DNA of 64,000 nucleotides. Source: an uncultured Polaribacter sp. Lineage in GTDB: Bacteria > Bacteroidota > Bacteroidia > Flavobacteriales > Flavobacteriaceae. Positions 1-64,000 of the stretch are shown piece after piece. The notes under the pieces are model-generated. The model had not been told where the DNA came from, ran no database searches, and was given only the letters and a program-made list of their open reading frames with translations. A program made the translations under genes and the position numbers. The stretch covers positions 62,001-126,000 of the forward strand of contig CANMHT010000007.1 in NCBI GenBank assembly GCA_947497755.1. Reading direction: 5' to 3'. The first letter of the stretch is position 1. Each line of letters starts with the position of its first letter.

Positions 1-914
1 AAAATTCAGACAAAAACAATCATCATTTAAATATTAAAACAGAATCTGAATATTTAGGGCTAGAAGTTTCAAGATATTTTAAGAAAGTACAAACTACCAA
101 TAACTCATTAATTTTAGCAGTAAGTTTTCCTGTAGATATTTTTTTTAATGAATCAATGATTGATGTAAAAAAATACATTTCTTGGGTCAGTTTACTTGCG
201 CTAACTACTTTTATGATTATTCTTACACTTTCTCGTTTACGATTAAGAAAAGAATTTGTTGAAAAATTTAAAATCATAAAAGAAAAGGAACTACTATCTA
301 TTAGTAATGAAACTTATCAAAAGGAAAATGCACTGCTACAATTAAATCAATTAAAAAAGAAAATGAATCCTCATTTTCTTTTTAATAGTTTAAACTCTTT
401 ACATGCTTTAATTCATGTTGATCAAAATTTATCACAGCAGTTTCTCTTAAAATTGGCTGATGTCTATAGGTATTTATTAGATAATAGAGAAAGTAATCTA
501 ATTACCGTTAAAGAAGAATTATACTTTTTAGAGCAATATATTTTTTTACAAAAAATACGATTTAATAACTCATTACAACTAAAAACTATTAAAAACACAA
601 CTACATCTCATACAAAGAGAATTCCTTTCTTAGCGCTAGAAACTTTAGTAGAAAATGCGATAAAGCATAATGAATTTACAGATGAAAGTCCTTTATATAT
701 AAGTCTTTTTATAGATGATGATTACATTATTGTAAAAAACACTTATAGACCAAGAAAAAGACAATTGGAAAGCAGTCATAATATTGGATTAAGTTATCTC
801 AAGAATAGTTATCAATATTACAATATAGAAGCTTTTAAAACTGAAATCGTTAACCATCAATTTGTTTGTTATTTACCTTTACTCCCAAATAGTGAAGTTT
901 CACTCCAGAAATAA
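1..914 (+). CDS. LytS/YehU-type sensor histidine kinase, 5' end outside window
   Basis: The reading frame is open from the window edge (first complete codon at base 3), so only the C-terminal part is present; the ATG at 156 is internal. What remains is the end of a sensor or extracytoplasmic region, one membrane segment (about 188-260, ISWVSLLALTTFMIILTL) and a His_kinase (PF06580-type) domain. The phospho-acceptor histidine lies in NPHFLFNSLNSLHALI and the ATP-binding N box is LVENAIKHNE; the G-box region (NIGLSYLKNSYQYY) is short, as in this family. Such kinases normally signal to a LytTR response regulator, which here would have to lie upstream or elsewhere. Family assignment is firm; the signal sensed is unknown. 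Confidence 0.85.
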   Translation, partial: NSDKNNHHLNIKTESEYLGLEVSRYFKKVQTTNNSLILAVSFPVDIFFNESMIDVKKYISWVSLLALTTFMIILTLSRLRLRKEFVEKFKIIKEKELLSISNETYQKENALLQLNQLKKKMNPHFLFNSLNSLHALIHVDQNLSQQFLLKLADVYRYLLDNRESNLITVKEELYFLEQYIFLQKIRFNNSLQLKTIKNTTTSHTKRIPFLALETLVENAIKHNEFTDESPLYISLFIDDDYIIVKNTYRPRKRQLESSHNIGLSYLKNSYQYYNIEAFKTEIVNHQFVCYLPLLPNSEVSLQK

Positions 915-972
915 ATAGACTCACTCTTTTTCTTTTTAATTAACCTTTCTTCATCTATACTTTTATCAAATA

Positions 973-980
973 TAAATTTG
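973..980 (+). promoter_or_regulatory. Candidate -7 element for the metalloprotease/SusCD locus
   Basis: TAAATTTG matches the Bacteroidota -7 consensus TAnnTTTG and lies about 30 bp before the ATG at 1011. I see no good TTTG -33 element at the expected 19-20 bp upstream, so the call is tentative. Confidence 0.35.
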
Positions 981-1010
981 TTGAAAATCAATGATTAAAT
1001 AAATCATTAC

Positions 1011-3521
1011 ATGAAGAATCACTACGTAAAAGGCTTTTTATTAATTTTTATTATTTGTTACTCAAATATATATTCTCAAAAAAAGAAAGATTCTATAAAA
1101 GATCTAAATTCAGACGAACTCTCTTATATAAAAGTAACAACCAAAGGCAATAAAAAGAAAGGCTTATTTACTATTTACACAGTAAAAGATGAAGTTTATT
1201 TTGAAATTCCTGACAGCCTTTTAACTAAAGATTTCTTAATCGTAAATAAAATTTCTAAAGTTCCTTATGCTTTAAATGGTCATGGCTTAAATAAAGGAAT
1301 GACTTTTGAAACAAAATTAATTCGTTTTTATAAAGACACTTTACTAAATAAAGTCTGGGTCAAAACAGTAAACCCAAGAGTTAGGTCTCCTAAAAACGAT
1401 GCAATAACTAAATCTGTTCAATCAAACTTTGGTGAATCTGTGATTGAAGAGTTTAAAATTATTGCTCATAACAAACTTAATACTTCTACAATTATTAAAG
1501 TAAATAATATATTTAATGGAAAAGAAAAAAGCTTTATCAATGTCTTAAAAAACACAGGACTGGGAGGCAGTATTAAAACAAAACTTTCTAAGATAGAACA
1601 AGTTAAATCTTTTCCAAATAATATTGTAGTCAAATCATTACTCACTACTTCTGTTAGCGAAGGAGGAAGCGCACCTCTACCTCTATCAATTGGTATTACA
1701 GCAAACATTGTTTTATTACCTAAGACAATAATGAAACCACGATTTGCAGATTTTAGATTAGGCTATTTTTCTCAACCGATGGATTATTATTCTGATGAAC
1801 AACATGAAGTTGAAAATAGAAAGATGATTACTCGATGGAGGTTAGAACCAAAAAAAGAAGACATTGAAAAATATAAAAAAGGAATTTTAGTTACTCCCAA
1901 AAAACAAATTGTTTATTATTTAGATCCTGCAACTCCAAAGAAATGGCGTCCATATATCGAAAAAGGAGTTTACGATTGGAATATCGCTTTTGAAAAAGCT
2001 GGTTTTAAAAATACAATTCTTGTAAAATACCCGTCAAAGGATGACATCAATTTTGATGCAGATGATATTCGATATTCGGTAATTACTTATGCTGCTTCTG
2101 AAAAACAAAATGCAATGGGACCTTCTATCGTTGATCCAAGAAGTGGTGAAATTTTAGAATCTGATATTATTTGGTGGCATAACTTAATGAAAGGGTTACA
2201 TTCTTGGGTAAGAGTACAAACTGGACCTATAGATGAAAGAGCTAGAAAAAATAAATTTTCTGATGAATTGATGGGGTCAGCAATTCGTTTTGTTTCTTCT
2301 CATGAAGTTGGACATACCTTTGGACTAAAGCACAATATGGGAGCTTCATTTAGTTACCCTGTAGACTCTTTACGTTCAAAAACATTTACTTCAAAAATGG
2401 GAGGAACTGCACCTTCAATTATGGATTATGCTCGTTTTAACTATGTAGCTCAACCAGAAGATAAGGTTACAGAAATTACTCCAAAAATTGGAATATATGA
2501 TAAATATGCAATTCATTGGGGTTATAAATGGTTAGATCTCAAATCTCCAAAAGATGAACTTCCAATACTTAATAGTTGGATTAGAAAGCATGAAAACAAT
2601 CCATTATATTTCTATGGACCACAACAGCCATCATCTGCTATTATTGATCCGAGATCTCAAAGCGAAGACTTAGGAGACAATGCAATAAAAGCTAGTGAAT
2701 ACGGTTTACTTAACTTAAAAAGAATCATTCCCAACATTATAAAATGGACAGAAGAAGAAGGTAAAAGTTATTATAGTTCTGCAAAACTGTACAAAGCAGT
2801 GATAGATCAATGGGAATTATACAACAGACATGTTTTAGCTAATATTGGTGGAGTGTATATTAATAATACTGTGTATGGTGATTCTAAAAACAGCTATATA
2901 CCTGTACCTTTTAACAGGCAAAATGAAGCATTAGATTATTTAATTAAAAACGCTGTTTTACCTCAAAAGTGGTTATTCACTCCAGATCTAATAAATCATG
3001 TTTATCCTGTGAGAGATGCTCCTGATGGCCCAAGATATTACTCACCAATTTCTATGCTTCGTATTTATCAGACGAATATTATTTTTGCGCTTTTAAAAAC
3101 AGAAAGATTAATGAGAATTATAGACAATGAAGTATTAATAAAAGAAGGAGAAAGAGCATTTACTCAACAATATTTATTTCAAAAATTACATGAATCTATC
3201 TTTAAAAAAACATTAAATCGAGAATCTTTAACAATGCTCGATAGAGTTACCCAAAAAAATTATGTAGATGTTTTAACTGTAGATAGAAATAAACTTCTAA
3301 AGAGAACTAAAGAAAATAAACTGTCTTTAAATACAAACACTTCATTTAAAAACATTCACTACAACTACATACCAAGAGTATCGGATATTGGTTCAAATAA
3401 GCGTGCTGCTCTTGAAAAAATACTCAAGCTATTAAAAAAGAAAAGGAAATCTGGAGATACATTAACTCAAGATCATTATAACGACTTGATTGCAAGAATT
3501 GAGTATAATTTGAATAATTAA
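1011..3521 (+). CDS. Secreted zinc-dependent metalloprotease (DUF5117/DUF4953-type)
   Basis: An 836-residue protein with an N-terminal signal peptide (GFLLIFIICYSNIYSQ). The metzincin-like zinc site HEVGHTFGLKH is at residues 431-441, giving three candidate zinc ligands and the catalytic Glu. Length and overall arrangement fit the large Bacteroidota metalloprotease family carrying DUF5117, DUF5118 and DUF4953. The stop lies only 4 bp before susC, so the protease is probably co-transcribed with the SusC/SusD pair. By analogy with RagAB it could trim proteins at the surface before peptide import; that coupling is inferred from gene order, not shown by the sequence. Confidence 0.85.
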   Translation: MKNHYVKGFLLIFIICYSNIYSQKKKDSIKDLNSDELSYIKVTTKGNKKKGLFTIYTVKDEVYFEIPDSLLTKDFLIVNKISKVPYALNGHGLNKGMTFETKLIRFYKDTLLNKVWVKTVNPRVRSPKNDAITKSVQSNFGESVIEEFKIIAHNKLNTSTIIKVNNIFNGKEKSFINVLKNTGLGGSIKTKLSKIEQVKSFPNNIVVKSLLTTSVSEGGSAPLPLSIGITANIVLLPKTIMKPRFADFRLGYFSQPMDYYSDEQHEVENRKMITRWRLEPKKEDIEKYKKGILVTPKKQIVYYLDPATPKKWRPYIEKGVYDWNIAFEKAGFKNTILVKYPSKDDINFDADDIRYSVITYAASEKQNAMGPSIVDPRSGEILESDIIWWHNLMKGLHSWVRVQTGPIDERARKNKFSDELMGSAIRFVSSHEVGHTFGLKHNMGASFSYPVDSLRSKTFTSKMGGTAPSIMDYARFNYVAQPEDKVTEITPKIGIYDKYAIHWGYKWLDLKSPKDELPILNSWIRKHENNPLYFYGPQQPSSAIIDPRSQSEDLGDNAIKASEYGLLNLKRIIPNIIKWTEEEGKSYYSSAKLYKAVIDQWELYNRHVLANIGGVYINNTVYGDSKNSYIPVPFNRQNEALDYLIKNAVLPQKWLFTPDLINHVYPVRDAPDGPRYYSPISMLRIYQTNIIFALLKTERLMRIIDNEVLIKEGERAFTQQYLFQKLHESIFKKTLNRESLTMLDRVTQKNYVDVLTVDRNKLLKRTKENKLSLNTNTSFKNIHYNYIPRVSDIGSNKRAALEKILKLLKKKRKSGDTLTQDHYNDLIARIEYNLNN

Positions 3522-3525
3522 ATCG

Positions 3526-6500
3526 ATGAAAAACAAATTATTTTACTTTTTTATTTTAATACCAACATTATTATTGGCTCAAAAACAGCTAACTGTTACT
3601 GGTGTTGTTTATGAGGTTGATGGAAAAACGCCTGTTATTGGAGCCTCTGTATTTGCTGGTTCAACATTGGTTGGAAATGCAACAAAAGCAACTGGAGTTA
3701 TTCAAGGCGCTATGTTAGGAGCAACAACAGATTTTTATGGTAAATTTTCTTTTAAAGTACCTAAAAACACATTGTTTATTTCTGTTTCTTTTATGGGATA
3801 TGAGACTCAAAAAATTAACATTAGCAAAAAACACAATGACCTTGTTATACTTTTAAAAGAAACAGCACAAGCTTTAGATGAAGTTGTTATAACTGGTTAC
3901 CAAAAAATAGAAAAAAGAAAAGTTACTTCTTCTTACGCTAAAGTAAAAATAGAAACTATTAAACAAGCTGGTGTAGCCAATATTGATCAAATGCTAACGG
4001 GTCAAATTTCTGGAGTACAGATTTCTCCAACTAACGGCGCTCCAGGTGCTCCTGCTAAAATTAGTATTCGAGGTACTTCTACTTTAAATGGAGCTTCTGA
4101 ACCATTATGGGTATTAGATGGAATTCCTCTAGAAGGGAATGATATTCCTAAAGATTTTAGAGATAAAGATAATATTGACAACCTTCAATCATATGCAATT
4201 GCAGGACTAAATCCTGAAGATATTGAAAGTATTACTGTTTTAAAAGATGCTTCTGCAACTTCTATTTATGGTGCTAGAGCTGCTAATGGTGTTATTGTTA
4301 TAACAAGTAAAAAAGGGAAGAAAGGTGCTATGCGTATAAATTTCAATGCCAATTACTTTGTTACTCAAAAACCAAACTTTAGTAAACTAAACTTAATGAA
4401 CTCTTCTCAAAAAGTAGATTTTGAACTCTACTTAGCTGGTAGATCTGATTTAACATATCAAGCTAACAGAGGAGAAGTTGCTCGAATATTAAATAGCTTT
4501 GGAGAATATGATAACTTTAAAAACAATGGTTTTTCTAGTATTCAAATTGCTGCACAAAATGCTATAAATGATTTAAGAAAAACAACTACCAATTGGGGTA
4601 ATGAATTATATCAAACAGCCTTAAATCAGCAATATGGACTAAGTATTTCTGGAGGATCAGATAAAAATGACTATTACTTCTCTTTGGGTGTTTATGATGA
4701 AAAAGGAGCTACAAAAGGAACTTCACTTAATAGATATAATATCACCTTAAAAAACAATTATAAAATTACTGATAAATTAAAGGTAGGAATTGCTCTTTTC
4801 GGAAATCAAAACAATACAGAATCATATATTACTGGTATAGATGCATATACCAATCCTTCTTACTATTCTAGAAATACTAATCCTTATTTAAAAACTAGAG
4901 ATGCTTCTGGCAATTATGTTTATGATCCAGATTTAGTAGAAAGATCTGATTTAAATTTAGATTATAATATTCTAGAAGAAAGAAATAATACAGCATACAC
5001 ATTAACTTCTAATTCATTAAAATCTATTACAGATATTAATTATAAAGTTAATGATAAACTAAATCTTTATACTCAACTTGGACTGCAATTTGACTTTGAT
5101 AAAACAGAAAAATTAGCACAAGAAGAAAGTTATTTTACAAGAAAGTACCAACAAAGATCTCGCTATAGCAATGGTAGTGGCGGATATGACTACTTTATGC
5201 CAAATGGAGGTATTATTCAGAATTGGAATACTGATGCTTTTCAATACAATTGGAAATCTACAATAAATTACAATACTTCTTTTAATGAAAAACATGAGCT
5301 TGACTTAATGATTGGAACAGAGTTTCGAAAAAATAAAAGAACAACTATTCATACAAAAGGATTTGGCTACAATGCAAATACACTTACAACAATTCCTATT
5401 ACAGACCAAAGAGCAGTTGGTATCTCTTCTTTTGAAACCTACAGAAAAACAGTTTTAGAAAATGCTTATGCTTCTTTTTTTGGAACTGCTTCTTACACCT
5501 TTAATAAAAAGTATACTCTTTTTACGAGTTTACGTTATGATGGTTCAAATTTATTTGGAGTAGATCCTAAATATAGATACTTACCTATTTGGTCTGTTGC
5601 AGGTTCTTGGAATGTAATGAAAGAAAAATTTATGTACAATCAAGAAACTATTAATGAGCTAAAACTTAGAACTTCATTTGGAATTCAAGGTAACATAGAT
5701 AAAACAACTTCTCCTTTCGTTATTGGAGCTTATTATTCTGAAAGTATCTTACCTGGTAATGAAGAAGAAATCATTAGAGCTTTAAATGCTCCAAATGCAA
5801 ATTTACGTTGGGAAAAAACAGTATCATCAAATATTGGATTTGACTTAGGTTTATTAAATAATAAAATCTACGTTTCTGGAGATTATTACTATAGAAAAAG
5901 TACAGATTTAATTGGATTAAAATCTGTTCCGCTAGAAAGTGGATATAACTTTATCAATACCAACTGGGCTACAGTTACTAATAAGGGATTTGAATTAGCT
6001 ATAACTTCGAAAAATATTAGTACAGATGATTTTAATTGGACTACTAGCTTTAATACTTCTCACAATAAAAGTTTGGTTAATCAAATAGAAATTAGAGAAG
6101 AAGATTTTAAACCTTCTAGAAAAGGATATAGTGCTACTGCAATTTTTGCAATAAAAACTGCAGGAATTGATAGTAATGGGTTACCATTATTTTGGAAAGA
6201 TGGAAAGAAAATTTCTGCTGTAGATTTTTACAAACTATCTAACGGTACTAATGGTAGTCAATTAACAAGAGAAGAACACAGAAATTTATACTCTTATGTT
6301 GGTGATGCTGCTCCTAAATTTACAGGCGGAATCATAAATAGATTTAACTATAAACAATTTAGTTTAAGTATCTCTGCCAACTTTAACTTAAAACAAACTG
6401 TTAAACAAACTCCTAGCTATCACCCTACGTTAGTTCATCCAGGAAGTAATTATAGTACAGATATTTTAAAAGCAGGTACGGGTAATTTCCCTGCTTTAAT

Positions 6501-6825
6501 AGGGTTTACAACACCTGGATTTGATACTGATTTAGTGTATACTTGGTACAATTCTTCTGATGATGGTAGAACATACAACGATTTAGATATTTGGATTAAA
6601 GAAATATCATACATAAGAATTAATAGTATCCGTTTAGGCTATTCTTTTTCTGAAAAACTTTTGAAAAAATTAAAACTATCAAGTTTAAGGCTTAATCTAG
6701 AAGGAAGGAATTTGTTTGTTTTTGGTTCAAGTTATAACGGATATTTTGATCCTGAAACATTTGGAAGCACTTATGCTCAACCTATTCCTAAGATTGTTTC
6801 ATTAGGAGTTAACGTATCATTTTAA
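3526..6825 (+). CDS. SusC/RagA-family TonB-linked outer-membrane transporter
   Basis: A 1099-residue protein: signal peptide (FFILIPTLLLAQ), a carboxypeptidase-regulatory-like beta-sandwich at about residues 20-105, the SusC signature and TonB-box region (LDEVVITGYQK, about 115-125), a plug domain (VLKDASATSIYGARAANGVI) and a long beta-barrel ending in aromatic-rich VSLGVNVSF. The regulatory-like domain has an extra loop (GNATKATGVIQGAML) between its strands. It forms the usual pair with the SusD gene 10 bp downstream and imports a ligand captured by SusD across the outer membrane. Two protease genes in the locus suggest peptides rather than glycans; no glycoside hydrolases are nearby. Confidence 0.95.
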   Translation: MKNKLFYFFILIPTLLLAQKQLTVTGVVYEVDGKTPVIGASVFAGSTLVGNATKATGVIQGAMLGATTDFYGKFSFKVPKNTLFISVSFMGYETQKINISKKHNDLVILLKETAQALDEVVITGYQKIEKRKVTSSYAKVKIETIKQAGVANIDQMLTGQISGVQISPTNGAPGAPAKISIRGTSTLNGASEPLWVLDGIPLEGNDIPKDFRDKDNIDNLQSYAIAGLNPEDIESITVLKDASATSIYGARAANGVIVITSKKGKKGAMRINFNANYFVTQKPNFSKLNLMNSSQKVDFELYLAGRSDLTYQANRGEVARILNSFGEYDNFKNNGFSSIQIAAQNAINDLRKTTTNWGNELYQTALNQQYGLSISGGSDKNDYYFSLGVYDEKGATKGTSLNRYNITLKNNYKITDKLKVGIALFGNQNNTESYITGIDAYTNPSYYSRNTNPYLKTRDASGNYVYDPDLVERSDLNLDYNILEERNNTAYTLTSNSLKSITDINYKVNDKLNLYTQLGLQFDFDKTEKLAQEESYFTRKYQQRSRYSNGSGGYDYFMPNGGIIQNWNTDAFQYNWKSTINYNTSFNEKHELDLMIGTEFRKNKRTTIHTKGFGYNANTLTTIPITDQRAVGISSFETYRKTVLENAYASFFGTASYTFNKKYTLFTSLRYDGSNLFGVDPKYRYLPIWSVAGSWNVMKEKFMYNQETINELKLRTSFGIQGNIDKTTSPFVIGAYYSESILPGNEEEIIRALNAPNANLRWEKTVSSNIGFDLGLLNNKIYVSGDYYYRKSTDLIGLKSVPLESGYNFINTNWATVTNKGFELAITSKNISTDDFNWTTSFNTSHNKSLVNQIEIREEDFKPSRKGYSATAIFAIKTAGIDSNGLPLFWKDGKKISAVDFYKLSNGTNGSQLTREEHRNLYSYVGDAAPKFTGGIINRFNYKQFSLSISANFNLKQTVKQTPSYHPTLVHPGSNYSTDILKAGTGNFPALIGFTTPGFDTDLVYTWYNSSDDGRTYNDLDIWIKEISYIRINSIRLGYSFSEKLLKKLKLSSLRLNLEGRNLFVFGSSYNGYFDPETFGSTYAQPIPKIVSLGVNVSF

Positions 6826-6835
6826 ATAAAAAATT

Positions 6836-8155
6836 ATGAGTAAATTAAAATATACAATCTTATTCTTTTTAGTTGCATTTATTTCTTGTGACAAGTACTT
6901 GGATATTGAACCAATTGGACAAGTAATTCCTAAAACTGTAGCTGAGTATAGAAGTTTTTTAACAGCTGCTTATGCCATCTCTAAAGATCAAAAAATATTA
7001 ACCACTTACCGTTCTGACGAATTATCTGTAGATGATACTTCGGTAGGAATTGACCAATATAAAGACTTGTTCATATGGAATGATACAAACCCTAGCCCCC
7101 TAACTAGAAACTTTCCATATGCAAGTTTTTACACTACTATTTTTTATACAAATCATATAATTAATAATGCAACAACAATGCTCGGTGACACCAATGAAAA
7201 GAACCAATTAGTTGGAGAAGCTTATGCTTTACGTGCCATGCAGTATTTCGAATTAGTAAATTTATATGCTAAACCATTTAATAGCACTACGGCTTCTACA
7301 GACAATGGTGTACCCATCACTACCGAATACAATTCAGATAATACATATCCGATACAAAACTTAAGTAAAGTTTATGATTTGATACAAATGGATATAGAAG
7401 AAGCTGAAAAATTAATTCACATTGATAAGCAAATTACAGGGTTTAACTACCGATTTTCTAAACTTGCTATTAAAAGTTTTAAAGCGCGTTTTTATTTATA
7501 TCAAAAAGAATGGCAAAAAGCAATTAACGCTGCAAATGAAGCTTTAGCTATAAAATCTAATCTAATGGATTTAAATGTTGACACTTCAATAATGCCATCA
7601 GAATACAACGCTATTGAATCTATTTTAGCTTTAGAAACAGTAGCCTCTTTTGATATTGCTAACAATGCTACAATCTCTAGCGAATTAATAACAAGCTATA
7701 ATAAAATAGACGATCTAAGATTCTCTCTTTATTTTACTAAAAATGCTGACAATACTTATAGCTCTAAAAAAAGTGCAAACAAAAAATTTAAGTGCTCTTA
7801 TAGAACTGCTGAACTCTATTTAATTCTAGCCGAAGCTTATGCAGAACTTAATGATAAAGCAAATGCATTACTTAGACTAAATGAGTTTACTAAAAATAGA
7901 TATTCTCCATCTGCTTGGAATATTTTAAAAACGAAAACTGCTAGTTTATCCTCTCAAGAATTAATTACTGAAATTTTCGAAGAGCGTAAAAAAGAATTTG
8001 CAATTGAAGGGCATCGTTGGTACGATTTAAGAAGAAGTACACAACCAGAGATAAAAAAAATATTTAAAAATCAGATTTACACATTAAATAAAAATGACAC
8101 TAGGTATGTAATTCCTTTTCCTAGGGATGCTACTATTAACAATCCTGATTTATAA
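6836..8155 (+). CDS. SusD/RagB-family substrate-binding lipoprotein
   Basis: A 439-residue lipoprotein with lipobox LVAFISC (Cys at about residue 18). The SusD fold shows in the TPR-like helices (AYALRAMQYFELVNLYAKPF) and the C-terminal family motif EERKKEFAIEGHRWYDLRR. It acts as the surface lid for the SusC partner that ends 10 bp upstream. At 439 residues it is somewhat shorter than many SusD proteins, but the conserved blocks are all present. Substrate unknown; peptides are favoured by the metalloprotease neighbours. Confidence 0.93.
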   Translation: MSKLKYTILFFLVAFISCDKYLDIEPIGQVIPKTVAEYRSFLTAAYAISKDQKILTTYRSDELSVDDTSVGIDQYKDLFIWNDTNPSPLTRNFPYASFYTTIFYTNHIINNATTMLGDTNEKNQLVGEAYALRAMQYFELVNLYAKPFNSTTASTDNGVPITTEYNSDNTYPIQNLSKVYDLIQMDIEEAEKLIHIDKQITGFNYRFSKLAIKSFKARFYLYQKEWQKAINAANEALAIKSNLMDLNVDTSIMPSEYNAIESILALETVASFDIANNATISSELITSYNKIDDLRFSLYFTKNADNTYSSKKSANKKFKCSYRTAELYLILAEAYAELNDKANALLRLNEFTKNRYSPSAWNILKTKTASLSSQELITEIFEERKKEFAIEGHRWYDLRRSTQPEIKKIFKNQIYTLNKNDTRYVIPFPRDATINNPDL

Positions 8156-8228
8156 AATAAAAAACAACTGTTATTATCATTCAGGGATAAAAATGATAAA
8201 ACTTAATAATCAATTTAAACATTTAATT

Positions 8229-9236
8229 ATGATAAAAAAAAGCTCAATCTTATGTTTCTTTATTGCTATGTTAGCAATTACCTCTTGTACAAAAAACGAA
8301 ATTGAATTATCTACACTAAGTAGTATTAACGAATTTAAAATTGCTTTTACTGGAGTTGATGAAAAAGATATAACTTACGATTTAGGTAATACTATTACTA
8401 TAAGTGTACCTTTTAAAACAGAATTATCTGGATTAGTCCCTACTATTGGTATTTCTGATAAAGCATCTGTTTCACCTGCTTCAGGTACTGCTGTTGATTT
8501 TGTTGACGGAGTTGCTAAACCTTTTACGGTTACAGCTGAAGATGGAGTTACTAAAAAAGTTTATGATGTTATTATTAATGTTAGAGGAGAAGTTGGTAGC
8601 GGCTCTCAATTAAAATCTTACAGAAGAAATGATGCTTGGGGAGATAATGTATTAACTAGTTATAAATATGATACTAATTCTAAATTTGTTAATGAGTTTA
8701 GCGTAGAAATAGGTTCTAAAACAACAACCTATACTTTAGTTTATAACTCTAAAAATCAAGTGATAGAGAAAAAATCTTCAGATCCAGAAGTTAGTACAGT
8801 TTATGTTTATAATGACAAAGGACAAATTGTTACTAGTACTTATAAAGAAAAAAATGTATTAGTATATACCTATACTTATACTTATGATGATACTTCTGGA
8901 GATTTAGTTTCTGAAAGTAGATTAAAAGCTTCTGACAACTCAACATCTAAAATTACTTTTGAATACACTGCTAATAATGTAACAAAAGAAGACAGATATG
9001 GTCAAGTTTATACTGCAACTTATGATGATAAGAACAATCCTTTTATAGGTATTTACCCAGTTGCATACGGAAAAATCAATTCTGGAATAAGCAGTGTTTC
9101 TAAAAATAACCCTATTACAAAAACAGGTGCAGATGCAGCAATTACGTACACTTACAATACAGATGATTATCCTTTAACATCTTCTTACACGTATTTTGGA
9201 GCAGCAACTGTAGTTAAAACATTTATCTATTATTAA
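8229..9236 (+). CDS. Lipoprotein with DUF5018-like domain
   Basis: I use the ATG at 8229 because it begins a proper lipoprotein signal (MIKKSSILCFFIAMLAITSC); an in-frame ATG at 8127 overlaps the susD end and gives no signal. After the lipid-anchored Cys comes a DUF5018-like beta-sandwich (about residues 25-120, ending in KKVYDVIINV), then a repetitive beta-rich tail with YD-repeat-like phrases (YVYNDKGQIV, YTYTYTYDD). It is probably a surface-exposed accessory protein of the SusCD locus, to which it is linked by a 73-bp gap. Exact role unknown. Confidence 0.75.
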   Translation: MIKKSSILCFFIAMLAITSCTKNEIELSTLSSINEFKIAFTGVDEKDITYDLGNTITISVPFKTELSGLVPTIGISDKASVSPASGTAVDFVDGVAKPFTVTAEDGVTKKVYDVIINVRGEVGSGSQLKSYRRNDAWGDNVLTSYKYDTNSKFVNEFSVEIGSKTTTYTLVYNSKNQVIEKKSSDPEVSTVYVYNDKGQIVTSTYKEKNVLVYTYTYTYDDTSGDLVSESRLKASDNSTSKITFEYTANNVTKEDRYGQVYTATYDDKNNPFIGIYPVAYGKINSGISSVSKNNPITKTGADAAITYTYNTDDYPLTSSYTYFGAATVVKTFIYY

Positions 9237-9261
9237 TATTAATATTCTTTAATAGAGTTTT

Positions 9262-9299
9262 AAGACGAGTATCTTCCCTAAAGATCTCGTCTTTTTTTA
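9262..9299 (+). terminator. Intrinsic terminator after the SusCD locus
   Basis: AAGACGAG pairs with CTCGTCTT, with a second inner stem ATCTT/AAGAT, followed by a run of seven T. It separates the lipoprotein gene from the next one. Confidence 0.85.
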
Positions 9300-9309
9300 T
9301 AAAAATATC

Positions 9310-9945
9310 ATGAAAAAAACACATCTATTTTTTGGAATAGTTCTTTGCTTAATAGTTAGCTGTAGTAATTCCAATTCAATAATTAAAGAAGAACCTGTTC
9401 CTTTATCCAATAAAGAAAAAATTAAAAAGCTTTATGTTGAAAAAATAATTCCGCTTTTTAAAGAGTATACTGAAGCCACTATTCCTACAACATTTAAAAT
9501 TGATGAAAACGATCTTAGTATTAATGCAGGAGCTGCATTTGGTTATGTAGAGATAAGTAAAGGCTTAGTTGATTATAATAAAGAGTACATTCAACTATTT
9601 GTTATCGCTCACGAAGTAGCACATATTGTTACTTTAAATCAAGCTAAAAAATTTAATTTAGGCAACTCAATTCCAAGAGGATCATTAACTAATGAATATA
9701 AAAAAGCTGAATATTTAGCCGATTTAATAGCAATTCATTTAATAAATACCCAATTAAATGAACAACTCAATTTAGTTGTTAATGATTTTTCTGTGTTATC
9801 TAATTTATTAGGAACTAAGTCTTTTACACATCCTTCCAATATTGAAAGAATAAAAGAGATGAAGAGTTATGTAAATGAAAGTCTTCAACAAAATCCTTCA
9901 ATTATTTTTAAGAAAAAGTTTGAAGAAATTTGGAAAATGGATTAA
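9310..9945 (+). CDS. Putative HExxH metallopeptidase lipoprotein (M48-like)
   Basis: A 211-residue lipoprotein (lipobox CLIVSC). HEVAH at residues 101-105 and EYLAD at about 134-138 form the HExxH...ExxxD zinc site of M48/gluzincin-like peptidases. The remainder is helical and ends in a basic segment. It starts just after the terminator of the SusCD locus, so it probably has its own promoter, although its position suggests a related protein-handling role. The zinc site is clear; the exact peptidase family is an inference. Confidence 0.7.
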   Translation: MKKTHLFFGIVLCLIVSCSNSNSIIKEEPVPLSNKEKIKKLYVEKIIPLFKEYTEATIPTTFKIDENDLSINAGAAFGYVEISKGLVDYNKEYIQLFVIAHEVAHIVTLNQAKKFNLGNSIPRGSLTNEYKKAEYLADLIAIHLINTQLNEQLNLVVNDFSVLSNLLGTKSFTHPSNIERIKEMKSYVNESLQQNPSIIFKKKFEEIWKMD

Positions 9946-9948
9946 TAA

Positions 9949-9982
9949 AAAAAACCAAGTAATTAATTACTTGGTTTTTTGT
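9949..9982. terminator. Bidirectional terminator between convergent genes
   Basis: A-rich arm, ACCAAGTAATTAATTACTTGGT palindrome core and T-run form a symmetric hairpin between two converging genes, able to stop transcription from both sides. Confidence 0.9.
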
Positions 9983-10002
9983 TATCTAAGTTTTTAAGTG
10001 TC

Positions 10003-10644
10003 TTAGTGAGAAGCTAAATACTCAGCAGTTCCTTCTGCATTTGGTTTCATTGCATCTTCACCTTCTTGCCAGTTTGCAGGACAAACTTCTCCGTTCTTCT
10101 GTACGTGAGTATAAGCATCAATTAAACGTAAGTACTCATTTACATTTCTTCCTACAGGCATGTGGTTAATTCCTTCATGGAAAACCAATCCGTCTTCGTC
10201 AATTAAATAAGTAGCTCTATAAGTTACATTATCTCCTTCTACTTGAATTGTTTGTGTAGCTTCATCAAATTCCTCAGAAGTAATATCTAAAATTCCTAAA
10301 ATAGAAGATAAATTTCTGTTAGAATCTGCTAATAATGGATAAGTAACACCTTGGATTCCACCGTGATTTTTTGGTGTATTTAACCATGCAGAGTGTACTT
10401 CTGGAGTATCACAAGAAGCTCCAATTACAATTGTGTTTCTTTTTTCGAACTCACCCAAAGCAGCTTGAAAAGCGTGTAATTCTGTTGGACAAACAAATGT
10501 AAAGTCTTTTGGATACCAGAATAACAATACTTTTTTCTTGTTGTTAATTGCTTCTTCTAAAACATTTACTTTAAAAGTACTTGCTTTAGCATCCATTGCA
10601 TCTACGTTTAAATTTGGAAATTGTTTCCCTACTGCTGTAGCCAT
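10003..10644 (-). CDS. Typical 2-Cys peroxiredoxin (AhpC/Prx family)
   Basis: A 213-residue cytosolic thiol peroxidase that reduces H2O2 and organic hydroperoxides. The peroxidatic Cys is C52 in FTFVCPTE and the resolving Cys is C188 in GEVCPANW; both are intact. Length and C-terminal extension fit the AhpC/Prx1 class. It is monocistronic between two terminator/promoter regions. Thioredoxin reductase lies about 17 kb away in this window, and no AhpF is adjacent, so thioredoxin is the likely reductant. Confidence 0.95.
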   Translation of the reverse strand: MATAVGKQFPNLNVDAMDAKASTFKVNVLEEAINNKKKVLLFWYPKDFTFVCPTELHAFQAALGEFEKRNTIVIGASCDTPEVHSAWLNTPKNHGGIQGVTYPLLADSNRNLSSILGILDITSEEFDEATQTIQVEGDNVTYRATYLIDEDGLVFHEGINHMPVGRNVNEYLRLIDAYTHVQKNGEVCPANWQEGEDAMKPNAEGTAEYLASH

Positions 10645-10686
10645 TTTTATTATATTTTATGTATTAATATTCTTTTTTAACAGTTA

Positions 10687-10694
10687 CAAATATA
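10687..10694 (-). promoter_or_regulatory. -7 promoter element of the peroxiredoxin gene
   Basis: On the minus strand this reads TATATTTG, a full match to TAnnTTTG, about 43 bp before the start codon. No clear TTTG is found at the ideal -33 spacing. Confidence 0.5.
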
Positions 10695-10789
10695 CCACGC
10701 AAAACTCTTTAAAAGAAAAAAGTTGATGCTAATTTTTTATATTAACATCAACTTTACTTATAGTTAAATACTTTTTAAATCGATTAAAC

Positions 10790-11953
10790 TTATTTACTAG
10801 CAAATAAATTCACATCATTTTTAGAAACCTCATTTTCTCCTAAAATAATTAAACGCTCTACAACATTACGTAATTCTCTAATGTTTCCTGTCCAATCATA
10901 CTCTTGTAATAATTGTATTGCTTCTTTAGAAAAGGCTTTTTTTACACCACCTTGTTCTTCTGCAATCTTTTGCGAAAAGAAATCTACTAGTAATGGTATA
11001 TCTTCTCTTCGATCATTCAATGCCGGAACTTTAATTAAAATTACTGCCAATCTATGATATAAATCTTCTCTAAACTTTCCTTCAGCTATTTCCTTTTTTA
11101 AATCTTTATTGGTGGCAGCAACAACTCTAACATTTACCTTAATATCTTTATCAGATCCTACTCTAGAAATTCTATTTTCTTGTAGTGCACGCAATACTTT
11201 TGCTTGTGCAGACAAACTCATATCTCCAATTTCATCCAAGAAGATAGTACCTCCATTAGCTGCTTCAAACTTACCTGCTCTATCTTTATTTGCTCCTGTA
11301 AAAGATCCTTTTACATGTCCAAACAATTCACTTTCTATTAGTTCTGATGGAATTGCGGCACAGTTTACCTCAATCATTGGTGCTTTAGAACGATCTGATT
11401 TTTCATGCAACCAATGAGAAACCAACTCTTTACCTGTTCCGTTAGGTCCAGTAATTAATACTCTAGCATCAGTAGCCGCAACTTTTTCTATAATGTCTTT
11501 AATGTGAGTAATTGCTTTACTTTCACCAATCATTTCGTAGCTTTTACTCACCTTTTTCTTAAGTCGTTTGTTTTCTACAACCAACTCTTTTCTGTCTAAA
11601 GCATTTCGAACAGTATTTAACAACCTATTTAAATCTGGCGGTTTCGAAATATAATCAAACGCTCCTAAACGCATAGTATTCACAGCAGTTTCTAAATCTC
11701 CATGACCAGAAATCATCACAATTGGAATCTCTGGTTTTATTTTCTTGGCCTTTTCCAATACTTCTACTCCATCCATTTTAGGCATTTTAATATCACAAAA
11801 AACCAAATCATAATCATTATTCATAATCATTTCAATTCCTTGCAATCCATCTTCTGCCTCTTCTACATGATAAGCATCATTCTCTTCTGAGATGATTTTA
11901 CTTAATACTCTTCTAATAGCAGCCTCGTCTTCTATTATTAATATTTTACTCAT
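10790..11953 (-). CDS. Sigma-54-dependent response regulator without Fis DNA-binding domain
   Basis: A 387-residue NtrC-class protein: receiver domain (1-120, phospho-acceptor D54 in FCDIKMPKMDG), then an AAA+ domain with Walker A GPNGTGKE (169-176), sigma-54 contact loop GSFTGA (216-221), Walker B GTIFLDEIGD (235-244) and the arginine-rich sensor region. It stops at NDVNLFASK, just after the AAA+ lid, with no room for the usual Fis-type helix-turn-helix. It may therefore activate sigma-54 polymerase from solution or through a partner. No cognate kinase is adjacent. Signal and regulon unknown. Confidence 0.9.
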   Translation of the reverse strand: MSKILIIEDEAAIRRVLSKIISEENDAYHVEEAEDGLQGIEMIMNNDYDLVFCDIKMPKMDGVEVLEKAKKIKPEIPIVMISGHGDLETAVNTMRLGAFDYISKPPDLNRLLNTVRNALDRKELVVENKRLKKKVSKSYEMIGESKAITHIKDIIEKVAATDARVLITGPNGTGKELVSHWLHEKSDRSKAPMIEVNCAAIPSELIESELFGHVKGSFTGANKDRAGKFEAANGGTIFLDEIGDMSLSAQAKVLRALQENRISRVGSDKDIKVNVRVVAATNKDLKKEIAEGKFREDLYHRLAVILIKVPALNDRREDIPLLVDFFSQKIAEEQGGVKKAFSKEAIQLLQEYDWTGNIRELRNVVERLIILGENEVSKNDVNLFASK

Positions 11954-12043
11954 TCTTTTAGTAGTTAAAAGTTGTTATCATTTAAAATCTTTTTGCTGCT
12001 TAATTGGTTTCTACAATTTTCTATCCAAACTTTAGAAACTAAA

Positions 12044-13369
12044 TTAGCCGTTATATTTTATCCATTTCCATAGATCTTTATAGGTTGGTTTTTTACCGTA
12101 CATTAAGATTCCTACACGATAAATTTTAGCAGCAAACCAAACCATAAACACAAAGGTAAACAATAATAATGCCATAGAAATTACAATCTCATACCAAGGA
12201 ACTCCAAAAGGTACTCTCATTAACATTACTATTGGAGAAGTAAACGGAATCATTGAAAAAACGGTAGAAATTGGTCCATGTGGATCATTAATTACAGTTG
12301 CAAATCCAATATAAACTCCCAAAATTAACGGCAACATTATTGGCAGCATAAATTGTTGCGTATCTGTTTCACTATCTACTGCGGCACCCACTGCTGCAAA
12401 CAAAGAACTATATAAGAAAAAACCTCCTAAAAAGTAAAAGATAAACAACATAAAAATAGTTACCAGCGGTAATCTAAAAAATTCTTGAATCAATGTTTGC
12501 ATGGTTCCTACATCTGCTGCTTCTTTCATAGCAGCAACCTGTTCAGCAGATAATCTTGCTGATTGCATTTCTGCCATATCCACTCCAAAAACAGAAGAGG
12601 AAACAATACTTAAAATCAATAAGATAATTCCCCAAATACAAAACTGTAATAACCCTGCAGATGCATTTCCTATAATTTTCCCTAGCATTAATTGGAAAGG
12701 TTTTACAGAAGAAACAATTACTTCTATAATTCTGCTTGTTTTTTCTTCAATAACACTTCGCATTACAGAAGTACCGTAAATCATTACAAACATCATTAAT
12801 AAATAACCTGCTATAGCGCCAACACCAATTTTTAATCCATTGATTAACTTAGAAGATTCTTCTCCAGAAAAATTATACATTTTAATCGTAGAATTAATTT
12901 TAGAAGCTTCTATTTTCTCTATATCAATTCCAAATGTATCTAGTTTTAAGTTTCTTAATTTTGATTCTACTTTATTTTCTAAACCTCCTATTACTGACAT
13001 ACTTGGCGACTCTTTAGAATAAAACTCTATCGATTTTGCCAAAGCTTCAATATTTTCTTTTTTCGGAATGTATAATACACCATAATAATCTCCTGCTTCT
13101 ACTTTCTTCTTGGTCTCTTCAATTCCTAATGCAGAATAGTCAGAATATTGAAATGTTTTGGTGTTTTTAAAATCGTTTTTAGCAAACAACTTATACTCAT
13201 CTACATATACTATTTTCTTTATCTTTTCGTCGTTCTTTTTGCTTAAAAAGAATACTAAAAAACCAATTCCAACCATTAATAGCGGACTTAAAAATGTCAT
13301 TACTATAAATGACTTATTCTTAATCTTTGCTAAGAACTCTCTCTTTATTATTAACTGTAATTTCTTCAT
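12044..13369 (-). CDS. ABC-2-type transporter permease (NatB-like)
   Basis: A 441-residue inner-membrane protein: N-terminal membrane segment after a basic stretch (FIVMTFLSPLLMVGIGFLVFFL), a large extracytoplasmic domain (about 45-175), then five or six membrane segments with the ABC-2 motif EEKTSRIIEVIVSSVKPFQL. It lies 3 bp downstream of its ATPase on the same strand. NatAB systems export Na+ or small compounds; substrate is not visible here. Confidence 0.88.
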   Translation of the reverse strand: MKKLQLIIKREFLAKIKNKSFIVMTFLSPLLMVGIGFLVFFLSKKNDEKIKKIVYVDEYKLFAKNDFKNTKTFQYSDYSALGIEETKKKVEAGDYYGVLYIPKKENIEALAKSIEFYSKESPSMSVIGGLENKVESKLRNLKLDTFGIDIEKIEASKINSTIKMYNFSGEESSKLINGLKIGVGAIAGYLLMMFVMIYGTSVMRSVIEEKTSRIIEVIVSSVKPFQLMLGKIIGNASAGLLQFCIWGIILLILSIVSSSVFGVDMAEMQSARLSAEQVAAMKEAADVGTMQTLIQEFFRLPLVTIFMLFIFYFLGGFFLYSSLFAAVGAAVDSETDTQQFMLPIMLPLILGVYIGFATVINDPHGPISTVFSMIPFTSPIVMLMRVPFGVPWYEIVISMALLLFTFVFMVWFAAKIYRVGILMYGKKPTYKDLWKWIKYNG

Positions 13370-13372
13370 CTC

Positions 13373-14302
13373 TTAGCTGTTTTGGTTTACTGCTTGAATA
13401 AAAATATCATTTGCACTTGGTACAATTTCTAAAAAGTGCTGTACATCTCCATAATTAGATAAAGCGGCTAATAAATTGTTTGGAGATTCTCCTTTCGGAA
13501 TTTGAACATTCAGTGTCAATCCCTCATCTAACATCACATATTCTGATGGAGATGTTGTGTACTTTTCTTTTAAGAAATTTGCTGCCTTATCAGCATTTGG
13601 TGTTTTTAATCCTATCTGAAAAGTATTGCTTCTAAATTGCCTTTTAATATCATCTAATTTTCCATCAATAATTTTATTAGATTTATTTATCAAAGCAATA
13701 TAGTCACACATTTCTTCTACCGACTCCATTCTATGAGTAGAAAAGATAATGGTTGCTCCTTCATCTCTTAATTGTAAAATTTCTTTTGCTATTAATTGAG
13801 CATTGATTGGATCAAATCCTGAGAAAGGCTCATCAAAAATCAACAATTTAGGCTGATGCAAAACAGTAACAATAAATTGTACTTTTTGTGCCATTCCCTT
13901 GGATAGTTCTTCAATTTTTTTATCCCACCAAGCAGCAATATCAAATTTGTCAAACCAATACTGCAAACGCTTTTTAGCTTCTGTTTTTGTTAATCCTTTT
14001 AATTGCGCTAAGTACAAAGCTTGTTCTCCAACCTTCATACTTTTATACAATCCTCTTTCTTCTGGTAAATAACCAATATGCTCAACATCATTTGGAGCTA
14101 ATGGTTTTCCATCGAGTAAAATTGTACCGCTATCTGGTAATGTAATTTGATTTATAATACGTATCAAGGACGTTTTTCCTGCACCATTTGGTCCTAGCAA
14201 ACCAAAAACACTTCCTTTCGGAATCGTTAATGACACATCGTTTAATGCAGTATATTCTCCATACTTCTTTACTACATTATTAATTTCTAATAAGTTATTC
14301 AT
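13373..14302 (-). CDS. ABC transporter ATP-binding protein (NatA-like)
   Basis: A 309-residue ATPase with Walker A GPNGAGKT, signature ELSKGMAQKVQ, Walker B LLIFDEPFSG and switch His in STHRMESVEEM. The C-terminal DUF4162-type extension (about 215-309) is typical of NatA. It is the first gene of a two-gene operon with the permease that follows. It powers export through that permease; substrate unknown. Confidence 0.92.
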   Translation of the reverse strand: MNNLLEINNVVKKYGEYTALNDVSLTIPKGSVFGLLGPNGAGKTSLIRIINQITLPDSGTILLDGKPLAPNDVEHIGYLPEERGLYKSMKVGEQALYLAQLKGLTKTEAKKRLQYWFDKFDIAAWWDKKIEELSKGMAQKVQFIVTVLHQPKLLIFDEPFSGFDPINAQLIAKEILQLRDEGATIIFSTHRMESVEEMCDYIALINKSNKIIDGKLDDIKRQFRSNTFQIGLKTPNADKAANFLKEKYTTSPSEYVMLDEGLTLNVQIPKGESPNNLLAALSNYGDVQHFLEIVPSANDIFIQAVNQNS

Positions 14303-14445
14303 TGGTTGACAACATTTATTAATTGGAAAGCTTTACTACTTTCACTTAGAGCAAACTTAGTAATATTCTTTTACCTACTATTGATTATTTCACAAGAATA
14401 TTAGTACTCTTCCACTCGAAAATATTACAGTAATGTTAAATTTTT

Positions 14446-14461
14446 ATTATGCATGCATAAT
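14446..14461. promoter_or_regulatory. Upstream palindromic operator of the fatty-acid degradation operon
   Basis: ATTATGCATGCATAAT is a perfect 16-bp palindrome. A second copy of its core is centred 30 bp downstream, about three helical turns away. It sits upstream of the -7 element and is a likely site for the MarR regulator encoded next. Confidence 0.7.
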
Positions 14462-14477
14462 TTTTTTTACAATTTAC

Positions 14478-14489
14478 TATGCATGCATA
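14478..14489. promoter_or_regulatory. Downstream palindromic operator of the fatty-acid degradation operon
   Basis: TATGCATGCATA, a perfect 12-bp palindrome identical to the core of the first operator, overlaps the expected -33 region of the promoter whose -7 element is at 14501. Binding here would block RNA polymerase. Confidence 0.7.
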
Positions 14490-14500
14490 ATATTTTTTTA

Positions 14501-14508
14501 TAACTTTG
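14501..14508 (+). promoter_or_regulatory. -7 promoter element of the MarR/fad operon
   Basis: TAACTTTG matches TAnnTTTG. The expected transcription start, 5-7 bp downstream, coincides with the ATG at 14514, so the first transcript may be leaderless. Confidence 0.6.
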
Positions 14509-14513
14509 GAAAC

Positions 14514-14975
14514 ATGGATAAAAGCCTATCAATAGATCATCAACTTAGAGCAACTTGGCAAGCTGTTGCAAAATTATACAATGAACAAGCTGCCAAACAT
14601 GATAGTACAATGGCAACTGCCTTTGTTTTATTAAATATAGATTATGAGAATGGAACACCATCAACAGCTTTGGGACCATTAATGGGAATGGAGCCAACTA
14701 GTCTTTCTCGTATTTTAAAATCTATGGAAGATAAAGGAGCAATAAGTAGAGAGAAAAACCCAGAAGATGGTAGAAGTGTTATCATCAAATTAACAGATTA
14801 TGGGAAAGAAATGAGAGAGATTTCTAAAGAATCTGTATATCAATTTAATAATGTAGTGAGAGATCATGTTACTAAAGAAGAACTAGAAAACTTTTTTAAA
14901 GTAACAAAAACCATAAATAAATTAATTGCAGACAAAAAGATTTATGAAAAATCGAATGTCAAGCTAAATAAATAA
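14514..14975 (+). CDS. MarR-family transcriptional regulator of beta-oxidation
   Basis: A 153-residue winged-helix repressor. I start at the ATG at 14514 because an upstream in-frame ATG (14433) would translate through the operators and the -7 element. The helix-turn-helix (PLMGMEPTSLSRILKSMEDKG) and wing (REKNPEDGRSVIIKLT) are clear. The stop lies 5 bp before the fadB-like gene, and two identical palindromes precede the gene, so it most likely represses itself and the beta-oxidation genes, with an acyl-CoA as probable inducer. The effector is inferred from context. Confidence 0.88.
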   Translation: MDKSLSIDHQLRATWQAVAKLYNEQAAKHDSTMATAFVLLNIDYENGTPSTALGPLMGMEPTSLSRILKSMEDKGAISREKNPEDGRSVIIKLTDYGKEMREISKESVYQFNNVVRDHVTKEELENFFKVTKTINKLIADKKIYEKSNVKLNK

Positions 14976-14980
14976 TACAA

Positions 14981-17386
14981 ATGACTAGAAGAATTAAAAA
15001 AGTAGCCATCATTGGTTCTGGAATTATGGGAAGCGGAATTGCTTGTCATTTTGCTAATATTGGTGTGGAAGTACTTTTATTAGACATTGTTCCTAGAGAG
15101 TTAAATGATAAAGAAAAAGCAGCTGGACTTACTTTAGAAGACAAAGTTGTTCGTAATAGATTGGTAAATGATGCCTTAAAAGCATCGTTAAAATCTAAAC
15201 CGTCTCCAATTTATTCTCAAAAATTTGCCGATAGAATTACAACTGGTAATATTGATGATGACTTGCATTTAATAAAAGATGTTGACTGGATTATGGAAGT
15301 GGTAGTAGAACGTCTTGACATTAAACAACAGGTTTTTGAAAAAATCGAAAAATACAGAACTCCTGGAACTATTATATCTTCTAATACATCCGGAATTCCG
15401 ATTCAATTTATGAATCAAGGAAGAAGTGAAGATTTTCAGCAACATTTTGCCGTTACTCACTTTTTCAATCCACCTAGGTATTTAAAACTATTCGAAGTGG
15501 TTCCCGGACCAAATTGTAAACAAGAAATTACTGATTTCTTAATGGAGTATGGTTCTAAATTCTTAGGAAAAACATCTGTTTTAGCAAAAGATACACCTGC
15601 ATTTATTGGAAATAGAATTGGTATTTTCGGAATCCAATCTTTATTTCACCAAGTAAAAGAATTAGGATTAACTGTAGAAGAAGTAGATAAATTAACTGGT
15701 CCAGTAATTGGACGACCTAAATCAGCAACTTTTAGAACTGTAGATGTTGTTGGACTAGATACGTTGGTACATGTAGCTAACGGAATTTATGAGAATTGTC
15801 CAAACGATGAAGCTCATGAACTATTTAAACTACCTGAATTTATTAATACCATGGTAGAAAACAAATGGTTGGGTAGTAAAACAAAACAAGGTTTTTATAA
15901 GAAAACGGTTAATGCTGAAGGAAAAAAAGAAATCCTAACCTTAGATTTAGATACTTTAGAATATCGTTCTAAAAAAAGAGCAAAATTTGCCACTTTAGAA
16001 CTTACAAAAACGATAGATAAACCTATTGATCGCTTTAAAATATTAGTAGGTGGTAAAGACAAAGCTGGTGAATTCTACAGAAAGAATTTTGCTGCTATGT
16101 TTGCCTATGTTTCTAATCGTATTCCAGAAATTTCTGATGAAGTTTATAGAATTGATGATGCAATGAAAGCTGGTTTTGGTTGGGAAAATGGTCCGTTTGA
16201 AATTTGGGATGCTATTGGTGTTGTCAAAGGTTTAGAAATTATGAAAGCAGAAGGTGTAACCCCTGCTTCATGGGTACAAGAAATGATAGATAGCGGTAAC
16301 GATTCTTTTTATACTGTTAAAAATGGAGCTACCTATTATTATGATATTCCTTCGAAAACACAAACTAAAAAACCAGGGCAAGATGCATTCATTATTTTAG
16401 ATAATATTCGCAAGTCTAACCAAGTATTTAAAAACTCTGGAGTAGTTATTGAAGATTTAGGAGACGGAATTTTAAACTGTGAATTCCAATCTAAAATGAA
16501 TACCATTGGCGGTGATGTATTAGCAGGATTAAACAAAGCTGTTGACTTAGCTGAAAAAGATTTTCAAGGTTTAGTTATCGGAAATCAAGGAGCAAACTTT
16601 TCTGTTGGTGCTAATATTGGAATGATTTTTATGATGGCCGTTGAGCAAGAATATGACGAATTGAATATGGCAATTAAATATTTCCAAGATACTATGATGC
16701 GTATGAGATACTCATCAATTCCAACGATTGCTGCTCCACATGGAATGACTTTAGGTGGTGGATGTGAGTTATCTATGCATGCTGATAAAGTGATTGCTGC
16801 AGCCGAGACTTATATTGGATTGGTAGAGTTTGGTGTTGGAGTAATTCCTGGTGGTGGTGGTTCTAAAGAAATGGCATTAAGAGCACAAGATCTTTTCCAC
16901 AAAGGAGATGTGCAGTTAAACATTTTACAAGAACATTTCTTAACAATTGGAATGGCAAAAGTTGCAACCTCTGCTTATGAAGCTTTTGATTTAGGAATTT
17001 TACAAAAAGGAAAAGACATTGTCGTTGTAAATAAAGATCGTCAAATAGCAGAAGCTAAAAAGCATGCACTTTTATTAGCAGATGCGGGGTATACTCAGCC
17101 TGTTAAACGTAAAGATGTATTAGTTCTTGGGAAACAAGCTTTGGGAATGTTCTTAGTTGGAACAGATTCTATGGAAGCTGCAAATTATATCTCAGAACAT
17201 GATCAGAAAATTGCAAATAAACTAGCATATGTTATGGCTGGTGGAGACTTATCTGAACCAACAAAAGTTTCTGAACAATATTTATTAGATATAGAAAGAG
17301 AAGCTTTCTTGAGTTTGTGTACAGAAAGAAAAACATTAGAGCGAATCCAACATATGTTAAAAACAGGGAAACCTCTTCGTAATTAA
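14981..17386 (+). CDS. Fatty oxidation enzyme: 3-hydroxyacyl-CoA dehydrogenase / enoyl-CoA hydratase
   Basis: An 801-residue bifunctional enzyme. The N-terminal half is the NAD-dependent 3-hydroxyacyl-CoA dehydrogenase, with dinucleotide fold VAIIGSGIMGSGIACHFA and HFFNPPRYLKLFEVVPG; a second dehydrogenase C-domain follows. The C-terminal part (about 495-700) is crotonase-like, with oxyanion-hole and catalytic segments around GMTLGGGCELSMHAD and VEFGVGVIPGGGGSKE. This order is reversed relative to E. coli FadB and matches the family in Bacteroidota. It performs steps 2 and 3 of beta-oxidation and is followed by thiolase and acyl-CoA dehydrogenase genes on the same strand. Confidence 0.95.
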   Translation: MTRRIKKVAIIGSGIMGSGIACHFANIGVEVLLLDIVPRELNDKEKAAGLTLEDKVVRNRLVNDALKASLKSKPSPIYSQKFADRITTGNIDDDLHLIKDVDWIMEVVVERLDIKQQVFEKIEKYRTPGTIISSNTSGIPIQFMNQGRSEDFQQHFAVTHFFNPPRYLKLFEVVPGPNCKQEITDFLMEYGSKFLGKTSVLAKDTPAFIGNRIGIFGIQSLFHQVKELGLTVEEVDKLTGPVIGRPKSATFRTVDVVGLDTLVHVANGIYENCPNDEAHELFKLPEFINTMVENKWLGSKTKQGFYKKTVNAEGKKEILTLDLDTLEYRSKKRAKFATLELTKTIDKPIDRFKILVGGKDKAGEFYRKNFAAMFAYVSNRIPEISDEVYRIDDAMKAGFGWENGPFEIWDAIGVVKGLEIMKAEGVTPASWVQEMIDSGNDSFYTVKNGATYYYDIPSKTQTKKPGQDAFIILDNIRKSNQVFKNSGVVIEDLGDGILNCEFQSKMNTIGGDVLAGLNKAVDLAEKDFQGLVIGNQGANFSVGANIGMIFMMAVEQEYDELNMAIKYFQDTMMRMRYSSIPTIAAPHGMTLGGGCELSMHADKVIAAAETYIGLVEFGVGVIPGGGGSKEMALRAQDLFHKGDVQLNILQEHFLTIGMAKVATSAYEAFDLGILQKGKDIVVVNKDRQIAEAKKHALLLADAGYTQPVKRKDVLVLGKQALGMFLVGTDSMEAANYISEHDQKIANKLAYVMAGGDLSEPTKVSEQYLLDIEREAFLSLCTERKTLERIQHMLKTGKPLRN

Positions 17387-17401
17387 AATTACTAAACGAT
17401 T

Positions 17402-17479
17402 TGCCTTTAGCAATTTGCTATTGGCAGTTTTAAGATATAAAATTTAGATGCTAGAAGCCAAAAGCTAATAGCCAAAAGC
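17402..17479. repeat. Degenerate GCCAAAAGC / GCTAATAGC intergenic repeat
   Basis: GCCAAAAGC occurs twice within 25 bp (AGAAGCCAAAAGCTAATAGCC then AAAAGC) and is opposed by TAGCAATTTGCTATTGGC just upstream, giving a loose inverted arrangement. It lies between two genes of the fad operon and contains no gene. Confidence 0.5.
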
Positions 17480-17486
17480 ATAAAAG

Positions 17487-18677
17487 ATGAAAACAGCATA
17501 TATAGTAAAAGCATATAGAACCGCAGTAGGTAAAGCTCCTAAAGGTGTGTTCCGTTTTAAAAGAACTGATGAACTGGCTGCAGAAACCATCAAATATATG
17601 ATGGACGAGTTACCAAACTTTGATAAAACTCGTATTGACGACGTAATTGTTGGTAATGCAATGCCAGAAGGATCGCAAGGATTAAACATGGGTAGATTAA
17701 TCTCTTTAATGGGATTAAATATTGTTGATGTTCCTGGAGTTACAGTAAATCGTTTTTGCTCTTCGGGATTAGAAACAATTGCAATGGCAGCAGCTAAAAT
17801 TCAAGCCGGAATGGCAGATTGTATTATTGCTGGTGGTGCAGAAAGTATGAGTTCGGTTCCTATGACAGGTTTTAAACCTGAGCTGAATTATGATTTGGTA
17901 AATAACGGACATGAAGAATATTATTGGGGAATGGGAAATACTGCTGAAGCCGTAGCCAATCAATTCAATGTATCTAGAGAAGATCAAGATGAATTTGCCT
18001 ACAATTCTCATATGAAAGCACTAAAAGCTCAAGCAGAAGATCGCTTTCAAGATCAAATTGTACCAATAACAGTAAATCAAACATACATTGACGCTAACGG
18101 TAAAAAAGCTACTAAATCTTATACTGTTACAAAAGATGAAGGTCCAAGAAAAGGAACTAACAAAGAAGCTTTAGCCAAATTAAGAGCTGTATTTGCACAA
18201 GGTGGAAGCGTAACTGCTGGTAACTCTTCTCAGATGAGTGATGGAGCAGCTTTTGTATTGGTGATGAGCGAAGAAATGGTAAAAGAATTAAACATAGAAC
18301 CTATTGCTCGTATGGTGAACTATGCCGCTGCTGGTGTAGAACCAAGAATTATGGGAATAGGTCCAGTTGCTGCAATTCCAAAAGCTTTAAAACAAGCTGG
18401 ATTAGCACAAAAAGATATTGAATTAATTGAATTGAATGAAGCCTTTGCTTCTCAATCTCTAGCAGTGATTCGTGAGTTAGATTTAAATCAAGACATTGTA
18501 AATGTCAATGGTGGTGCTATTGCTCTTGGTCATCCTTTGGGATGTACCGGAGCAAAACTATCAGTACAATTATTTGACGAAATGCGTAAAAGAGAAATGA
18601 CTGGAAAATACGGAATGGTAACTATGTGTGTTGGTACTGGTCAAGGAGCAGCTGGAATATTTGAATTCTTGAAATAA
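17487..18677 (+). CDS. fadA: Acetyl-CoA C-acyltransferase (thiolase)
   Basis: A 396-residue thiolase that cleaves 3-ketoacyl-CoA, the last beta-oxidation step. The nucleophilic Cys is C91 in VNRFCSSG; the His/Cys active-site blocks are GGAIALGHPLGCTGAK and MCVGTGQGAA. Length is standard. It follows the hydratase/dehydrogenase gene after 100 bp that holds a short repeat, and precedes an acyl-CoA dehydrogenase, so all four genes probably share MarR control. Confidence 0.93.
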   Translation: MKTAYIVKAYRTAVGKAPKGVFRFKRTDELAAETIKYMMDELPNFDKTRIDDVIVGNAMPEGSQGLNMGRLISLMGLNIVDVPGVTVNRFCSSGLETIAMAAAKIQAGMADCIIAGGAESMSSVPMTGFKPELNYDLVNNGHEEYYWGMGNTAEAVANQFNVSREDQDEFAYNSHMKALKAQAEDRFQDQIVPITVNQTYIDANGKKATKSYTVTKDEGPRKGTNKEALAKLRAVFAQGGSVTAGNSSQMSDGAAFVLVMSEEMVKELNIEPIARMVNYAAAGVEPRIMGIGPVAAIPKALKQAGLAQKDIELIELNEAFASQSLAVIRELDLNQDIVNVNGGAIALGHPLGCTGAKLSVQLFDEMRKREMTGKYGMVTMCVGTGQGAAGIFEFLK

Positions 18678-18818
18678 GAAAAAGAGCAGAGAAAAAGAAT
18701 ATAATTTAAAAATACCTGAAGAAAAAATAGAAGAATCCCTAAGAATAACTCTGAGGTTTCAAAATAGTCTTATTTAAGTCTACTTTCTATTTTCTTTCTT
18801 CTATAATCTAGACTAAAT

Positions 18819-20627
18819 ATGAGTGCAGAAAAAAACGAATTATTAAGAGGAGGACAATTCCTAGTAAAAGAAACCAATTGTGATGATGTATTTACTCCAG
18901 AAGATTTTTCTGAGGAGCAACAAATGATGAAACAAGCTGTAATGGAATTTAATGATCGTGAAATTATTCCACATAAAGCTAGATTTGAAGCAAAAGATTA
19001 TGCTTTAACAGAAGAGATTATGCGCAAAGCTGGTGAATTAGGTTTTTTAGGTGTTTCTGTTCCTGAAGCTTATGGAGGTTTAGGTATGGGATTTGTTTCT
19101 ACCATGCTTACTTGTGATTATATTTCTAGTGGTACAGGTTCTTTTAGTACAGCTTTTGGTGCTCATACCGGAATTGGAACTATGCCAATTACCTTATATG
19201 GTACTGAAGAGCAAAAACAAAAATATGTTCCAAAATTAGCTTCTGGTGAATGGTTTGGCTCTTACTGTTTAACAGAACCTGGTGCTGGTTCTGATGCTAA
19301 CTCTGGAAAAACTACCGCAACTTTATCAGAAGACGGAAAAACTTATACTATTAATGGGCAAAAAATGTGGATTTCTAATGCAGGATTCTGTAGCGTAATG
19401 ATTGTTTTTGCTCGTATTGAAGATGATAAAAATATTACTGGATTTATTGTTGAATATGATCCAGAAAATCCAAACGGAATTACTTTAGGAGAAGAAGAAC
19501 ATAAACTTGGTATTAGAGCCTCTTCTACTCGACAAGTATTTTTTAGCGACACAGTTGTACCTGTTGAAAACATGCTTTCTACTAGAGGAAATGGTTTTAA
19601 AATTGCCATGAATGCCTTAAATGTTGGACGTATAAAATTAGCAGTTGCTTGTTTAGATTCTCAAAGAAGAATGACTAGCATTTCTATAAATTATGCCAAT
19701 GAACGTAAGCAATTTAAAACAGCAATTTCTCAGTTTGGTGCCATTAAAATGAAGATTGCAGAAATGGCAACCAATACTTATGTTGGCGAATCTGCTTCGT
19801 ATAGAGCTGCTAAAAATATAGAAGATAGAGTTGCTTTAAGAGAAGCTGCTGGTAATACTCCTCAAGAAGCAGAACTAAAAGGTGTTGAAGAATATGCCAT
19901 TGAATGTTCTATTTTAAAAGTTGCCGTTTCAGAAGATGTACAGAATTGTGCTGATGAAGGTTTGCAAATTTTCGGAGGTATGGGATTCTCTGAAGAGACT
20001 CCAATGGAATCTGCTTGGAGAGATGCTAGAATTACTCGTATTTACGAAGGAACCAACGAGATTAACAGAATGCTTTCTATCGGAATGCTTGTAAAAAAAG
20101 CCATGAAAGGTCATGTTGATTTATTAAATCCAGCCATGGCGGTTCAAGAAGAATTAATGGGGATTCCTTCTTTTGACACTCCAGATTATTCTGAATTGTT
20201 CTCTGAAGAAAAAGAAATGATTGCAAAACTTAAAAAAGTATTTTTAATGGTTGCTGGAGCTGCTTTGCAAAAGTTTGGTCCAGAATTGGAACAACACCAA
20301 CAATTATTAAACGCTGCTGCCAATATCTTAATTGAAATTTACATGGCAGAATCTGCAATTTTAAGAACCGAAAAGAATGCAAAACGTTTCGGAGAAGATT
20401 CTCAAAAAGAACAAATTGCCATGTCTCAATTGTATTTATACAATGCTGTAGAAATTGTTCATAAAAATGCTAAAGAAGGTATCATTTCTTTTGCTGAAGG
20501 AGATGAAATGAGAATGATGCTAATGGGATTAAAGCGTTTTACAAAATACGCTAACTACCCTAACATTGTAGCTTTAAGAAATACAATAGCAGAAAAAGTA
20601 ACTACAGAAAACAAGTATTGTTTCTAA
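18819..20627 (+). CDS. Acyl-CoA dehydrogenase (FAD-dependent)
   Basis: A 602-residue flavoenzyme for the first step of beta-oxidation. It shows the family blocks YCLTEPGAGSDA (FAD and substrate binding), WISNAGF, and ARITRIYEGTNEINRM, which contains the likely catalytic Glu. A C-terminal helical extension of about 150 residues makes it longer than the 380-residue classical enzymes, resembling the VLCAD-type proteins of Bacteroidota. It completes the fad gene set; a 141-bp gap upstream may hold an additional promoter. Confidence 0.93.
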   Translation: MSAEKNELLRGGQFLVKETNCDDVFTPEDFSEEQQMMKQAVMEFNDREIIPHKARFEAKDYALTEEIMRKAGELGFLGVSVPEAYGGLGMGFVSTMLTCDYISSGTGSFSTAFGAHTGIGTMPITLYGTEEQKQKYVPKLASGEWFGSYCLTEPGAGSDANSGKTTATLSEDGKTYTINGQKMWISNAGFCSVMIVFARIEDDKNITGFIVEYDPENPNGITLGEEEHKLGIRASSTRQVFFSDTVVPVENMLSTRGNGFKIAMNALNVGRIKLAVACLDSQRRMTSISINYANERKQFKTAISQFGAIKMKIAEMATNTYVGESASYRAAKNIEDRVALREAAGNTPQEAELKGVEEYAIECSILKVAVSEDVQNCADEGLQIFGGMGFSEETPMESAWRDARITRIYEGTNEINRMLSIGMLVKKAMKGHVDLLNPAMAVQEELMGIPSFDTPDYSELFSEEKEMIAKLKKVFLMVAGAALQKFGPELEQHQQLLNAAANILIEIYMAESAILRTEKNAKRFGEDSQKEQIAMSQLYLYNAVEIVHKNAKEGIISFAEGDEMRMMLMGLKRFTKYANYPNIVALRNTIAEKVTTENKYCF

Positions 20628-20747
20628 CATATTTTAAGGTCATTTATACATGTATAGATTTGTTTGGGGGAACTTAATTACATAAATATTTGACCTTTAA
20701 AAAAGCTTCTCAAACTTTATAAGTTTTAGAATTTAGTTGTTTGTTAA

Positions 20748-20783
20748 AAGATCGCCAAGTTAATTTTTGACGGTCTTTTTTTT
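20748..20783 (+). terminator. Intrinsic terminator after the fad operon
   Basis: AAGATCGCCAA pairs with TTGACGGTCTT through two G-U pairs, followed by a long T-run; it lies about 120 bp after the acyl-CoA dehydrogenase stop. Confidence 0.75.
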
Positions 20784-20831
20784 ATTGTTTCATATTAAAA
20801 TGTATTTTTAACCGAATATCTTTCTAGTCAT

Positions 20832-21569
20832 ATGAAACTAAATCCATCTATTAAACTCCACTTAATTATTGGCGCATTATTAAGTATTTGGAGTTTACTA
20901 TTTACACTTTCTACAAGACCCTACGAACATGGCGAGATGGACTTAAGAAGATGGTATGAAGTCGCAATAGGTTTTAGTGTAATTGCTTTTTTTTCTTATG
21001 CTATAATCAGTTGGATTCAAAAGGCTTTATTCTTAAAGTTTAAAAAGTGGAACTTCATTTTAGAAATAAGTATTTACATTATATTTTACTCACTTTATAC
21101 AATTGCTACTTATTTTTATTACAGAAGTCCAATCATTACTGGGTTTTATAATTTTCAAGAGTTCTTCTCTAATATCATTATCAATATTATAGCAGTTTTT
21201 ACTCCTATTGTATTAATTGCAAGACATTATGTTACCAAACTAATTCCTAAAAAAAGTGGTGAAATCATCATTAAAGGAACTAACAAGTTAGATTATTTAA
21301 AAATCAAACAATCGGAGTTAATTTGCATTTCAAATTCTCAGAATTATGTTGAGGTTTTCTTTTTAGAAAAGGATATTGTCAAAACCAAATTGATTCGCAG
21401 CTCCTTAAAAAAAGTACATGCAGATTTTGACTTTTTAATTCAAATCCATCGTTCGCATTTAATCAATCCATTGCATTTTAAATCTTGGAAAGATACCACA
21501 ACAATTTTAGTTTCTGAGAAAGAGCTTCCAGTATCAAAAAGCTACAAAAAGAACCTTTTAAACCTCTAA
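20832..21569 (+). CDS. Membrane-anchored LytTR DNA-binding regulator
   Basis: A 245-residue protein with four predicted membrane segments in the first 140 residues and a C-terminal LytTR domain (about 145-245: DYLKIKQSELICISNSQNYVEV then IRSSLKKVHADF and QIHRSHLINP). There is no receiver domain, so it probably senses something directly at the membrane. Four phased direct repeats immediately after its stop codon are its likely target; they precede the DUF2306 gene. Ligand unknown. Confidence 0.85.
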   Translation: MKLNPSIKLHLIIGALLSIWSLLFTLSTRPYEHGEMDLRRWYEVAIGFSVIAFFSYAIISWIQKALFLKFKKWNFILEISIYIIFYSLYTIATYFYYRSPIITGFYNFQEFFSNIIINIIAVFTPIVLIARHYVTKLIPKKSGEIIIKGTNKLDYLKIKQSELICISNSQNYVEVFFLEKDIVKTKLIRSSLKKVHADFDFLIQIHRSHLINPLHFKSWKDTTTILVSEKELPVSKSYKKNLLNL

Positions 21570-21571
21570 TT

Positions 21572-21640
21572 TTTGTACCAAAAAACCATCATTTTATACC
21601 TCAACATTCTTTTTCAACCTAAAAAAACAGCTTTTATACC
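21572..21640 (+). promoter_or_regulatory. Four phased direct repeats (TTTnnACC), putative LytTR operator array
   Basis: TTTGTACC (21572), TTTATACC (21593), TTTCAACC (21612) and TTTATACC (21633) recur every 21, 19 and 21 bp, about two helical turns. LytTR proteins bind paired direct repeats with this kind of spacing, and a LytTR gene ends 2 bp upstream. Assignment to that regulator is inferred. Confidence 0.6.
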
Positions 21641-21709
21641 TTAGTTCATCAACATTGCTTTTCTCCTATTTTTTCGTACTACTTTGTGATTATCTAACAC
21701 AAAAACAAC

Positions 21710-22339
21710 ATGAAAAAAACACGTATTACATTCGCTTGGATTCTTTTTGGTGGGCTTTCAATTGCTATCAGTTTTTATCCAATCAGTTATCTTTTAGCAG
21801 AAAAACCTATCCGATTATTATTATCAAAATCAGCAACACTTTTAAGCAATCATTTTTATATGGTTTGCTTTTACCTTCACATTATTTTTGGAGGAATTGC
21901 ACTTTTAATAGGCTGGTTACAGTTTAGCAAAAAATTAAGAACAGCATACATTAACTTACATAGAATTATAGGTAAAATATATGTAGTTTCAGTATTGATA
22001 AGTGGAATTCCAGGATTTTATATAGCCTTAGAAGCTACTGGTGGTTTATCTCCAAAATTAGGGTTTTCTTTAGGCGCAATTTTCTGGGTAGTTCTTACCT
22101 TTTTTGCTTTTACCACTGTTAAAAAAGGAAAAATAGAAGCACACAAGCAACTAATGATGTACAGTTATGCAGGTACTTTTGGCGCTGTTACTTTACGTTT
22201 ATGGCTACCGCTTTTAATCTTTCTTTTGGGAAGTTTTATCGAAGCCTATAAAATTGTTGCTTGGCTAAGTTGGGTACCCAATATGATTGTAGTATACTTT
22301 CTAATAAAAAAACAAAAGAGAAATCTTAGTCTTAGCTAA
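21710..22339 (+). CDS. DUF2306-type membrane protein
   Basis: A 209-residue integral membrane protein with five or six hydrophobic segments. The His-bearing segments (HIIFGGIALLIGWLQF, LHRIIGKIYV, KQLMMYSYAG) resemble the DUF2306 family. It is preceded by the four-repeat operator array, so its expression probably answers to the upstream LytTR regulator. Function unknown; the conserved His residues could bind heme or metal. Confidence 0.75.
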   Translation: MKKTRITFAWILFGGLSIAISFYPISYLLAEKPIRLLLSKSATLLSNHFYMVCFYLHIIFGGIALLIGWLQFSKKLRTAYINLHRIIGKIYVVSVLISGIPGFYIALEATGGLSPKLGFSLGAIFWVVLTFFAFTTVKKGKIEAHKQLMMYSYAGTFGAVTLRLWLPLLIFLLGSFIEAYKIVAWLSWVPNMIVVYFLIKKQKRNLSLS

Positions 22340-22373
22340 AAAAAGAGCTTACGATATCGTAAGCTCTTTTTTT
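22338..22373. terminator. Bidirectional terminator, perfect 36-bp palindrome
   Basis: Seven A, GAGCTTACGAT, its exact complement and seven T form a perfect inverted repeat between converging genes. Confidence 0.92.
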
Positions 22374-22387
22374 ATTCAATTCATAAA

Positions 22388-23197
22388 TTACTTTGCGCGT
22401 AACACAACATCTCCATTAAAAGTTTTAAAAGAAATTTCAGGTCCGCCACCATTAATAGCCGCAGTAATCCAATTCTCAACTTTTACTTTATACACTCCTT
22501 TTTTAGAAGCTTTTCCTTTAGTTACTTTCGCCTTTTGAGGTTTCGATTTTAAATCAAAATCTGTAAAAATATCTCCTCTATCAGATTTAATTTTTACCGT
22601 AGCTTTTATCGATTTTGGTAAAGTAATATCAATTTTACCATTCAAATTACTAAAAGCCATTGGTGTATTAGGTGTCACCTTTAATAAATTAGCAACAACA
22701 TCTCCATTTACTGTATCTGCACTAACCGAACCAGAAACATCTTTCAATGTTATTCTTCCATTCGTATTACTAACTTCAATCGCTCCATTGATATTAGACA
22801 CCTCTATAAATCCTCTATTGATTGTAGATACTTTTAGCGAAGTATTAATTGGAACTTTAATTTCAAAATCAACAGTACTTGCATGACTACTTTTTACTCT
22901 TACCGTATTATCGTATTCTTCTGCACTAAACTCCATTGAGTTATTCGACACTTTTTTAAGTCCGTATTTATTAGGCTTATTTTTTCTTGATTTACTGACT
23001 CTTTTCGTTCCAATAACGATTACTTCTTTTGTTTGATGTCCTGTTATTGTAATTGATCCATTTATAATACCCATCTTTAAGGTTACGGGACTATTTGGTT
23101 TGCTTAATGGAACACTTATTTGTTCTTGTGCTGTACTACTTACTACTATAAAAAATAGTACGCTTGCTAGGATTGATTTTATGGTATGTAATTTCAT
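22388..23197 (-). CDS. Secreted DUF4097 protein (second copy)
   Basis: A 269-residue protein with a signal peptide (SILASVLFFIVVSSTAQ). The body is a right-handed beta-helix-like DUF4097 region with repeated NG-turn strands (INGSITITGH, NTNGRITLKDVSG, FKTFNGDVVLRAK). It is the last gene of the sigma-factor operon, 4 bp after the related gene upstream, and the pair probably arose by duplication. Likely a periplasmic or cell-surface protein; function unknown. Confidence 0.75.
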   Translation of the reverse strand: MKLHTIKSILASVLFFIVVSSTAQEQISVPLSKPNSPVTLKMGIINGSITITGHQTKEVIVIGTKRVSKSRKNKPNKYGLKKVSNNSMEFSAEEYDNTVRVKSSHASTVDFEIKVPINTSLKVSTINRGFIEVSNINGAIEVSNTNGRITLKDVSGSVSADTVNGDVVANLLKVTPNTPMAFSNLNGKIDITLPKSIKATVKIKSDRGDIFTDFDLKSKPQKAKVTKGKASKKGVYKVKVENWITAAINGGGPEISFKTFNGDVVLRAK

Positions 23198-23201
23198 GGT
23201 T

Positions 23202-24074
23202 TTATTTTTTTACTATGGTATCTCCGTTTAATTGATCAAAATTTAATTGAACGCCTCCGTTCCCTATTCTAAATTGGCCTTTAGATCTTACTTTGTATTT
23301 TACACCTTTGCTCTTTCTTACTTTTTCTTGTACAATTTGTGGAGTTAATTCTGACACTGAATAATTGGTATAAAAACCTCCATTCATTGTTCTATGGCTC
23401 ACATTTGCATTTAATTCTCCTTGAAAAGTAATTTTAATATCTCCATTTAAAGATTTGTACCAGCTTTCTTTCGTTGGATTTTTAGTATACACAATCGTAA
23501 TATCTTTGTTTAAAGCATTTACATCTGTAGTACCAGAAACATTTTTTAATGTAATGGCGCCATTGATATTATCAGCCGTAATACTCTCTCCGTGAACATT
23601 CTTAACATAAATATCCCCATCGTTTACAGTACTTACATCAATACTTATATTTTTAGGTACTTTTATTTTAAAATCTAATGAGTACTTATAATGCCTTCTT
23701 CTATAACGGAAATTCCAATTTTCTTTATGATTGTACTCTCCTGTTTCTATATCAAAATTAGTATACGGAGAATTTGAATAGGCATAAATTTTATTTCCTC
23801 TTTGAGCAATCTTTAAATTGATTTCTCTTTTTCCTTTGGCTACAATTTCTTCCGACTTTCCTCTGATTGTTTTAACAACTTCAATCTGAATCGTTTTTCC
23901 GTTATAACCTTCTACTTCAATGTCTCCATTCATGTTATTTACATAGAATGTATTCTCTTTTGAACTTGAATTAAACTGAACTTCTTTTTGTATGGTTTCT
24001 GTACTTCTTTGAGCTGATACTATAATTGTACAGCAACAAACAATGATCGTAATAATTGGTTTTAAAAATTTCAT
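23202..24074 (-). CDS. Secreted DUF4097 protein (first copy)
   Basis: Start chosen at 24074 because it begins a clean signal peptide (MKFLKPIITIIVCCCTIIVSAQ); an in-frame ATG at 24137 adds 21 charged residues and hides it. The 290-residue protein repeats DUF4097 strands (MNGDIEVEGYNG, INGAITLKNVSG, LNGDIKITF, FDQLNGDTIVKK). It resembles the next gene in organisation, and the two likely form an output of the ECF sigma factor at the head of the operon. Role in the envelope is inferred. Confidence 0.75.
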   Translation of the reverse strand: MKFLKPIITIIVCCCTIIVSAQRSTETIQKEVQFNSSSKENTFYVNNMNGDIEVEGYNGKTIQIEVVKTIRGKSEEIVAKGKREINLKIAQRGNKIYAYSNSPYTNFDIETGEYNHKENWNFRYRRRHYKYSLDFKIKVPKNISIDVSTVNDGDIYVKNVHGESITADNINGAITLKNVSGTTDVNALNKDITIVYTKNPTKESWYKSLNGDIKITFQGELNANVSHRTMNGGFYTNYSVSELTPQIVQEKVRKSKGVKYKVRSKGQFRIGNGGVQLNFDQLNGDTIVKK

Positions 24075-24185
24075 TTTTTTCTTTTTTGATGAATGACTTG
24101 TTTCTTTTTTTGTAAAAAGCGACCTAGGACTTGCCAATTACATCAGTTGTTTTTGATTAACTTGATCAGAATTAATCGATATTGT

Positions 24186-24974
24186 TTAAATTATTTGCTG
24201 AATGCTTTCTTGCATACGTTGTTTAGCACTTTCATTTACATCTTCTTCTTTTATCAATTTTTTAAATGATTTTACAGCTTTCTTTTCTTGTAATTTTACC
24301 ATTAAATCTGCCAAAGCAATTTGAACCATCGGAGATTTTTGGTGAATGATAGAAGCAATTAACCCTTCTCTTACTTTAGCATTTTTAGTATAATTTGACA
24401 ATGCTTCAATCGCAGACAATCTAACATTTACATTGGCATCATTATTTAAAGTATAAAACAAAGCCTTGGTAACTGCCTCTGTTACATCATTTAACTTACT
24501 TACCTCATTAACGGCTTGCAATCTTTTATTCACAGAAGGTTGATCTAATAAAGTAAGTACCAATTGCGAACGAACATTTTCTGTTTCATTTTTTGCCATG
24601 GTAACTGTGGCTGTTGTTTCTTTATTAGATTGAAAACGATTTCCTACAAAAAAACCTACTGCTAAAATGGCAAATGTATAGGCAAATTGTTTGCTTCTTC
24701 TTGACATTGAAAAAATACCCTGCAGTTTTTCTATCAATGAAGGTTTGCTTGTTTTTTGCTCTTCTGCATTTAACATTGCATAAAACTTCATATCCATAGA
24801 AGCACTTGTTTCTACTTCTTCTTCAGCGGCATTCATAAACATTTTCATTGCTACTACTTCTTCGTTGTATTGTGGATTGTTCTTTAAAAAAAGCTCAAAC
24901 GCAACTACTTCTTGTGCATTACAGTTTCCTGTTACATAGTCTGTCATTAATTTTTCAAATTCTTCGCGTTTCAT
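24186..24974 (-). CDS. Membrane-anchored HEAT-like protein, probable anti-sigma partner
   Basis: A 262-residue protein whose stop-to-start gap to the ECF sigma gene is 2 bp. Residues 1-55 resemble the N-terminal, sigma-binding helices of anti-sigma factors (EFEKLMTDYVTGNC, VVAFELFLKNNPQ). One membrane segment (about 97-112, FAYTFAILAVGFFVGN) separates these from a periplasmic HEAT-like helical repeat domain (VRLSAIEALSNYTKN, VQIALADLMVKLQEKKA). The topology fits an anti-sigma factor with an external sensing domain; this is an inference from position and layout. Confidence 0.7.
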   Translation of the reverse strand: MKREEFEKLMTDYVTGNCNAQEVVAFELFLKNNPQYNEEVVAMKMFMNAAEEEVETSASMDMKFYAMLNAEEQKTSKPSLIEKLQGIFSMSRRSKQFAYTFAILAVGFFVGNRFQSNKETTATVTMAKNETENVRSQLVLTLLDQPSVNKRLQAVNEVSKLNDVTEAVTKALFYTLNNDANVNVRLSAIEALSNYTKNAKVREGLIASIIHQKSPMVQIALADLMVKLQEKKAVKSFKKLIKEEDVNESAKQRMQESIQQII

Positions 24975-24976
24975 TA

Positions 24977-25531
24977 TTATCTTTTTTCAAGGGTTAAAAA
25001 AATATTCTTTAAATCGTTCATAGCTCTATGAACTTTTGTTCTTGCTGCTCCTTCACTACATCCAATAATTTCTCCTACTTCTTTATATTTTAATTCTTTA
25101 AACTTACTTAGAATTAAAAGCTCTCTTTTTTCTGTAGGTAAATATTTTAAAGCTTCTTTTAAGACTTTTACATGTTCTTCTTTAGTAATTTTTTGCTCAA
25201 TATTTCCTTCAGAAGTAACAACAACATGTTCTATTTCATCAATATCTTTATGTCTATTGTTAGTTGCTTTTTTATAATTGTCATAACATAAATTCCTAGC
25301 TATCTGGAATACCCAAGTAACAAATGTGCTATCTTCTGTATATGTATGTTTGTACTTTAGTACTCTTATAAAAACATTCTGTACCAAATCTTCACTTAAG
25401 CTAGCGTCTCTGTTCATTTGGAAAAAGAACCCAAATAATCTTTTTTTATATCGTTCATATAAAAGCCCTAATCTAAAAGTCTCTCCTGATTTTACTTTTA
25501 GCATTATTGCATTATCAGATAGTGTATCCAA
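24977..25531 (-). CDS. RNA polymerase ECF sigma factor
   Basis: A 184-residue sigma-70-family ECF factor with region 2 (LYERYKKRLFGFFFQM, DLVQNVFIRVLKYK, TWVFQIARNLCYDNYKK) and region 4 (LPTEKRELLILSKFKELKYKEVGEIIGCSEGAARTKVHRA). It heads an operon with a membrane protein and two DUF4097 proteins and probably drives that operon itself. The inducing signal is unknown. Confidence 0.93.
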   Translation of the reverse strand: MDTLSDNAIMLKVKSGETFRLGLLYERYKKRLFGFFFQMNRDASLSEDLVQNVFIRVLKYKHTYTEDSTFVTWVFQIARNLCYDNYKKATNNRHKDIDEIEHVVVTSEGNIEQKITKEEHVKVLKEALKYLPTEKRELLILSKFKELKYKEVGEIIGCSEGAARTKVHRAMNDLKNIFLTLEKR

Positions 25532-25560
25532 ATTGTGTCTTGTTTGTTAGTTTCTAAAAT

Positions 25561-25590
25561 GATTAACTGTCGTTTTATAAAAACGTTACA
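25561..25590 (-). promoter_or_regulatory. Candidate autoregulated ECF-type promoter
   Basis: On the minus strand the sequence contains TGTAACGTTTTTATAAAACG, 30-60 bp before the sigma factor start. GTAAC resembles the AAC-type -35 of ECF promoters, and CGTTTTTATAAAACG is a near palindrome. I cannot define the -10 with confidence. Confidence 0.35.
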
Positions 25591-25622
25591 AAATATAATA
25601 AGAATTTGCTAAAAAAGTTTTT

Positions 25623-26840
25623 CTACAAGGTTTTTCCTATAGTAAACATAAGTGGTATATCGATTCCATCATTTTCAGGAAAAAAGTTCCCGTTTGAATA
25701 ATGAGCAATTCTAAGTTCAATATTATAATCTCTATTCTTACCAAAGTAAGCGCCAAAGCCCATAAAATCTTGGTAGGTAATTTTAGGTCCTGTTTTGTAG
25801 TTATCTACATTCTTTTTTGTTAAGTAAGTTGGTCCAATAATTGAATAATTGATATAGGCATCAAAAGTTCTTTTTCTCCAAACATAAAACTTCATCATTG
25901 GAAAAATAGATAACGTATATACATTGGTATTGTCTAAGGTTTGAAAACCGCTAATGCTAATTCCCCAATCTAAAGAAAATAGTTTTTCTGTTCTAAAAGC
26001 CGTTTGCGAATAGCTTATCATAAATGCATTTTTGGCTTGTACTTCTCCAATCCAAAATACTGGAACTCCAATGTTTTCTGTTTTCCCAATTTTTGCAGCC
26101 ATAGCAAAAAACTCATTAGCAAAAAAACCAAAACGACTAGATCCATAGCCAATTTGTATTGTTCTTTTTGGGAAGAAATACCTTCCTTCTTTTTCATAAG
26201 CATCGGTAACTTCTTTGGGTTTGTTTCTTAAATTATACAACATTCCAACAGAGGTTTGCAATACATAAGGCTGATTTTGCTCCGATGATTTTGGGATATA
26301 AGTGGCATTCAATAAAGCATCCCAATTCTTATTTACTTTATATGAAAAACCGAACCCAGCTAATAAAGAACCATAATGTGCATCTTTATAAATGACTTCA
26401 TTATTAATTTCAAAACCAACTCTAGAAACATTGGCAATTCCTAATTCTGTATAAAAAGAGAGTTTGTTATTTAATTGAAAGCTTTTTTTAAGCGAAAGTG
26501 ACCAAAGGTTAAACCAAACACTTTTGCTATATCCTATATTGTTTACATTATTATAGGTAAGCCAACTTGCAGGGCGCATAACTCCATACTGAATGGCAAA
26601 ATCTTCTCTAAACTTATATCCTAATAAAATTCTTCCAGAAAACCTGTTTTTAGAGATGCTCTCTGAAGTAAATCCAGGTTTTAAATTAGCATCAGAATAC
26701 GGGTAAAACAAAAGTCCGAAATTAAAATTATAATATGTTTTTGATAAAAACGGAGAAAGTTGTGATAAGGATTTAGTCTTTTGTTGTCCTAATAAGCTTA
26801 TACTTACTAAAAGAAATAGTACAATGCATATCTTTTTCAT
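25623..26840 (-). CDS. Acyloxyacyl hydrolase / PagL-like outer-membrane protein
   Basis: A 405-residue protein with signal peptide (ICIVLFLLVSISLLGQ) and alternating beta-barrel strands. The C-terminal AHYSNGNFFPENDGID matches the PagL active-site block with adjacent His and Ser; PagL removes an acyl chain from lipid A in the outer membrane. At 405 residues it is twice the length of PagL, because an additional barrel-like region precedes the PagL part, as in other Bacteroidota proteins annotated acyloxyacyl hydrolase. Activity on this organism's lipid A is inferred. Confidence 0.75.
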   Translation of the reverse strand: MKKICIVLFLLVSISLLGQQKTKSLSQLSPFLSKTYYNFNFGLLFYPYSDANLKPGFTSESISKNRFSGRILLGYKFREDFAIQYGVMRPASWLTYNNVNNIGYSKSVWFNLWSLSLKKSFQLNNKLSFYTELGIANVSRVGFEINNEVIYKDAHYGSLLAGFGFSYKVNKNWDALLNATYIPKSSEQNQPYVLQTSVGMLYNLRNKPKEVTDAYEKEGRYFFPKRTIQIGYGSSRFGFFANEFFAMAAKIGKTENIGVPVFWIGEVQAKNAFMISYSQTAFRTEKLFSLDWGISISGFQTLDNTNVYTLSIFPMMKFYVWRKRTFDAYINYSIIGPTYLTKKNVDNYKTGPKITYQDFMGFGAYFGKNRDYNIELRIAHYSNGNFFPENDGIDIPLMFTIGKTL

Positions 26841-26898
26841 AACCTAAATTGATTCTTCTGTTCTATGTTTTCAAAAGTAGCTAATTATATTATGAAAT

Positions 26899-26935
26899 AA
26901 AAAAGAGCACTTATAAAAATAAATGCTCTTTTTTT
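26899..26935. terminator. Terminator downstream of trxB
   Basis: AAAAAAGAGCA pairs with TGCTCTTTTTT around a short loop; it lies after the trxB stop on the minus strand. Confidence 0.85.
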
Positions 26936-26954
26936 AATGGATATGTGCTAGCTT

Positions 26955-27893
26955 TTATTCTAAAGCTCCTAAATAACGTTCAGCATCTAAAGCAGCCATA
27001 CAACCAGTACCAGCAGCTGTCACTGCCTGTCTGTATTCTTTATCTTGTACATCTCCAGCTGCAAAAACACCTGGTAAATTTGTCTTTGTAGACTTTCCTT
27101 CAGTGATTAGATATCCTGTTTCGTCCATATCTAAAATCCCTTTAAAAATATCTGTATTAGGTTTGTGTCCAATAGCAATAAATACTCCAGTAACCGGAAT
27201 CTCTTTTTTGTCTCCTGTTTGATTATTTACAGCTCTTACTCCATCCACAACATTATCACCAATAACCTCATCAATCTCTGTATTGTACAATACTTCAATA
27301 TTTTCAGTTTTATTCACTCTATGCTGCATTGCTTTAGAAGCTCTCATATAATCTTTACGAACTAACATGGTAACCTTATTACAAATATTTGCTAAATAAG
27401 TTGCTTCTTCTGCAGCAGTATCTCCAGCACCAACTACAACAACATCTTGTCCTTTATAAAAGAATCCATCACAAGTAGCACAAGCAGAAACTCCACCACC
27501 AATTAAACGTTGCTCACTTTCTAATCCTAAATATTTGGCAGTAGCTCCAGTAGAAATAATTACTGTTTCAGCTTCAATTTCGGTAGCTCCATCAACAAGT
27601 ACTTTATGAATTCCACCTTCTTCTTTAGAGAATTCAACTTTAGTAACCATTCCAAAACGCACTTCAGTTCCAAAACGCTCCGCTTGTTTTTGCAAATCAT
27701 TCATCATTGCTGTTCCGTCTGTTCCATTAGGATATCCTGGAAAATTATCTACTTCTGTAGTGGTTGTTAACTGACCTCCCATTTGCATTCCAGTATACAT
27801 TACAGGTTTCATATCTGCTCTTGCTGCATAAATTGCTGCGGTATAACCTGCAGGGCCTGAACCAATAATCAAACATTTAATTTTTTCTGCCAT
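26955..27893 (-). CDS. trxB: Thioredoxin-disulfide reductase
   Basis: A 312-residue FAD/NADPH flavoprotein that reduces thioredoxin in the cytosol. FAD-binding GSGPAGYTAAIYAARA (11-26), redox-active C138-A-T-C141, NADPH-binding GAGDTAAEEA, and C-terminal FAD motif AAGDVQDKEYRQAVTAAGTG are all intact, and length is standard. It is monocistronic, with its own promoter and terminator, and likely supports the peroxiredoxin elsewhere in the window. Confidence 0.96.
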   Translation of the reverse strand: MAEKIKCLIIGSGPAGYTAAIYAARADMKPVMYTGMQMGGQLTTTTEVDNFPGYPNGTDGTAMMNDLQKQAERFGTEVRFGMVTKVEFSKEEGGIHKVLVDGATEIEAETVIISTGATAKYLGLESEQRLIGGGVSACATCDGFFYKGQDVVVVGAGDTAAEEATYLANICNKVTMLVRKDYMRASKAMQHRVNKTENIEVLYNTEIDEVIGDNVVDGVRAVNNQTGDKKEIPVTGVFIAIGHKPNTDIFKGILDMDETGYLITEGKSTKTNLPGVFAAGDVQDKEYRQAVTAAGTGCMAALDAERYLGALE

Positions 27894-27914
27894 TGTTTCT
27901 TATTTTTATGATTA

Positions 27915-27922
27915 CAAATGTA
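27915..27922 (-). promoter_or_regulatory. -7 promoter element of trxB
   Basis: Minus-strand TACATTTG matches TAnnTTTG about 22 bp before the start codon; a TTGG -33-like element lies 18 bp upstream (27941-27944). Confidence 0.55.
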
Positions 27923-28027
27923 TTTTTTTAAATTTATTTTCCAACTTTTTTAATATGATAAATTGCAATAGCGGTATAACAAAAATCAATGTAAATTATC
28001 TACTGCATCAATTTCTCATATTATAGA

Positions 28028-29125
28028 CTAATTTGGCAACAACTTTACAATTCCCAATTGTTCTATTCCAACATAGATAAAACCATCGTTTCCTTGTTCT
28101 ATAGAGCGAACTCTTCCTAATCCCTGCAAGATTTTTTCTTCTTTTACAATTTTACCTCCTTTTAAAGTACAATGAGAAACATATCTAAACTTTAAGGATC
28201 CAACTAATAAATTTCCTTTCATCCTTGGATATCTATCAGAATTTACAAAAGCCATTCCGCTTGGAGCAATAGAAGGCGTCCAATGATATAATGGATCTTG
28301 CATACCGCTAATAGAAGTTTTATCTGTAAATTTTGTACCGCTATAATTGATTCCGAAGCTTGCTTTTGGCCAGCCATAATTTTTTCCTTTACGAATGATA
28401 TTTACCTCGTCTCCTCCTCGTGGCCCATGCTCGTGTGTCCATATTTCTCCAGTAAAAGGATTGATTTCCATTCCTTGAGGATTACGATGTCCGTAACTAT
28501 AAATTGCTTTTTTAGCACCTTTCCTATTTGCAAAAGGATTGTCGGTTGGAATTTTACCATCGTCGTGTAATCTATAAATCTTTCCTCCATCTTTGGTTAA
28601 GTCTTGTGGATTTACATCTCTTTTACCCCTATCTCCAATACTAAAAAACAGGTATCCTTTTTTATCAAAAGCAATACGCGAACCAAAATGCTGTCCTCTT
28701 CTAGTATTTGGAGTTGCTTTATACAGTACTTCTTGATTGATCAGTCTATTGTTTTGTAGCCTTGCTCTCATTAAAGTTGTATTTGCTCCTTTGCTATTTC
28801 CTGAAGAGTAACTAAAATAAATCCAGCCATTTTCTTTATAATTTGGATGCAATTCAATATCCATAAAACCACCTTGACCAAGTACTTTAATTTTAGGTAA
28901 ACCAGCAATCTGATGTTTTTTCCCGTTTTTAAAATGGATTAAAACACCTTCTTTTTCTGTGATTAGAATGGAGTTATCTGGTAAAAAAGTAAATCCCCAG
29001 GGGATGGACAAATCAGAAACCACCGATTCATATTCTTTTTGCTTAGTGTTCTTTTTTAGAGTTAAAAAACTAACACAAAGCAAACTAACCAGTACTACCA
29101 CAAAGATCTTTTTAAAAGCACTCAT
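28028..29125 (-). CDS. PQQ-dependent sugar (glucose/sorbosone-type) dehydrogenase
   Basis: A 365-residue exported protein (signal segment IFVVVLVSLLCVSFLTL) with a six-bladed beta-propeller of the GSDH/YliI family: LPDNSILITEKEGVL, QGGFMDIELHPNY, GSRIAFDKKGYLFFSIGDRG, YSYGHRNPQGMEINP and HEHGPRGGDEVNII. These match the blocks that bind PQQ and Ca2+ in soluble glucose dehydrogenase and YliI. It would oxidise aldose sugars in the periplasm if PQQ is available; no PQQ synthesis genes are in the window. The substrate cannot be read from sequence. Confidence 0.88.
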   Translation of the reverse strand: MSAFKKIFVVVLVSLLCVSFLTLKKNTKQKEYESVVSDLSIPWGFTFLPDNSILITEKEGVLIHFKNGKKHQIAGLPKIKVLGQGGFMDIELHPNYKENGWIYFSYSSGNSKGANTTLMRARLQNNRLINQEVLYKATPNTRRGQHFGSRIAFDKKGYLFFSIGDRGKRDVNPQDLTKDGGKIYRLHDDGKIPTDNPFANRKGAKKAIYSYGHRNPQGMEINPFTGEIWTHEHGPRGGDEVNIIRKGKNYGWPKASFGINYSGTKFTDKTSISGMQDPLYHWTPSIAPSGMAFVNSDRYPRMKGNLLVGSLKFRYVSHCTLKGGKIVKEEKILQGLGRVRSIEQGNDGFIYVGIEQLGIVKLLPN

Positions 29126-29176
29126 CTCAATTATTTATTTAAGTTTAAAAAACTTTACAATATAGAAATATAATAG

Positions 29177-29184
29177 TATCTTTG
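29177..29184 (+). promoter_or_regulatory. -7 promoter element of tRNA-Pro
   Basis: TATCTTTG, an exact TAnnTTTG match, ends 16 bp before the tRNA. Confidence 0.65.
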
Positions 29185-29200
29185 CAATCCGAAAAAACTT

Positions 29201-29275
29201 CGGGGTGTAGCGTAGCCCGGTCATCGCGCCTCGTTTGGGACGAGGAGGTCGCAGGTTCGAATCCTGCCACCCCGA
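29201..29275 (+). tRNA. tRNA-Pro (anticodon TGG)
   Basis: Acceptor CGGGGTG pairs with CACCCCG (29268-29274), with discriminator A at 29275. The anticodon stem CCTCG/CGAGG encloses loop TTTGGGA (anticodon TGG), and the T arm has GGTTCGAATCC. CCA is not encoded. Its 3' end is duplicated about 110 bp downstream, marking it as an integration site. Confidence 0.97.
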
Positions 29276-29276
29276 C
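29263..29276 (+). repeat. Direct repeat, left copy (3' end of tRNA-Pro)
   Basis: CCTGCCACCCCGAC, the T-arm/acceptor end of tRNA-Pro, is repeated exactly at 29374-29387. Duplicated tRNA 3' ends are the usual footprint of tyrosine-recombinase integration, and a recombinase relic lies just downstream. Confidence 0.75.
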
Positions 29277-29373
29277 GAAAAAGTTTGAGTGGAGTTTTCT
29301 TGAATGAAAATTCAAAAGAAAACATAAGGAAAAGTTTTGTTTTGTCAAGACTCTTCATATAAGGATATACAAC

Positions 29374-29387
29374 CCTGCCACCCCGAC
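29374..29387 (+). repeat. Direct repeat, right copy of tRNA-Pro end (att-like scar)
   Basis: Second exact copy of CCTGCCACCCCGAC, outside any tRNA. Only about 97 bp of non-coding DNA lies between the copies, so any element once flanked by this pair has been lost, or a further copy lies outside this window. Confidence 0.7.
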
Positions 29388-29409
29388 AAACCTAGAAATA
29401 GAAAATATT

Positions 29410-29447
29410 AAAACACTGTTAACTATATGGTTTTCAGTGTTTTTTAT
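29410..29447 (+). terminator. Hairpin terminator downstream of tRNA-Pro
   Basis: AAAACACTG pairs with CAGTGTTTT, with an inner AACTATATGGTT near-palindrome, followed by T-rich sequence. Confidence 0.7.
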
Positions 29448-29475
29448 TTTTATGGTATCAATTGAAATCATTTAA

Positions 29476-29666
29476 AATCACATAAAAGGTGCTAAAGGTA
29501 AAAAAGATAGCTACTCTTTACTTTCGCCTTCTTTCTCGAAAACGAAACAGATATTAGATGTATTCAAGAACTTCTTGGTCATAATAGTCCAAAGACTACT
29601 ATGATTTATACACTTGTAACTGAAATTAGTATTAGAAAAAGTAAAAATCCATTTGATAATTTATAA
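29476..29666 (+). pseudogene. Decayed tyrosine recombinase, C-terminal remnant
   Basis: Two pieces of a phage-integrase-type catalytic domain survive in different frames. From 29476 the frame reads NHIKGAKGKKDSYSLLS, the beta-hairpin block that in this family reads approximately HIKGAKGKKDRYTLLS. From 29544, in another frame, it reads ETDIRCIQELLGHNSPKTT then MIYTLVTE and ends at 29666 with SKNPFDNL and a stop. The late catalytic His (LLGH) and nucleophile Tyr (MIY) are present; the HxxR block and everything upstream are deleted. It points the same way as, and lies 137 bp before, the cassette array. It resembles Bacteroidota XerC/D- and IntI-like recombinases; which subgroup needs a phylogeny. 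Confidence 0.8.
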
Positions 29667-29750
29667 AGTATCATTAAATTGACATCAACTAAGAATTTTC
29701 AACTTTTTATTGTGGAAATTAAAAAACATAAAAACAACCTAAACTTCTGC

Positions 29751-29811
29751 ATAGCCAGTCAAATTAACTGTATAAAAAGATAAAAGTTCTATATATAAAC
29801 AAGTTATCTGC
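29751..29811 (+). repeat. Short attC-like site at left edge of cassette array
   Basis: TTAACTGTATAAA (from about 29763) resembles the left arms TAACAATGTATAA of the other sites, and TATATATAAACAAGTTATC (ending about 29808) resembles their right arms. GTTATCTGC (29803-29811) is the first core of cassette 1 and is exactly complementary to GCAGATAAC at 31515-31523. It could be a short attC or the attI-like primary site next to the recombinase relic. The core is clear; the left arm is weak. Confidence 0.45.
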
Positions 29812-29823
29812 AATTACCAAAAA

Positions 29824-31512
29824 ATGAAACCAAGTGAACTTTTAAAGCAAAAAATAGACGAAGAAGCTAAAGTTCTTAAAAATAATTTTGGAGGAGAAAG
29901 TTATTGGGCTATTCAAAATATTGTACGTAGAATCGATTTCATCTTACCATTATTTTGGAAGAGAGATGGTTGGTCAGAACAGGAAATTGACACTTATCGT
30001 GAGTTTTTTAATTATGGTTGGGCTCCTATTTTAAAACAATATTATACTGATATAAATCTAAATGTACATCAACCATTTCCTTTGATGACAGATGAAATGG
30101 TTTCTTGGACAGATTCTAATATTCAATTGAGTGGTAAAGTAGAATTTTGCAAACAACTACTTTCTTATGAAAAAGCTGGACTTATTACTATAACATCTCC
30201 AAAGGAAAATGAGTTTACATTCTCATACTCACACAAAATAACTGGAATAGAACAGTTTGACAAAATGAGTATGGATTTTTATAAAGAAAAAATTGTTGAA
30301 CGAATAATTACTGAAAAGAAAAAGGCAAAGCCATTTGACAAAGAAAGAATAAAAGAGGAGTTAAGAAAAATCATTAAAAATCCAGATGGAAAAATGATTA
30401 GTTATGAAACTACTCCTGAAATTGATGAATATTACAACCAACAAGGACATTATCATATTTTACGCTTACAAGGTTATGATGATTTCGACACAACAGATAA
30501 ATTTGGCGGAATTGAATATTGGAAATATGTAGATATAATTGAACTTGTAACAGGTACAGCTCTTATGCATATGGAAGCTTGTTTGGAATTAGTCAAAAGG
30601 AATCCAAATGTTAATCTACTAAATATATTATCTTATACTCATTTTAAAGATAAGACAATAAGTTCTTATTCTAATTATCTTGGAATGAGCAAAGACAAAA
30701 TTGAACAAATTTTTTCTTGTTTGACTCTTTCAAAAGAAAATTTCGATTATTATTTAGAGTATCCTTCAACTCCTCCTCCAATGTATTTCCAAGTTTCGGA
30801 TAATTTGACTATTCGTTCTATTGCTGGCTGTTTAAGCAATCCTTTCTCTTTGTTAAATAGAGAACTAAAAAGAAAATTTCGAAGTGATTATGATAAAGCT
30901 GTAAATCGTAGAGAAGACCGATTTAGAAAAGAATTATTTATGTTCTTTCCTGATAAAAGAATTATTAAAATCCCGAGAGAAATAAACATTTCATTTAATG
31001 GAATAAAAACAGACATAGATGCTGTTGTATTTGACAGTAAAACAGGAACTTTAGGCATTTTTCAATTGAAGTGGCAAGACCCATTTGCTAAAGATATGAC
31101 TGAAAGGTATAGTAGGATGAGTAATCTATTCCCAAAAGCAAATGAATGGGTCAGTAAGATGAAATTTTGGGCAACAAATAATACAAGTAAAACCATTTTC
31201 AATTCCCTTCAAATCAACAAACAATTGAAAGAAAGGGTAGAAATAAAAGAAATTTGCTGTTTTGTTATCTCAAGAAATCAGATGAACTTTACAGGAATGG
31301 AAATCGCTGATGAAACAGTTGCTTGGAGTTCCTGGCATCAATTGATTGAATCCCAAGCCAAGATAAAAACTGATATTGACGACCCGATTAGAGAGATGTT
31401 TGTCAAAATAAAATCATTTAGTCCAGAAAAGAGAATTAATATGGAAGAGTTACCGCAAGCAGAGGATATAGAAGTTCAAATTGGGAAAATAAAGGTGTTT
31501 TATAAAAAATAA
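29824..31512 (+). CDS. Cassette 1: putative PD-(D/E)XK-like nuclease-domain protein
   Basis: A 562-residue protein I do not recognise by name. The N-terminal 330 residues are largely helical with many aromatic residues. At about 390-420 the pattern TDIDAVVFDSKTGTLGIFQLKWQD has an Asp, a hairpin and a Q-L-K triplet (about D399, Q413, K415), the classic spacing of a PD-(D/E)XK nuclease core as in NERD-like or restriction-type enzymes. No signal peptide or membrane segment is seen. It is the largest passenger of the array; the gene starts 13 bp after the first core and stops 2 bp before its terminal site. A defence role is plausible but unproven. Confidence 0.6.
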   Translation: MKPSELLKQKIDEEAKVLKNNFGGESYWAIQNIVRRIDFILPLFWKRDGWSEQEIDTYREFFNYGWAPILKQYYTDINLNVHQPFPLMTDEMVSWTDSNIQLSGKVEFCKQLLSYEKAGLITITSPKENEFTFSYSHKITGIEQFDKMSMDFYKEKIVERIITEKKKAKPFDKERIKEELRKIIKNPDGKMISYETTPEIDEYYNQQGHYHILRLQGYDDFDTTDKFGGIEYWKYVDIIELVTGTALMHMEACLELVKRNPNVNLLNILSYTHFKDKTISSYSNYLGMSKDKIEQIFSCLTLSKENFDYYLEYPSTPPPMYFQVSDNLTIRSIAGCLSNPFSLLNRELKRKFRSDYDKAVNRREDRFRKELFMFFPDKRIIKIPREINISFNGIKTDIDAVVFDSKTGTLGIFQLKWQDPFAKDMTERYSRMSNLFPKANEWVSKMKFWATNNTSKTIFNSLQINKQLKERVEIKEICCFVISRNQMNFTGMEIADETVAWSSWHQLIESQAKIKTDIDDPIREMFVKIKSFSPEKRINMEELPQAEDIEVQIGKIKVFYKK

Positions 31513-31514
31513 AA

Positions 31515-31714
31515 GCAGATAACAATGTATAAAAAACATAGAGCGTTTGTGCTAAACCGAAAGATATGTACATATTAACAAAGTCCGCTAAATATAAAAT
31601 TTGGAGTTTATAGTAAAAAAGATAAAAGCAAAATATTTATATTTAGCTAAGTAATAAACCGAAACGATAGTGCTTATTACCTGCCCTACGTTTCTTATAC
31701 TAACCGTTAGCTAA
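31515..31714 (+). repeat. attC-like palindromic site A (end of cassette 1)
   Basis: Left arm GCAGATAACAATGTATAAA (31515 on) pairs imperfectly with the right arm TTATACTAACCGTTAGC (to 31711). An inner stem GCTAAATATAAAATTT faces AAATATTTATATTTAGC. The outer left bases match the start of cassette 1, while the right core GTTAGCTAA (31706-31714) starts cassette 2. Confidence 0.72.
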
Positions 31715-31727
31715 AAGCTGAAAAAAG

Positions 31728-32240
31728 ATGACCGAAAAGATTGACGAAAATATAATTGGATTTTTTGCGAGTTTTAATGCTGGCGAAACTGCCCAAGAAT
31801 TAGTCAAAGACTATTTGTGGAGTGACAGTGGATTGAAAAATAAACTCGCTCATCTAAAATGGAAAAATTACGGACAAGGACTTCAAATAATTTTATTTCA
31901 GGTTTATGTAAAACCAATTCCTTATTTGAGAAAAAACTTAAGGGAAATAGAAAATTATAGACCAAAAGAAAAATCAATCGGAATACCTATAATTCTGGAT
32001 AACAAAAATTTCTTCATATTATCTGAAACTGACCGACAACAATTCTTTGCTGAATCAATTCTTGAAAAACTTGGACTTGTTGAAATAAAAGTTAAGCGAA
32101 ATAAATTGGATTTTGACATTTCGCAACTAATAACTGATGTGAAAAAATCGTTGAATTATAAAAAAATAGAAAAAAAGCCAGTAGCTAACAATGGCTATAA
32201 TTCATTGTGGCAACGAGCTAAAACAAAGTTTAATTTATAA
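31728..32240 (+). CDS. Cassette 2: unknown 170-residue protein
   Basis: No recognisable family. It lacks a signal peptide and membrane segment and looks like a small soluble alpha/beta protein (LKNKLAHLKWKNYGQGLQIILFQVYV). The last 16-18 codons (NNGYNSLWQRAKTKFNL) are read from the attC-like site itself, because the frame continues about 50 bp past the inverse core TAGCTAAC at 32182. The native C-terminus before capture may have been different. No function proposed. Confidence 0.6.
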   Translation: MTEKIDENIIGFFASFNAGETAQELVKDYLWSDSGLKNKLAHLKWKNYGQGLQIILFQVYVKPIPYLRKNLREIENYRPKEKSIGIPIILDNKNFFILSETDRQQFFAESILEKLGLVEIKVKRNKLDFDISQLITDVKKSLNYKKIEKKPVANNGYNSLWQRAKTKFNL

Positions 32241-32316
32241 AACAAGCGGCTGGATTTCGGCGGAATAATCCTGCGGATGATTCCACAACGAAATCATAGT
32301 CGATACCGTTGTATGC
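32182..32316 (+). repeat. attC-like palindromic site B (end of cassette 2)
   Basis: Left arm TAGCTAACAATGGCTATAAT opposes CATAGTCGATACCGTTGTATGC. The centre carries a strong hairpin, GATTTCGGCGGAATAATCC against GGATGATTCCACAACGAAATC. TAGCTAAC is complementary to the cassette 2 start GTTAGCTA; GTTGTATGC (32308-32316) starts cassette 3. Confidence 0.7.
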
Positions 32317-32327
32317 AAGCTAATAAA

Positions 32328-32732
32328 ATGAAGTACTTGAGAAGAACAATAGGAATATTAATACTGACTTTGGTTGTTAGCTGTCAGATTTTTAACAAAA
32401 GTGAAAACCGACTTATTAAAGAATATTACAACCCTAAATCAAGTATGAAAGTAATTGTATTTGAAAAACTCGGAAATGCAACTATGAATAATTCAATTCA
32501 AGCCTCAATTCAAGGATATGACTATGAATTGACAAATGAAGACGTTGGAAATGTATTTTTAGCGGACAAAATTGAAGGAAAAAAAAGTGTCGACAGTATT
32601 TTAATTCCTAATTGGATTGACAATGAAACCGTTGAATTTATTCACCCAAAAAGTATTCGGACTTTTAAAACAGAAAACCGATTTGAGAATAATGTTGGAA
32701 AAGTGCGAATTGAATATAAAACCAATGAATAA
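32328..32732 (+). CDS. Cassette 3: small lipoprotein, unknown function
   Basis: Start set at the ATG at 32328, which begins a lipoprotein signal (RTIGILILTLVVSC, lipid Cys at about residue 19); an upstream in-frame ATG (32277) lies inside the attC-like hairpin. The 134-residue product has a short beta-rich body (KVIVFEKLGNATMNNSIQAS, IPNWIDNETVEFIHPKS) and is probably anchored in an envelope membrane. It stops 6 bp before the next site. Family not recognised. Confidence 0.6.
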   Translation: MKYLRRTIGILILTLVVSCQIFNKSENRLIKEYYNPKSSMKVIVFEKLGNATMNNSIQASIQGYDYELTNEDVGNVFLADKIEGKKSVDSILIPNWIDNETVEFIHPKSIRTFKTENRFENNVGKVRIEYKTNE

Positions 32733-32738
32733 AAGCCA

Positions 32739-32875
32739 GCAGGTAACAATGTATAACCGCAATTACGGCAGATTCGACTACGTCCGAATCCACTCGGAAT
32801 TGCTAAGGTCTGTGCTTAACCGAAAATTAACGTATATTTACCCGTAAAAGCGGTTATACGAGACCGTTGTAGGTA
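32739..32875 (+). repeat. attC-like palindromic site C (end of cassette 3)
   Basis: Left arm GGTAACAATGTATAACCGCAATT opposes AAAAGCGGTTATACGAGACCGTTGT. The middle (GATTCGACTACGTCCGAATC, itself a hairpin) is shared with site G. GCAGGTAAC matches the cassette 3 start core at only 6 of 9 positions; GTTGTAGGTA (32866-32875) starts cassette 4. Confidence 0.72.
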
Positions 32876-32884
32876 ATTACCACT

Positions 32885-33403
32885 ATGAAAAAACTTTTGA
32901 TTTTAATATTTATAGGAATTATTAATATTGTTAATGCACAATCTATTGACTTGAAAGATGTGAGATTAAATAAATCTATTCCATATATAATAAAATTGAC
33001 TGAATTAAAATTATCAGACACAAAAATTGATAGTATAAAACCAATTCCCGAATTAATGGATATGTCAATGGCAGATTCATTAATCTATATTGGAAAGACA
33101 TATTTTGAATTCTATAAAAATTCCGATAAATGTGTATTAAATGTTGTTCAATTTGATGATGAAAAAACGGAGCTTAAAATTGGTGATATAACTTTAAATA
33201 AAAACACAACTGAAAATGATATTGCCAAATATTTTACTCAAAATTGCAAGACAACTGGAGAAATAGAAATTTATGGTGAAAAGGAAAAATTTAGAAGTTG
33301 TGACATTCCAGTAATATTAAATGGAGAGTTGACTGATAACAGGTTGATTTTTTTCTTTTTGAATGGAAAACTAAATCGAATAGATTTTTGGGAACCGAGC
33401 TAA
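32885..33403 (+). CDS. Cassette 4: exported protein, unknown function
   Basis: A 172-residue protein with a signal peptide (LLILIFIGIINIVNAQ). The mature part is an alpha/beta mix with hydrophobic strands near its end (RLIFFFLNGKLNRIDFW) and two Cys (CKTTGEIE, FRSCDIP) that could form a disulphide. The gene starts 9 bp after the cassette core and ends 4 bp before the next site, the compact layout expected of a cassette. Family not recognised. Confidence 0.6.
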   Translation: MKKLLILIFIGIINIVNAQSIDLKDVRLNKSIPYIIKLTELKLSDTKIDSIKPIPELMDMSMADSLIYIGKTYFEFYKNSDKCVLNVVQFDDEKTELKIGDITLNKNTTENDIAKYFTQNCKTTGEIEIYGEKEKFRSCDIPVILNGELTDNRLIFFFLNGKLNRIDFWEPS

Positions 33404-33407
33404 AAAC

Positions 33408-33609
33408 TACCTACAACACGGTGTATAAAACATAGCTAATAAGTCCTAAACCAAAAGGTTTGTGTATATTTAGAAAGTCCACCAAATTTTTAATTTAGCT
33501 TTTTAAAAGAGAGAAATTAAAAACAAAATATAAAAATTCGACTCTGTGTTAACCCGAAAAATTAGTGTCTTTTTACACGCTACATTTTATACACTAGACC
33601 GTTAGCCAC
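33408..33609 (+). repeat. attC-like palindromic site D (end of cassette 4)
   Basis: TACCTACAACACGGTGTATAA opposes TTTTATACACTAGACCGTTAG. TACCTACAAC is a 10-base exact complement of the cassette 4 start GTTGTAGGTA; GTTAGCCAC (33601-33609) starts cassette 5. Confidence 0.75.
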
Positions 33610-33647
33610 AAGTAAAGAATAGTTTAATAAACAGAAATTAAATATCT

Positions 33648-34241
33648 ATGAAATTAATTTTATCAATAATTTTATTTAACCTATTAATAATCAGCACATA
33701 TTCTCAAAAAACCACTTATGGAGTTGTATTGGGTTGGAATAATTACAATATTGAAATCAATGCCGTTTCTTACCATAATTTAATTAGTGGAACAGGAAAA
33801 AGTTCTTTAAACTACGGAGGTTATTTTGATTATCAACTTAATAACAGTTTTGGTTTAAAAACAAACCTTTTTTTTAATAATACTAAAGAAGGGACGTATT
33901 ATGATACCGATTATCGGTTATCCAAAAATATAGAATTTAATTCTTTTCAAGTCCTAACTTATCTAAAATATGATGTAGATCAAGCTTATAATAAAGGCGT
34001 TTATCTATTAACAGGATTCAGACACAAAATTATTACTAAAAAATCAGATGATCTTTTAAAGACTAATAGCTCTGGAGTATTATTTGGATTTGGAGTTAAT
34101 TTCTTAAAGAATTTAAGTCTTGAAATAATTGGAGATTATGGAATAACAAACACCATTAAATTAGAAAATAAAAGCCATGAAATTATTGGAGGTTATATTA
34201 ACTTAACTTATAATTTAAGGACAATTTTCACAAAACAATAA
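33648..34241 (+). CDS. Cassette 5: small outer-membrane beta-barrel-like protein
   Basis: A 197-residue protein with signal peptide (LILSIILFNLLIISTYSQ) and alternating amphipathic strands (GLKTNLFFNNTK, FQVLTYLKYDVD, GVYLLTGFRHKI, LLFGFGVNFLKN-type repeats, YINLTYNL), consistent with an 8-stranded barrel of the OMP_b-brl class. An otherwise ordinary family carried as an array passenger. Ligand or role unknown. Confidence 0.65.
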   Translation: MKLILSIILFNLLIISTYSQKTTYGVVLGWNNYNIEINAVSYHNLISGTGKSSLNYGGYFDYQLNNSFGLKTNLFFNNTKEGTYYDTDYRLSKNIEFNSFQVLTYLKYDVDQAYNKGVYLLTGFRHKIITKKSDDLLKTNSSGVLFGFGVNFLKNLSLEIIGDYGITNTIKLENKSHEIIGGYINLTYNLRTIFTKQ

Positions 34242-34266
34242 AGGAAAAAGGTAATATTAAATACCA

Positions 34267-34404
34267 GTGCCTAACACCGTGTATAATTAATTGCTAGTTC
34301 TACTCTACTTACGAAAATCCTCGCGGATTTTCTATTCAGTTTGTATTTACTAAATTAGTCGCTTAATCAACGCAAACAAATCATACACAAACACGTTAGC
34401 ATTA
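34267..34404 (+). repeat. attC-like palindromic site E (end of cassette 5)
   Basis: GCCTAACACCGTGTATAAT opposes AATCATACACAAACACGTTAGC. The central hairpin is GAAAATCCTCGCGGATTTTC. GTGCCTAAC matches the cassette 5 start core at 8 of 9 bases; GTTAGCATTA (34395-34404) starts cassette 6. GCCTAAC here also fits the canonical inverse core RYYYAAC. Confidence 0.75.
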
Positions 34405-34407
34405 ATT

Positions 34408-35259
34408 ATGAAAAAGATACTTTTATTATTATTTTTTATCTCTATTTCAAAAACTCATTCTCAAAATAAATCTAATTATTATGATTGGATTGTTAGTAAA
34501 GGTAATGATACAATTTACGGAACAATTCAATTAGAAGTTACACCTATCAATAATCGACTAGTATTAAGGGAGCGAAATAAATCTAATAAAAAAGGGATTA
34601 AATTTTTCTCTCATGTTATAAAAAATGATCATTCATTTTGTTATAATCATGAAGTTTATCATCCGAATATTGCTAAAATAAATAATTCCAAACTTGACGG
34701 TATTTATGACGATAATGAAGAAAAAAAAGACACTAATTTCATTTATAAATATTTAAATAATCATATTAATAAGACACCGAAATTAACTGATTATATTTTC
34801 ACTAAAAATAGAGATACCATTTATGGCCAAATTAAAAAAACTATTTTTGGAAAACTCTATTTAATTGATAAACAAAATAAAAAAAATAAAATAAACGTAA
34901 AAAAAGTATTGTCCTATCGTTTTGACAATAGAGTTTATTATAATCTAACTGCTATTAATAGTAAATATAAATTTTTGGAATTGTTAGTTAATGGCGATAT
35001 AAAACTCTTTTATAACAACAATTATACTCGATCTTTCGGCATTGGAATTAATGGAACATCTGTAAGTATAAGTCAAAAAGGAGCTTATTATATTCAAACT
35101 GAAAATAGTTTTTTTCGAGTTGGAAAGATTAAATTTAAAAAGCAGATATCTAATTTATTATTTGGAAATAAAGATATTGTAACTAAAATAAAGAGTGAAG
35201 AATTTACATATAATAATTTAGTTTTGATAATCACTAATGCTAACAAAATGTATAATTAA
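34408..35259 (+). CDS. Cassette 6: exported protein, unknown function
   Basis: A 283-residue protein with a signal peptide (ILLLLFFISISKTHSQ). Two similar segments (DWIVSKGNDTIYGTIQLEV near residue 28 and DYIFTKNRDTIYGQIKKTI near 125) suggest an internal duplication, each repeat beginning with a D-x-I-x-K-x-D-T-I-Y-G strand pair. The reading frame ends inside the attC-like site: its last residues (NANKMYN) come from the inverse core and arm. The start lies 3 bp after the cassette core. Family not recognised. Confidence 0.6.
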   Translation: MKKILLLLFFISISKTHSQNKSNYYDWIVSKGNDTIYGTIQLEVTPINNRLVLRERNKSNKKGIKFFSHVIKNDHSFCYNHEVYHPNIAKINNSKLDGIYDDNEEKKDTNFIYKYLNNHINKTPKLTDYIFTKNRDTIYGQIKKTIFGKLYLIDKQNKKNKINVKKVLSYRFDNRVYYNLTAINSKYKFLELLVNGDIKLFYNNNYTRSFGIGINGTSVSISQKGAYYIQTENSFFRVGKIKFKKQISNLLFGNKDIVTKIKSEEFTYNNLVLIITNANKMYN

Positions 35260-35368
35260 TTGCTAAGTTTATTCCACTTTAGAAAGTATTCGATGAAAAT
35301 GAATACCAATAATTTTTAGTTACATTTGGAAAAAATCGCTACTAATCATACACAAAACGTTGTACACC
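35235..35368 (+). repeat. attC-like palindromic site F (end of cassette 6)
   Basis: TAATGCTAACAAAATGTATAA opposes AATCATACACAAAACGTTGTAC. TAATGCTAAC is a 10-base exact complement of the cassette 6 start GTTAGCATTA, and differs clearly from the right core GTTGTACACC (35359-35368) that starts cassette 7. Confidence 0.75.
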
Positions 35369-35385
35369 ATTTAAGAAAACCTGAA

Positions 35386-35835
35386 ATGCTGAATATTTTC
35401 AAGAAAAAAAGAAAGAAAATAACGGACGAAACTCTCGGTGTTTTAACATTCAGAAAATCGAATAGACTGGATGAATCATATTGGAATGTTGACCGAAAAG
35501 TAGAATCAGTAAACGAAATGGTTGAGTTTTACATTTACAATGACGAAAATGGAATTGATGAATCACAAAAAAAAATGATTTTAGCGATTGAAAAAAAATA
35601 TCCTCAATTGATAAGCAAATTGGAAGACTTTCTAAATAAAAGATTACAAGAATTCGACTCAAATAGTTTATATGTATCAATTGTAAAAGATTTAGATGTT
35701 AGTTTTATAAATGTTCCTAAAAACCCTAACGAATTGATTAAGTGGGAAATTAACTTTGTTGAAAAAAGAGAGTTTGCTATCTACGGAATTGAAATTGAAA
35801 ATTGGGAACCTATTGATTTAGGAATTTCAGCATAA
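35386..35835 (+). CDS. Cassette 7: unknown 149-residue protein
   Basis: Start set at the ATG at 35386 (MLNIFKKKRKKITDE); a TTG at 35326 is in frame but lies within the attC-like site. The product is soluble and acidic after a basic N-terminus, with a pattern typical of small DUF-type Bacteroidota proteins (VEFYIYNDENGIDESQKKMI, INFVEKREFAIYGIEIENWEP). No catalytic motif or signal is seen. It stops 5 bp before site G. Function unknown. Confidence 0.6.
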   Translation: MLNIFKKKRKKITDETLGVLTFRKSNRLDESYWNVDRKVESVNEMVEFYIYNDENGIDESQKKMILAIEKKYPQLISKLEDFLNKRLQEFDSNSLYVSIVKDLDVSFINVPKNPNELIKWEINFVEKREFAIYGIEIENWEPIDLGISA

Positions 35836-35840
35836 ATAAC

Positions 35841-36034
35841 GGTGTACAACAATGTATAACCGCAATTTATTCACTATTTGTTATATTAGAAAATAGGAGT
35901 TCATCGGTCGCTGCGCTCTGGTCGGCGGATTCGACTACGTCCGAATCCACACGGAATTGCTAAAGTCAGTACCAAACCGAAAATAAACGCTAATTTAACC
36001 CGTAACTGACGGTTATACGAGACCGTTGTAAGTC
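35841..36034 (+). repeat. attC-like palindromic site G (end of cassette 7, array end)
   Basis: GGTGTACAACAATGTATAACC opposes GACGGTTATACGAGACCGTTG. The middle shares GATTCGACTACGTCCGAATC and CGGAATTGCTAA with site C. GGTGTACAAC is a 10-base exact complement of the cassette 7 start. The right core GTTGTAAGTC (36025-36034) has no complementary partner further right in the window, so the array ends here. Confidence 0.75.
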
Positions 36035-36116
36035 ATTTAGAAGAAAACCGCAAGAATCGGGTTTTATAGCAAAAAAGCATTTTAGAATTTTGTCAAAAAA
36101 TAAAACGATACATAAA

Positions 36117-37538
36117 ATGAATTTTGATTTTGACAAAAAACAACGCAAAGAAATACTAAATACTGTTTCACAAAAAATAGAGCATTTTTATAGTAATACT
36201 AAAGATTACAGTACTACACCAGAACTTAACTTACAAGAAATTAGAAATATTATAGAATCTAAAAATTTAGTTTCTGGAACCGAACCAAACAAAGCTATAG
36301 AGCATATAATAAACGGACTTGAAAATTATTCTGTTCACACACCACATCCAAAATATTTTGGTTTATTTAATCCTCGAGCAAATTTTGCGGGAATTATTGC
36401 AGATTTTATAACCGCTTCTTATAATCCTCAATTAGCAGCTTGGAGTCATGCTCCTTTTGCCGTTGAAGTAGAAGCTCACGTAATTAATCAGTTTATTGAA
36501 AAATTTGGCTTAAATCCAAAAAAATCAGACGGAGTTTTTACAACTGGCGGAGCTGAAGCAAATTTAACTGCTGTATTATCTGCATTAAATAATAAATATC
36601 CTGATTTCGCTAAAAACGGAATGTTTGGTTTAGATAAAAAACCTGTTATTTTTTGTTCTCAAGAAGCACATCATTCTGTGCAAAAAGCAGCGAAAATTGT
36701 AGGCTTAGGATATGAGTTTGTAAAAACAATTCCTACGACTAAAGATTTAAAAATAGACACTGATTTATTAGAAAAAGAAATCAAAAACCTAAATAATTCA
36801 ACACATAGCCCATTAATGGTTATTGGTACAGCAGGAACAACAGGAACAGGAACAATAGACGACTTAGAAGAAATTTCAAAAATATGCAAAACACATAATA
36901 TTTGGTTTCATGTTGATGCCGCTTATGGTGGAGGAGCTGTTTTAAGTTCAAATCTAAAACACATACTGAAAGGTATTTCTGCTTCCGATTCTATAACTTT
37001 TGACGCACATAAATGGATGTCTGTTCCTATGGGAACAAGCGTATTCTTGACTTCTCATCAAGAAATTCTAAACAAAACATTTAGAATTACCACAGAATAT
37101 ATGCCTAAAGAGGCAAATGAATTAGAAATTGTTGAACCATTCTCACATTCCATTCAATGGTCAAGACGATTTATAGGTTTAAAAGTCTATTTATCTTTAT
37201 TATTTTACGGTTGGAATGGTTATGAAAAAGTAATCAATCATCAAGCTAAAATGGGAGAATATTTAAGAACTAAACTAACAGAAAATAATTGGATTATTAA
37301 GAACAGTACCGAATTACCAGTAATCTGTTTTACAGACCAAAAATTTGAATCGGATGCAAATTTCACAAAAACCATTTTAGACAACATTTTGGCCAAAGGA
37401 AATTCTTGGATATCGGTTTACCCAATAAAAAACGTTCCAACATTTAGAGCTTGTATTACTAATTACAATACAACCGAAACAGAAATAGACGAATTAATTG
37501 AAGAATTAAATAAGGAAAGAAAAGCATATCAAGATTAA
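36117..37538 (+). CDS. PLP-dependent group II amino-acid decarboxylase
   Basis: A 473-residue enzyme (ATG at 36117 preferred; a TTG at 36090 would add nine residues). The PLP-binding lysine is in TFDAHKWMSVPMG, and the PLP-contact Asp in IWFHVDAAYGGGAV. The fold matches aspartate 1-decarboxylase, glutamate and aromatic-amino-acid decarboxylases; substrate is not determinable. It starts 83 bp after the array and is 2 bp from the Ada-like gene, so the two are co-transcribed. A catabolic role is the default reading. Confidence 0.88.
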   Translation: MNFDFDKKQRKEILNTVSQKIEHFYSNTKDYSTTPELNLQEIRNIIESKNLVSGTEPNKAIEHIINGLENYSVHTPHPKYFGLFNPRANFAGIIADFITASYNPQLAAWSHAPFAVEVEAHVINQFIEKFGLNPKKSDGVFTTGGAEANLTAVLSALNNKYPDFAKNGMFGLDKKPVIFCSQEAHHSVQKAAKIVGLGYEFVKTIPTTKDLKIDTDLLEKEIKNLNNSTHSPLMVIGTAGTTGTGTIDDLEEISKICKTHNIWFHVDAAYGGGAVLSSNLKHILKGISASDSITFDAHKWMSVPMGTSVFLTSHQEILNKTFRITTEYMPKEANELEIVEPFSHSIQWSRRFIGLKVYLSLLFYGWNGYEKVINHQAKMGEYLRTKLTENNWIIKNSTELPVICFTDQKFESDANFTKTILDNILAKGNSWISVYPIKNVPTFRACITNYNTTETEIDELIEELNKERKAYQD

Positions 37539-37540
37539 TT

Positions 37541-38389
37541 ATGTCAAATAATACAAACACATATCATTATGCTAAAATAGCAGAAGCTATTGAATATTTA
37601 GATGAGCATTTTAAAGAGCAACCTACTCTAGATGATATTGCTGAACATTTAAATATGAGTTCTTTTCATTTTCAAAGATTGTTTAAAGATTGGGTTGGTG
37701 TTACACCTAAAAAATACATTCAATTTTTGAGTGTAAATTATGCCAAAAGCAAACTTAAAAAAGATAAAAATACATTGTTTGACACTGCTTTAGACACAGG
37801 GCTTTCAAGTACGAGTCGTTTACACGATTTATTTATAAATATAGAAGGAATGACACCAGGAGAATATAAAAACGGAGGTAAGAGCTTAAATATAAACTAT
37901 AGCTATGCCGAAACCCAGTTTGGTGATATTTTGATTGCCACTACTAAAAAAGGAATATGTCACATTGCTTTTGTAGATAATAAAGAAGAGGCTTTACAGG
38001 TTTTGACAAATAGTTTTCCAAATGCAAATTACCAACAAAGGGTTGATAAAATTCAACAAGAAATATTGATGGTGTTCTTAAATGATTGGAATAAACTTAG
38101 TAAAATAAAATTACATTTAAAAGGCACTGATTTTCAATTAAAAGTTTGGGAGGCTTTATTGACTATTCCTAAAGGAAAATTGGCTACCTATGGAGAAATT
38201 GCAAAAAAAATCGAAAAACCAAAAGCTTCAAGAGCTGTAGGAACAGCAATTGGAAGTAATCCTATTGCTTATTTAATTCCTTGTCATAGGGTAATTCAAT
38301 CTTCTGGAAAAATAGGTGGTTATCGTTGGAATCCAATCAGAAAGAAGGCAATAATAGGATGGGAAGCATCAAAATTAGAAAATGAATAA
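37541..38389 (+). CDS. AraC-type regulator fused to O6-methylguanine-DNA methyltransferase (Ada-like)
   Basis: A 282-residue protein: AraC helix-turn-helix (about 10-105, PTLDDIAEHLNMSSFHFQRLFKDWVG), then a methyltransferase domain (about 115-275) with suicide Cys in IPCHRVIQ and the helix-turn-helix recognition segment PKASRAVGTAIGSNP. The N-terminal zinc/phosphotriester domain of E. coli Ada is absent, as in many Bacteroidota. It repairs O6-alkylguanine and may regulate in response. Pairing with a decarboxylase gene 2 bp upstream is unusual in function but clear in sequence. Confidence 0.9.
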   Translation: MSNNTNTYHYAKIAEAIEYLDEHFKEQPTLDDIAEHLNMSSFHFQRLFKDWVGVTPKKYIQFLSVNYAKSKLKKDKNTLFDTALDTGLSSTSRLHDLFINIEGMTPGEYKNGGKSLNINYSYAETQFGDILIATTKKGICHIAFVDNKEEALQVLTNSFPNANYQQRVDKIQQEILMVFLNDWNKLSKIKLHLKGTDFQLKVWEALLTIPKGKLATYGEIAKKIEKPKASRAVGTAIGSNPIAYLIPCHRVIQSSGKIGGYRWNPIRKKAIIGWEASKLENE

Positions 38390-38570
38390 GATACAATTGT
38401 ATTGAAGTTTTTTGTTTTTACCATAAAAAATTACTTCTAGTTAAAAAATGGTCAAAAAACTCACTCTCGTATCAGACAACTATTTAATTTGTTGTTTTTG
38501 ATAAAGAAAGTGTTGATAAACGATGTTAATTTAATTAATTTTAATGATATCAATCATTTTATTAATTTTC

Positions 38571-39080
38571 ATGAAAGAGTTTACCTATACAGTTTATTTA
38601 AGCGAAATAGTTTTTCAGGTAAAAATTGCTCAACAAGCAGCAAGTCGTCTACCTATTGATCCTGGAAATTTCGATCATATAGATGTATGGTGTTCAATTC
38701 AATCTATTCTTGGGGCAACTGCAAATGTTTCTAAAATACTTTGGCCTAGTTCAAAAAAAAGCCAAAAACGAGGTAAAGAGTTAAGAGAACTACTGAATAT
38801 TGATGAAAACAGTATTATTGCTGATAGAGATATACGAAATCATTTTGAGCATTATGACGAACGCATAGAACGTTTATTTCAAGGCAAGTCAAGTGTTAGT
38901 TTTATTGATTTGGCTTTCAATCCTTTTAAATCACAAAAATGGGAAACACCAAAATATTATCAACGAGCTTATAATCAAGCTGATAGAATTGTGACATTTC
39001 AAAACAAAACGCTTGATTTAAAAGAAGTTCTTAACATTCTTGAAAACATTAAAGGAAAATGTAGTGCTTATACTCTGTAA
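38571..39080 (+). CDS. HEPN-like helical protein, candidate RNase
   Basis: ATG at 38571 preferred; the in-frame ATG at 38544 adds a short hydrophobic stretch without further homology signal. The 169-residue product is all-helical, and RNHFEH (R89-x4-H94 from this start) in IRNHFEHYDERIE is the HEPN R-x4-6-H catalytic motif. HEPN proteins are RNases common in toxin-antitoxin, abortive-infection and RNA-defence systems. No antitoxin-like nucleotidyltransferase is adjacent. It lies 254 bp before the five-gene operon and may be separate from it. Confidence 0.65.
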   Translation: MKEFTYTVYLSEIVFQVKIAQQAASRLPIDPGNFDHIDVWCSIQSILGATANVSKILWPSSKKSQKRGKELRELLNIDENSIIADRDIRNHFEHYDERIERLFQGKSSVSFIDLAFNPFKSQKWETPKYYQRAYNQADRIVTFQNKTLDLKEVLNILENIKGKCSAYTL

Positions 39081-39296
39081 AATTTATTACTTTTCTTCCC
39101 GTTTAACCAATTTTAGTTTTATCAGGTAAATTAGTGATTAAGTTAAATCTAACTGCTTTTAATAAGGAAAGTCTCGATATAAAAAAATATTTATAATAAA
39201 ATTTACCAAATTGCGGAAAACCGCAAGAATAATACTAATCAATTTTTGTATTTTTAAGCAACTAAAATAGCCTCAAAATATATTAAGCGTATTACG

Positions 39297-39323
39297 AGCT
39301 AATGACATGTCATTGGCTTTTTT
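39297..39323 (+). terminator. Hairpin with T-run just upstream of the defence-like operon
   Basis: AGCTAATGACATGTCATTGGCT folds on itself with a single G-U pair and is followed by six T. It ends 12 bp before the ATG at 39335, so it can be a terminator for the HEPN gene or a regulatory hairpin in the operon leader. Confidence 0.65.
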
Positions 39324-39334
39324 GTTTATAAAAT

Positions 39335-39697
39335 ATGAATAAAACAAGCATAAAAAGTGAATTCACAAAATTCATAAAAAAAATAATGAACTCCGAAAAC
39401 CCTAGGATGAACGGTTGGTATTGTGGAATTACTAATAATGAAGAGAGAAGAAAAACCGAACATAAAAATTTAAAAGGAAAGATTATTCATTGGAAATGTA
39501 TAGATGAAGACTCTATGCGAAAAGCGAATGAAGTAGAAGCGTATTTTAGTTTGAAAGGCACAAAGAACTTATCTAGTCCAAATGGTGCTGTAAAATCTTC
39601 CTGGTGGATTTATGTTTTTAACCTCCCCTCCAGTAACTATGGTTTAGGAGGTATTATATCTAATGAAACCATTTATAAATATGCTTTTGGCAAGTAA
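39335..39697 (+). CDS. GIY-YIG-like small protein
   Basis: A 120-residue protein. GWYCGITNNEERRKTEHKN (about 27-45) resembles the GIY-YIG nuclease core, with the Tyr-x-Gly step and following Arg, and a charged mid-segment ending in VEAYFSLKG (candidate catalytic Glu about residue 70). The second Tyr of the motif is not canonical, so catalysis is uncertain. It opens a run of five plus-strand genes with gaps of 20 bp or less or overlaps. Confidence 0.5.
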   Translation: MNKTSIKSEFTKFIKKIMNSENPRMNGWYCGITNNEERRKTEHKNLKGKIIHWKCIDEDSMRKANEVEAYFSLKGTKNLSSPNGAVKSSWWIYVFNLPSSNYGLGGIISNETIYKYAFGK

Positions 39698-39716
39698 TAA
39701 TTAATCAAGCAAAAAT

Positions 39717-41309
39717 ATGTCTAACTCATTTTTAAAAAAACTGAAAGAGAACCCTGAATATTTTGAGTTTTGGCAAGATCTTAGGGTTTATTGCGAAAAT
39801 TTAAAAATACCTGATAAAGAAGAATTTATTTATTGTTTGCCCATTTTATATAAACGCATAAAAAATGATGGAGCTGGATATTATATATATGAGGCATTAA
39901 GTAAATTTGCAGAAAAGACTCCAAATGATGCGATTGATCTCTTAAAAAGAATTGAAGAACAAGGAACTAAAGAAACTCTTGAATTTAGCGCTTCAATTTT
40001 AAGTGGCCTTTCACGTAGCAAAACAGATTATTTATATAAAGAAAAAATCTTAGAGTTTATTAATAGCCAAGATCAGAATAAAATATATTCTGGTGTTGAT
40101 GCAGCTTATAGAATTTCTTTTCCAAATAACAATATTGATTTTGAATTTTTGAACGAAGTTCATACTAGCTTAAAAGAAATTATCAGTCTTGAATTTGAAG
40201 AATACCTTGGAATTGTGACAAGATTCTATAATAAACATTTGAATAATATAATAGAAGCGAAAGACACTGTAATTAGTTTATTAAAACTAAAAAGTGTTTA
40301 TGTTCAAAGTGAAGTTGCTAGATCATTAAATGAAGAATTCAAGCCTAGTACTGACATCGATTATTTTAAAGAGTGTTTATATTTATTATCTTTTACCGAA
40401 ATTAAATATAAAAATGTATATGGTATAATATCACATAGATTAAAAGGCTTAATAAACTCTTACCCTGATATCTCTACACATTTCATAAACAGCTGGATAT
40501 CAAATCACAATAAAGAACTTAAAGGAGTTTTTGTATTGCGAAGAATATTTGAACACCTATATTTTAACAATCCAAAAACTATAGGTTTGATGTTTTTAAA
40601 TTGGCTCAACTCAGATGATTATTACAAAAAAAAATCAATACAATTTATAATTAGTAACGTCAGTTCTAAAGTTGATTTTATTAGTCTTCCAAAGAACGAG
40701 TTAAAAAAAATTCCAGAAACAGACACCCTATATATAGTTTTTATGATTGTTGGAAATATTTTAGATTATAAGTATGTTTCAGAAATGCTTTATAATATAT
40801 TAGAAGTTAACTACAATAATAAAAGAATTAGAAATCATATAGCTTCCTTATTTGTTAAATACTTAATAATAAATTATTACTCAGTAACAGATATTTTAAA
40901 AGGAAAGAAAAAATCAGCAAATAAAATCATAAGTTCAATTATTGACCAAATTATTGAAGCTTCTGAAGACTACTATAAGCAAATTTACGATTTAAAGCCT
41001 GTCAATGAGTTTGAGCCTTCTGATAAGCGAATGAAATATTTTTTAAAACAACAAAATATCCAGCTTCAAAAACTAATGGATTCAAATGAACGAAAAAAAG
41101 ATTCGTTTTTAGACATGTTAACAAGTATAAATCTTAGAGCTGGTAAATATTTTTTTTCAAAATACAGAGGAGAATATACTCAAGAGTCAGAAATGCAACG
41201 GTTTAGAAGTAGTGTTGAAGCTGCTCGTGTTCATTATATTGATGAAATAGGACAAGAAAAACTTAGATTAATATGGCAAAACATGAAACGAGATGAACTT
41301 CCTAATTAA
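39717..41309 (+). CDS. Helical-repeat protein, unknown (operon gene 2)
   Basis: A 530-residue protein without signal peptide or known catalytic motif. It is made of helix pairs with HEAT/ARM-like spacing (KTPNDAIDLLKRIEEQG, ILSGLSRSKTDYLY, VYVQSEVARSLNEEF, KKSIQFIISNVSS). The gene starts 19 bp after the GIY-YIG-like gene and overlaps the nuclease gene by 17 bp, suggesting translational coupling and a joint complex. A scaffold or sensor role is plausible; I do not recognise the family. Confidence 0.6.
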   Translation: MSNSFLKKLKENPEYFEFWQDLRVYCENLKIPDKEEFIYCLPILYKRIKNDGAGYYIYEALSKFAEKTPNDAIDLLKRIEEQGTKETLEFSASILSGLSRSKTDYLYKEKILEFINSQDQNKIYSGVDAAYRISFPNNNIDFEFLNEVHTSLKEIISLEFEEYLGIVTRFYNKHLNNIIEAKDTVISLLKLKSVYVQSEVARSLNEEFKPSTDIDYFKECLYLLSFTEIKYKNVYGIISHRLKGLINSYPDISTHFINSWISNHNKELKGVFVLRRIFEHLYFNNPKTIGLMFLNWLNSDDYYKKKSIQFIISNVSSKVDFISLPKNELKKIPETDTLYIVFMIVGNILDYKYVSEMLYNILEVNYNNKRIRNHIASLFVKYLIINYYSVTDILKGKKKSANKIISSIIDQIIEASEDYYKQIYDLKPVNEFEPSDKRMKYFLKQQNIQLQKLMDSNERKKDSFLDMLTSINLRAGKYFFSKYRGEYTQESEMQRFRSSVEAARVHYIDEIGQEKLRLIWQNMKRDELPN

Positions 41310-42972
41310 TGAATATATCACTCTTTTAAAAGAAGATCAAGAACTAGACTCTTTAATTATAGATATTTTAGTTAGTAAAGGAATTACCCCTATCTCAAAA
41401 CCTCAAAAGGGTAGACAATATGGGGTTGATATAGCTGGAATAGGTAAAGATACAGATGGTATAGAAAAAGTTTTTCTTATTACTGTTAAACAAGGAGATA
41501 TCACTAGGTCAGTTTGGGATTCTGGCCAAAATGCGGTGAGGCAATCGTTAAATGAAATATTAGAAACTTATATTTCCACTTCTTTAACTTCAAAACAAAA
41601 AAAACTACCAAAAAAAGTCATAGTTGCAACTAATGGTAACCTAAACCAAACTGTCCAAATTACTTGGGCAAAATATACAGAAAAATATGAAAAAGAAAAT
41701 TTAAGATTTGATTTTTGGGGTATCGATTATATTTCTAAAATGGTTTCTGATAACTTACTATCAGAAAGACTTTTTAGCTTTGAAATGCGTACACTACTAA
41801 AAAAAACACTGGCATTTCTTGAATTAAAAGATTATGATTTAAACCACTATAAGAATTTGGTAGATCTAATATTGGACAAATCTATTAAATCAAAAAAGCA
41901 ACTTCTTAAACAACTTAAATTATTACAAATATGTTTAAACATTGTCTACAAGTGGTCAGAAGAGAATGGATACATTAAATCTGCTATTTATGCCGCAGAT
42001 AAAACTATCATAAAATCATTTCAATGGCTACATAAACAAGGGCACTTTAACAAAAGTTATATTCAATCAGAATTTTATAATATTCACTTATTAAGACGAA
42101 AGATTGGTATTGCATATTATAATAAAGTTAATGAGCATTATTTTGTAGAACATAGTCTTCAGCGTTATTCTCGGAACCAAATAGAGTATAGTTTAACAGT
42201 ATGGGAAGAAATTGGAATTGTAGCAAATATTGGATTGACAGAAATTAAGCATTATCAATTTCATTATAACTCCGAGACTCCAGAACAAGTAAAAATATAT
42301 GAAAAAGCTGCTTTAACCTTAGCAGAGGGGCTTGTTTCTCTAATTAATACAAATCCTCCTTCACATTATCCTCTATATGATGATCACATAATCGATATTG
42401 AACCTGCTATTCGATTTCTGTATCTAACAGGTAAAAAAAACGCATGTCTAAAGTGGCTAAGAACTCTAATTGTTGGTATTCATGATGCTAAAATATTGAA
42501 AGATTTTTTTCCTCTATTTAATGCAAATTATGAAAACTTAGTTAATTATTACTTGGGCACAAAAAAACAAAATGAAAAATCAACCATGCTTTTAACACTA
42601 TTAATGGATTGGGTAGCAATTTTAAACAGTGAAGAGGCTTATGACGATCTTAAGAAAATTAAAGGATTATTTGATGATAAGTTAAATTTTCAAATTTGGT
42701 TTCCTGAACCTAATACTGAAAAATTCTATTTAGAAAAAGAATATAGTAGAAAATCAGGCAAGGTTAAACACTCTATATCTATTTACGACTCTATAAAAGA
42801 TTATCAAAAAGAAATAACAGAGGAACTAGACCTTTTTTCAGCAGAAAAAGATTTTAATCATTTAAAGATTGGATATGAATTGATTTTTTCAATAACGAGT
42901 AGGTATCATAGAGAATTACCTTTTCCTTTTTTTTGGAGAAGACTTATAAACTTTAAAACATTAGAAAATTAA
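41293..42972 (+). CDS. PD-(D/E)XK-like nuclease-domain protein (operon gene 3)
   Basis: A 559-residue protein. The N-terminus carries a restriction-endonuclease-like core: an early acidic helix (LKEDQELDSLIIDILVSKG, 12-30), then GRQYGVDIAG (D46) and FLITVKQGD (K66), i.e. Asp, beta-strand and x-V-K. The residue normally Glu or Gln is Thr64, so the site is imperfect. The remaining 400 residues are helical (ENGYIKSAIYAADKT and later repeats), probably a sensor or scaffold. Overlapping genes on one side and a 15-bp gap on the other place it firmly in the operon. Confidence 0.6.
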   Translation: MNFLINEYITLLKEDQELDSLIIDILVSKGITPISKPQKGRQYGVDIAGIGKDTDGIEKVFLITVKQGDITRSVWDSGQNAVRQSLNEILETYISTSLTSKQKKLPKKVIVATNGNLNQTVQITWAKYTEKYEKENLRFDFWGIDYISKMVSDNLLSERLFSFEMRTLLKKTLAFLELKDYDLNHYKNLVDLILDKSIKSKKQLLKQLKLLQICLNIVYKWSEENGYIKSAIYAADKTIIKSFQWLHKQGHFNKSYIQSEFYNIHLLRRKIGIAYYNKVNEHYFVEHSLQRYSRNQIEYSLTVWEEIGIVANIGLTEIKHYQFHYNSETPEQVKIYEKAALTLAEGLVSLINTNPPSHYPLYDDHIIDIEPAIRFLYLTGKKNACLKWLRTLIVGIHDAKILKDFFPLFNANYENLVNYYLGTKKQNEKSTMLLTLLMDWVAILNSEEAYDDLKKIKGLFDDKLNFQIWFPEPNTEKFYLEKEYSRKSGKVKHSISIYDSIKDYQKEITEELDLFSAEKDFNHLKIGYELIFSITSRYHRELPFPFFWRRLINFKTLEN

Positions 42973-42987
42973 ACCCTAATAAAGAAA

Positions 42988-43566
42988 ATGAAATTAAAAG
43001 ATATACTTTATTTAATTATTGCTGTTTTGGGATTAGCTGTTCTATGGCTTTTTGATGATAAGAAGAAAAGAGCTATTAAAACGAATCGTATTATTAAACG
43101 CCTAAGAAAAGAAAATAATGATATAAAAAAGGCTTATTTAGGTCTGTTAGAAAAATATTTAAAAGCACAACAAAATGTTGATGTTGGAATTATTACAGAA
43201 TTACAAAAGCTTAAACAATCTATAGATAATTTAGACTACACAGTTCATATAGAGTTAGAATCTGTTATTGTTAATTTAAATGAAGGTAAAACCAGTGAGG
43301 CAATTAGAGTGTTGGCTAAAGTAGTGGAAAGTAAATTAAAAGAAAAAGTAACCAATGATGAATCTTTTAAAGGTAAACCAATGCTACATAATTTATTAAA
43401 CCATGCAAAAAAATGTAATTGGTTAAATTCAAGACAATTTGAAAATGCAATGCTTTTAAAAGAGTTAAGAAATAAAGAAAGTCATGAATTAGATGTTCAG
43501 GAAGAAACTAAAAATTTAGGACTAACTATCTTTTCAGGAATTGATTTAATCTACACTTTAAAATAA
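42988..43566 (+). CDS. Membrane-anchored HEPN-like protein (operon gene 4)
   Basis: A 192-residue protein: one N-terminal membrane helix (DILYLIIAVLGLAVLWLF, about 5-22), a coiled-coil-prone segment (30-80) and a helical C-terminal domain with RNKESH (R161-x4-H166), the HEPN RNase motif, within MLLKELRNKESHELD. The predicted topology leaves the catalytic end in the cytosol. Its stop overlaps the start of the TIR-like gene by 1 base (TAATG), so translation is coupled and the two probably act together as effector and sensor. Confidence 0.65.
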   Translation: MKLKDILYLIIAVLGLAVLWLFDDKKKRAIKTNRIIKRLRKENNDIKKAYLGLLEKYLKAQQNVDVGIITELQKLKQSIDNLDYTVHIELESVIVNLNEGKTSEAIRVLAKVVESKLKEKVTNDESFKGKPMLHNLLNHAKKCNWLNSRQFENAMLLKELRNKESHELDVQEETKNLGLTIFSGIDLIYTLK

Positions 43567-46500
43567 TGGAATATCGTATTTTCTATTCATACCAATCAGA
43601 CTCGCCAAAACAGATAAATGAACAATTTGTAGAGAATGCCATTAATACAGCTATAAAAAAAATTAAGGGCGCGAAGATTAAACTCATAAAGGGCTTTAGA
43701 AGAATTTCTGGTCAAAAACCTTTAGCAGATACTATGCTTGACCAATCTGAGTCTTCAGATATTTTTATTGGTGATGTTACGTTCACATCCGAAAGGGGAA
43801 AGTCTGACAGGAAGTCGATAACATGGTTTAAGAAGCATCAATTTATTTTAAGAAACTTACATGAAGTTAAGAGTTCTCCTAATCCTAATGTTCTAATAGA
43901 AACAGGTTATTCATGGGCAAAAAAAGACTACGACAGAACGATTTTGGTAATGAATGAGGCATTTGGTTCTCCCGAAGAATTACCTGTAGACATGGGACAC
44001 TTGCGCTGGCCAATAACTTATAGTCTACCTGAATCTCATAACAAAGAAGATCATGATAGAGAATTTAATCAGTTAGTAGATGATTTAAAAAACGCCATTG
44101 TAGCTGCACTTAAAACTACTAGAATATACCATAGGGATAGGTTTAAGCCTTTTAAACAGCATGATGTTTGGAAAAGTTCTGATTTTGATAAAAAGTTAAT
44201 TGTTTCAGATGAATTAAAAACGGTTGTGAGCAATCTTAGAAACGCATTATCTACATCTGAAAATCCTCAAAGACTATTAGGTCCAAGTAAATCTGGGAAA
44301 ACACGTATTGCTAGAGAATTATATAGAAAAATAGACCCAACTTTAAAAAGAGATGAAGAATCTTTAGAAAAAGTATTGTACTATGATTTAAGTACTTCGG
44401 GTTATGGACATATAGAAGTACAATTACAAGATATAAGAGATTTAAATCAAGACTACATTGTTATTGTAGATAATTGCCCTTATAGGATTCACAAGAATCT
44501 ATGTGATGAGTTACAAGGAACAAACGTAAGAATCTTAACAATTGCAAGTACAGATCAAACAGACATAGAGGATCAAGGAACAATTAGTCTAAGTGATACA
44601 TATTCAAGTGATATAATTAAAATAGGTGTTGAGAAAAGGTTTAAAAACTCAAGTATAATCTCAAATATTGTTCAAGAATCAGGATCGAATATTGAAAAAG
44701 CTATAACATATATTTCTTCTAATATTACGGATCAAGATATTATCACACCTGAATATTCAGAAAGATGGAAACAACTATTAGGAGTTGAATTGCTTGAAGA
44801 AGGTGCTTTAAATATTTTAGAAGAACTATCACTCTTTTCGCATATTGGAATCAATAATCAATATGTAGAGCATTCGCATTTTATTGTATCCAATTTATCT
44901 GAAATCGATATAGAAAAGTATCGGGTGCTTATATTAAAATTAGCCAATAGAGGTGTTATTAGAATAGTTGGTGATTTTATAGTTTTAAATTCATTTGTTG
45001 AGGAATTAGCATTTCAAAGAATCGGTAAATTCACAGGAGAACAATTTTCAGACTATGTTTTGAATGTCTCTAAATATAATCTCTCAAAACAATTTGGACA
45101 GCGACTTATTGAGTTAAACAAAGAGCCACAAGAAGGGTTAATAAACCATCTTATCGGTGATGATGGATTGCTAAGTGATTACAACTTTATTAATACTTCT
45201 CAAGGATCTGAGATAATATTTAAAATTTCAGAATTATTTCCTTTAGAAATAGGAGAACTTCTCACTAAAGAATTAAACCAGAAGAGTATTGATGAGTTAA
45301 AAGAATTCAAATTAGGTCGTAGAAATATAGTTTGGTGTTTAGAAAAGTTAGCGCTAATAAAAGAAACTAGTAAAGAAGCTGCAAAACTATTATTTAGATT
45401 AGCCCTTTCAGAAAATGAATCGATAGCAAATAACGCTACAAAGGCTTTTGTTCAAATTTTTCAAGTATATCTTTCAGGTACAATAATGAGTCTTGACGAA
45501 AGATTTAAAGTTTTAATGGAGTTAAAAGGAGAGCACGTAAATAGCCGAATCGTATTATCTGCTCTCAATAAAGGCCTACAAGCTTCTAATTTCCACGGAC
45601 CTGTTAAAACTAGGGGAGCTGATAAAAAAGAACTAAAATCTTACGATCAAGAAAATAAGGGTATTAAACCAGATGAAAGAAATAAATACCAAAAAGATAT
45701 TATAGATGTTTTAGAACAGATAATGTTCAGTGAAGAGAAGTTAAGTTCAATTTGTAGGAAAATAATAATTAATCGTTTTCCTGAACAATATAAATTAGGA
45801 GCATCAGATAGAATAATTGCAACTATAAATAAGATTATAGAAAAAGATCAAGGTTTGTCTACAGAAATTAGACATGTATTTGAAAAAATGGTCTTATTGA
45901 AATTTGGTCTTCAAGAGCATAAGCTCAACGCAATAAATAAGCTTTTAGAAGACAATAAGCCTGTTAAAGATTTAGACAGATTAAAAGTTCTAGTTGTAGA
46001 AGCAACTTTTAAAAATATAGATACAGAACATGGTTGGAAAGACCTCGCAAAAGAAGAAGCTCAAGCTCTTGCTCAAGAATGGTTGGATTCAAATAATACA
46101 TGCTGGTTTAATAATTTAGATACTTTATTAAAAGGAAAGCAAAATCAAACTTTTGCTTTTGGTGAAAAGCTTGGAGAAACATATCAAGAAGATAATGACT
46201 TCATTAAAGAAATAGTTGGAACACTAAATAATATTCCTCTCGAAGAACAGAATATTGCTTTTGTAACTGGTTACATTCTTGGTAAAAAAGATGAGGTTTT
46301 TACTAGAAAAGTAATTGATAGTTTTTTGAATAAAAATACTCTGAAGTTTCATGCATTTAAACTAACACACTTCTTGCAAGTACAAGTAGAAGACATCCAA
46401 AAATTACTACCTGAATTAAATACTAATCCAACATTTATAAGAGCATTAGAATACATCAAGCTTAATCATTTAAATAATGAAGATATTATTAAAATAGTAG

Positions 46501-47288
46501 ATATGATATCAGTGACTCCTGAGTTTGGTAATGCATTTGCTCTTGAGTTATTATGGGAAGTATGTAGAAGTGAAGATAGATGGGATGGTCTAAAAGATAC
46601 AATTAAGCCACGTTTATTAAAGGAAGGTGTCTTGCGTAATAAAACTTTACTAGGCAGTATGTTGCATATAGAGGATTTAATTAAAAGACTAATTTCAGAT
46701 GGCTTAGAACAAGATGAAATAGCATTTTTTGTAAACGAAATACTTACAGACTATTCTGAGTTTAATGTATATAATGAAACGATTCTTAATAATCTCTTAC
46801 TTCATATGCTTGAGGTAGAGTATGATCTAGTTTGGCCACTGATAGGAGCAAAATTATTAGACACAAATTACTATGTAAATCACGACTTAAAAAGAATTCT
46901 ACAGTTTTATAAGTTTGATAGCGATAAACTTCTTACTTGGTGTCTAGCAAATTCACCTCTGAGAGCAATCAAAATGATTGGGATTGTTCCTATAGAAAAT
47001 AAAGGTGAGGATGGTGAATTAAAATGGACAGATCAAGCAAGTTTATTAATTGATAATTTTGGAGATAATGATGACTTCCTTTCGGTTTTAAGTTCAAGGA
47101 TGAGAAACTATACTGTAATGGGGTCAGCCGTTCCAATATATGAGGCAAGGAAGAAATTGATGAGTAGTTTGTTGGGTCATGAGAAAAATAAAGTTCAAAC
47201 TTTTGCTAAAGAACAAATAGAAATGATTAATATATACATTGCTAGAGAGCAAAACTCTGACAGCAATTATGAACTGGGAGAAATTTAA
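43566..47288 (+). CDS. TIR-like / P-loop / helical-repeat protein, candidate immune sensor (operon gene 5)
   Basis: A 1240-residue protein. Residues 1-185 resemble the TIR-like, nucleoside-2-deoxyribosyltransferase-like domain of bacterial defence proteins (RIFYSYQSDSPKQINEQFVE; candidate catalytic Glu in NPNVLIETGYSWA, about E112). A P-loop NTPase follows: Walker A GPSKSGKT (239-246) and Walker B YIVIVDN (D302). From about 430 on it is helical repeats (SIANNATKAFVQIFQ and others), the STAND-like sensor layout. STAND proteins detect phage molecules and trigger an effector, here possibly NAD+ cleavage. No signal peptide. Domain order is clear; biological role is inferred. Confidence 0.7.
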   Translation: MEYRIFYSYQSDSPKQINEQFVENAINTAIKKIKGAKIKLIKGFRRISGQKPLADTMLDQSESSDIFIGDVTFTSERGKSDRKSITWFKKHQFILRNLHEVKSSPNPNVLIETGYSWAKKDYDRTILVMNEAFGSPEELPVDMGHLRWPITYSLPESHNKEDHDREFNQLVDDLKNAIVAALKTTRIYHRDRFKPFKQHDVWKSSDFDKKLIVSDELKTVVSNLRNALSTSENPQRLLGPSKSGKTRIARELYRKIDPTLKRDEESLEKVLYYDLSTSGYGHIEVQLQDIRDLNQDYIVIVDNCPYRIHKNLCDELQGTNVRILTIASTDQTDIEDQGTISLSDTYSSDIIKIGVEKRFKNSSIISNIVQESGSNIEKAITYISSNITDQDIITPEYSERWKQLLGVELLEEGALNILEELSLFSHIGINNQYVEHSHFIVSNLSEIDIEKYRVLILKLANRGVIRIVGDFIVLNSFVEELAFQRIGKFTGEQFSDYVLNVSKYNLSKQFGQRLIELNKEPQEGLINHLIGDDGLLSDYNFINTSQGSEIIFKISELFPLEIGELLTKELNQKSIDELKEFKLGRRNIVWCLEKLALIKETSKEAAKLLFRLALSENESIANNATKAFVQIFQVYLSGTIMSLDERFKVLMELKGEHVNSRIVLSALNKGLQASNFHGPVKTRGADKKELKSYDQENKGIKPDERNKYQKDIIDVLEQIMFSEEKLSSICRKIIINRFPEQYKLGASDRIIATINKIIEKDQGLSTEIRHVFEKMVLLKFGLQEHKLNAINKLLEDNKPVKDLDRLKVLVVEATFKNIDTEHGWKDLAKEEAQALAQEWLDSNNTCWFNNLDTLLKGKQNQTFAFGEKLGETYQEDNDFIKEIVGTLNNIPLEEQNIAFVTGYILGKKDEVFTRKVIDSFLNKNTLKFHAFKLTHFLQVQVEDIQKLLPELNTNPTFIRALEYIKLNHLNNEDIIKIVDMISVTPEFGNAFALELLWEVCRSEDRWDGLKDTIKPRLLKEGVLRNKTLLGSMLHIEDLIKRLISDGLEQDEIAFFVNEILTDYSEFNVYNETILNNLLLHMLEVEYDLVWPLIGAKLLDTNYYVNHDLKRILQFYKFDSDKLLTWCLANSPLRAIKMIGIVPIENKGEDGELKWTDQASLLIDNFGDNDDFLSVLSSRMRNYTVMGSAVPIYEARKKLMSSLLGHEKNKVQTFAKEQIEMINIYIAREQNSDSNYELGEI

Positions 47289-47588
47289 ATGACTAAAATT
47301 AAGAAAACAGATTAATTACCCACAAACCAAAACCCAGTTTATTGCTATAGCAAAAGACCTATGTCTTTTGATCTATTCTGTGTATCACCACATCACCAAA
47401 GCTATTTTTACATAATAAAAACTCTAACAGCATTCATTTAGTTTCTGTTCCACAACTCTATTATATAAAAAATTAGCATTGTAAAAGCATTAAATATTTA
47501 TCCTACGCAATTCCACAAAAGTCCTATTTCAATTTAGTATTCCACCCTAGTTTTACACTTTAATTAAAATCCATATAAAGTAAAAAAA
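47289..47588. other. 300-bp intergenic region, AT-rich
   Basis: No gene or tRNA is visible. A hairpin CAAAAGAC/GTCTTTTG (47351-47370) is a possible weak terminator of the preceding operon. The region otherwise shows only AT-rich sequence, and no copy of the tRNA-Pro direct repeat, so it does not mark the end of an integrated element. Confidence 0.6.
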
Positions 47589-47600
47589 CTGATTCCGCCA

Positions 47601-48023
47601 TTGCTCTTTTTACTCTGTATTCTAGCAATGTTTTTGATTCGATACTCTATTGTTATTATTGAATTCATTCCGTATCCATATAACTATTTGGGCTTTGTAT
47701 TTGTTATTTTGGGACTAAAGATTACCCAAACAATTAGCAGTAAATTCAGTAAAGAAGCAACAGAAATTCATACCTTTAAAACTCCAAAAAAGCTGGTAAC
47801 TACTGGTTGGTTTACAATTAGTAGAAACCCAATTTATCTAGGTTTTACCATAAGCCTTATTGGTTTTTGGATTTTTTTAGGCTCTGTATTACCAATAGTT
47901 GGCTGCATTGCCTTTGTTCTTATTACAGATCGTTGGTATATTCCGTTTGAAGAAAAAAACTTAGAACGTATTTTTGGAAAAGACTATATGAATTATAAAA
48001 CCAAGGTTAGACGTTGGCTGTAA
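47601..48023 (+). CDS. Isoprenylcysteine carboxyl methyltransferase-family membrane protein
   Basis: A 140-residue protein with four membrane segments and the C-terminal family block (YIPFEEKNLERIFGKDYMNYKTKVRRW), preceded by GWFTISRNPIYLGF. The frame stays open upstream (KKLIPP before LLFLL, 47583-47600), which looks like the usual family N-terminus, but no ATG or GTG is found there, so the start is TTG 47601 or CTG 47589, or the gene lost its start. It lies 19 bp before the AraC gene. Substrate unknown. Confidence 0.75.
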   Translation: MLFLLCILAMFLIRYSIVIIEFIPYPYNYLGFVFVILGLKITQTISSKFSKEATEIHTFKTPKKLVTTGWFTISRNPIYLGFTISLIGFWIFLGSVLPIVGCIAFVLITDRWYIPFEEKNLERIFGKDYMNYKTKVRRWL

Positions 48024-48042
48024 ACTATTAAACTACAAAACC

Positions 48043-48897
48043 ATGTGTACAATTCCTATTAGAAAAATAAACGCAATTAGCAATGCTTTTGCTTTTCAAG
48101 AACGTTTCTTTATTCAGAGTTTATCTGATAAAATTGGAGATGTACCAATGGTTGAAGAACTGCATAGACATGATTTCTTTTTTATTTTAGTGTTACAAAA
48201 TGCTTCTGGAGAACATGAAATTGATTTTAAATCTTATACAGTTAAAGATCATACACTCTTTTTTATCAAACCCGGACAAGTACATCAGTTAGTATTACAA
48301 CCCAACAGCAAAGGTTATTTACTACATTTTAGTGCCGATGCTTATCATGCAAACAACACAAAGAAAAGTGCCTTACTTAATAAAGTAGCCAACCAAGATT
48401 CTTACGAAGTTTCCTCATCTTATTTTGAAACTATTTTCCCTTTATTTACTGCTATTTACGAAGAGTTTACTCATAAAAAACAAGGCTATATAGAAATTAT
48501 TAGAGCCAACTTAAACATTTTATTTACAAAATTAGTACGTGATTTTCACAACTCTAATCCAACACAAAACAATTATAACCAAGAGCGCTTGGAAGCGTTT
48601 TTACAACTATTAGAAACATCGATTGCTCATAAAAAACGGGTATCAGAATATGCTGCCATGATGAATTTATCTGTGTATCAACTCAACAACATTGTAAAAT
48701 CTACATTAGGCAAAACTTGTTCAGAAATTATCAAAGAACAAATTATTTTAGAGGCAAAAAGATATTTGTTAGTCACTTCTAACCAAATATCTCAAATTGC
48801 GTTAACATTGGGATATGAAGATATTTCCTACTTTATTCGCTTCTTTAAAAAGCAAACTGGATACTCACCAAATAGTTTTCGTCAAAACTTTAAATAA
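48043..48897 (+). CDS. AraC-family transcriptional regulator
   Basis: A 284-residue protein: cupin-like N-terminal sensor (HRHDFFFILVLQNASGEHEIDF, FFIKPGQVHQLVL) and C-terminal AraC helix-turn-helix pair (about 180-284: AAMMNLSVYQLNNIVKSTLGKTCSEI and IALTLGYEDISYFIRFFKKQTGYSPNSFR). The 19-bp gap to the methyltransferase-like gene upstream suggests a shared transcript. The gene downstream is a possible target. Effector unknown. Confidence 0.88.
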   Translation: MCTIPIRKINAISNAFAFQERFFIQSLSDKIGDVPMVEELHRHDFFFILVLQNASGEHEIDFKSYTVKDHTLFFIKPGQVHQLVLQPNSKGYLLHFSADAYHANNTKKSALLNKVANQDSYEVSSSYFETIFPLFTAIYEEFTHKKQGYIEIIRANLNILFTKLVRDFHNSNPTQNNYNQERLEAFLQLLETSIAHKKRVSEYAAMMNLSVYQLNNIVKSTLGKTCSEIIKEQIILEAKRYLLVTSNQISQIALTLGYEDISYFIRFFKKQTGYSPNSFRQNFK

Positions 48898-48992
48898 ATA
48901 CTATTTAACTTCGGTTTTGTCCTACAGCAAACCCTAATTCTTGCTATAATTTTGTCGGAAAACAATTTCGTTTTCAATAAAAAAAAAGACAA

Positions 48993-49490
48993 ATGCATAT
49001 CATTATAAAAACAATTCTTGTAGGTGTTGGCGCTACTTTTGCCATGGATATTTGGAGCTTTATTTTAAGCGTTTTCAACATCAAATCTTTAGACTATCGT
49101 TTTGTAGGTAGATGGATTGGAAATATGCCTAATGGACAATTCTTTCATAAAAACATTAGCAATAGTGCACCTATAAAAAGTGAACTGATTATTGGTTGGG
49201 CAGCTCATTATTCCATTGGAATTTGTTTTGCTTTTTTAATGCTAGCTATTTACGGAAAAAGCTGGTTTGAAAAACCTTATTTATTTCCTGCATTAGTTAT
49301 TGGTATTACTACAATTATTGCCCCTTTTTACTTAATGCAACCTGCATTTGGTTTTGGATTGGCAGGAGCAAACTTTCCTGAGCCAAATAGTGTACGCTTA
49401 AAAAGCTTTATGGCACATCTTGTATACGGAATAGGGCTCTACGCTACGGTAGTACTTATTAATTTTCTGATTTCTAAAATAACTTCATAA
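48993..49490 (+). CDS. DUF2938 membrane protein
   Basis: A 165-residue integral membrane protein with four hydrophobic segments, resembling DUF2938 (family blocks GRWIGNMPNGQF, AAHYSIGICFAFL and FGFGLAGANFPEPN). It follows the AraC regulator after 95 bp. Function unknown; the neighbouring regulator may control it. Confidence 0.75.
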   Translation: MHIIIKTILVGVGATFAMDIWSFILSVFNIKSLDYRFVGRWIGNMPNGQFFHKNISNSAPIKSELIIGWAAHYSIGICFAFLMLAIYGKSWFEKPYLFPALVIGITTIIAPFYLMQPAFGFGLAGANFPEPNSVRLKSFMAHLVYGIGLYATVVLINFLISKITS

Positions 49491-49495
49491 AGAGC

Positions 49496-49876
49496 TTATG
49501 CGAAGCAAGTTTCGCACTTTCCTTGAATTAAAATTTGAGATATCATCACTTCTCTATTCGGAATCTTAGGCATCAAAACATCTACAGATAAGCAATCTAC
49601 TTTTCCGCAATCTGTACATTGAAAATGTGGATGCAAATCTTTGTGTTCTGTTGATGAGCAACCATTACATTTTGCATACCATTTTACCCCATTTACTCCT
49701 AAGAATGAATGCAAAACACCATCATCTTCTAACCTAGTTAATACACGATAAATGGTGGTTTTATTAAATCTTACTCCTAATCGCTGAATCAATTCTACCG
49801 CAGAAATTGCCTCTGAACTATTTTCAAACTCCTTTAGCAATGCTGCTACAGATTGTGTCTTTCTAATTATTCCCAT
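49496..49876 (-). CDS. Fur-family regulator, probably Zur-like
   Basis: Start at 49876 (MGIIRKTQSVAALL) preferred over 49894. The 126-residue product has a winged helix (RFNKTTIYRVLTRLEDDG) and C-terminal zinc cysteines in two pairs (CTDCGKVDC and CETC). The gene is divergent from a MerC operon and their shared 80-bp region contains two matching palindromes. The pattern suggests metal-dependent repression of both directions. Zinc is the favoured metal because GTP cyclohydrolase I, a zinc enzyme, is in the operon; iron cannot be excluded. Confidence 0.85.
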   Translation of the reverse strand: MGIIRKTQSVAALLKEFENSSEAISAVELIQRLGVRFNKTTIYRVLTRLEDDGVLHSFLGVNGVKWYAKCNGCSSTEHKDLHPHFQCTDCGKVDCLSVDVLMPKIPNREVMISQILIQGKCETCFA

Positions 49877-49889
49877 AGAACAAAAATAA

Positions 49890-49904
49890 CACAACTATGT
49901 TGCA
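49890..49904. promoter_or_regulatory. Fur/Zur-type box 1
   Basis: CACAACTATGTTGCA matches box 2 at 11 of 15 positions and is an imperfect palindrome (CAAC...GTTG). It covers the TTG -33 region of the MerC promoter and lies 14 bp before the fur start, so one site can serve both genes. Confidence 0.6.
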
Positions 49905-49921
49905 ATAACAAATTAAACTTC

Positions 49922-49929
49922 TATATTTG
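49922..49929 (+). promoter_or_regulatory. -7 promoter element of the MerC/folE operon
   Basis: TATATTTG, exact TAnnTTTG, with TTG (49900-49902) 19 bp upstream. Box 2 begins at its last two bases. Confidence 0.7.
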
Positions 49930-49942
49930 CAACTTAGTTGCA
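49928..49942. promoter_or_regulatory. Fur/Zur-type box 2
   Basis: TGCAACTTAGTTGCA is a perfect 6-3-6 palindrome that overlaps the -7 element and covers the start point. With box 1 (38 bp centre to centre) it would block polymerase when the repressor is metallated. Confidence 0.7.
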
Positions 49943-49958
49943 TTAACTATACATTATA

Positions 49959-50363
49959 ATGAACATAATCCTAAAAAAATCGGATACCTTTGGAGCTTTG
50001 GCAAGTATGTTATGCTTAATTCATTGCATTGCTACGCCATTTATTTTTATCGTACATACTTGTTCGCTGGGTGGTTGCTCCACTACTCCAACTTGGTGGC
50101 AAAGCATTGACTATTTATTTTTAGTTATTTCTCTAATAGCCATATATCATTCTACAAAAAATACCTCAAGTAGATTTATTAAACCATTCTTTTGGGGCTT
50201 TTGGATCTTACTTTTGATGGTTATTGTCAATGAAAAGTTGAGTTGGATTTCAATACCAGCTTACTCAATTTACATTCCTGCTATTGCACTCATTATACTT
50301 CATGTATACAACCTAAAATATTGTCAATGTAAAAACGATAAATGCTGCGTAAAAAATGAATAA
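49959..50363 (+). CDS. MerC-family small membrane protein
   Basis: A 134-residue protein with four membrane segments and early conserved residues LASMLCLIHCIATPFIF, typical of MerC-like proteins in Bacteroidota (not necessarily mercury resistance). A His-Cys motif and the C-terminal CQCKNDKCC could bind metal. It is the first gene behind the double palindrome, and overlaps folE by 8 bp. A role in metal homeostasis is likely from context; transport is not shown. Confidence 0.78.
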   Translation: MNIILKKSDTFGALASMLCLIHCIATPFIFIVHTCSLGGCSTTPTWWQSIDYLFLVISLIAIYHSTKNTSSRFIKPFFWGFWILLLMVIVNEKLSWISIPAYSIYIPAIALIILHVYNLKYCQCKNDKCCVKNE

Positions 50364-51009
50364 AAAACAGGTAGAAATAATTGGAGATAGTCATATCTCT
50401 TTAAATACAGAAACTCCTTTACGAAAAGATGCTTTTGATACATCTGATGAAGAGAAAATCAAAAATATTCAGAAACATTTTGCATCAATAATGGAAGAAT
50501 TGGGTTTGGATTTATCAGATGATAGCTTATCTGGAACTCCATATCGTTTTGCAAAGATGTATGTAAAAGAACTTTTTTACGGCTTAAACCCCAAAAATAA
50601 ACCTACACTTTCCACTTTTGAGAATAAATACGGCTATAAAAAAATGCTTATTGAGCAAGATATCACTATAGATTCTTCTTGTGAACATCATTTTTTACCA
50701 ATTATAGGAACTGCCCATATTGCTTACATTCCAAAAGACAAAGTTATCGGACTTTCAAAAATAAATCGACTAGTAGATTATTACGCACATCGTCCTCAGG
50801 TACAAGAAAGATTGTCTATTCAAATTCTTAAAGATTTACAAAACACTTTAGAAACTGAAGATGTTATTGTAATGATTACCGCCAAACATTTGTGTGTCTC
50901 ATCAAGAGGAATTAAAGATAAAAATAGTGCCACAACCACTATAGAATACGGAGGCTGTTTTAATGACGCTACCATAAGAAATGAATTCTTAAACACAATT
51001 AATAACTAA
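50356..51009 (+). CDS. folE: GTP cyclohydrolase I
   Basis: A 217-residue enzyme that makes dihydroneopterin triphosphate, first step of folate/pterin synthesis. Zinc ligands are C109 and H112 in DSSCEHHF, and the later Cys in AKHLCVSSRG; the catalytic blocks (TPYRFAKMY, SKINRLVDYYAHRPQVQERL) are present. Many bacteria carry a zinc-regulated folE paralogue beside Zur; this copy sits in an operon with two Fur-type boxes upstream. Another folE elsewhere in the genome is possible. Confidence 0.93.
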   Translation: MNKKQVEIIGDSHISLNTETPLRKDAFDTSDEEKIKNIQKHFASIMEELGLDLSDDSLSGTPYRFAKMYVKELFYGLNPKNKPTLSTFENKYGYKKMLIEQDITIDSSCEHHFLPIIGTAHIAYIPKDKVIGLSKINRLVDYYAHRPQVQERLSIQILKDLQNTLETEDVIVMITAKHLCVSSRGIKDKNSATTTIEYGGCFNDATIRNEFLNTINN

Positions 51010-51020
51010 AAATTATAACC

Positions 51021-51488
51021 ATGATTACAAAACAAGAAGTATTAAATGCCCAAGAACAATGGGGACAAGGTGTTGTTAAAATCGGAAGTTTAAAAGACAA
51101 CAGAGCAGAATGTGAACGTTTTGCTAGTGATTTTTTAGACAAACAATATGCTTTTGAACAAGGAGCGGTTTTATTTAAACCTACAAAATGTAGCGAGCAA
51201 CAATTTAGAGGTCTTAAACAAGAAGCCCTATCTTATTTTATTGCTGGTGATGATAGAGCATGCCAAGAAGATAAAGGATTTGCTATTCAACCTTGGACAA
51301 AAGTACGTTTTGAAAATTTTCATTTGATTTTAGAAAACAATCGTGCTATTGCTATGGGGAACTATTTTTTTACAGATACCAATGGAGATGAAGCTAAAGT
51401 AGAATATACTTTTGGATATCAATTAATTAATGGCGAATTAAAGATTGACCTACATCATTCATCTTTTCCTTACAATCCAGAGGCTTAA
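51021..51488 (+). CDS. SnoaL/NTF2-like protein
   Basis: A 155-residue soluble protein with the alpha+beta cone-like sequence pattern of NTF2-like proteins (IKPTKCSEQQFRGLK-type loop and GNYFFTDTNGDEAKVEYTFGYQL near the end). Some Bacteroidota homologues carry the label phosphoribosyl-AMP cyclohydrolase, which I doubt because the HisI motifs are absent. It lies 11 bp after folE and belongs to that operon. Function unknown. Confidence 0.65.
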   Translation: MITKQEVLNAQEQWGQGVVKIGSLKDNRAECERFASDFLDKQYAFEQGAVLFKPTKCSEQQFRGLKQEALSYFIAGDDRACQEDKGFAIQPWTKVRFENFHLILENNRAIAMGNYFFTDTNGDEAKVEYTFGYQLINGELKIDLHHSSFPYNPEA

Positions 51489-51493
51489 AAACA

Positions 51494-51988
51494 ATGCATA
51501 ATACGCTATTTCTTTTATGTCCAACAGATGGATTAGAACCTAAAATTCTAAAGAGCTTTAAAGGCAAAAACTACTTTTATTGCTCTTTAGGTAATTCTTT
51601 TAATTCTGATGTAGAAACTATAGAACATATAAAAGCTTTTATCATTAAAAATGATATTTCAAGTGTTTGCTTTATTACTTCTATGAATAACAAAATCATT
51701 CTTGATGCCTTAGGAAAGCAATACTATTCTGACATTAGAGGATTACGAACATTCTACAACCAAATACGAATACATAAAAGACAAATAGAAAAACTATGCT
51801 TAACCAATAACTACAATTACTCTATTCTTTCTTATTTTCTTAACAAAAAGATAAAAGAACTAGAGTATAAATTAGGTAATTTAGCCCAACCTCTTCTTAT
51901 AAGAGGAATGATTTATAACAGGCAAAAGAATACTTTTCAAAACATTTATTCTAGTCTTATTTGTTTGGAAGAACATGTCTTAAATTAA
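51494..51988 (+). CDS. Hypothetical protein in folE operon
   Basis: A 164-residue protein, unrecognised. The N-terminal half looks like an alpha/beta fold with alternating hydrophobic strands (TLFLLCPTDG, YFYCSLGNSF, SSVCFITSMNNKIILDALG) and the C-terminal half is helical and basic. Gaps of 5 bp upstream and 6 bp downstream place it in the operon. Co-regulation with folE suggests a metal or pterin link, nothing stronger. Confidence 0.6.
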   Translation: MHNTLFLLCPTDGLEPKILKSFKGKNYFYCSLGNSFNSDVETIEHIKAFIIKNDISSVCFITSMNNKIILDALGKQYYSDIRGLRTFYNQIRIHKRQIEKLCLTNNYNYSILSYFLNKKIKELEYKLGNLAQPLLIRGMIYNRQKNTFQNIYSSLICLEEHVLN

Positions 51989-51994
51989 CAGTTG

Positions 51995-53680
51995 ATGAAA
52001 TACAATAGAAGAAAGTTTATTTCCTTTTTAGGAAAAGCAAGTTTAGGAGTAGCTATTGCTCCACCATTTTTAATTTCTTGTGGGAATACAACTACACCAA
52101 ACAAAATTACTAGTCAAAAAAAATCTAAAGAAGAACTTCTTAGATTAAAAAAATTAGTTTTAGAAGAATTGATTGCTACAGATAAAGATGATCTAATACT
52201 AACCAAAGGGCTAAATTACCATACTATTATAAAATGGGGAGATGCAATTAATCCTGAAGATACTTTTGGATTTAATAACGATTTTACTTGCTTTATTCCT
52301 TTAGATGAAAACAATCCAAATGATGGTTTGTTATGGGTAAATCATGAATATATCAATCCGTTATTTGTTTCTGATTTTGATTTTAATGCCTATAAAAACC
52401 CAAAGCAACACCGAACTATTGAACAGGTAGACAAAGAAATGTACAATGTTGGTGGTACTATTGTAAGAATTAGGCAAGAGAATGGCCAATGGAAAATCGT
52501 TAAAAATGATCCTTTAAACCGAAGAATTACTGCGCAAACACCCATCTCTTTAAATTGGGATACTCCAATTAAAGGAGCATCTACCGTTAGAGGAACCAAT
52601 AGCAATTGCTCTGGAGGAATTACTCCTTGGAATACCTTTATTACTTGTGAAGAAAACTATGATGGCTTTTGGGGAGAAACCGAATACAACGAACAAAATA
52701 TTGCATCACATAGAGCTAGTGATTATGGATGGGAAGATTTTTACAAGTATCCGCCAGAACATTATGGATGGGTTGTTGAAGTAGATCCAAAAAGTGGGAA
52801 TGCTCAAAAACACATTGCGCTAGGAAGGTTTGCTCATGAATGTTGTACTTTATATGAGTTAGAAGACAAACGTGTTGTTGCTTATACTGGCGATGATAAA
52901 AATGATGAATGTTTGTACAAATTCATTTCTTCAAAACAAGGTTCTTTAAAAGAAGGTACATTGTATGTTGCAGATACTGTGAATGGTAAATGGCTGGCTT
53001 TAGATTGGGAAAATCAACCGCAGTTAAAAAAGAAATTTAAAAATCAAACTGAGGTTTTGATTAGAGCAAGAGAAGCAGCTAAACTACTTGGAGCAACGCC
53101 TTTAAACAGACCAGAAGATATTGAAATTGATCCAATTACTGGACATATTCTAGTTACACTAACAAATAATAAAAATAAAAACGACTATCACGGATCCATT
53201 TTAAAAATTGAAGAAACAAATGGAAAATTTGATGCCCTAACTTTTAAAGCTTCAACTTATAAAGCTGGAGGTGAAGAAAGTGGCTTTTCTTGTCCAGATA
53301 ATTTAGCTTTTGATTTGGCTGGAAATCTTTGGATGACTTCTGACATGTCTGGAAGCTCAATGAATAGAGAAGACAAACCTTATATGCCTTTTAAGAACAA
53401 TAGTTTATTTGTGATTCCGAGATATGGTAAAGATGCAGGAAAAGTAATTCGAGTTGCCTCAGCACCAAGAGATGCAGAGTTAACCGGACCTTGGTTTTCT
53501 CCTGATGGAAAAACATTGTTTTTAAGCGTACAACATCCTGGAGAGCAAACAAAAGATTTAAAAAATCCAACCAGTAAATGGCCTTTTGACCAAGATAATA
53601 TTCCGAAATCTGCTGTGGTAGCAATTACTGGAGATTTGATAGAAAAAATGAATGTCTTACATCATATCGAAGCCGAATAA
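51995..53680 (+). CDS. PhoX-family (DUF839) phosphatase-like protein, Tat-exported
   Basis: A 561-residue protein (ATG 51995; TTG 51992 is also in frame). The N-terminus NRRKFISFLGKASLG fits a twin-arginine signal with a following lipoprotein-like Cys (FLISC). The body carries PhoX blocks: ITPWNTFITCEENYDGFWGE, YGWVVEVDP, GRFAHECC, TPLNRPEDIEIDP, FSCPDNLAFD, LTGPWFSPDGKTLFLSVQHPG. PhoX enzymes use Fe3+ and Ca2+ to hydrolyse phosphate esters in the periplasm. It is the sixth member of the operon or an independent end gene (6-bp gap). Activity on phosphate esters is inferred. Confidence 0.85.
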   Translation: MKYNRRKFISFLGKASLGVAIAPPFLISCGNTTTPNKITSQKKSKEELLRLKKLVLEELIATDKDDLILTKGLNYHTIIKWGDAINPEDTFGFNNDFTCFIPLDENNPNDGLLWVNHEYINPLFVSDFDFNAYKNPKQHRTIEQVDKEMYNVGGTIVRIRQENGQWKIVKNDPLNRRITAQTPISLNWDTPIKGASTVRGTNSNCSGGITPWNTFITCEENYDGFWGETEYNEQNIASHRASDYGWEDFYKYPPEHYGWVVEVDPKSGNAQKHIALGRFAHECCTLYELEDKRVVAYTGDDKNDECLYKFISSKQGSLKEGTLYVADTVNGKWLALDWENQPQLKKKFKNQTEVLIRAREAAKLLGATPLNRPEDIEIDPITGHILVTLTNNKNKNDYHGSILKIEETNGKFDALTFKASTYKAGGEESGFSCPDNLAFDLAGNLWMTSDMSGSSMNREDKPYMPFKNNSLFVIPRYGKDAGKVIRVASAPRDAELTGPWFSPDGKTLFLSVQHPGEQTKDLKNPTSKWPFDQDNIPKSAVVAITGDLIEKMNVLHHIEAE

Positions 53681-53783
53681 GAAAGTATACTCACCACGTA
53701 AACACTACTTTAATCAGTTAAAAATCATCCTTTAAGCTGAACTATAATTTTTTTTTATTAATATTGCTCAGCAATTTTTTGTT

Positions 53784-54077
53784 GTGAAAACTTATAAGCA
53801 ATATATAGCCCTATTTTATCTGATATTTTTTATCGGTATAAAATCTGTTGGACTACACGCATTTGCTCATTCTGATACTGAATTTGACAATGACTGTGAT
53901 GTTTGTGAGTTTACCATTAGCTCTAAAAAAGTTCCTTTTATTAAAAATCAACAATTTGAATTAAAAGAACTTTCAGAGCATAATCATCAAGAGAAGACTT
54001 TTGTTGCTTATACCTATCAATTTACACAACAACAAATAGATAACACCCTTTTTTGCAGACCTCCGCCTGTAATTTAA
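53784..54077 (+). CDS. Small exported protein, unknown
   Basis: A 97-residue protein starting at GTG 53784, with signal peptide (YIALFYLIFFIGIKSVGLHAFA) and a mature region with one CxxC (CDVCEF) and several His (HNHQ). Its metal-ligand-rich composition fits the surrounding metal-linked genes. A 104-bp gap separates it from the PhoX-like gene. Start and function uncertain. Confidence 0.5.
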   Translation: MKTYKQYIALFYLIFFIGIKSVGLHAFAHSDTEFDNDCDVCEFTISSKKVPFIKNQQFELKELSEHNHQEKTFVAYTYQFTQQQIDNTLFCRPPPVI

Positions 54078-54197
54078 TTTCACATCTTAATCCATCTAAT
54101 TTACAACTGCTACACAGCAAAATAAGTTAGACTGCACGTATGTATTTCATCATTTTGAAAATACAGCCTATTCAATAAATTAAATTACATATCAATT

Positions 54198-56417
54198 ATG
54201 ATATCTAAAGCATTAATTAAAAATTGCCCAATGGCAGTTTTTATGATTGTTCTTATAAAAGGATATTCTCAGAACAAACAAGAGGTCTTTCCACCTCCTA
54301 CTTTTCCTCCAGAAATAAAAGCTGTAAAAACTACTGGAAAAATAAAAATAGACGGCATTTTAAACGAAACTAGTTGGCAACATGCTCAAACAATTTCTAA
54401 CTTTTATAGAATTGAACCCAAACAAGGCGGAAACTATTTATACACCACAGAAGTAAAAGTACTCTACGATAAAAAGAACCTCTACATTGGAGCATTTTGC
54501 AAAGACACTTTAGGCAAAAAAGGAATACGTGTTCAAGATTTAAAACGAGACTTCAGTTATGGTGAAAACGATGTTTTTGGTGTTCAAATAGATGCACAAA
54601 ACACAAAACAATACGCTGTTTCATTTCAAACTACACCTTATGGAAACCAACGTGATTTACAAGTGTTTAATGGTAGCAACAAAGATCTTGATTGGAATAC
54701 TTTATGGAATGTAAAAACTTCTCGTACAAAAAATGGCTATTATGCTGAGTTTTCTATTCCCTTTAAATCTCTTCGTTATCTACTCTCTAAAGACCATAAA
54801 AATTCTGATTGGGGCATTACTTTTTTTAGATTGGCAAGAAGAAATTATGAACTCACTGTTTTTCCTAAGATTCCACAAGCTTTTGGACCACATAGAATGA
54901 CTTATGCCGCTAAATTGAGAAATTTAGAAGCACCAAAGCCTTCTACCAATATGCAAATTACACCTTATGTTCTTTACAATTACGATATACAAAAAGAAGG
55001 CACAAGAACCATCAATAAAGACAACTCTTCAAAAATTGGTGGAGACCTTAAATGGGCAGTAACTCCAAATGCTGTTGTGGATGTAACTTTTAATACAGAT
55101 TTTGCACAAGCAGATGTTGATAGAGCTGTAAATAATTTAGAGCGGTTTAATGTTTTTTTTCCTGAAAGAAGGCAATTTTTCTTAGAAAACTCAGGAATTT
55201 GGGCTGGCGCAAATAACTCACAAATAAAACCTTTTTTTAGTAGAACAATTGGCTTAAAAGGAAATTTCAATGCAGCTCCAGCTCCAATAGACTTTGGAGG
55301 ACGATTTACCAACAAAACAAAAAAGAATACACTTGGAGCTTTATACGTGAAACAACGTAGTACAAGTAATAGTCCAGATACTCATTTTAGCGTACTTCGT
55401 TATACTCAAAACTACGGAAAAGAAAATAATATTGGATTAATGGTTACTCATCGACTAGATGAAAAAAGCAATAGTTCTGCGCTATCTAACAATACAACTA
55501 TAACCCTAGATGGTTTGATTCGTCCAAAGCAAGAATGGACTATTTCTTATTTAGGATCTGCATCTAAAGATGAAGCAAAAAATTCTTGGGGCTATTCAGG
55601 TTCTTTTTCTGCCAAATACAATACCAATACAATGTATTGGGGATGGCAATCTAACTTTGTAAGTCGCAATTACAATCCTGCTATGGGATTTGTGTATCAA
55701 AAAGATGTGATACAACACAATCCTGGTGGGTATTTTATTTTACGACCAAAAAAATTACAATGGATTAGACGTTGGGATCCTGGAGTATTTGTTCGTTATT
55801 ATCACGATTTTCAAAACCCTTCCAACTTTCAACAAGCAAGTATTTATTTGTTTCCGATTTACATCTTTTTTAGAGATAATAGTTTTGTAGAATATGCGAT
55901 TACTCCCACTTGGCAAAACATTAATTTTAACTTTTCTCCATTAGGAATAGCAATTCCACAAAAAAGATATTTCTATACTAGGCAATTTATTAGATACAAT
56001 TCTGATCGTTCTAAAAAACTTTCTGTCTCTGGAAAGTTTGAATGGGGTAATTTTTACAATGGAAAACGGACTACCTTAACTGCTGGTATACGTTATGCGC
56101 CAATACCAAATGTTAGTTTTTCTACTGATTACGAAAACAATTCGTTAAAAAAGTTAGGGAATTTAAACCAGAACTTAGATACAAATTTATATGCTGCTGG
56201 TATTCGATTGGCATTGAACCCAAAAGTACAATTATCTGGATTTTACCAGTACAATGATTTTACAAAAACTGGAAGGATCAACACAAGATTTAGCTGGGAA
56301 TATTTACCTCAGTCTTTTATCTATCTTGTGTATAATGATACTGAAATGGAATCTTTTAATCCTATAAGAACTCAACAACAATTTATAAGTAAAATAACTT
56401 TTGTTAAACAATTTTAA
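54198..56417 (+). CDS. DUF5916 outer-membrane protein with CBM9-like domain
   Basis: A 739-residue exported protein. After the signal peptide comes a CBM9-like/DOMON domain (about 40-215: GKIKIDGILNETSWQHAQTI, TEVKVLYDKKNLYIGAFCKD) and then a long DUF5916 region with barrel-like strands to the end. The N-terminus (MISKALIKNCPMAVFMIVLI) is a reasonable signal. It precedes the ABC exporter by 16 bp, and may share a transcript with it. Ligand unknown. Confidence 0.82.
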   Translation: MISKALIKNCPMAVFMIVLIKGYSQNKQEVFPPPTFPPEIKAVKTTGKIKIDGILNETSWQHAQTISNFYRIEPKQGGNYLYTTEVKVLYDKKNLYIGAFCKDTLGKKGIRVQDLKRDFSYGENDVFGVQIDAQNTKQYAVSFQTTPYGNQRDLQVFNGSNKDLDWNTLWNVKTSRTKNGYYAEFSIPFKSLRYLLSKDHKNSDWGITFFRLARRNYELTVFPKIPQAFGPHRMTYAAKLRNLEAPKPSTNMQITPYVLYNYDIQKEGTRTINKDNSSKIGGDLKWAVTPNAVVDVTFNTDFAQADVDRAVNNLERFNVFFPERRQFFLENSGIWAGANNSQIKPFFSRTIGLKGNFNAAPAPIDFGGRFTNKTKKNTLGALYVKQRSTSNSPDTHFSVLRYTQNYGKENNIGLMVTHRLDEKSNSSALSNNTTITLDGLIRPKQEWTISYLGSASKDEAKNSWGYSGSFSAKYNTNTMYWGWQSNFVSRNYNPAMGFVYQKDVIQHNPGGYFILRPKKLQWIRRWDPGVFVRYYHDFQNPSNFQQASIYLFPIYIFFRDNSFVEYAITPTWQNINFNFSPLGIAIPQKRYFYTRQFIRYNSDRSKKLSVSGKFEWGNFYNGKRTTLTAGIRYAPIPNVSFSTDYENNSLKKLGNLNQNLDTNLYAAGIRLALNPKVQLSGFYQYNDFTKTGRINTRFSWEYLPQSFIYLVYNDTEMESFNPIRTQQQFISKITFVKQF

Positions 56418-56433
56418 ACCAAAAAACACCTTT

Positions 56434-57147
56434 ATGATAACTACCAAAAACATCACCAAAAAATACGGAGACTTTACCGCTGTAAACAACCTTTCATTTG
56501 AAGTAAAGTCTGGAGAAATACTATGTCTTCTTGGCGCAAATGGTGCAGGAAAATCTACCACCATCAACATGCTATTAAACTTTATCAAACCAAGCTCTGG
56601 TAATGCATTTATTAACGGTTTGGATGTGGTTAAAAACCCTATCAAAACAAAAAGTTTCTTAACCTATATTCCAGAAAACTTAATGCTATACCCTACTTTA
56701 AGTGCTGTTGAGAATTTAGATTATTTCACCAAACTTTCTGGTAAAAATTTTACTAGTAATGAATTAAAATCATTCTTAACACAAGCAGGTTTACAAACTG
56801 AAGCACATGACAACAGAGTAAAAACTTTTTCTAAAGGAATGCGTCAAAAAGTAGGAATCGCTTTGGCAATTGCTAAAGAATCTAAAGTATTATTATTAGA
56901 TGAGCCTACTTCTGGATTGGATCCAAAATCTAGCAATGAGTTTATGGAACTCTTAACCAAAATGAAAAACAATGGTGTTGCAATTTTAATGGCTACCCAT
57001 GATTTATTTAGAGCAAAAGAAGTAAGTACTCATATCGGAATTATGCGCTCTGGTGTATTAGAAAACTATTCCAATACCAATGATGTTTCTTTAAAAGAAT
57101 TGGAAACAATTTATTTAGATATTATGAACTTTAAAAATGTTGGTTAG
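56434..57147 (+). CDS. ABC transporter ATP-binding protein
   Basis: ATG at 56434 preferred; an upstream in-frame start (56401) overlaps the end of the preceding gene and adds no conserved residue. 237 residues with Walker A GANGAGKST, signature TFSKGMRQKVG, Walker B VLLLDEPTSG and switch His in ATHDLFRA. Followed by two DUF3526-type permeases, it is the ATPase of a three-gene exporter. Confidence 0.92.
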   Translation: MITTKNITKKYGDFTAVNNLSFEVKSGEILCLLGANGAGKSTTINMLLNFIKPSSGNAFINGLDVVKNPIKTKSFLTYIPENLMLYPTLSAVENLDYFTKLSGKNFTSNELKSFLTQAGLQTEAHDNRVKTFSKGMRQKVGIALAIAKESKVLLLDEPTSGLDPKSSNEFMELLTKMKNNGVAILMATHDLFRAKEVSTHIGIMRSGVLENYSNTNDVSLKELETIYLDIMNFKNVG

Positions 57148-57148
57148 T

Positions 57149-58552
57149 ATGAAAAGCATCATATTTAAAGAATTAAAAGAGATACGTAGAGATGGGCGTT
57201 TTAAAATAGCCATGGGTATTGTTGTTCTCTTATTAATTATTGCGTCAATTACAGGTATTAATCAATATCAAAAGAACAACCAACAATATAAAGAATCTCT
57301 AAATAAGGAACGTAGCATTTGGGAAACACAAGGAGAAAAAAATCCACATTCTGCAGCACATTATGGCACCTATGCTTTTAAACCAAAATTTGCCTTGTCT
57401 TTATTTGATTATGGAATTACAAAATATACTGGAAATTCTATCTTTTTAGAAGCACATAATAGACACGAAGCTTCATTTAGTGAGGCAAGTGACCAAACTA
57501 GTTTAGCTCGTTTCGGAACACTTTCTATCAATTTTGTTTTGATGTATTTATTTCCTCTAATTATCATTCTAATAGGTTATAATGCATACACTAAAGAGGT
57601 AGAAAACAGAACTTTTACCATGTTAAAAAGTCAAGGAGTGCATCCAATAAAACTTGCTTTAGGGAAATGGATTGCGACTTTTATTCCAATATTTATTTTA
57701 ACAAGTATTATTTTTCTAATCATTGGATTGGTTTTATCGAGTTTAGAAAGTTTTTCTTTTTTTAGTTGGACAAGTTTAGGAGTACTTTTTATTTCGTATG
57801 TCTTTTACTATTTAATCATTACAAGTATTACCATCTTAATTTCGATGTGGAGTCGTTCTTCTGGAATGTCTTTAGTTAACAGTTTGGTTATTTGGATTTT
57901 CTTTAGTTTTATTACACCAAAAATCGCTACAAATTTTGCCAATGGAAATCATCCTTATCCATCAAAATCAGAATTTAGTGAACGTATAGCTGCTGACAAG
58001 AAAAATGGATTGGATGGGCATAATCCTTGGAATAAAGCTGCAAAAAAGTTAGAACAAGAAACATTAAAAAAATACGGTGTAGATAGTATTCACAAACTTC
58101 CTTTTAATTATGCGGGTTATCGAATGCAAAAAGGAGAAGAACATGAAGCGAAAATTTATGAAAAGCATTATAACATTTTAAATGATATCGCTTTAAAACA
58201 AAACAGCGTTTATAAAAACTTGTCTTTTATCTCTCCTTTTATTCCTGTTAGATTTTTCTCAATGGACATAGCAAATACTAGTGATGTTTTACATTGGAAA
58301 TTTACCAAAGCTGCAGAAAAGTATCGTATAGAAAAGCAACAGTTTCTAAATTACGATATCAAAGACAATTCTAAATATGGAGAGCGCGGTTACAAAATGA
58401 GCGCTGAAAAGTTTAAAAAACTACCTAAGTTTAATTTTACTCCTCCTTCATTGTCAGAAATTATTAAAGAAAATACACAAAACATTGTCTTTTTACTTTT
58501 ATGGCTAGCACTTCCTTTAGGAGGTATTCTAATTACTTCTAAAAAAATATAA
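57149..58552 (+). CDS. ABC transporter permease with large periplasmic domain (DUF3526-type), first
   Basis: ATG at 57149 (MKSIIFKELKEIRRDGRF). 467 residues: one membrane segment near the N-terminus (IVVLLLIIASIT), a periplasmic region, then five membrane segments in the middle (NFVLMYLFPLIIILIGY, FIPIFILTSIIFLI and others) and a second periplasmic region rich in Lys before the final segment (FLLLWLALPLGGIL). It overlaps nothing but starts 1 bp after the ATPase stop. Paired permease with the next gene. Confidence 0.85.
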   Translation: MKSIIFKELKEIRRDGRFKIAMGIVVLLLIIASITGINQYQKNNQQYKESLNKERSIWETQGEKNPHSAAHYGTYAFKPKFALSLFDYGITKYTGNSIFLEAHNRHEASFSEASDQTSLARFGTLSINFVLMYLFPLIIILIGYNAYTKEVENRTFTMLKSQGVHPIKLALGKWIATFIPIFILTSIIFLIIGLVLSSLESFSFFSWTSLGVLFISYVFYYLIITSITILISMWSRSSGMSLVNSLVIWIFFSFITPKIATNFANGNHPYPSKSEFSERIAADKKNGLDGHNPWNKAAKKLEQETLKKYGVDSIHKLPFNYAGYRMQKGEEHEAKIYEKHYNILNDIALKQNSVYKNLSFISPFIPVRFFSMDIANTSDVLHWKFTKAAEKYRIEKQQFLNYDIKDNSKYGERGYKMSAEKFKKLPKFNFTPPSLSEIIKENTQNIVFLLLWLALPLGGILITSKKI

Positions 58553-58557
58553 TCATC

Positions 58558-59982
58558 ATGTTTACAAACAATTTAAAATACGAATTAAAACTATTAATAC
58601 GAAGTAATTGGCTTATACTTATTCTACTTAGTATTACTTTACTATTTACGTTTGCAATCTATAATGGAAATAGCAATGTTTCTAAAAGAGAAAATGATAT
58701 TGCTAAAATGAAAGCAGCACTGGCTAAAAAAGACAGTCTAATGCTAGCAAACCTTACCAACATTGAAAAAGGTGAAAAAGTAGATATTCCTTATTGGAGA
58801 ATGCCTACAGAACCTATGACTATTGGATATCGTCATCCTAGATTAGCTATTATGCAGCCGCATGAATTGTCTTTTATTGCTACAGGACAAAGTGATATGT
58901 ATACCCACTTTAAAAGTCCAACCGTATATGGTAATAATTTTGCCTTAGATTATTCTGAAATGGTGAATCCTGTACAATTACTCTTTGGTAATTTTGATTT
59001 AGCCTTTGTTATTATTTACATCTTACCATTGCTAATTATTGCTTTTACTTTTAACGTTTTATCAAAAGAAAAAGAATTAGGAACCTTGCGTTTATTAGGA
59101 GCACAACCAATTTCGGTGATACGTTGGTTATTGCAAAAAATTAGCATTCGATTTCTAATTTTTTCTGTAATCGTTATCGTTGTTTTATTAATAAGTATTT
59201 TTAGTACAACCACTATTCATAATGCTACAGATTTAATAGGATTACTTTTTATGGTAGTCGGATATATTTTATTTTGGTTTGCACTTGCTTGTATTGTGAA
59301 TATCAAAATAAACGATTCTTCTAAAAATGCCTTAACTTTAATAGGATTATGGTTACTTATTGTGATGGTTATCCCTGCAACAATTAACCAAATAGGAAAC
59401 TCAATGTATCCTACTCCTTCTCGTTTAAAAATGATTAATGAAATTCGTTTGATTAAAAAAGAGAATGAAGAAAAGCAAAACGAAATCCTTAATGAATATT
59501 TAAGAAATCATCCAGAGTTTGCTCAAGAAAATGAAAAACAAAAGTTTGGCTTCTGGCACAATTATTTTGCTTCAGAAAAAGTAATGGAAGAAAAAACCAA
59601 ACCTTTGTTAGCTTCTTACGATATTCAATTACAAAAACAGCAAAACTTAATTAGCACATTTAAATACATCTCACCTGCTATATTAATGCAAGAATCATTA
59701 AATAATATTGCAGGAACTTCTGAAAAGCATTATAACGATTATAAAAAACAAGTTGTAGAATTTTCTGATGAATGGAGAAACTATTTAGTACCAATGCTGT
59801 TTAAGAAACAAAAGTTTAATTTGAAAGCTTATAATGACATGCCAGCATTTGTTTACAAAAACAGAATTAAAAACAGTATTTGGATCCATTTAGCGGCAGT
59901 AATTGGAGTTAGTATTCTATTATTTTTAGGTTTTGTAGGGAAGAACCTAAAAGACAAATCAGCTCAAAAACTATCATTATAA
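58558..59982 (+). CDS. ABC transporter permease with large periplasmic domain (DUF3526-type), second
   Basis: 474 residues with the same layout as the preceding permease: N-terminal segment (WLILILLSITLLFTFAI), central membrane bundle (FVIIYILPLLIIAFTFNVLS, FLIFSVIVIVVLL, GLWLLIVMVIPAT) and a C-terminal segment (IHLAAVIGVSILLFLGFVG). Gap of 5 bp to the upstream gene. The pair forms the exporter channel with the ATPase; exported substrate unknown. Confidence 0.85.
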   Translation: MFTNNLKYELKLLIRSNWLILILLSITLLFTFAIYNGNSNVSKRENDIAKMKAALAKKDSLMLANLTNIEKGEKVDIPYWRMPTEPMTIGYRHPRLAIMQPHELSFIATGQSDMYTHFKSPTVYGNNFALDYSEMVNPVQLLFGNFDLAFVIIYILPLLIIAFTFNVLSKEKELGTLRLLGAQPISVIRWLLQKISIRFLIFSVIVIVVLLISIFSTTTIHNATDLIGLLFMVVGYILFWFALACIVNIKINDSSKNALTLIGLWLLIVMVIPATINQIGNSMYPTPSRLKMINEIRLIKKENEEKQNEILNEYLRNHPEFAQENEKQKFGFWHNYFASEKVMEEKTKPLLASYDIQLQKQQNLISTFKYISPAILMQESLNNIAGTSEKHYNDYKKQVVEFSDEWRNYLVPMLFKKQKFNLKAYNDMPAFVYKNRIKNSIWIHLAAVIGVSILLFLGFVGKNLKDKSAQKLSL

Positions 59983-60008
59983 ATTAGTGTATTTATTTTT
60001 TATTTTAA

Positions 60009-60044
60009 CAGAGTCTAGTAATCTTACTAGGCTTTGTTTTTTTT
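60009..60044 (+). terminator. Terminator after the ABC operon
   Basis: CAGAGTCTAGTA pairs with TACTAGGCTTTG around ATCT, followed by eight T. Confidence 0.8.
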
Positions 60045-60218
60045 ATAAACGAAAGATTAAAATCTCTATATAACTGAGTTCTAAACAATCAGCATCACTT
60101 CTATAATTTTTAGTGTTTTTCCTCAAAAAACTAGCTGTGTTAAATGTCGTTAAAGTTTTATACAGACATTTTCAAAAAGCTACATTCGCGCAAAAATTTA
60201 ACCCTCTAAAAAATAAAT

Positions 60219-61178
60219 ATGAGAGAAAAAATACTATCCCTTACCTTACTTTTTTTCGCTTTCACAATTCAAGCACAAATTGTAGCAATTCCAGATGTAA
60301 CTTTTAAAGATGCATTAGTTAACTCCTTATGTGTAGATACTACTGGCAATGGGGTTTATGATAGCGATGTTGACACAAATAATGATGGTGAGATTCAGCT
60401 AAGTGAAGCCCAAGCAGTTTTGCGATTACATGTTGCTAATAAATCTATAAAATCCCTACAAGGAATTGAAGCTTTTACCGAATTAAAAATATTAAACACT
60501 GGGCAAAATCAATTAACTGATATTGATCTATCTAAAAACACAAAACTGGTTAATTTGTTTGTTAATGACAATGCCTTAACAGAAATAGACCTTTCTAAAA
60601 ATTTGTCTTTGGTTATTTTAAACTGTTGGGGAAATCAGCTTAGTAATTTAGAAGTTTCAATGTTAAAAAGCTTATCTATTTTATACTGTTCTTCTAATAA
60701 GTTAACTTCTTTAGATGTTTCTAAAAATCCAAAACTTATCGCTTTATTTTGTTTTTTAAATGATTTAAGCTCACTAAATTTAAAAAACGGACAAAACAAA
60801 TTATTAAGTACAGTTATGGCTAATTTAAATCCTAAATTGCAATGTATTCAGGTAGATGATTCGCAAATAGCTACAGAAAATAGTAATTGGTTAAAAGACA
60901 ATGCTACATTATATCAACAAGACTGTAGTACTTTAAGTATTGATCCTTATGAAATAAACAATAGCATAAAAATAACGCCAAATCCAGTAAGTGATTTGCT
61001 TACAATACATACAAACGACATTGAAAAAGTAGAAATTTTTGACATTCAAGGCGCCTTAATTTTAAGCAAGAAAACCAAGCAACAGCAATTAGATCTTTCC
61101 TTTTTAAAAAAAGGAATTTATTTTTTAAAACTAAAAGCTTCCAATCAATTGTATTCAAAAAAAATCATCAAGCAATAA
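60219..61178 (+). CDS. Secreted leucine-rich-repeat-like protein with T9SS sorting domain
   Basis: A 319-residue protein: signal peptide (LSLTLLFFAFTIQAQ), an acidic EF-hand/dockerin-like loop (DVDTNNDGEIQLSEAQ, possible Ca2+ site), then leucine-rich repeats of about 20-22 residues (LKILNTGQNQLTDIDLSKN, LVILNCWGNQLSNLEVS, LSILYCSSNKLTSLDVSKN) and a C-terminal type A sorting domain (ITPNPVSDLLTIH, GIYFLKLKASNQLYSKKIIKQ) that sends it out through the type IX secretion system. Probably a surface or secreted adhesin; target unknown. Confidence 0.88.
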   Translation: MREKILSLTLLFFAFTIQAQIVAIPDVTFKDALVNSLCVDTTGNGVYDSDVDTNNDGEIQLSEAQAVLRLHVANKSIKSLQGIEAFTELKILNTGQNQLTDIDLSKNTKLVNLFVNDNALTEIDLSKNLSLVILNCWGNQLSNLEVSMLKSLSILYCSSNKLTSLDVSKNPKLIALFCFLNDLSSLNLKNGQNKLLSTVMANLNPKLQCIQVDDSQIATENSNWLKDNATLYQQDCSTLSIDPYEINNSIKITPNPVSDLLTIHTNDIEKVEIFDIQGALILSKKTKQQQLDLSFLKKGIYFLKLKASNQLYSKKIIKQ

Positions 61179-61272
61179 TTTTATAAAACCCTGATTAACT
61201 ACCCTTTAAGAAAAACCTAAAATCAATAAAATAAAGCGTTGATTTTAGAACTAAAAAAAAATCATTTTTTTG

Positions 61273-61303
61273 TTTGCAGTTATCAGAAATCATAATATAT
61301 TTG
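61273..61303 (+). promoter_or_regulatory. Promoter of tRNA-Thr
   Basis: TTTG (61273-61276) and TATATTTG (61296-61303) are separated by 19 bp, the classical Bacteroidota promoter, 22 bp before the tRNA. Confidence 0.8.
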
Positions 61304-61325
61304 CCACGCTTAAAAATAAGCAAAA

Positions 61326-61399
61326 GCCGATGTAGCTCAGCTGGCTAGAGCAGCTGATTTGTAATCAGCAGGTCGGGGGTTCGAGTCCCTTCATCGGCT
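61326..61399 (+). tRNA. tRNA-Thr (anticodon TGT)
   Basis: Acceptor GCCGATG pairs with CATCGGC (61392-61398) plus discriminator T. The anticodon stem GCTGA/TCAGC encloses loop TTTGTAA (anticodon TGT); T arm GGTTCGAGTCC. CCA is not encoded. A hairpin terminator follows closely. Confidence 0.97.
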
Positions 61400-61403
61400 C
61401 TTC

Positions 61404-61433
61404 AAAGTCCTTTCAAAAGAAAGGACTTTTTTT
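61404..61433 (+). terminator. Terminator after tRNA-Thr
   Basis: AAAGTCCTTTC pairs with GAAAGGACTTT around AAAA, then a T-run. Confidence 0.9.
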
Positions 61434-61459
61434 ATTCTCAAAATTGCCTTAATTTTTAG

Positions 61460-61467
61460 TAAATTTG
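61460..61467 (+). promoter_or_regulatory. -7 element for the udk operon
   Basis: TAAATTTG matches TAnnTTTG, 36 bp before the start codon; no strong -33. Confidence 0.4.
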
Positions 61468-61502
61468 TTTTCAATTATAACAGAAAAACAAAGATTCATT
61501 TT

Positions 61503-62108
61503 ATGCTAATAATTGGTATTGCTGGAGGTACAGGAAGCGGAAAAACAACAGTTGTAAATAAAATAATACAAGAACTTCCTACCGACGAAGTTTGCGTAAT
61601 TTCTCAAGACTCTTATTACAACGCTACAGATAATTTAAGTTACGAAGAGCGTACAAAAATAAATTTTGATCATCCAAGGGCTATTGATTTCGACTTAATC
61701 ATTGAACATTTAAAAGATTTAAAAGCTGGTAAAACAGTAGATCAACCTGTATATTCTTTTGTAACACATAATAGAACAAAAGATGTAATTAAAACGCATC
61801 CAAGAAAAGTAGTTATTGTAGAAGGTATTTTAATTTTTAATAATGAAGAATTAAGAGATCTTTTTGATATTAAAATATTTGTTCATGCAGATACAGATGA
61901 ACGTCTAATTAGAAGGGTACGTAGAGATATTAATGAAAGAGGTAGAGATGTCAATGAAGTATTAAGCAGATATCAGGATACTTTAAAACCAATGCATCAA
62001 CAATTTATTGAGCCAACAAAAAATTATGCAGACATTATAATTCCAAATGATAGGCACAATAATGTTGCTGTTGATATAGTTAGAACAGTAATTACGAACA
62101 AACTATAA
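61503..62108 (+). CDS. udk: Uridine/cytidine kinase
   Basis: A 201-residue kinase that phosphorylates uridine and cytidine for pyrimidine salvage. Walker A GGTGSGKTT (about 8-16), the substrate/catalytic segments VISQDSYYN and FDHPRAIDFDL, and the lid RRVRRDINERGRD are intact. The last base overlaps the next start. It heads a compact three-gene run of unrelated housekeeping genes. Confidence 0.94.
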   Translation: MLIIGIAGGTGSGKTTVVNKIIQELPTDEVCVISQDSYYNATDNLSYEERTKINFDHPRAIDFDLIIEHLKDLKAGKTVDQPVYSFVTHNRTKDVIKTHPRKVVIVEGILIFNNEELRDLFDIKIFVHADTDERLIRRVRRDINERGRDVNEVLSRYQDTLKPMHQQFIEPTKNYADIIIPNDRHNNVAVDIVRTVITNKL

Positions 62109-62422
62109 TGACATTTAAGCAGTTTAAACAACATAAACTCGTTAGGTTTTTTACCAACAAATACATTATCATTCTTATTGGTTTTAGTATTTGGATGTTA
62201 TTTTTTGATGAAAATTCTTATCTTGTTCATAAAGAATTTAATAAAGAAATTAACGAGCTAGAAACTGCTATAAAGTTTTACAAGAAAAAAATAAAAGAAG
62301 ATAAATTAACCATTAAAAAGCTTCAAGATTCTTTACAATTAGAGCGTTTTGCTAGAGAAAAATACCTAATGAAAAGAGAGAACGAAGACATTTATCTTAT
62401 TGAATTTGATACCATAAAATAA
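62108..62422 (+). CDS. Septum formation initiator (DivIC/FtsL-like)
   Basis: A 104-residue bitopic membrane protein: short basic cytoplasmic tail, one membrane segment (YIIILIGFSIWMLFF), then a coiled coil (about 45-85, NKEINELETAIKFYKKKIKED) and a short C-terminal region with the family motif LERFAREKYLMKRENEDIYLI. It takes part in septum assembly. Adjacent overlaps on both sides (1 bp each). Confidence 0.87.
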   Translation: MTFKQFKQHKLVRFFTNKYIIILIGFSIWMLFFDENSYLVHKEFNKEINELETAIKFYKKKIKEDKLTIKKLQDSLQLERFAREKYLMKRENEDIYLIEFDTIK

Positions 62423-63768
62423 TGAGTACAAACTTATTTGAACAATTTGAAACAACATCAGCTGCCGCTTGGAAACAAAAAATTCAAGTAGATTTAAAAG
62501 GCGCAGATTATAACGAAACTTTATTATGGAAAACTGATGAAGGTATTGTTGTAAAACCTTTTTATGCTGATGAAGATAGAAAAGACAATTCAAATGCTTC
62601 TTCTGAATTCAAGTTCAATATTTCTCAATCTATTTTTATTAGTGATGAAAAGACTGCAAATTATATTGCAGTAAATGCCCTAGAAAAAGGAGCAAATGCC
62701 ATTGAATTTATTGCTGTTAAAAAGTTTGATTACAAACAACTTTTAAGCAATATAGATACAGCTGATACTTTTCTTTACTTCAGATGTTCTTTTTTAGATA
62801 GTGATTTTCTTAATGAAGTCTCAAAATATGTAAATTCTAAAAACTGTTTTTTTCAAGTTGATATTATCCACAACTTAGCAAAATCTGGTAATTGGTTTAA
62901 AAATCTAAAAGCAGATCATAAAGATTTAGAAGCTATTGTAAAATTAGCTAATAATTCAATCGGTATTGATGCAACTTTGTATCAAAATGCTGGAGCAAAT
63001 ATTAGTCAGCAATTAGCATATACTTTAGCACATGCTAATGAATATCTTAATCATTTTGGAGGAGATGCAGCAGCTAAGTTTCATTTTAATTTTGCTGTTG
63101 GTAGCAATTACTTTTTTGAAATTGCAAAAATTAGAGCCTTTAGAAAGTTATGGAATAGCTTATTAAAAGAATACAATACACAATCTGAAGCTCATATTTT
63201 CGCTCAACCTAGCATTCGTAACAAAACAGTATATGATTACAATGTAAATATGCTGAGAACCACTTCTGAATGCATGAGTGCTATTTTAGGAGGAGCCAAT
63301 ACTGTAAACAATCTTTCTTACGATGCTATTTTTCATAAAAAAAATGAATTTGGAGAAAGAATTTCAAGAAATCAATTATTGATTTTACAACAAGAAAGTT
63401 ATTTAGATAGCGCCAATACTATTGCTAATGGCTCTTATTATATAGAAAGTATTAGTCAGCAATTAGCAGAAAAAGCATTAGCTATTTTTAAAGATATTGA
63501 AAAAGCAGGCGGTTTTTTAAAGCAGTTAAAAGACGGAGTTATCCAAAGAAAAATAACAGAAAGTGCCACAAAAGAACAAGAAAAATTTAACACTAACGAA
63601 CTTGTTTTATTAGGAACAAATAAGCAACCTAATAAAGAAGATAAAATGAAAAGTGATATTGAAATTTATCCTTTTTTAAAAATGAATCCAATAAAAACAC
63701 TCGTCACCCCGATTATAATTAAACGCTTAGCCGAAGACTATGAAAAGCAGCGGCTAGCAGATGAATAA
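62422..63768 (+). CDS. mutA: Methylmalonyl-CoA mutase small (beta) subunit
   Basis: A 448-residue protein with the mutase TIM-barrel features (WKQKIQVDLKGADYNETLLWKTDEG, TSECMSAILGGANTVNNLSYDA, QESYLDSANTIANGSYYIE). It is shorter than the roughly 600-residue MutA of other bacteria because it lacks a recognisable cobalamin-like C-domain. It partners the catalytic MutB, expected downstream of the window. Overlaps the DivIC-like gene by 1 base. Confidence 0.88.
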   Translation: MSTNLFEQFETTSAAAWKQKIQVDLKGADYNETLLWKTDEGIVVKPFYADEDRKDNSNASSEFKFNISQSIFISDEKTANYIAVNALEKGANAIEFIAVKKFDYKQLLSNIDTADTFLYFRCSFLDSDFLNEVSKYVNSKNCFFQVDIIHNLAKSGNWFKNLKADHKDLEAIVKLANNSIGIDATLYQNAGANISQQLAYTLAHANEYLNHFGGDAAAKFHFNFAVGSNYFFEIAKIRAFRKLWNSLLKEYNTQSEAHIFAQPSIRNKTVYDYNVNMLRTTSECMSAILGGANTVNNLSYDAIFHKKNEFGERISRNQLLILQQESYLDSANTIANGSYYIESISQQLAEKALAIFKDIEKAGGFLKQLKDGVIQRKITESATKEQEKFNTNELVLLGTNKQPNKEDKMKSDIEIYPFLKMNPIKTLVTPIIIKRLAEDYEKQRLADE

Positions 63769-63774
63769 TTAATC

Positions 63775-64000
63775 ATGGGAGATCAAAAACAACTTGTTCA
63801 ACAATACGAACAAAAACAAAAAGCACTCAAAAAAGAAAACAAAATATACATAAGGCGAATTCCTTATTATCTTTTCGGACTTATTTTTTGTGCGCTCGGT
63901 TTAATTACCTTATTAGATGGTAAACTAAACAATTACGTTGGTAACAGTTATAATTTAATTCTAGTTGTAGCCACAGTTTTTGCTTTTATCTCTATTATTT
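63775..64000 (+). CDS. Small membrane protein, 3' end outside window
   Basis: The frame is open from ATG 63775 to the window end (75 codons). It starts with a basic, Gln/Lys-rich segment (MGDQKQLVQQYEQKQK) and has two membrane segments (YYLFGLIFCALGLITLL and YNLILVVATVFAFISII). It lies 6 bp after mutA, between mutA and the expected mutB. Function unknown. Confidence 0.7.
   Translation, partial: MGDQKQLVQQYEQKQKALKKENKIYIRRIPYYLFGLIFCALGLITLLDGKLNNYVGNSYNLILVVATVFAFISII

Follow-up and report, generated by a model that had tools for sequence, protein, structure and literature searches.

A predicted Zur-type operon with an iota-carbonic anhydrase of the metal-free type behind twin Fur-type boxes in Polaribacter

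Within a 64-kb stretch of Polaribacter DNA (the whole stretch analysed, 64,000 nucleotides, is referred to here as the window), we identified an operon that is, with good probability, Zur-controlled and zinc-sparing, its metal-free carbonic anhydrase covering for the zinc-dependent one. Carbonic anhydrase (CA) has long been taken to be a metal enzyme everywhere—here, predicted boxes in many genomes connect a metal-free class with the sensing of zinc. The gene at the center of this arrangement, encoding an iota-carbonic anhydrase (iota-CA), recurs in box-fronted zinc clusters across Bacteroidota. Moreover, in a hand-picked sample of genomes, iota-CA copies lying off this switch go with the absence of the zinc enzyme.

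Results

Twin boxes over the merC promoter

An earlier note on this DNA had placed two Fur-type boxes at 49890-49942, assigning box 1 to the -33 and box 2 to the -7 element of the MerC/folE promoter, in a region shared with a divergent Fur-family gene. Our analysis bears out this layout: against the box pattern TGCAACnnnGTTGCA, box 2 matches perfectly and box 1 with two mismatches. The elements involved are:

49496-49876, minus strand: Zur-like Fur-family repressor; the ATG start gives 126 aa, and translation could also begin at a TTG at 49894
49890-49904, no strand assigned: box 1, CACAACTATGTTGCA, a 15-bp palindrome with two mismatches, over the -33 element
49900-49902, plus strand: -33 element TTG, read from the sequence, the arrangement being kept in relatives
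49922-49929, plus strand: -7 element TATATTTG, read from the sequence and kept in relatives
49928-49942, no strand assigned: box 2, TGCAACTTAGTTGCA, a perfect 15-bp palindrome over the end of the -7 element and the probable start site

The merC promoter, divergent from the Fur-family gene, is composed of TTG, an N19 spacer and TATATTTG, which we take to be the Bacteroidota type of promoter. The -33 TTG lies inside box 1, the last two bases of the -7 element are overlapped by box 2, and the spacing from one box to the other is 38 bp—between three and four helical turns. A sigma-70 scan, the model of which does not cover the merC promoter type, returned 19 promoter-like sites vs 23.6 in shuffles.

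Matches with up to three mismatches number 22 in the window against 21.0 expected, no excess over chance; box 1 is therefore weak when taken alone, and the case for the boxes rests on the perfect box, the spacing and the conservation. The window has no perfect match besides box 2, and of 63,920 window positions just one, at the merC promoter, holds two boxes at a 38-bp spacing with four or fewer mismatches in total. The box pair is thus far beyond chance. A genome-wide search, which the earlier note had suggested, found three perfect boxes vs none for the reversed control pattern, with zinc-type genes behind the other two, and across 80 family genomes the perfect count was 40 (in 28 genomes) vs 4 for the control. 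At up to two mismatches, the whole-genome figures are 76 vs 51, so these looser matches are mostly due to chance.

Conservation of the boxes had been set beforehand as a point on which the proposal could fall, and they are kept: a box within two mismatches stands at 21 of the 24 MerC loci of the genus, the best box at the other three having 3, 4 and 5 mismatches. Both boxes lie exactly 38 bp apart, with at most three mismatches in all, at 12 of these 24 loci, and one further locus has them 37 bp apart with two mismatches. A MerC match was found in 23 of 58 genomes of the genus; the 24 loci are what remains of 26 rows once L045 and L046, additional but poor matches to MerC in G038, are removed, with L035, L042 and L044 (internal stop) retained. 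We put forward the pattern as a candidate Zur box for Bacteroidota.

Gene content of the operon

The genes downstream of the promoter are:

49959-50363, plus strand: MerC-family membrane protein (Pfam MerC, 72.1 bits against a cut-off of 27.6)
50356-51009, plus strand: FolE, GTP cyclohydrolase I of type IA (Pfam, 203 bits; TIGR00063 above cut-off)
51021-51488, plus strand: COG4337-type iota-carbonic anhydrase of the metal-free type (PDB 7c5x and 7c5v over its length)
51494-51988, plus strand: unk164, a 164-aa protein with a predicted beta-carbonic-anhydrase fold but without the usual zinc ligands (AlphaFold2, Foldseek)
51992-53680, plus strand: PhoX-type alkaline phosphatase (Pfam PhoX, 337.8 against 24 bits; PDB 4amf/3zwu)
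53784-54077, plus strand: 97-aa His/Cys-containing protein, a homologue of which heads the ABC block beside zur-merC-folE-iCA in locus L087
56401-59982, plus strand: ABC ATPase and two permeases, with an equivalent block in L087

From merC to phoX, the gene junctions consist of one 8-base overlap followed by gaps of 11, 5 and 3 bases. The labels MerC-like, folE and PhoX-like, given in the earlier note, agree with Pfam; two others were too vague, the 'NTF2-like' product being the iota-carbonic anhydrase and the 'unknown' one the protein with a predicted beta-carbonic-anhydrase fold.

We propose that the MerC-family protein may act as a zinc importer. Were it a mercury or toxic-metal resistance protein instead, the operon would be a metal-stress cassette—a reading that draws on the Pfam MerC domain itself and on RND metal-efflux-like genes (read by eye) near some perfect boxes in relatives, and that is nevertheless highly improbable, given that the identified neighbors are folate, CO2 and zinc-chaperone genes and that the regulator is of the Fur type rather than MerR. 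We thus set mercury resistance aside on gene content.

The genome has two FolE proteins, the other copy, on contig C1, being 59% identical. The FolE of the operon matches type I models rather than the zinc-independent FolE_IB type (FolE2) and keeps the metal-ligand motifs CEHH and HLC; since the zinc ligands are kept, it is not a zinc-free substitute, and this idea was rejected. PhoX phosphatase uses iron and calcium instead of zinc. A search for PF00245 returned no PhoA of that family in the genome, so PhoX is not a swap for PhoA, and this candidate explanation was likewise discarded. Downstream, the box pattern has no match within three mismatches between 50102 and 55347, so none precedes the 97-aa His/Cys protein, which is perhaps part of a linked zinc cluster; the ABC block at 56401-59982 may belong to the regulon. 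Elsewhere in the window, a 1240-aa ORF at 43566-47288, starting MEYRIFYSYQSD, possibly encodes a STAND-like defence protein.

The iota-carbonic anhydrase and its neighbor unk164

The product of 51021-51488 aligns with the solved metal-free members 7c5x (E 3e-85) and 7c5v (E 8.7e-30), and is, by homology and active site, a COG4337-type iota-carbonic anhydrase. Its residues T55, Y72, H145 and S147 align with Thr106, Tyr124, His197 and Ser199 of all2909 from Anabaena, shown by mutation to be important (PMC8132391), and all four are kept in 92 of 92 iota-CA sequences. Characterised members of this type require no metal. Against the equivalog model NF047901 of NCBIfam (MetIndCarbAnhdr), the protein scores 113 bits, below the curated cut-off of 350, and it is therefore not filed under that model.

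The AlphaFold2 model of unk164 has a mean pLDDT of 79.9 and a pTM of 0.75. With this model as the query, all 50 matches listed by Foldseek were carbonic anhydrases (best E 2.4e-6), while VIA-align gave a Z of 14.2 and an rmsd of 3.5 over 157 aligned residues for E. coli beta-carbonic anhydrase; of the 50 VIA-align matches listed, 48 were carbonic anhydrases and numbers 49 and 50 carbonyl sulfide hydrolase. The zinc ligands of beta-carbonic anhydrases are Cys, His and Cys. Across 26 unk164 sequences, the invariant residues are C9, P10, D12, E15, L32, G33, N66 and F148, with C9 the sole invariant Cys and no His invariant or nearly so; with one Cys and no His conserved, the usual Cys-His-Cys site is not preserved. 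Accordingly, unk164 is predicted to adopt a beta-CA fold but is not filed as a beta-CA. A profile-profile comparison with 13 beta-CAs was not significant (E 0.4), so common descent is not supported by sequence, and the sole connection between unk164 and the beta-CAs is the predicted fold. In addition, a PDB profile search gave no match with an E below 0.3 and none to a carbonic anhydrase, and a Pfam scan of the 26 members gave no family above cut-off, with stray weak matches in at most 2 of 26.

Of 299 family genomes, 16 carry unk164 (three as weak fragments only, two as broken or partial copies), and several of these are not among the 16 with iota-CA. In three box-fronted clusters, an LCIB-type carbonic anhydrase adjoins unk164 in place of iota-CA (L245:2097-2861, L247:4546-5259 and L248:4763-5527); the L247 and L248 proteins score about 170 bits with PF18599, and the L245 protein was read as a near-copy. 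With such LCIB-type neighbors, the link of unk164 extends to carbonic anhydrases beyond iota-CA, which offers a first clue to the function of an unnamed family with a beta-CA fold.

Further boxes and the Fur-family regulator

The second perfect box of the genome fronts a second MerC-like gene, a COG0523 GTPase, an ABC ATPase, a His-rich FtsX-type permease and a small protein. The third fronts a TonB receptor, divergent to which lie a DtxR-like gene (read from the sequence) and a ZIP transporter gene. Palindromes of the TTTTAGnC..CTAAAA type before the DtxR-like gene (L017:8420-8500) are likely this gene's own operators.

We also fetched 34 perfect-box loci from other family genomes (L213-L246). 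In 18 of them, the box adjoins a zur, merC, folE, cobW or TonB-receptor (tbdt) gene or its leader, and L245 adds an unk164 cluster; in the rest, the box stands before RND-like pumps, within other genes or at places without a label, so a perfect match need not be a Zur site. Predicted binding sites are found before zinc-homeostasis genes. Some of the neighborhoods deserve individual mention. At L220:3112-3570, a HisI (PRA-CH) paralogue and a COG0523 gene stand behind a perfect box divergent from zur. A MoaB/Mog-like molybdopterin-binding protein occurs beside COG0523 at L248:7443-7976, L088:9230-9763, L089:7603-8136 and L215:1602-2144, the scan having covered the L248 copy only. In L219, L236, L238, L239 and L240, large ORFs close to the perfect box look like RND metal-efflux pumps, a naming that in L236 and L238 is based on length and position only; L239 and L240 have a Cys-rich protein of 102-113 aa between the box and the RND-like ORF. 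Finally, eight box-like matches with a regular 32-bp step at L237:2969-3207 are probably an unrelated tandem repeat.

The FUR Pfam domain of the divergent regulator (30.5-31.5 bits against a cut-off of 23.1) confirms the Fur-family gene that the earlier note had placed there. No NCBIfam model reached its cut-off, the Fur and PerR models being listed far below theirs. The CxxC pairs of the structural zinc site are present (C87/C90 and C121/C124); C87xxC90, C121xxC124, H82, H84 and C95 are invariant in 14 of 14 aligned relatives, and C73 is kept in at least 90% of them. The five PDB matches are headed by 3mwm and 7vo0, both of which carry the label of putative metal uptake regulators; two of the others (2w57 and 8j6w) are ferric uptake regulators, and one, 2o03, regulates zinc uptake. 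When aligned with 3mwm, the residues C73, H82 and H84 are paired with Cys, His and His, the metal ligands of this Streptomyces Zur. The genome's only other Fur-family gene encodes a strong Fur (84.8 bits). That the regulator is a Zur is the most likely reading, since the other two perfect boxes front MerC plus COG0523 and the TonB receptor, and gene content together with the Cys-rich regulator points to zinc as the signal. Just beyond the zur gene, 48043-49490 holds an AraC-type regulator and a DUF2938 protein.

A regulator sensing another metal (iron, manganese) or peroxide, with an operon answering that signal, would be in keeping with the weak Fur-family score, with Fur and PerR as the sub-threshold NCBIfam matches, with the two ferric uptake regulators among the PDB matches, with the DtxR-like and ZIP genes opposite the boxed TonB receptor and with the iron of PhoX. 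We consider this improbable, however: the genome already has its separate Fur, the best PDB matches (3mwm and 7vo0) carry a metal uptake regulator label (a Streptomyces Zur), 2o03 is a zinc regulator and C73, H82 and H84 align with Cys, His and His of 3mwm. Moreover, the box targets—COG0523, FolE, MerC, TonB receptors and carbonic anhydrases—resemble known Zur regulons (PMC6103462). The reading of a zinc-limitation operon, first raised in the earlier note, is thus supported, the boxes being kept and fronting zinc-type genes elsewhere in this genome and in other Bacteroidota.

Iota-carbonic anhydrase loci in relatives

Among 299 family genomes, 16 contain iota-CA, the Polaribacter genome included. 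A scan of named genomes gave 560 relatives, of which the best 80 were used, so the relative set leans towards the query. Together with 15 family loci, this yielded 95 iota-CA loci, three of them duplicates (L066, L067 and L070), with the following neighbors: unk164 in 39, zur in 30, merC in 29, cobW in 28, folE in 24 and phoX in 8. The best box upstream of the iota-CA operon has no mismatch in 24 of 91 loci, one in 11, two in 5, three in another 5 and more than three in 46, so that 40 of the 91 have one with at most two mismatches. By comparison, the same loci offer 434 further upstream regions, of which 49 contain such a box, 33 of them before zur, cobW, tbdt or merC; those before zur are not independent counts, as they often lie in the same intergenic region as the box of the iota-CA operon.

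After removal of the duplicates and of L113, where no iota-CA ORF was called, scoring of the non-redundant loci (37 boxed and 50 unboxed, with four edge loci not scored) revealed zinc genes near 33 of 37 boxed vs 12 of 50 unboxed copies (Fisher p 1e-9), and unk164 near 27 of 37 vs 8 of 50. Twelve non-redundant loci thus have zinc genes nearby and yet no box by the rule used.

Plasmid records with iota-CA number 27; four of the five examined lack zinc-type neighbors, and none of the five has an annotated zur or COG0523 gene beside the proteobacterial iota-CA. In a Thioclava plasmid (L164:4675-6410), iota-CA is flanked by hisI and by the C-terminal piece of a tRNA ligase. As paralogues of HisI and ThrRS count among the Zur-type genes of PMC2770081, this locus is a possible proteobacterial zinc cluster. 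Separately, 10 of the 20 proteobacterial iota-CAs listed (H1, H2, H3, H7, H10, H11 and H13-H16) are annotated as phosphoribosyl-AMP cyclohydrolase, apparently a mislabelling.

Box state and the zinc carbonic anhydrase

The Polaribacter genome has one beta-CA, adjoining an ORF that we read from its sequence as a SulP-type transporter. We compared 25 of the 35 boxed loci of the named set with 25 unboxed ones, in a sample hand-chosen before the beta-CA search. The unboxed set comprised 24 of the 32 loci without zinc neighbors plus L128 (phoX near), all others of the class with zinc neighbors but no box being left out; in L106, another member of the sample, a COG0523 gene lies at a greater distance within the locus. 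The carbonic anhydrase counts cover beta-CA and alpha-CA only, in genomes of unstated completeness. In this hand-picked sample, 22 of 25 boxed vs 1 of 25 unboxed genomes carry a beta-CA (Fisher p 1e-9), the single unboxed one being a Hymenobacter (43.9 bits) and three boxed genomes giving no beta-CA match; alpha-CA occurs in 5 of 25 vs 0 of 25. Zur was found in 25 of 25 boxed and 13 of 25 unboxed genomes, and with Zur-positive genomes only, the beta-CA contrast is 22 of 25 vs 1 of 13 (p 2e-6).

This contrast could instead reflect lifestyle or phylogeny, with streamlined ocean lineages losing beta-CA and the regulation for unrelated reasons. We hold this to be somewhat unlikely, despite the fact that 24 of the 25 unboxed genomes measure at most 2.7 Mb, that Zur was not detected in 12 of the 25 and that the box label is clustered on the iota-CA tree (0 and 3 of 500 shuffles being as low). 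Among genomes of up to 2.7 Mb, beta-CA is still present in 5 of 7 boxed vs 0 of 24 unboxed ones (Fisher p 1e-4), and the tree has about 21 changes of box label, at least four of them forced by well supported branches, with the bootstrap not fully settled. Of ten edge-disjoint pairs, picked greedily on the FastTree tree, seven go in the predicted direction and none against it, with three ties. Since boxed and unboxed copies are mixed on the tree and seven pairs agree while none disagrees, it is probable that copies have moved on or off the switch more than once, and those off it go with absence of the zinc enzyme.

Discussion

The best reading of these patterns is that iota-CA may serve as a backup where the zinc enzyme exists and as a replacement where it has been lost. 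Repressor binding, a zinc signal, enzyme activity and a division of labor between the anhydrases would combine as follows. With ample zinc, the zinc-loaded Fur-family protein would bind both boxes, blocking the -33 and -7 elements of the merC promoter, and would probably shut its own promoter as well. Upon zinc shortage, the repressor would release the DNA, allowing MerC, the second FolE, iota-CA, unk164 and PhoX to be made. The metal-free iota-CA could then take over CO2 hydration while the housekeeping beta-CA is short of zinc, and metal-free hydration, PhoX and import together would relieve the demand for zinc. Several observations go against this zinc-sparing reading: the low Fur-family score with no NCBIfam model above its cut-off, the zinc ligands kept by FolE, the absence of a PF00245 PhoA, the presence of PhoX in just 8 of 95 loci, the 12 unboxed loci with zinc genes nearby, the three boxed genomes without a beta-CA match, the clustering of the box label on the tree and the lack of zinc-type neighbors in four of the five plasmid records examined.

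A wider version would make carbonic anhydrase in Bacteroidota a zinc switch with two metal-free parts under Zur, in which iota-CA copies off the switch replaced zinc CAs in zinc-poor ocean lineages and unk164 works in the same step, either by being a metal-free enzyme itself or by partnering a carbonic anhydrase. The occurrence of unk164 beside LCIB-type carbonic anhydrases where iota-CA is missing argues for the same step; as a whole, this version appears rather unlikely to us.

The reason why bacteria keep a metal-free carbonic anhydrase had so far been a guess, PMC8132391 proposing an advantage of COG4337 iota-CAs in metal-poor waters; our searches of the open-access literature turned up no regulator tied to the class. 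The terms 'Zur', 'regulon' and 'operon' have no occurrence in PMC8132391, nor does 'Zur' occur in PMC8395977 and PMC8425729. These three and PMC10383722 are the only papers naming COG4337 in the open-access collection searched, and we found no paper joining the metal-free iota class to Zur in the open-access literature. The analysis additionally suggests an evolutionary sequel—an apparent permanent replacement of the zinc CA in some, mostly small-genome, lineages.

Several elements of the operon have close counterparts. The iota-CA resembles the COG4337 enzymes of Anabaena (all2909) and Bigelowiella natans (Bn86287) through full-length homology and the catalytic Thr/Tyr/His/Ser residues (PMC8132391). 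The predicted fold of unk164 resembles beta-carbonic anhydrase over its length, whereas the protein differs from that family in having no conserved His, one conserved Cys and no significant sequence similarity. Zur regulons with spare carbonic anhydrases are known, and what is new is the membership of iota-CA and unk164 together with the evolutionary pattern. According to PMC2770081 and PMC6103462, the targets of Zur include COG0523 proteins, paralogues of FolE and TonB receptors, the first being an established companion of Zur (PMC2770081), and CA paralogues belong to Zur regulons as the gamma-CA 'Cam/can' in Pseudomonas and Cupriavidus and as YtiB in Bacillus subtilis; the texts of both contain neither 'Bacteroidetes' nor 'Flavobacteri'. 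The predicted Polaribacter regulon shares with these systems a backup CA, a FolE paralogue and a COG0523 GTPase under Zur (PMC2770081 and PMC6103462). However, the gamma-CA of Pseudomonas and Cupriavidus has been proposed in the same sources to be an iron enzyme, whereas the Polaribacter backup is of the metal-free iota class. Unlike the known Zur regulons, moreover, the operon described here adds PhoX and unk164—a protein with a predicted beta-CA fold and no zinc ligands—and does so in Bacteroidota.
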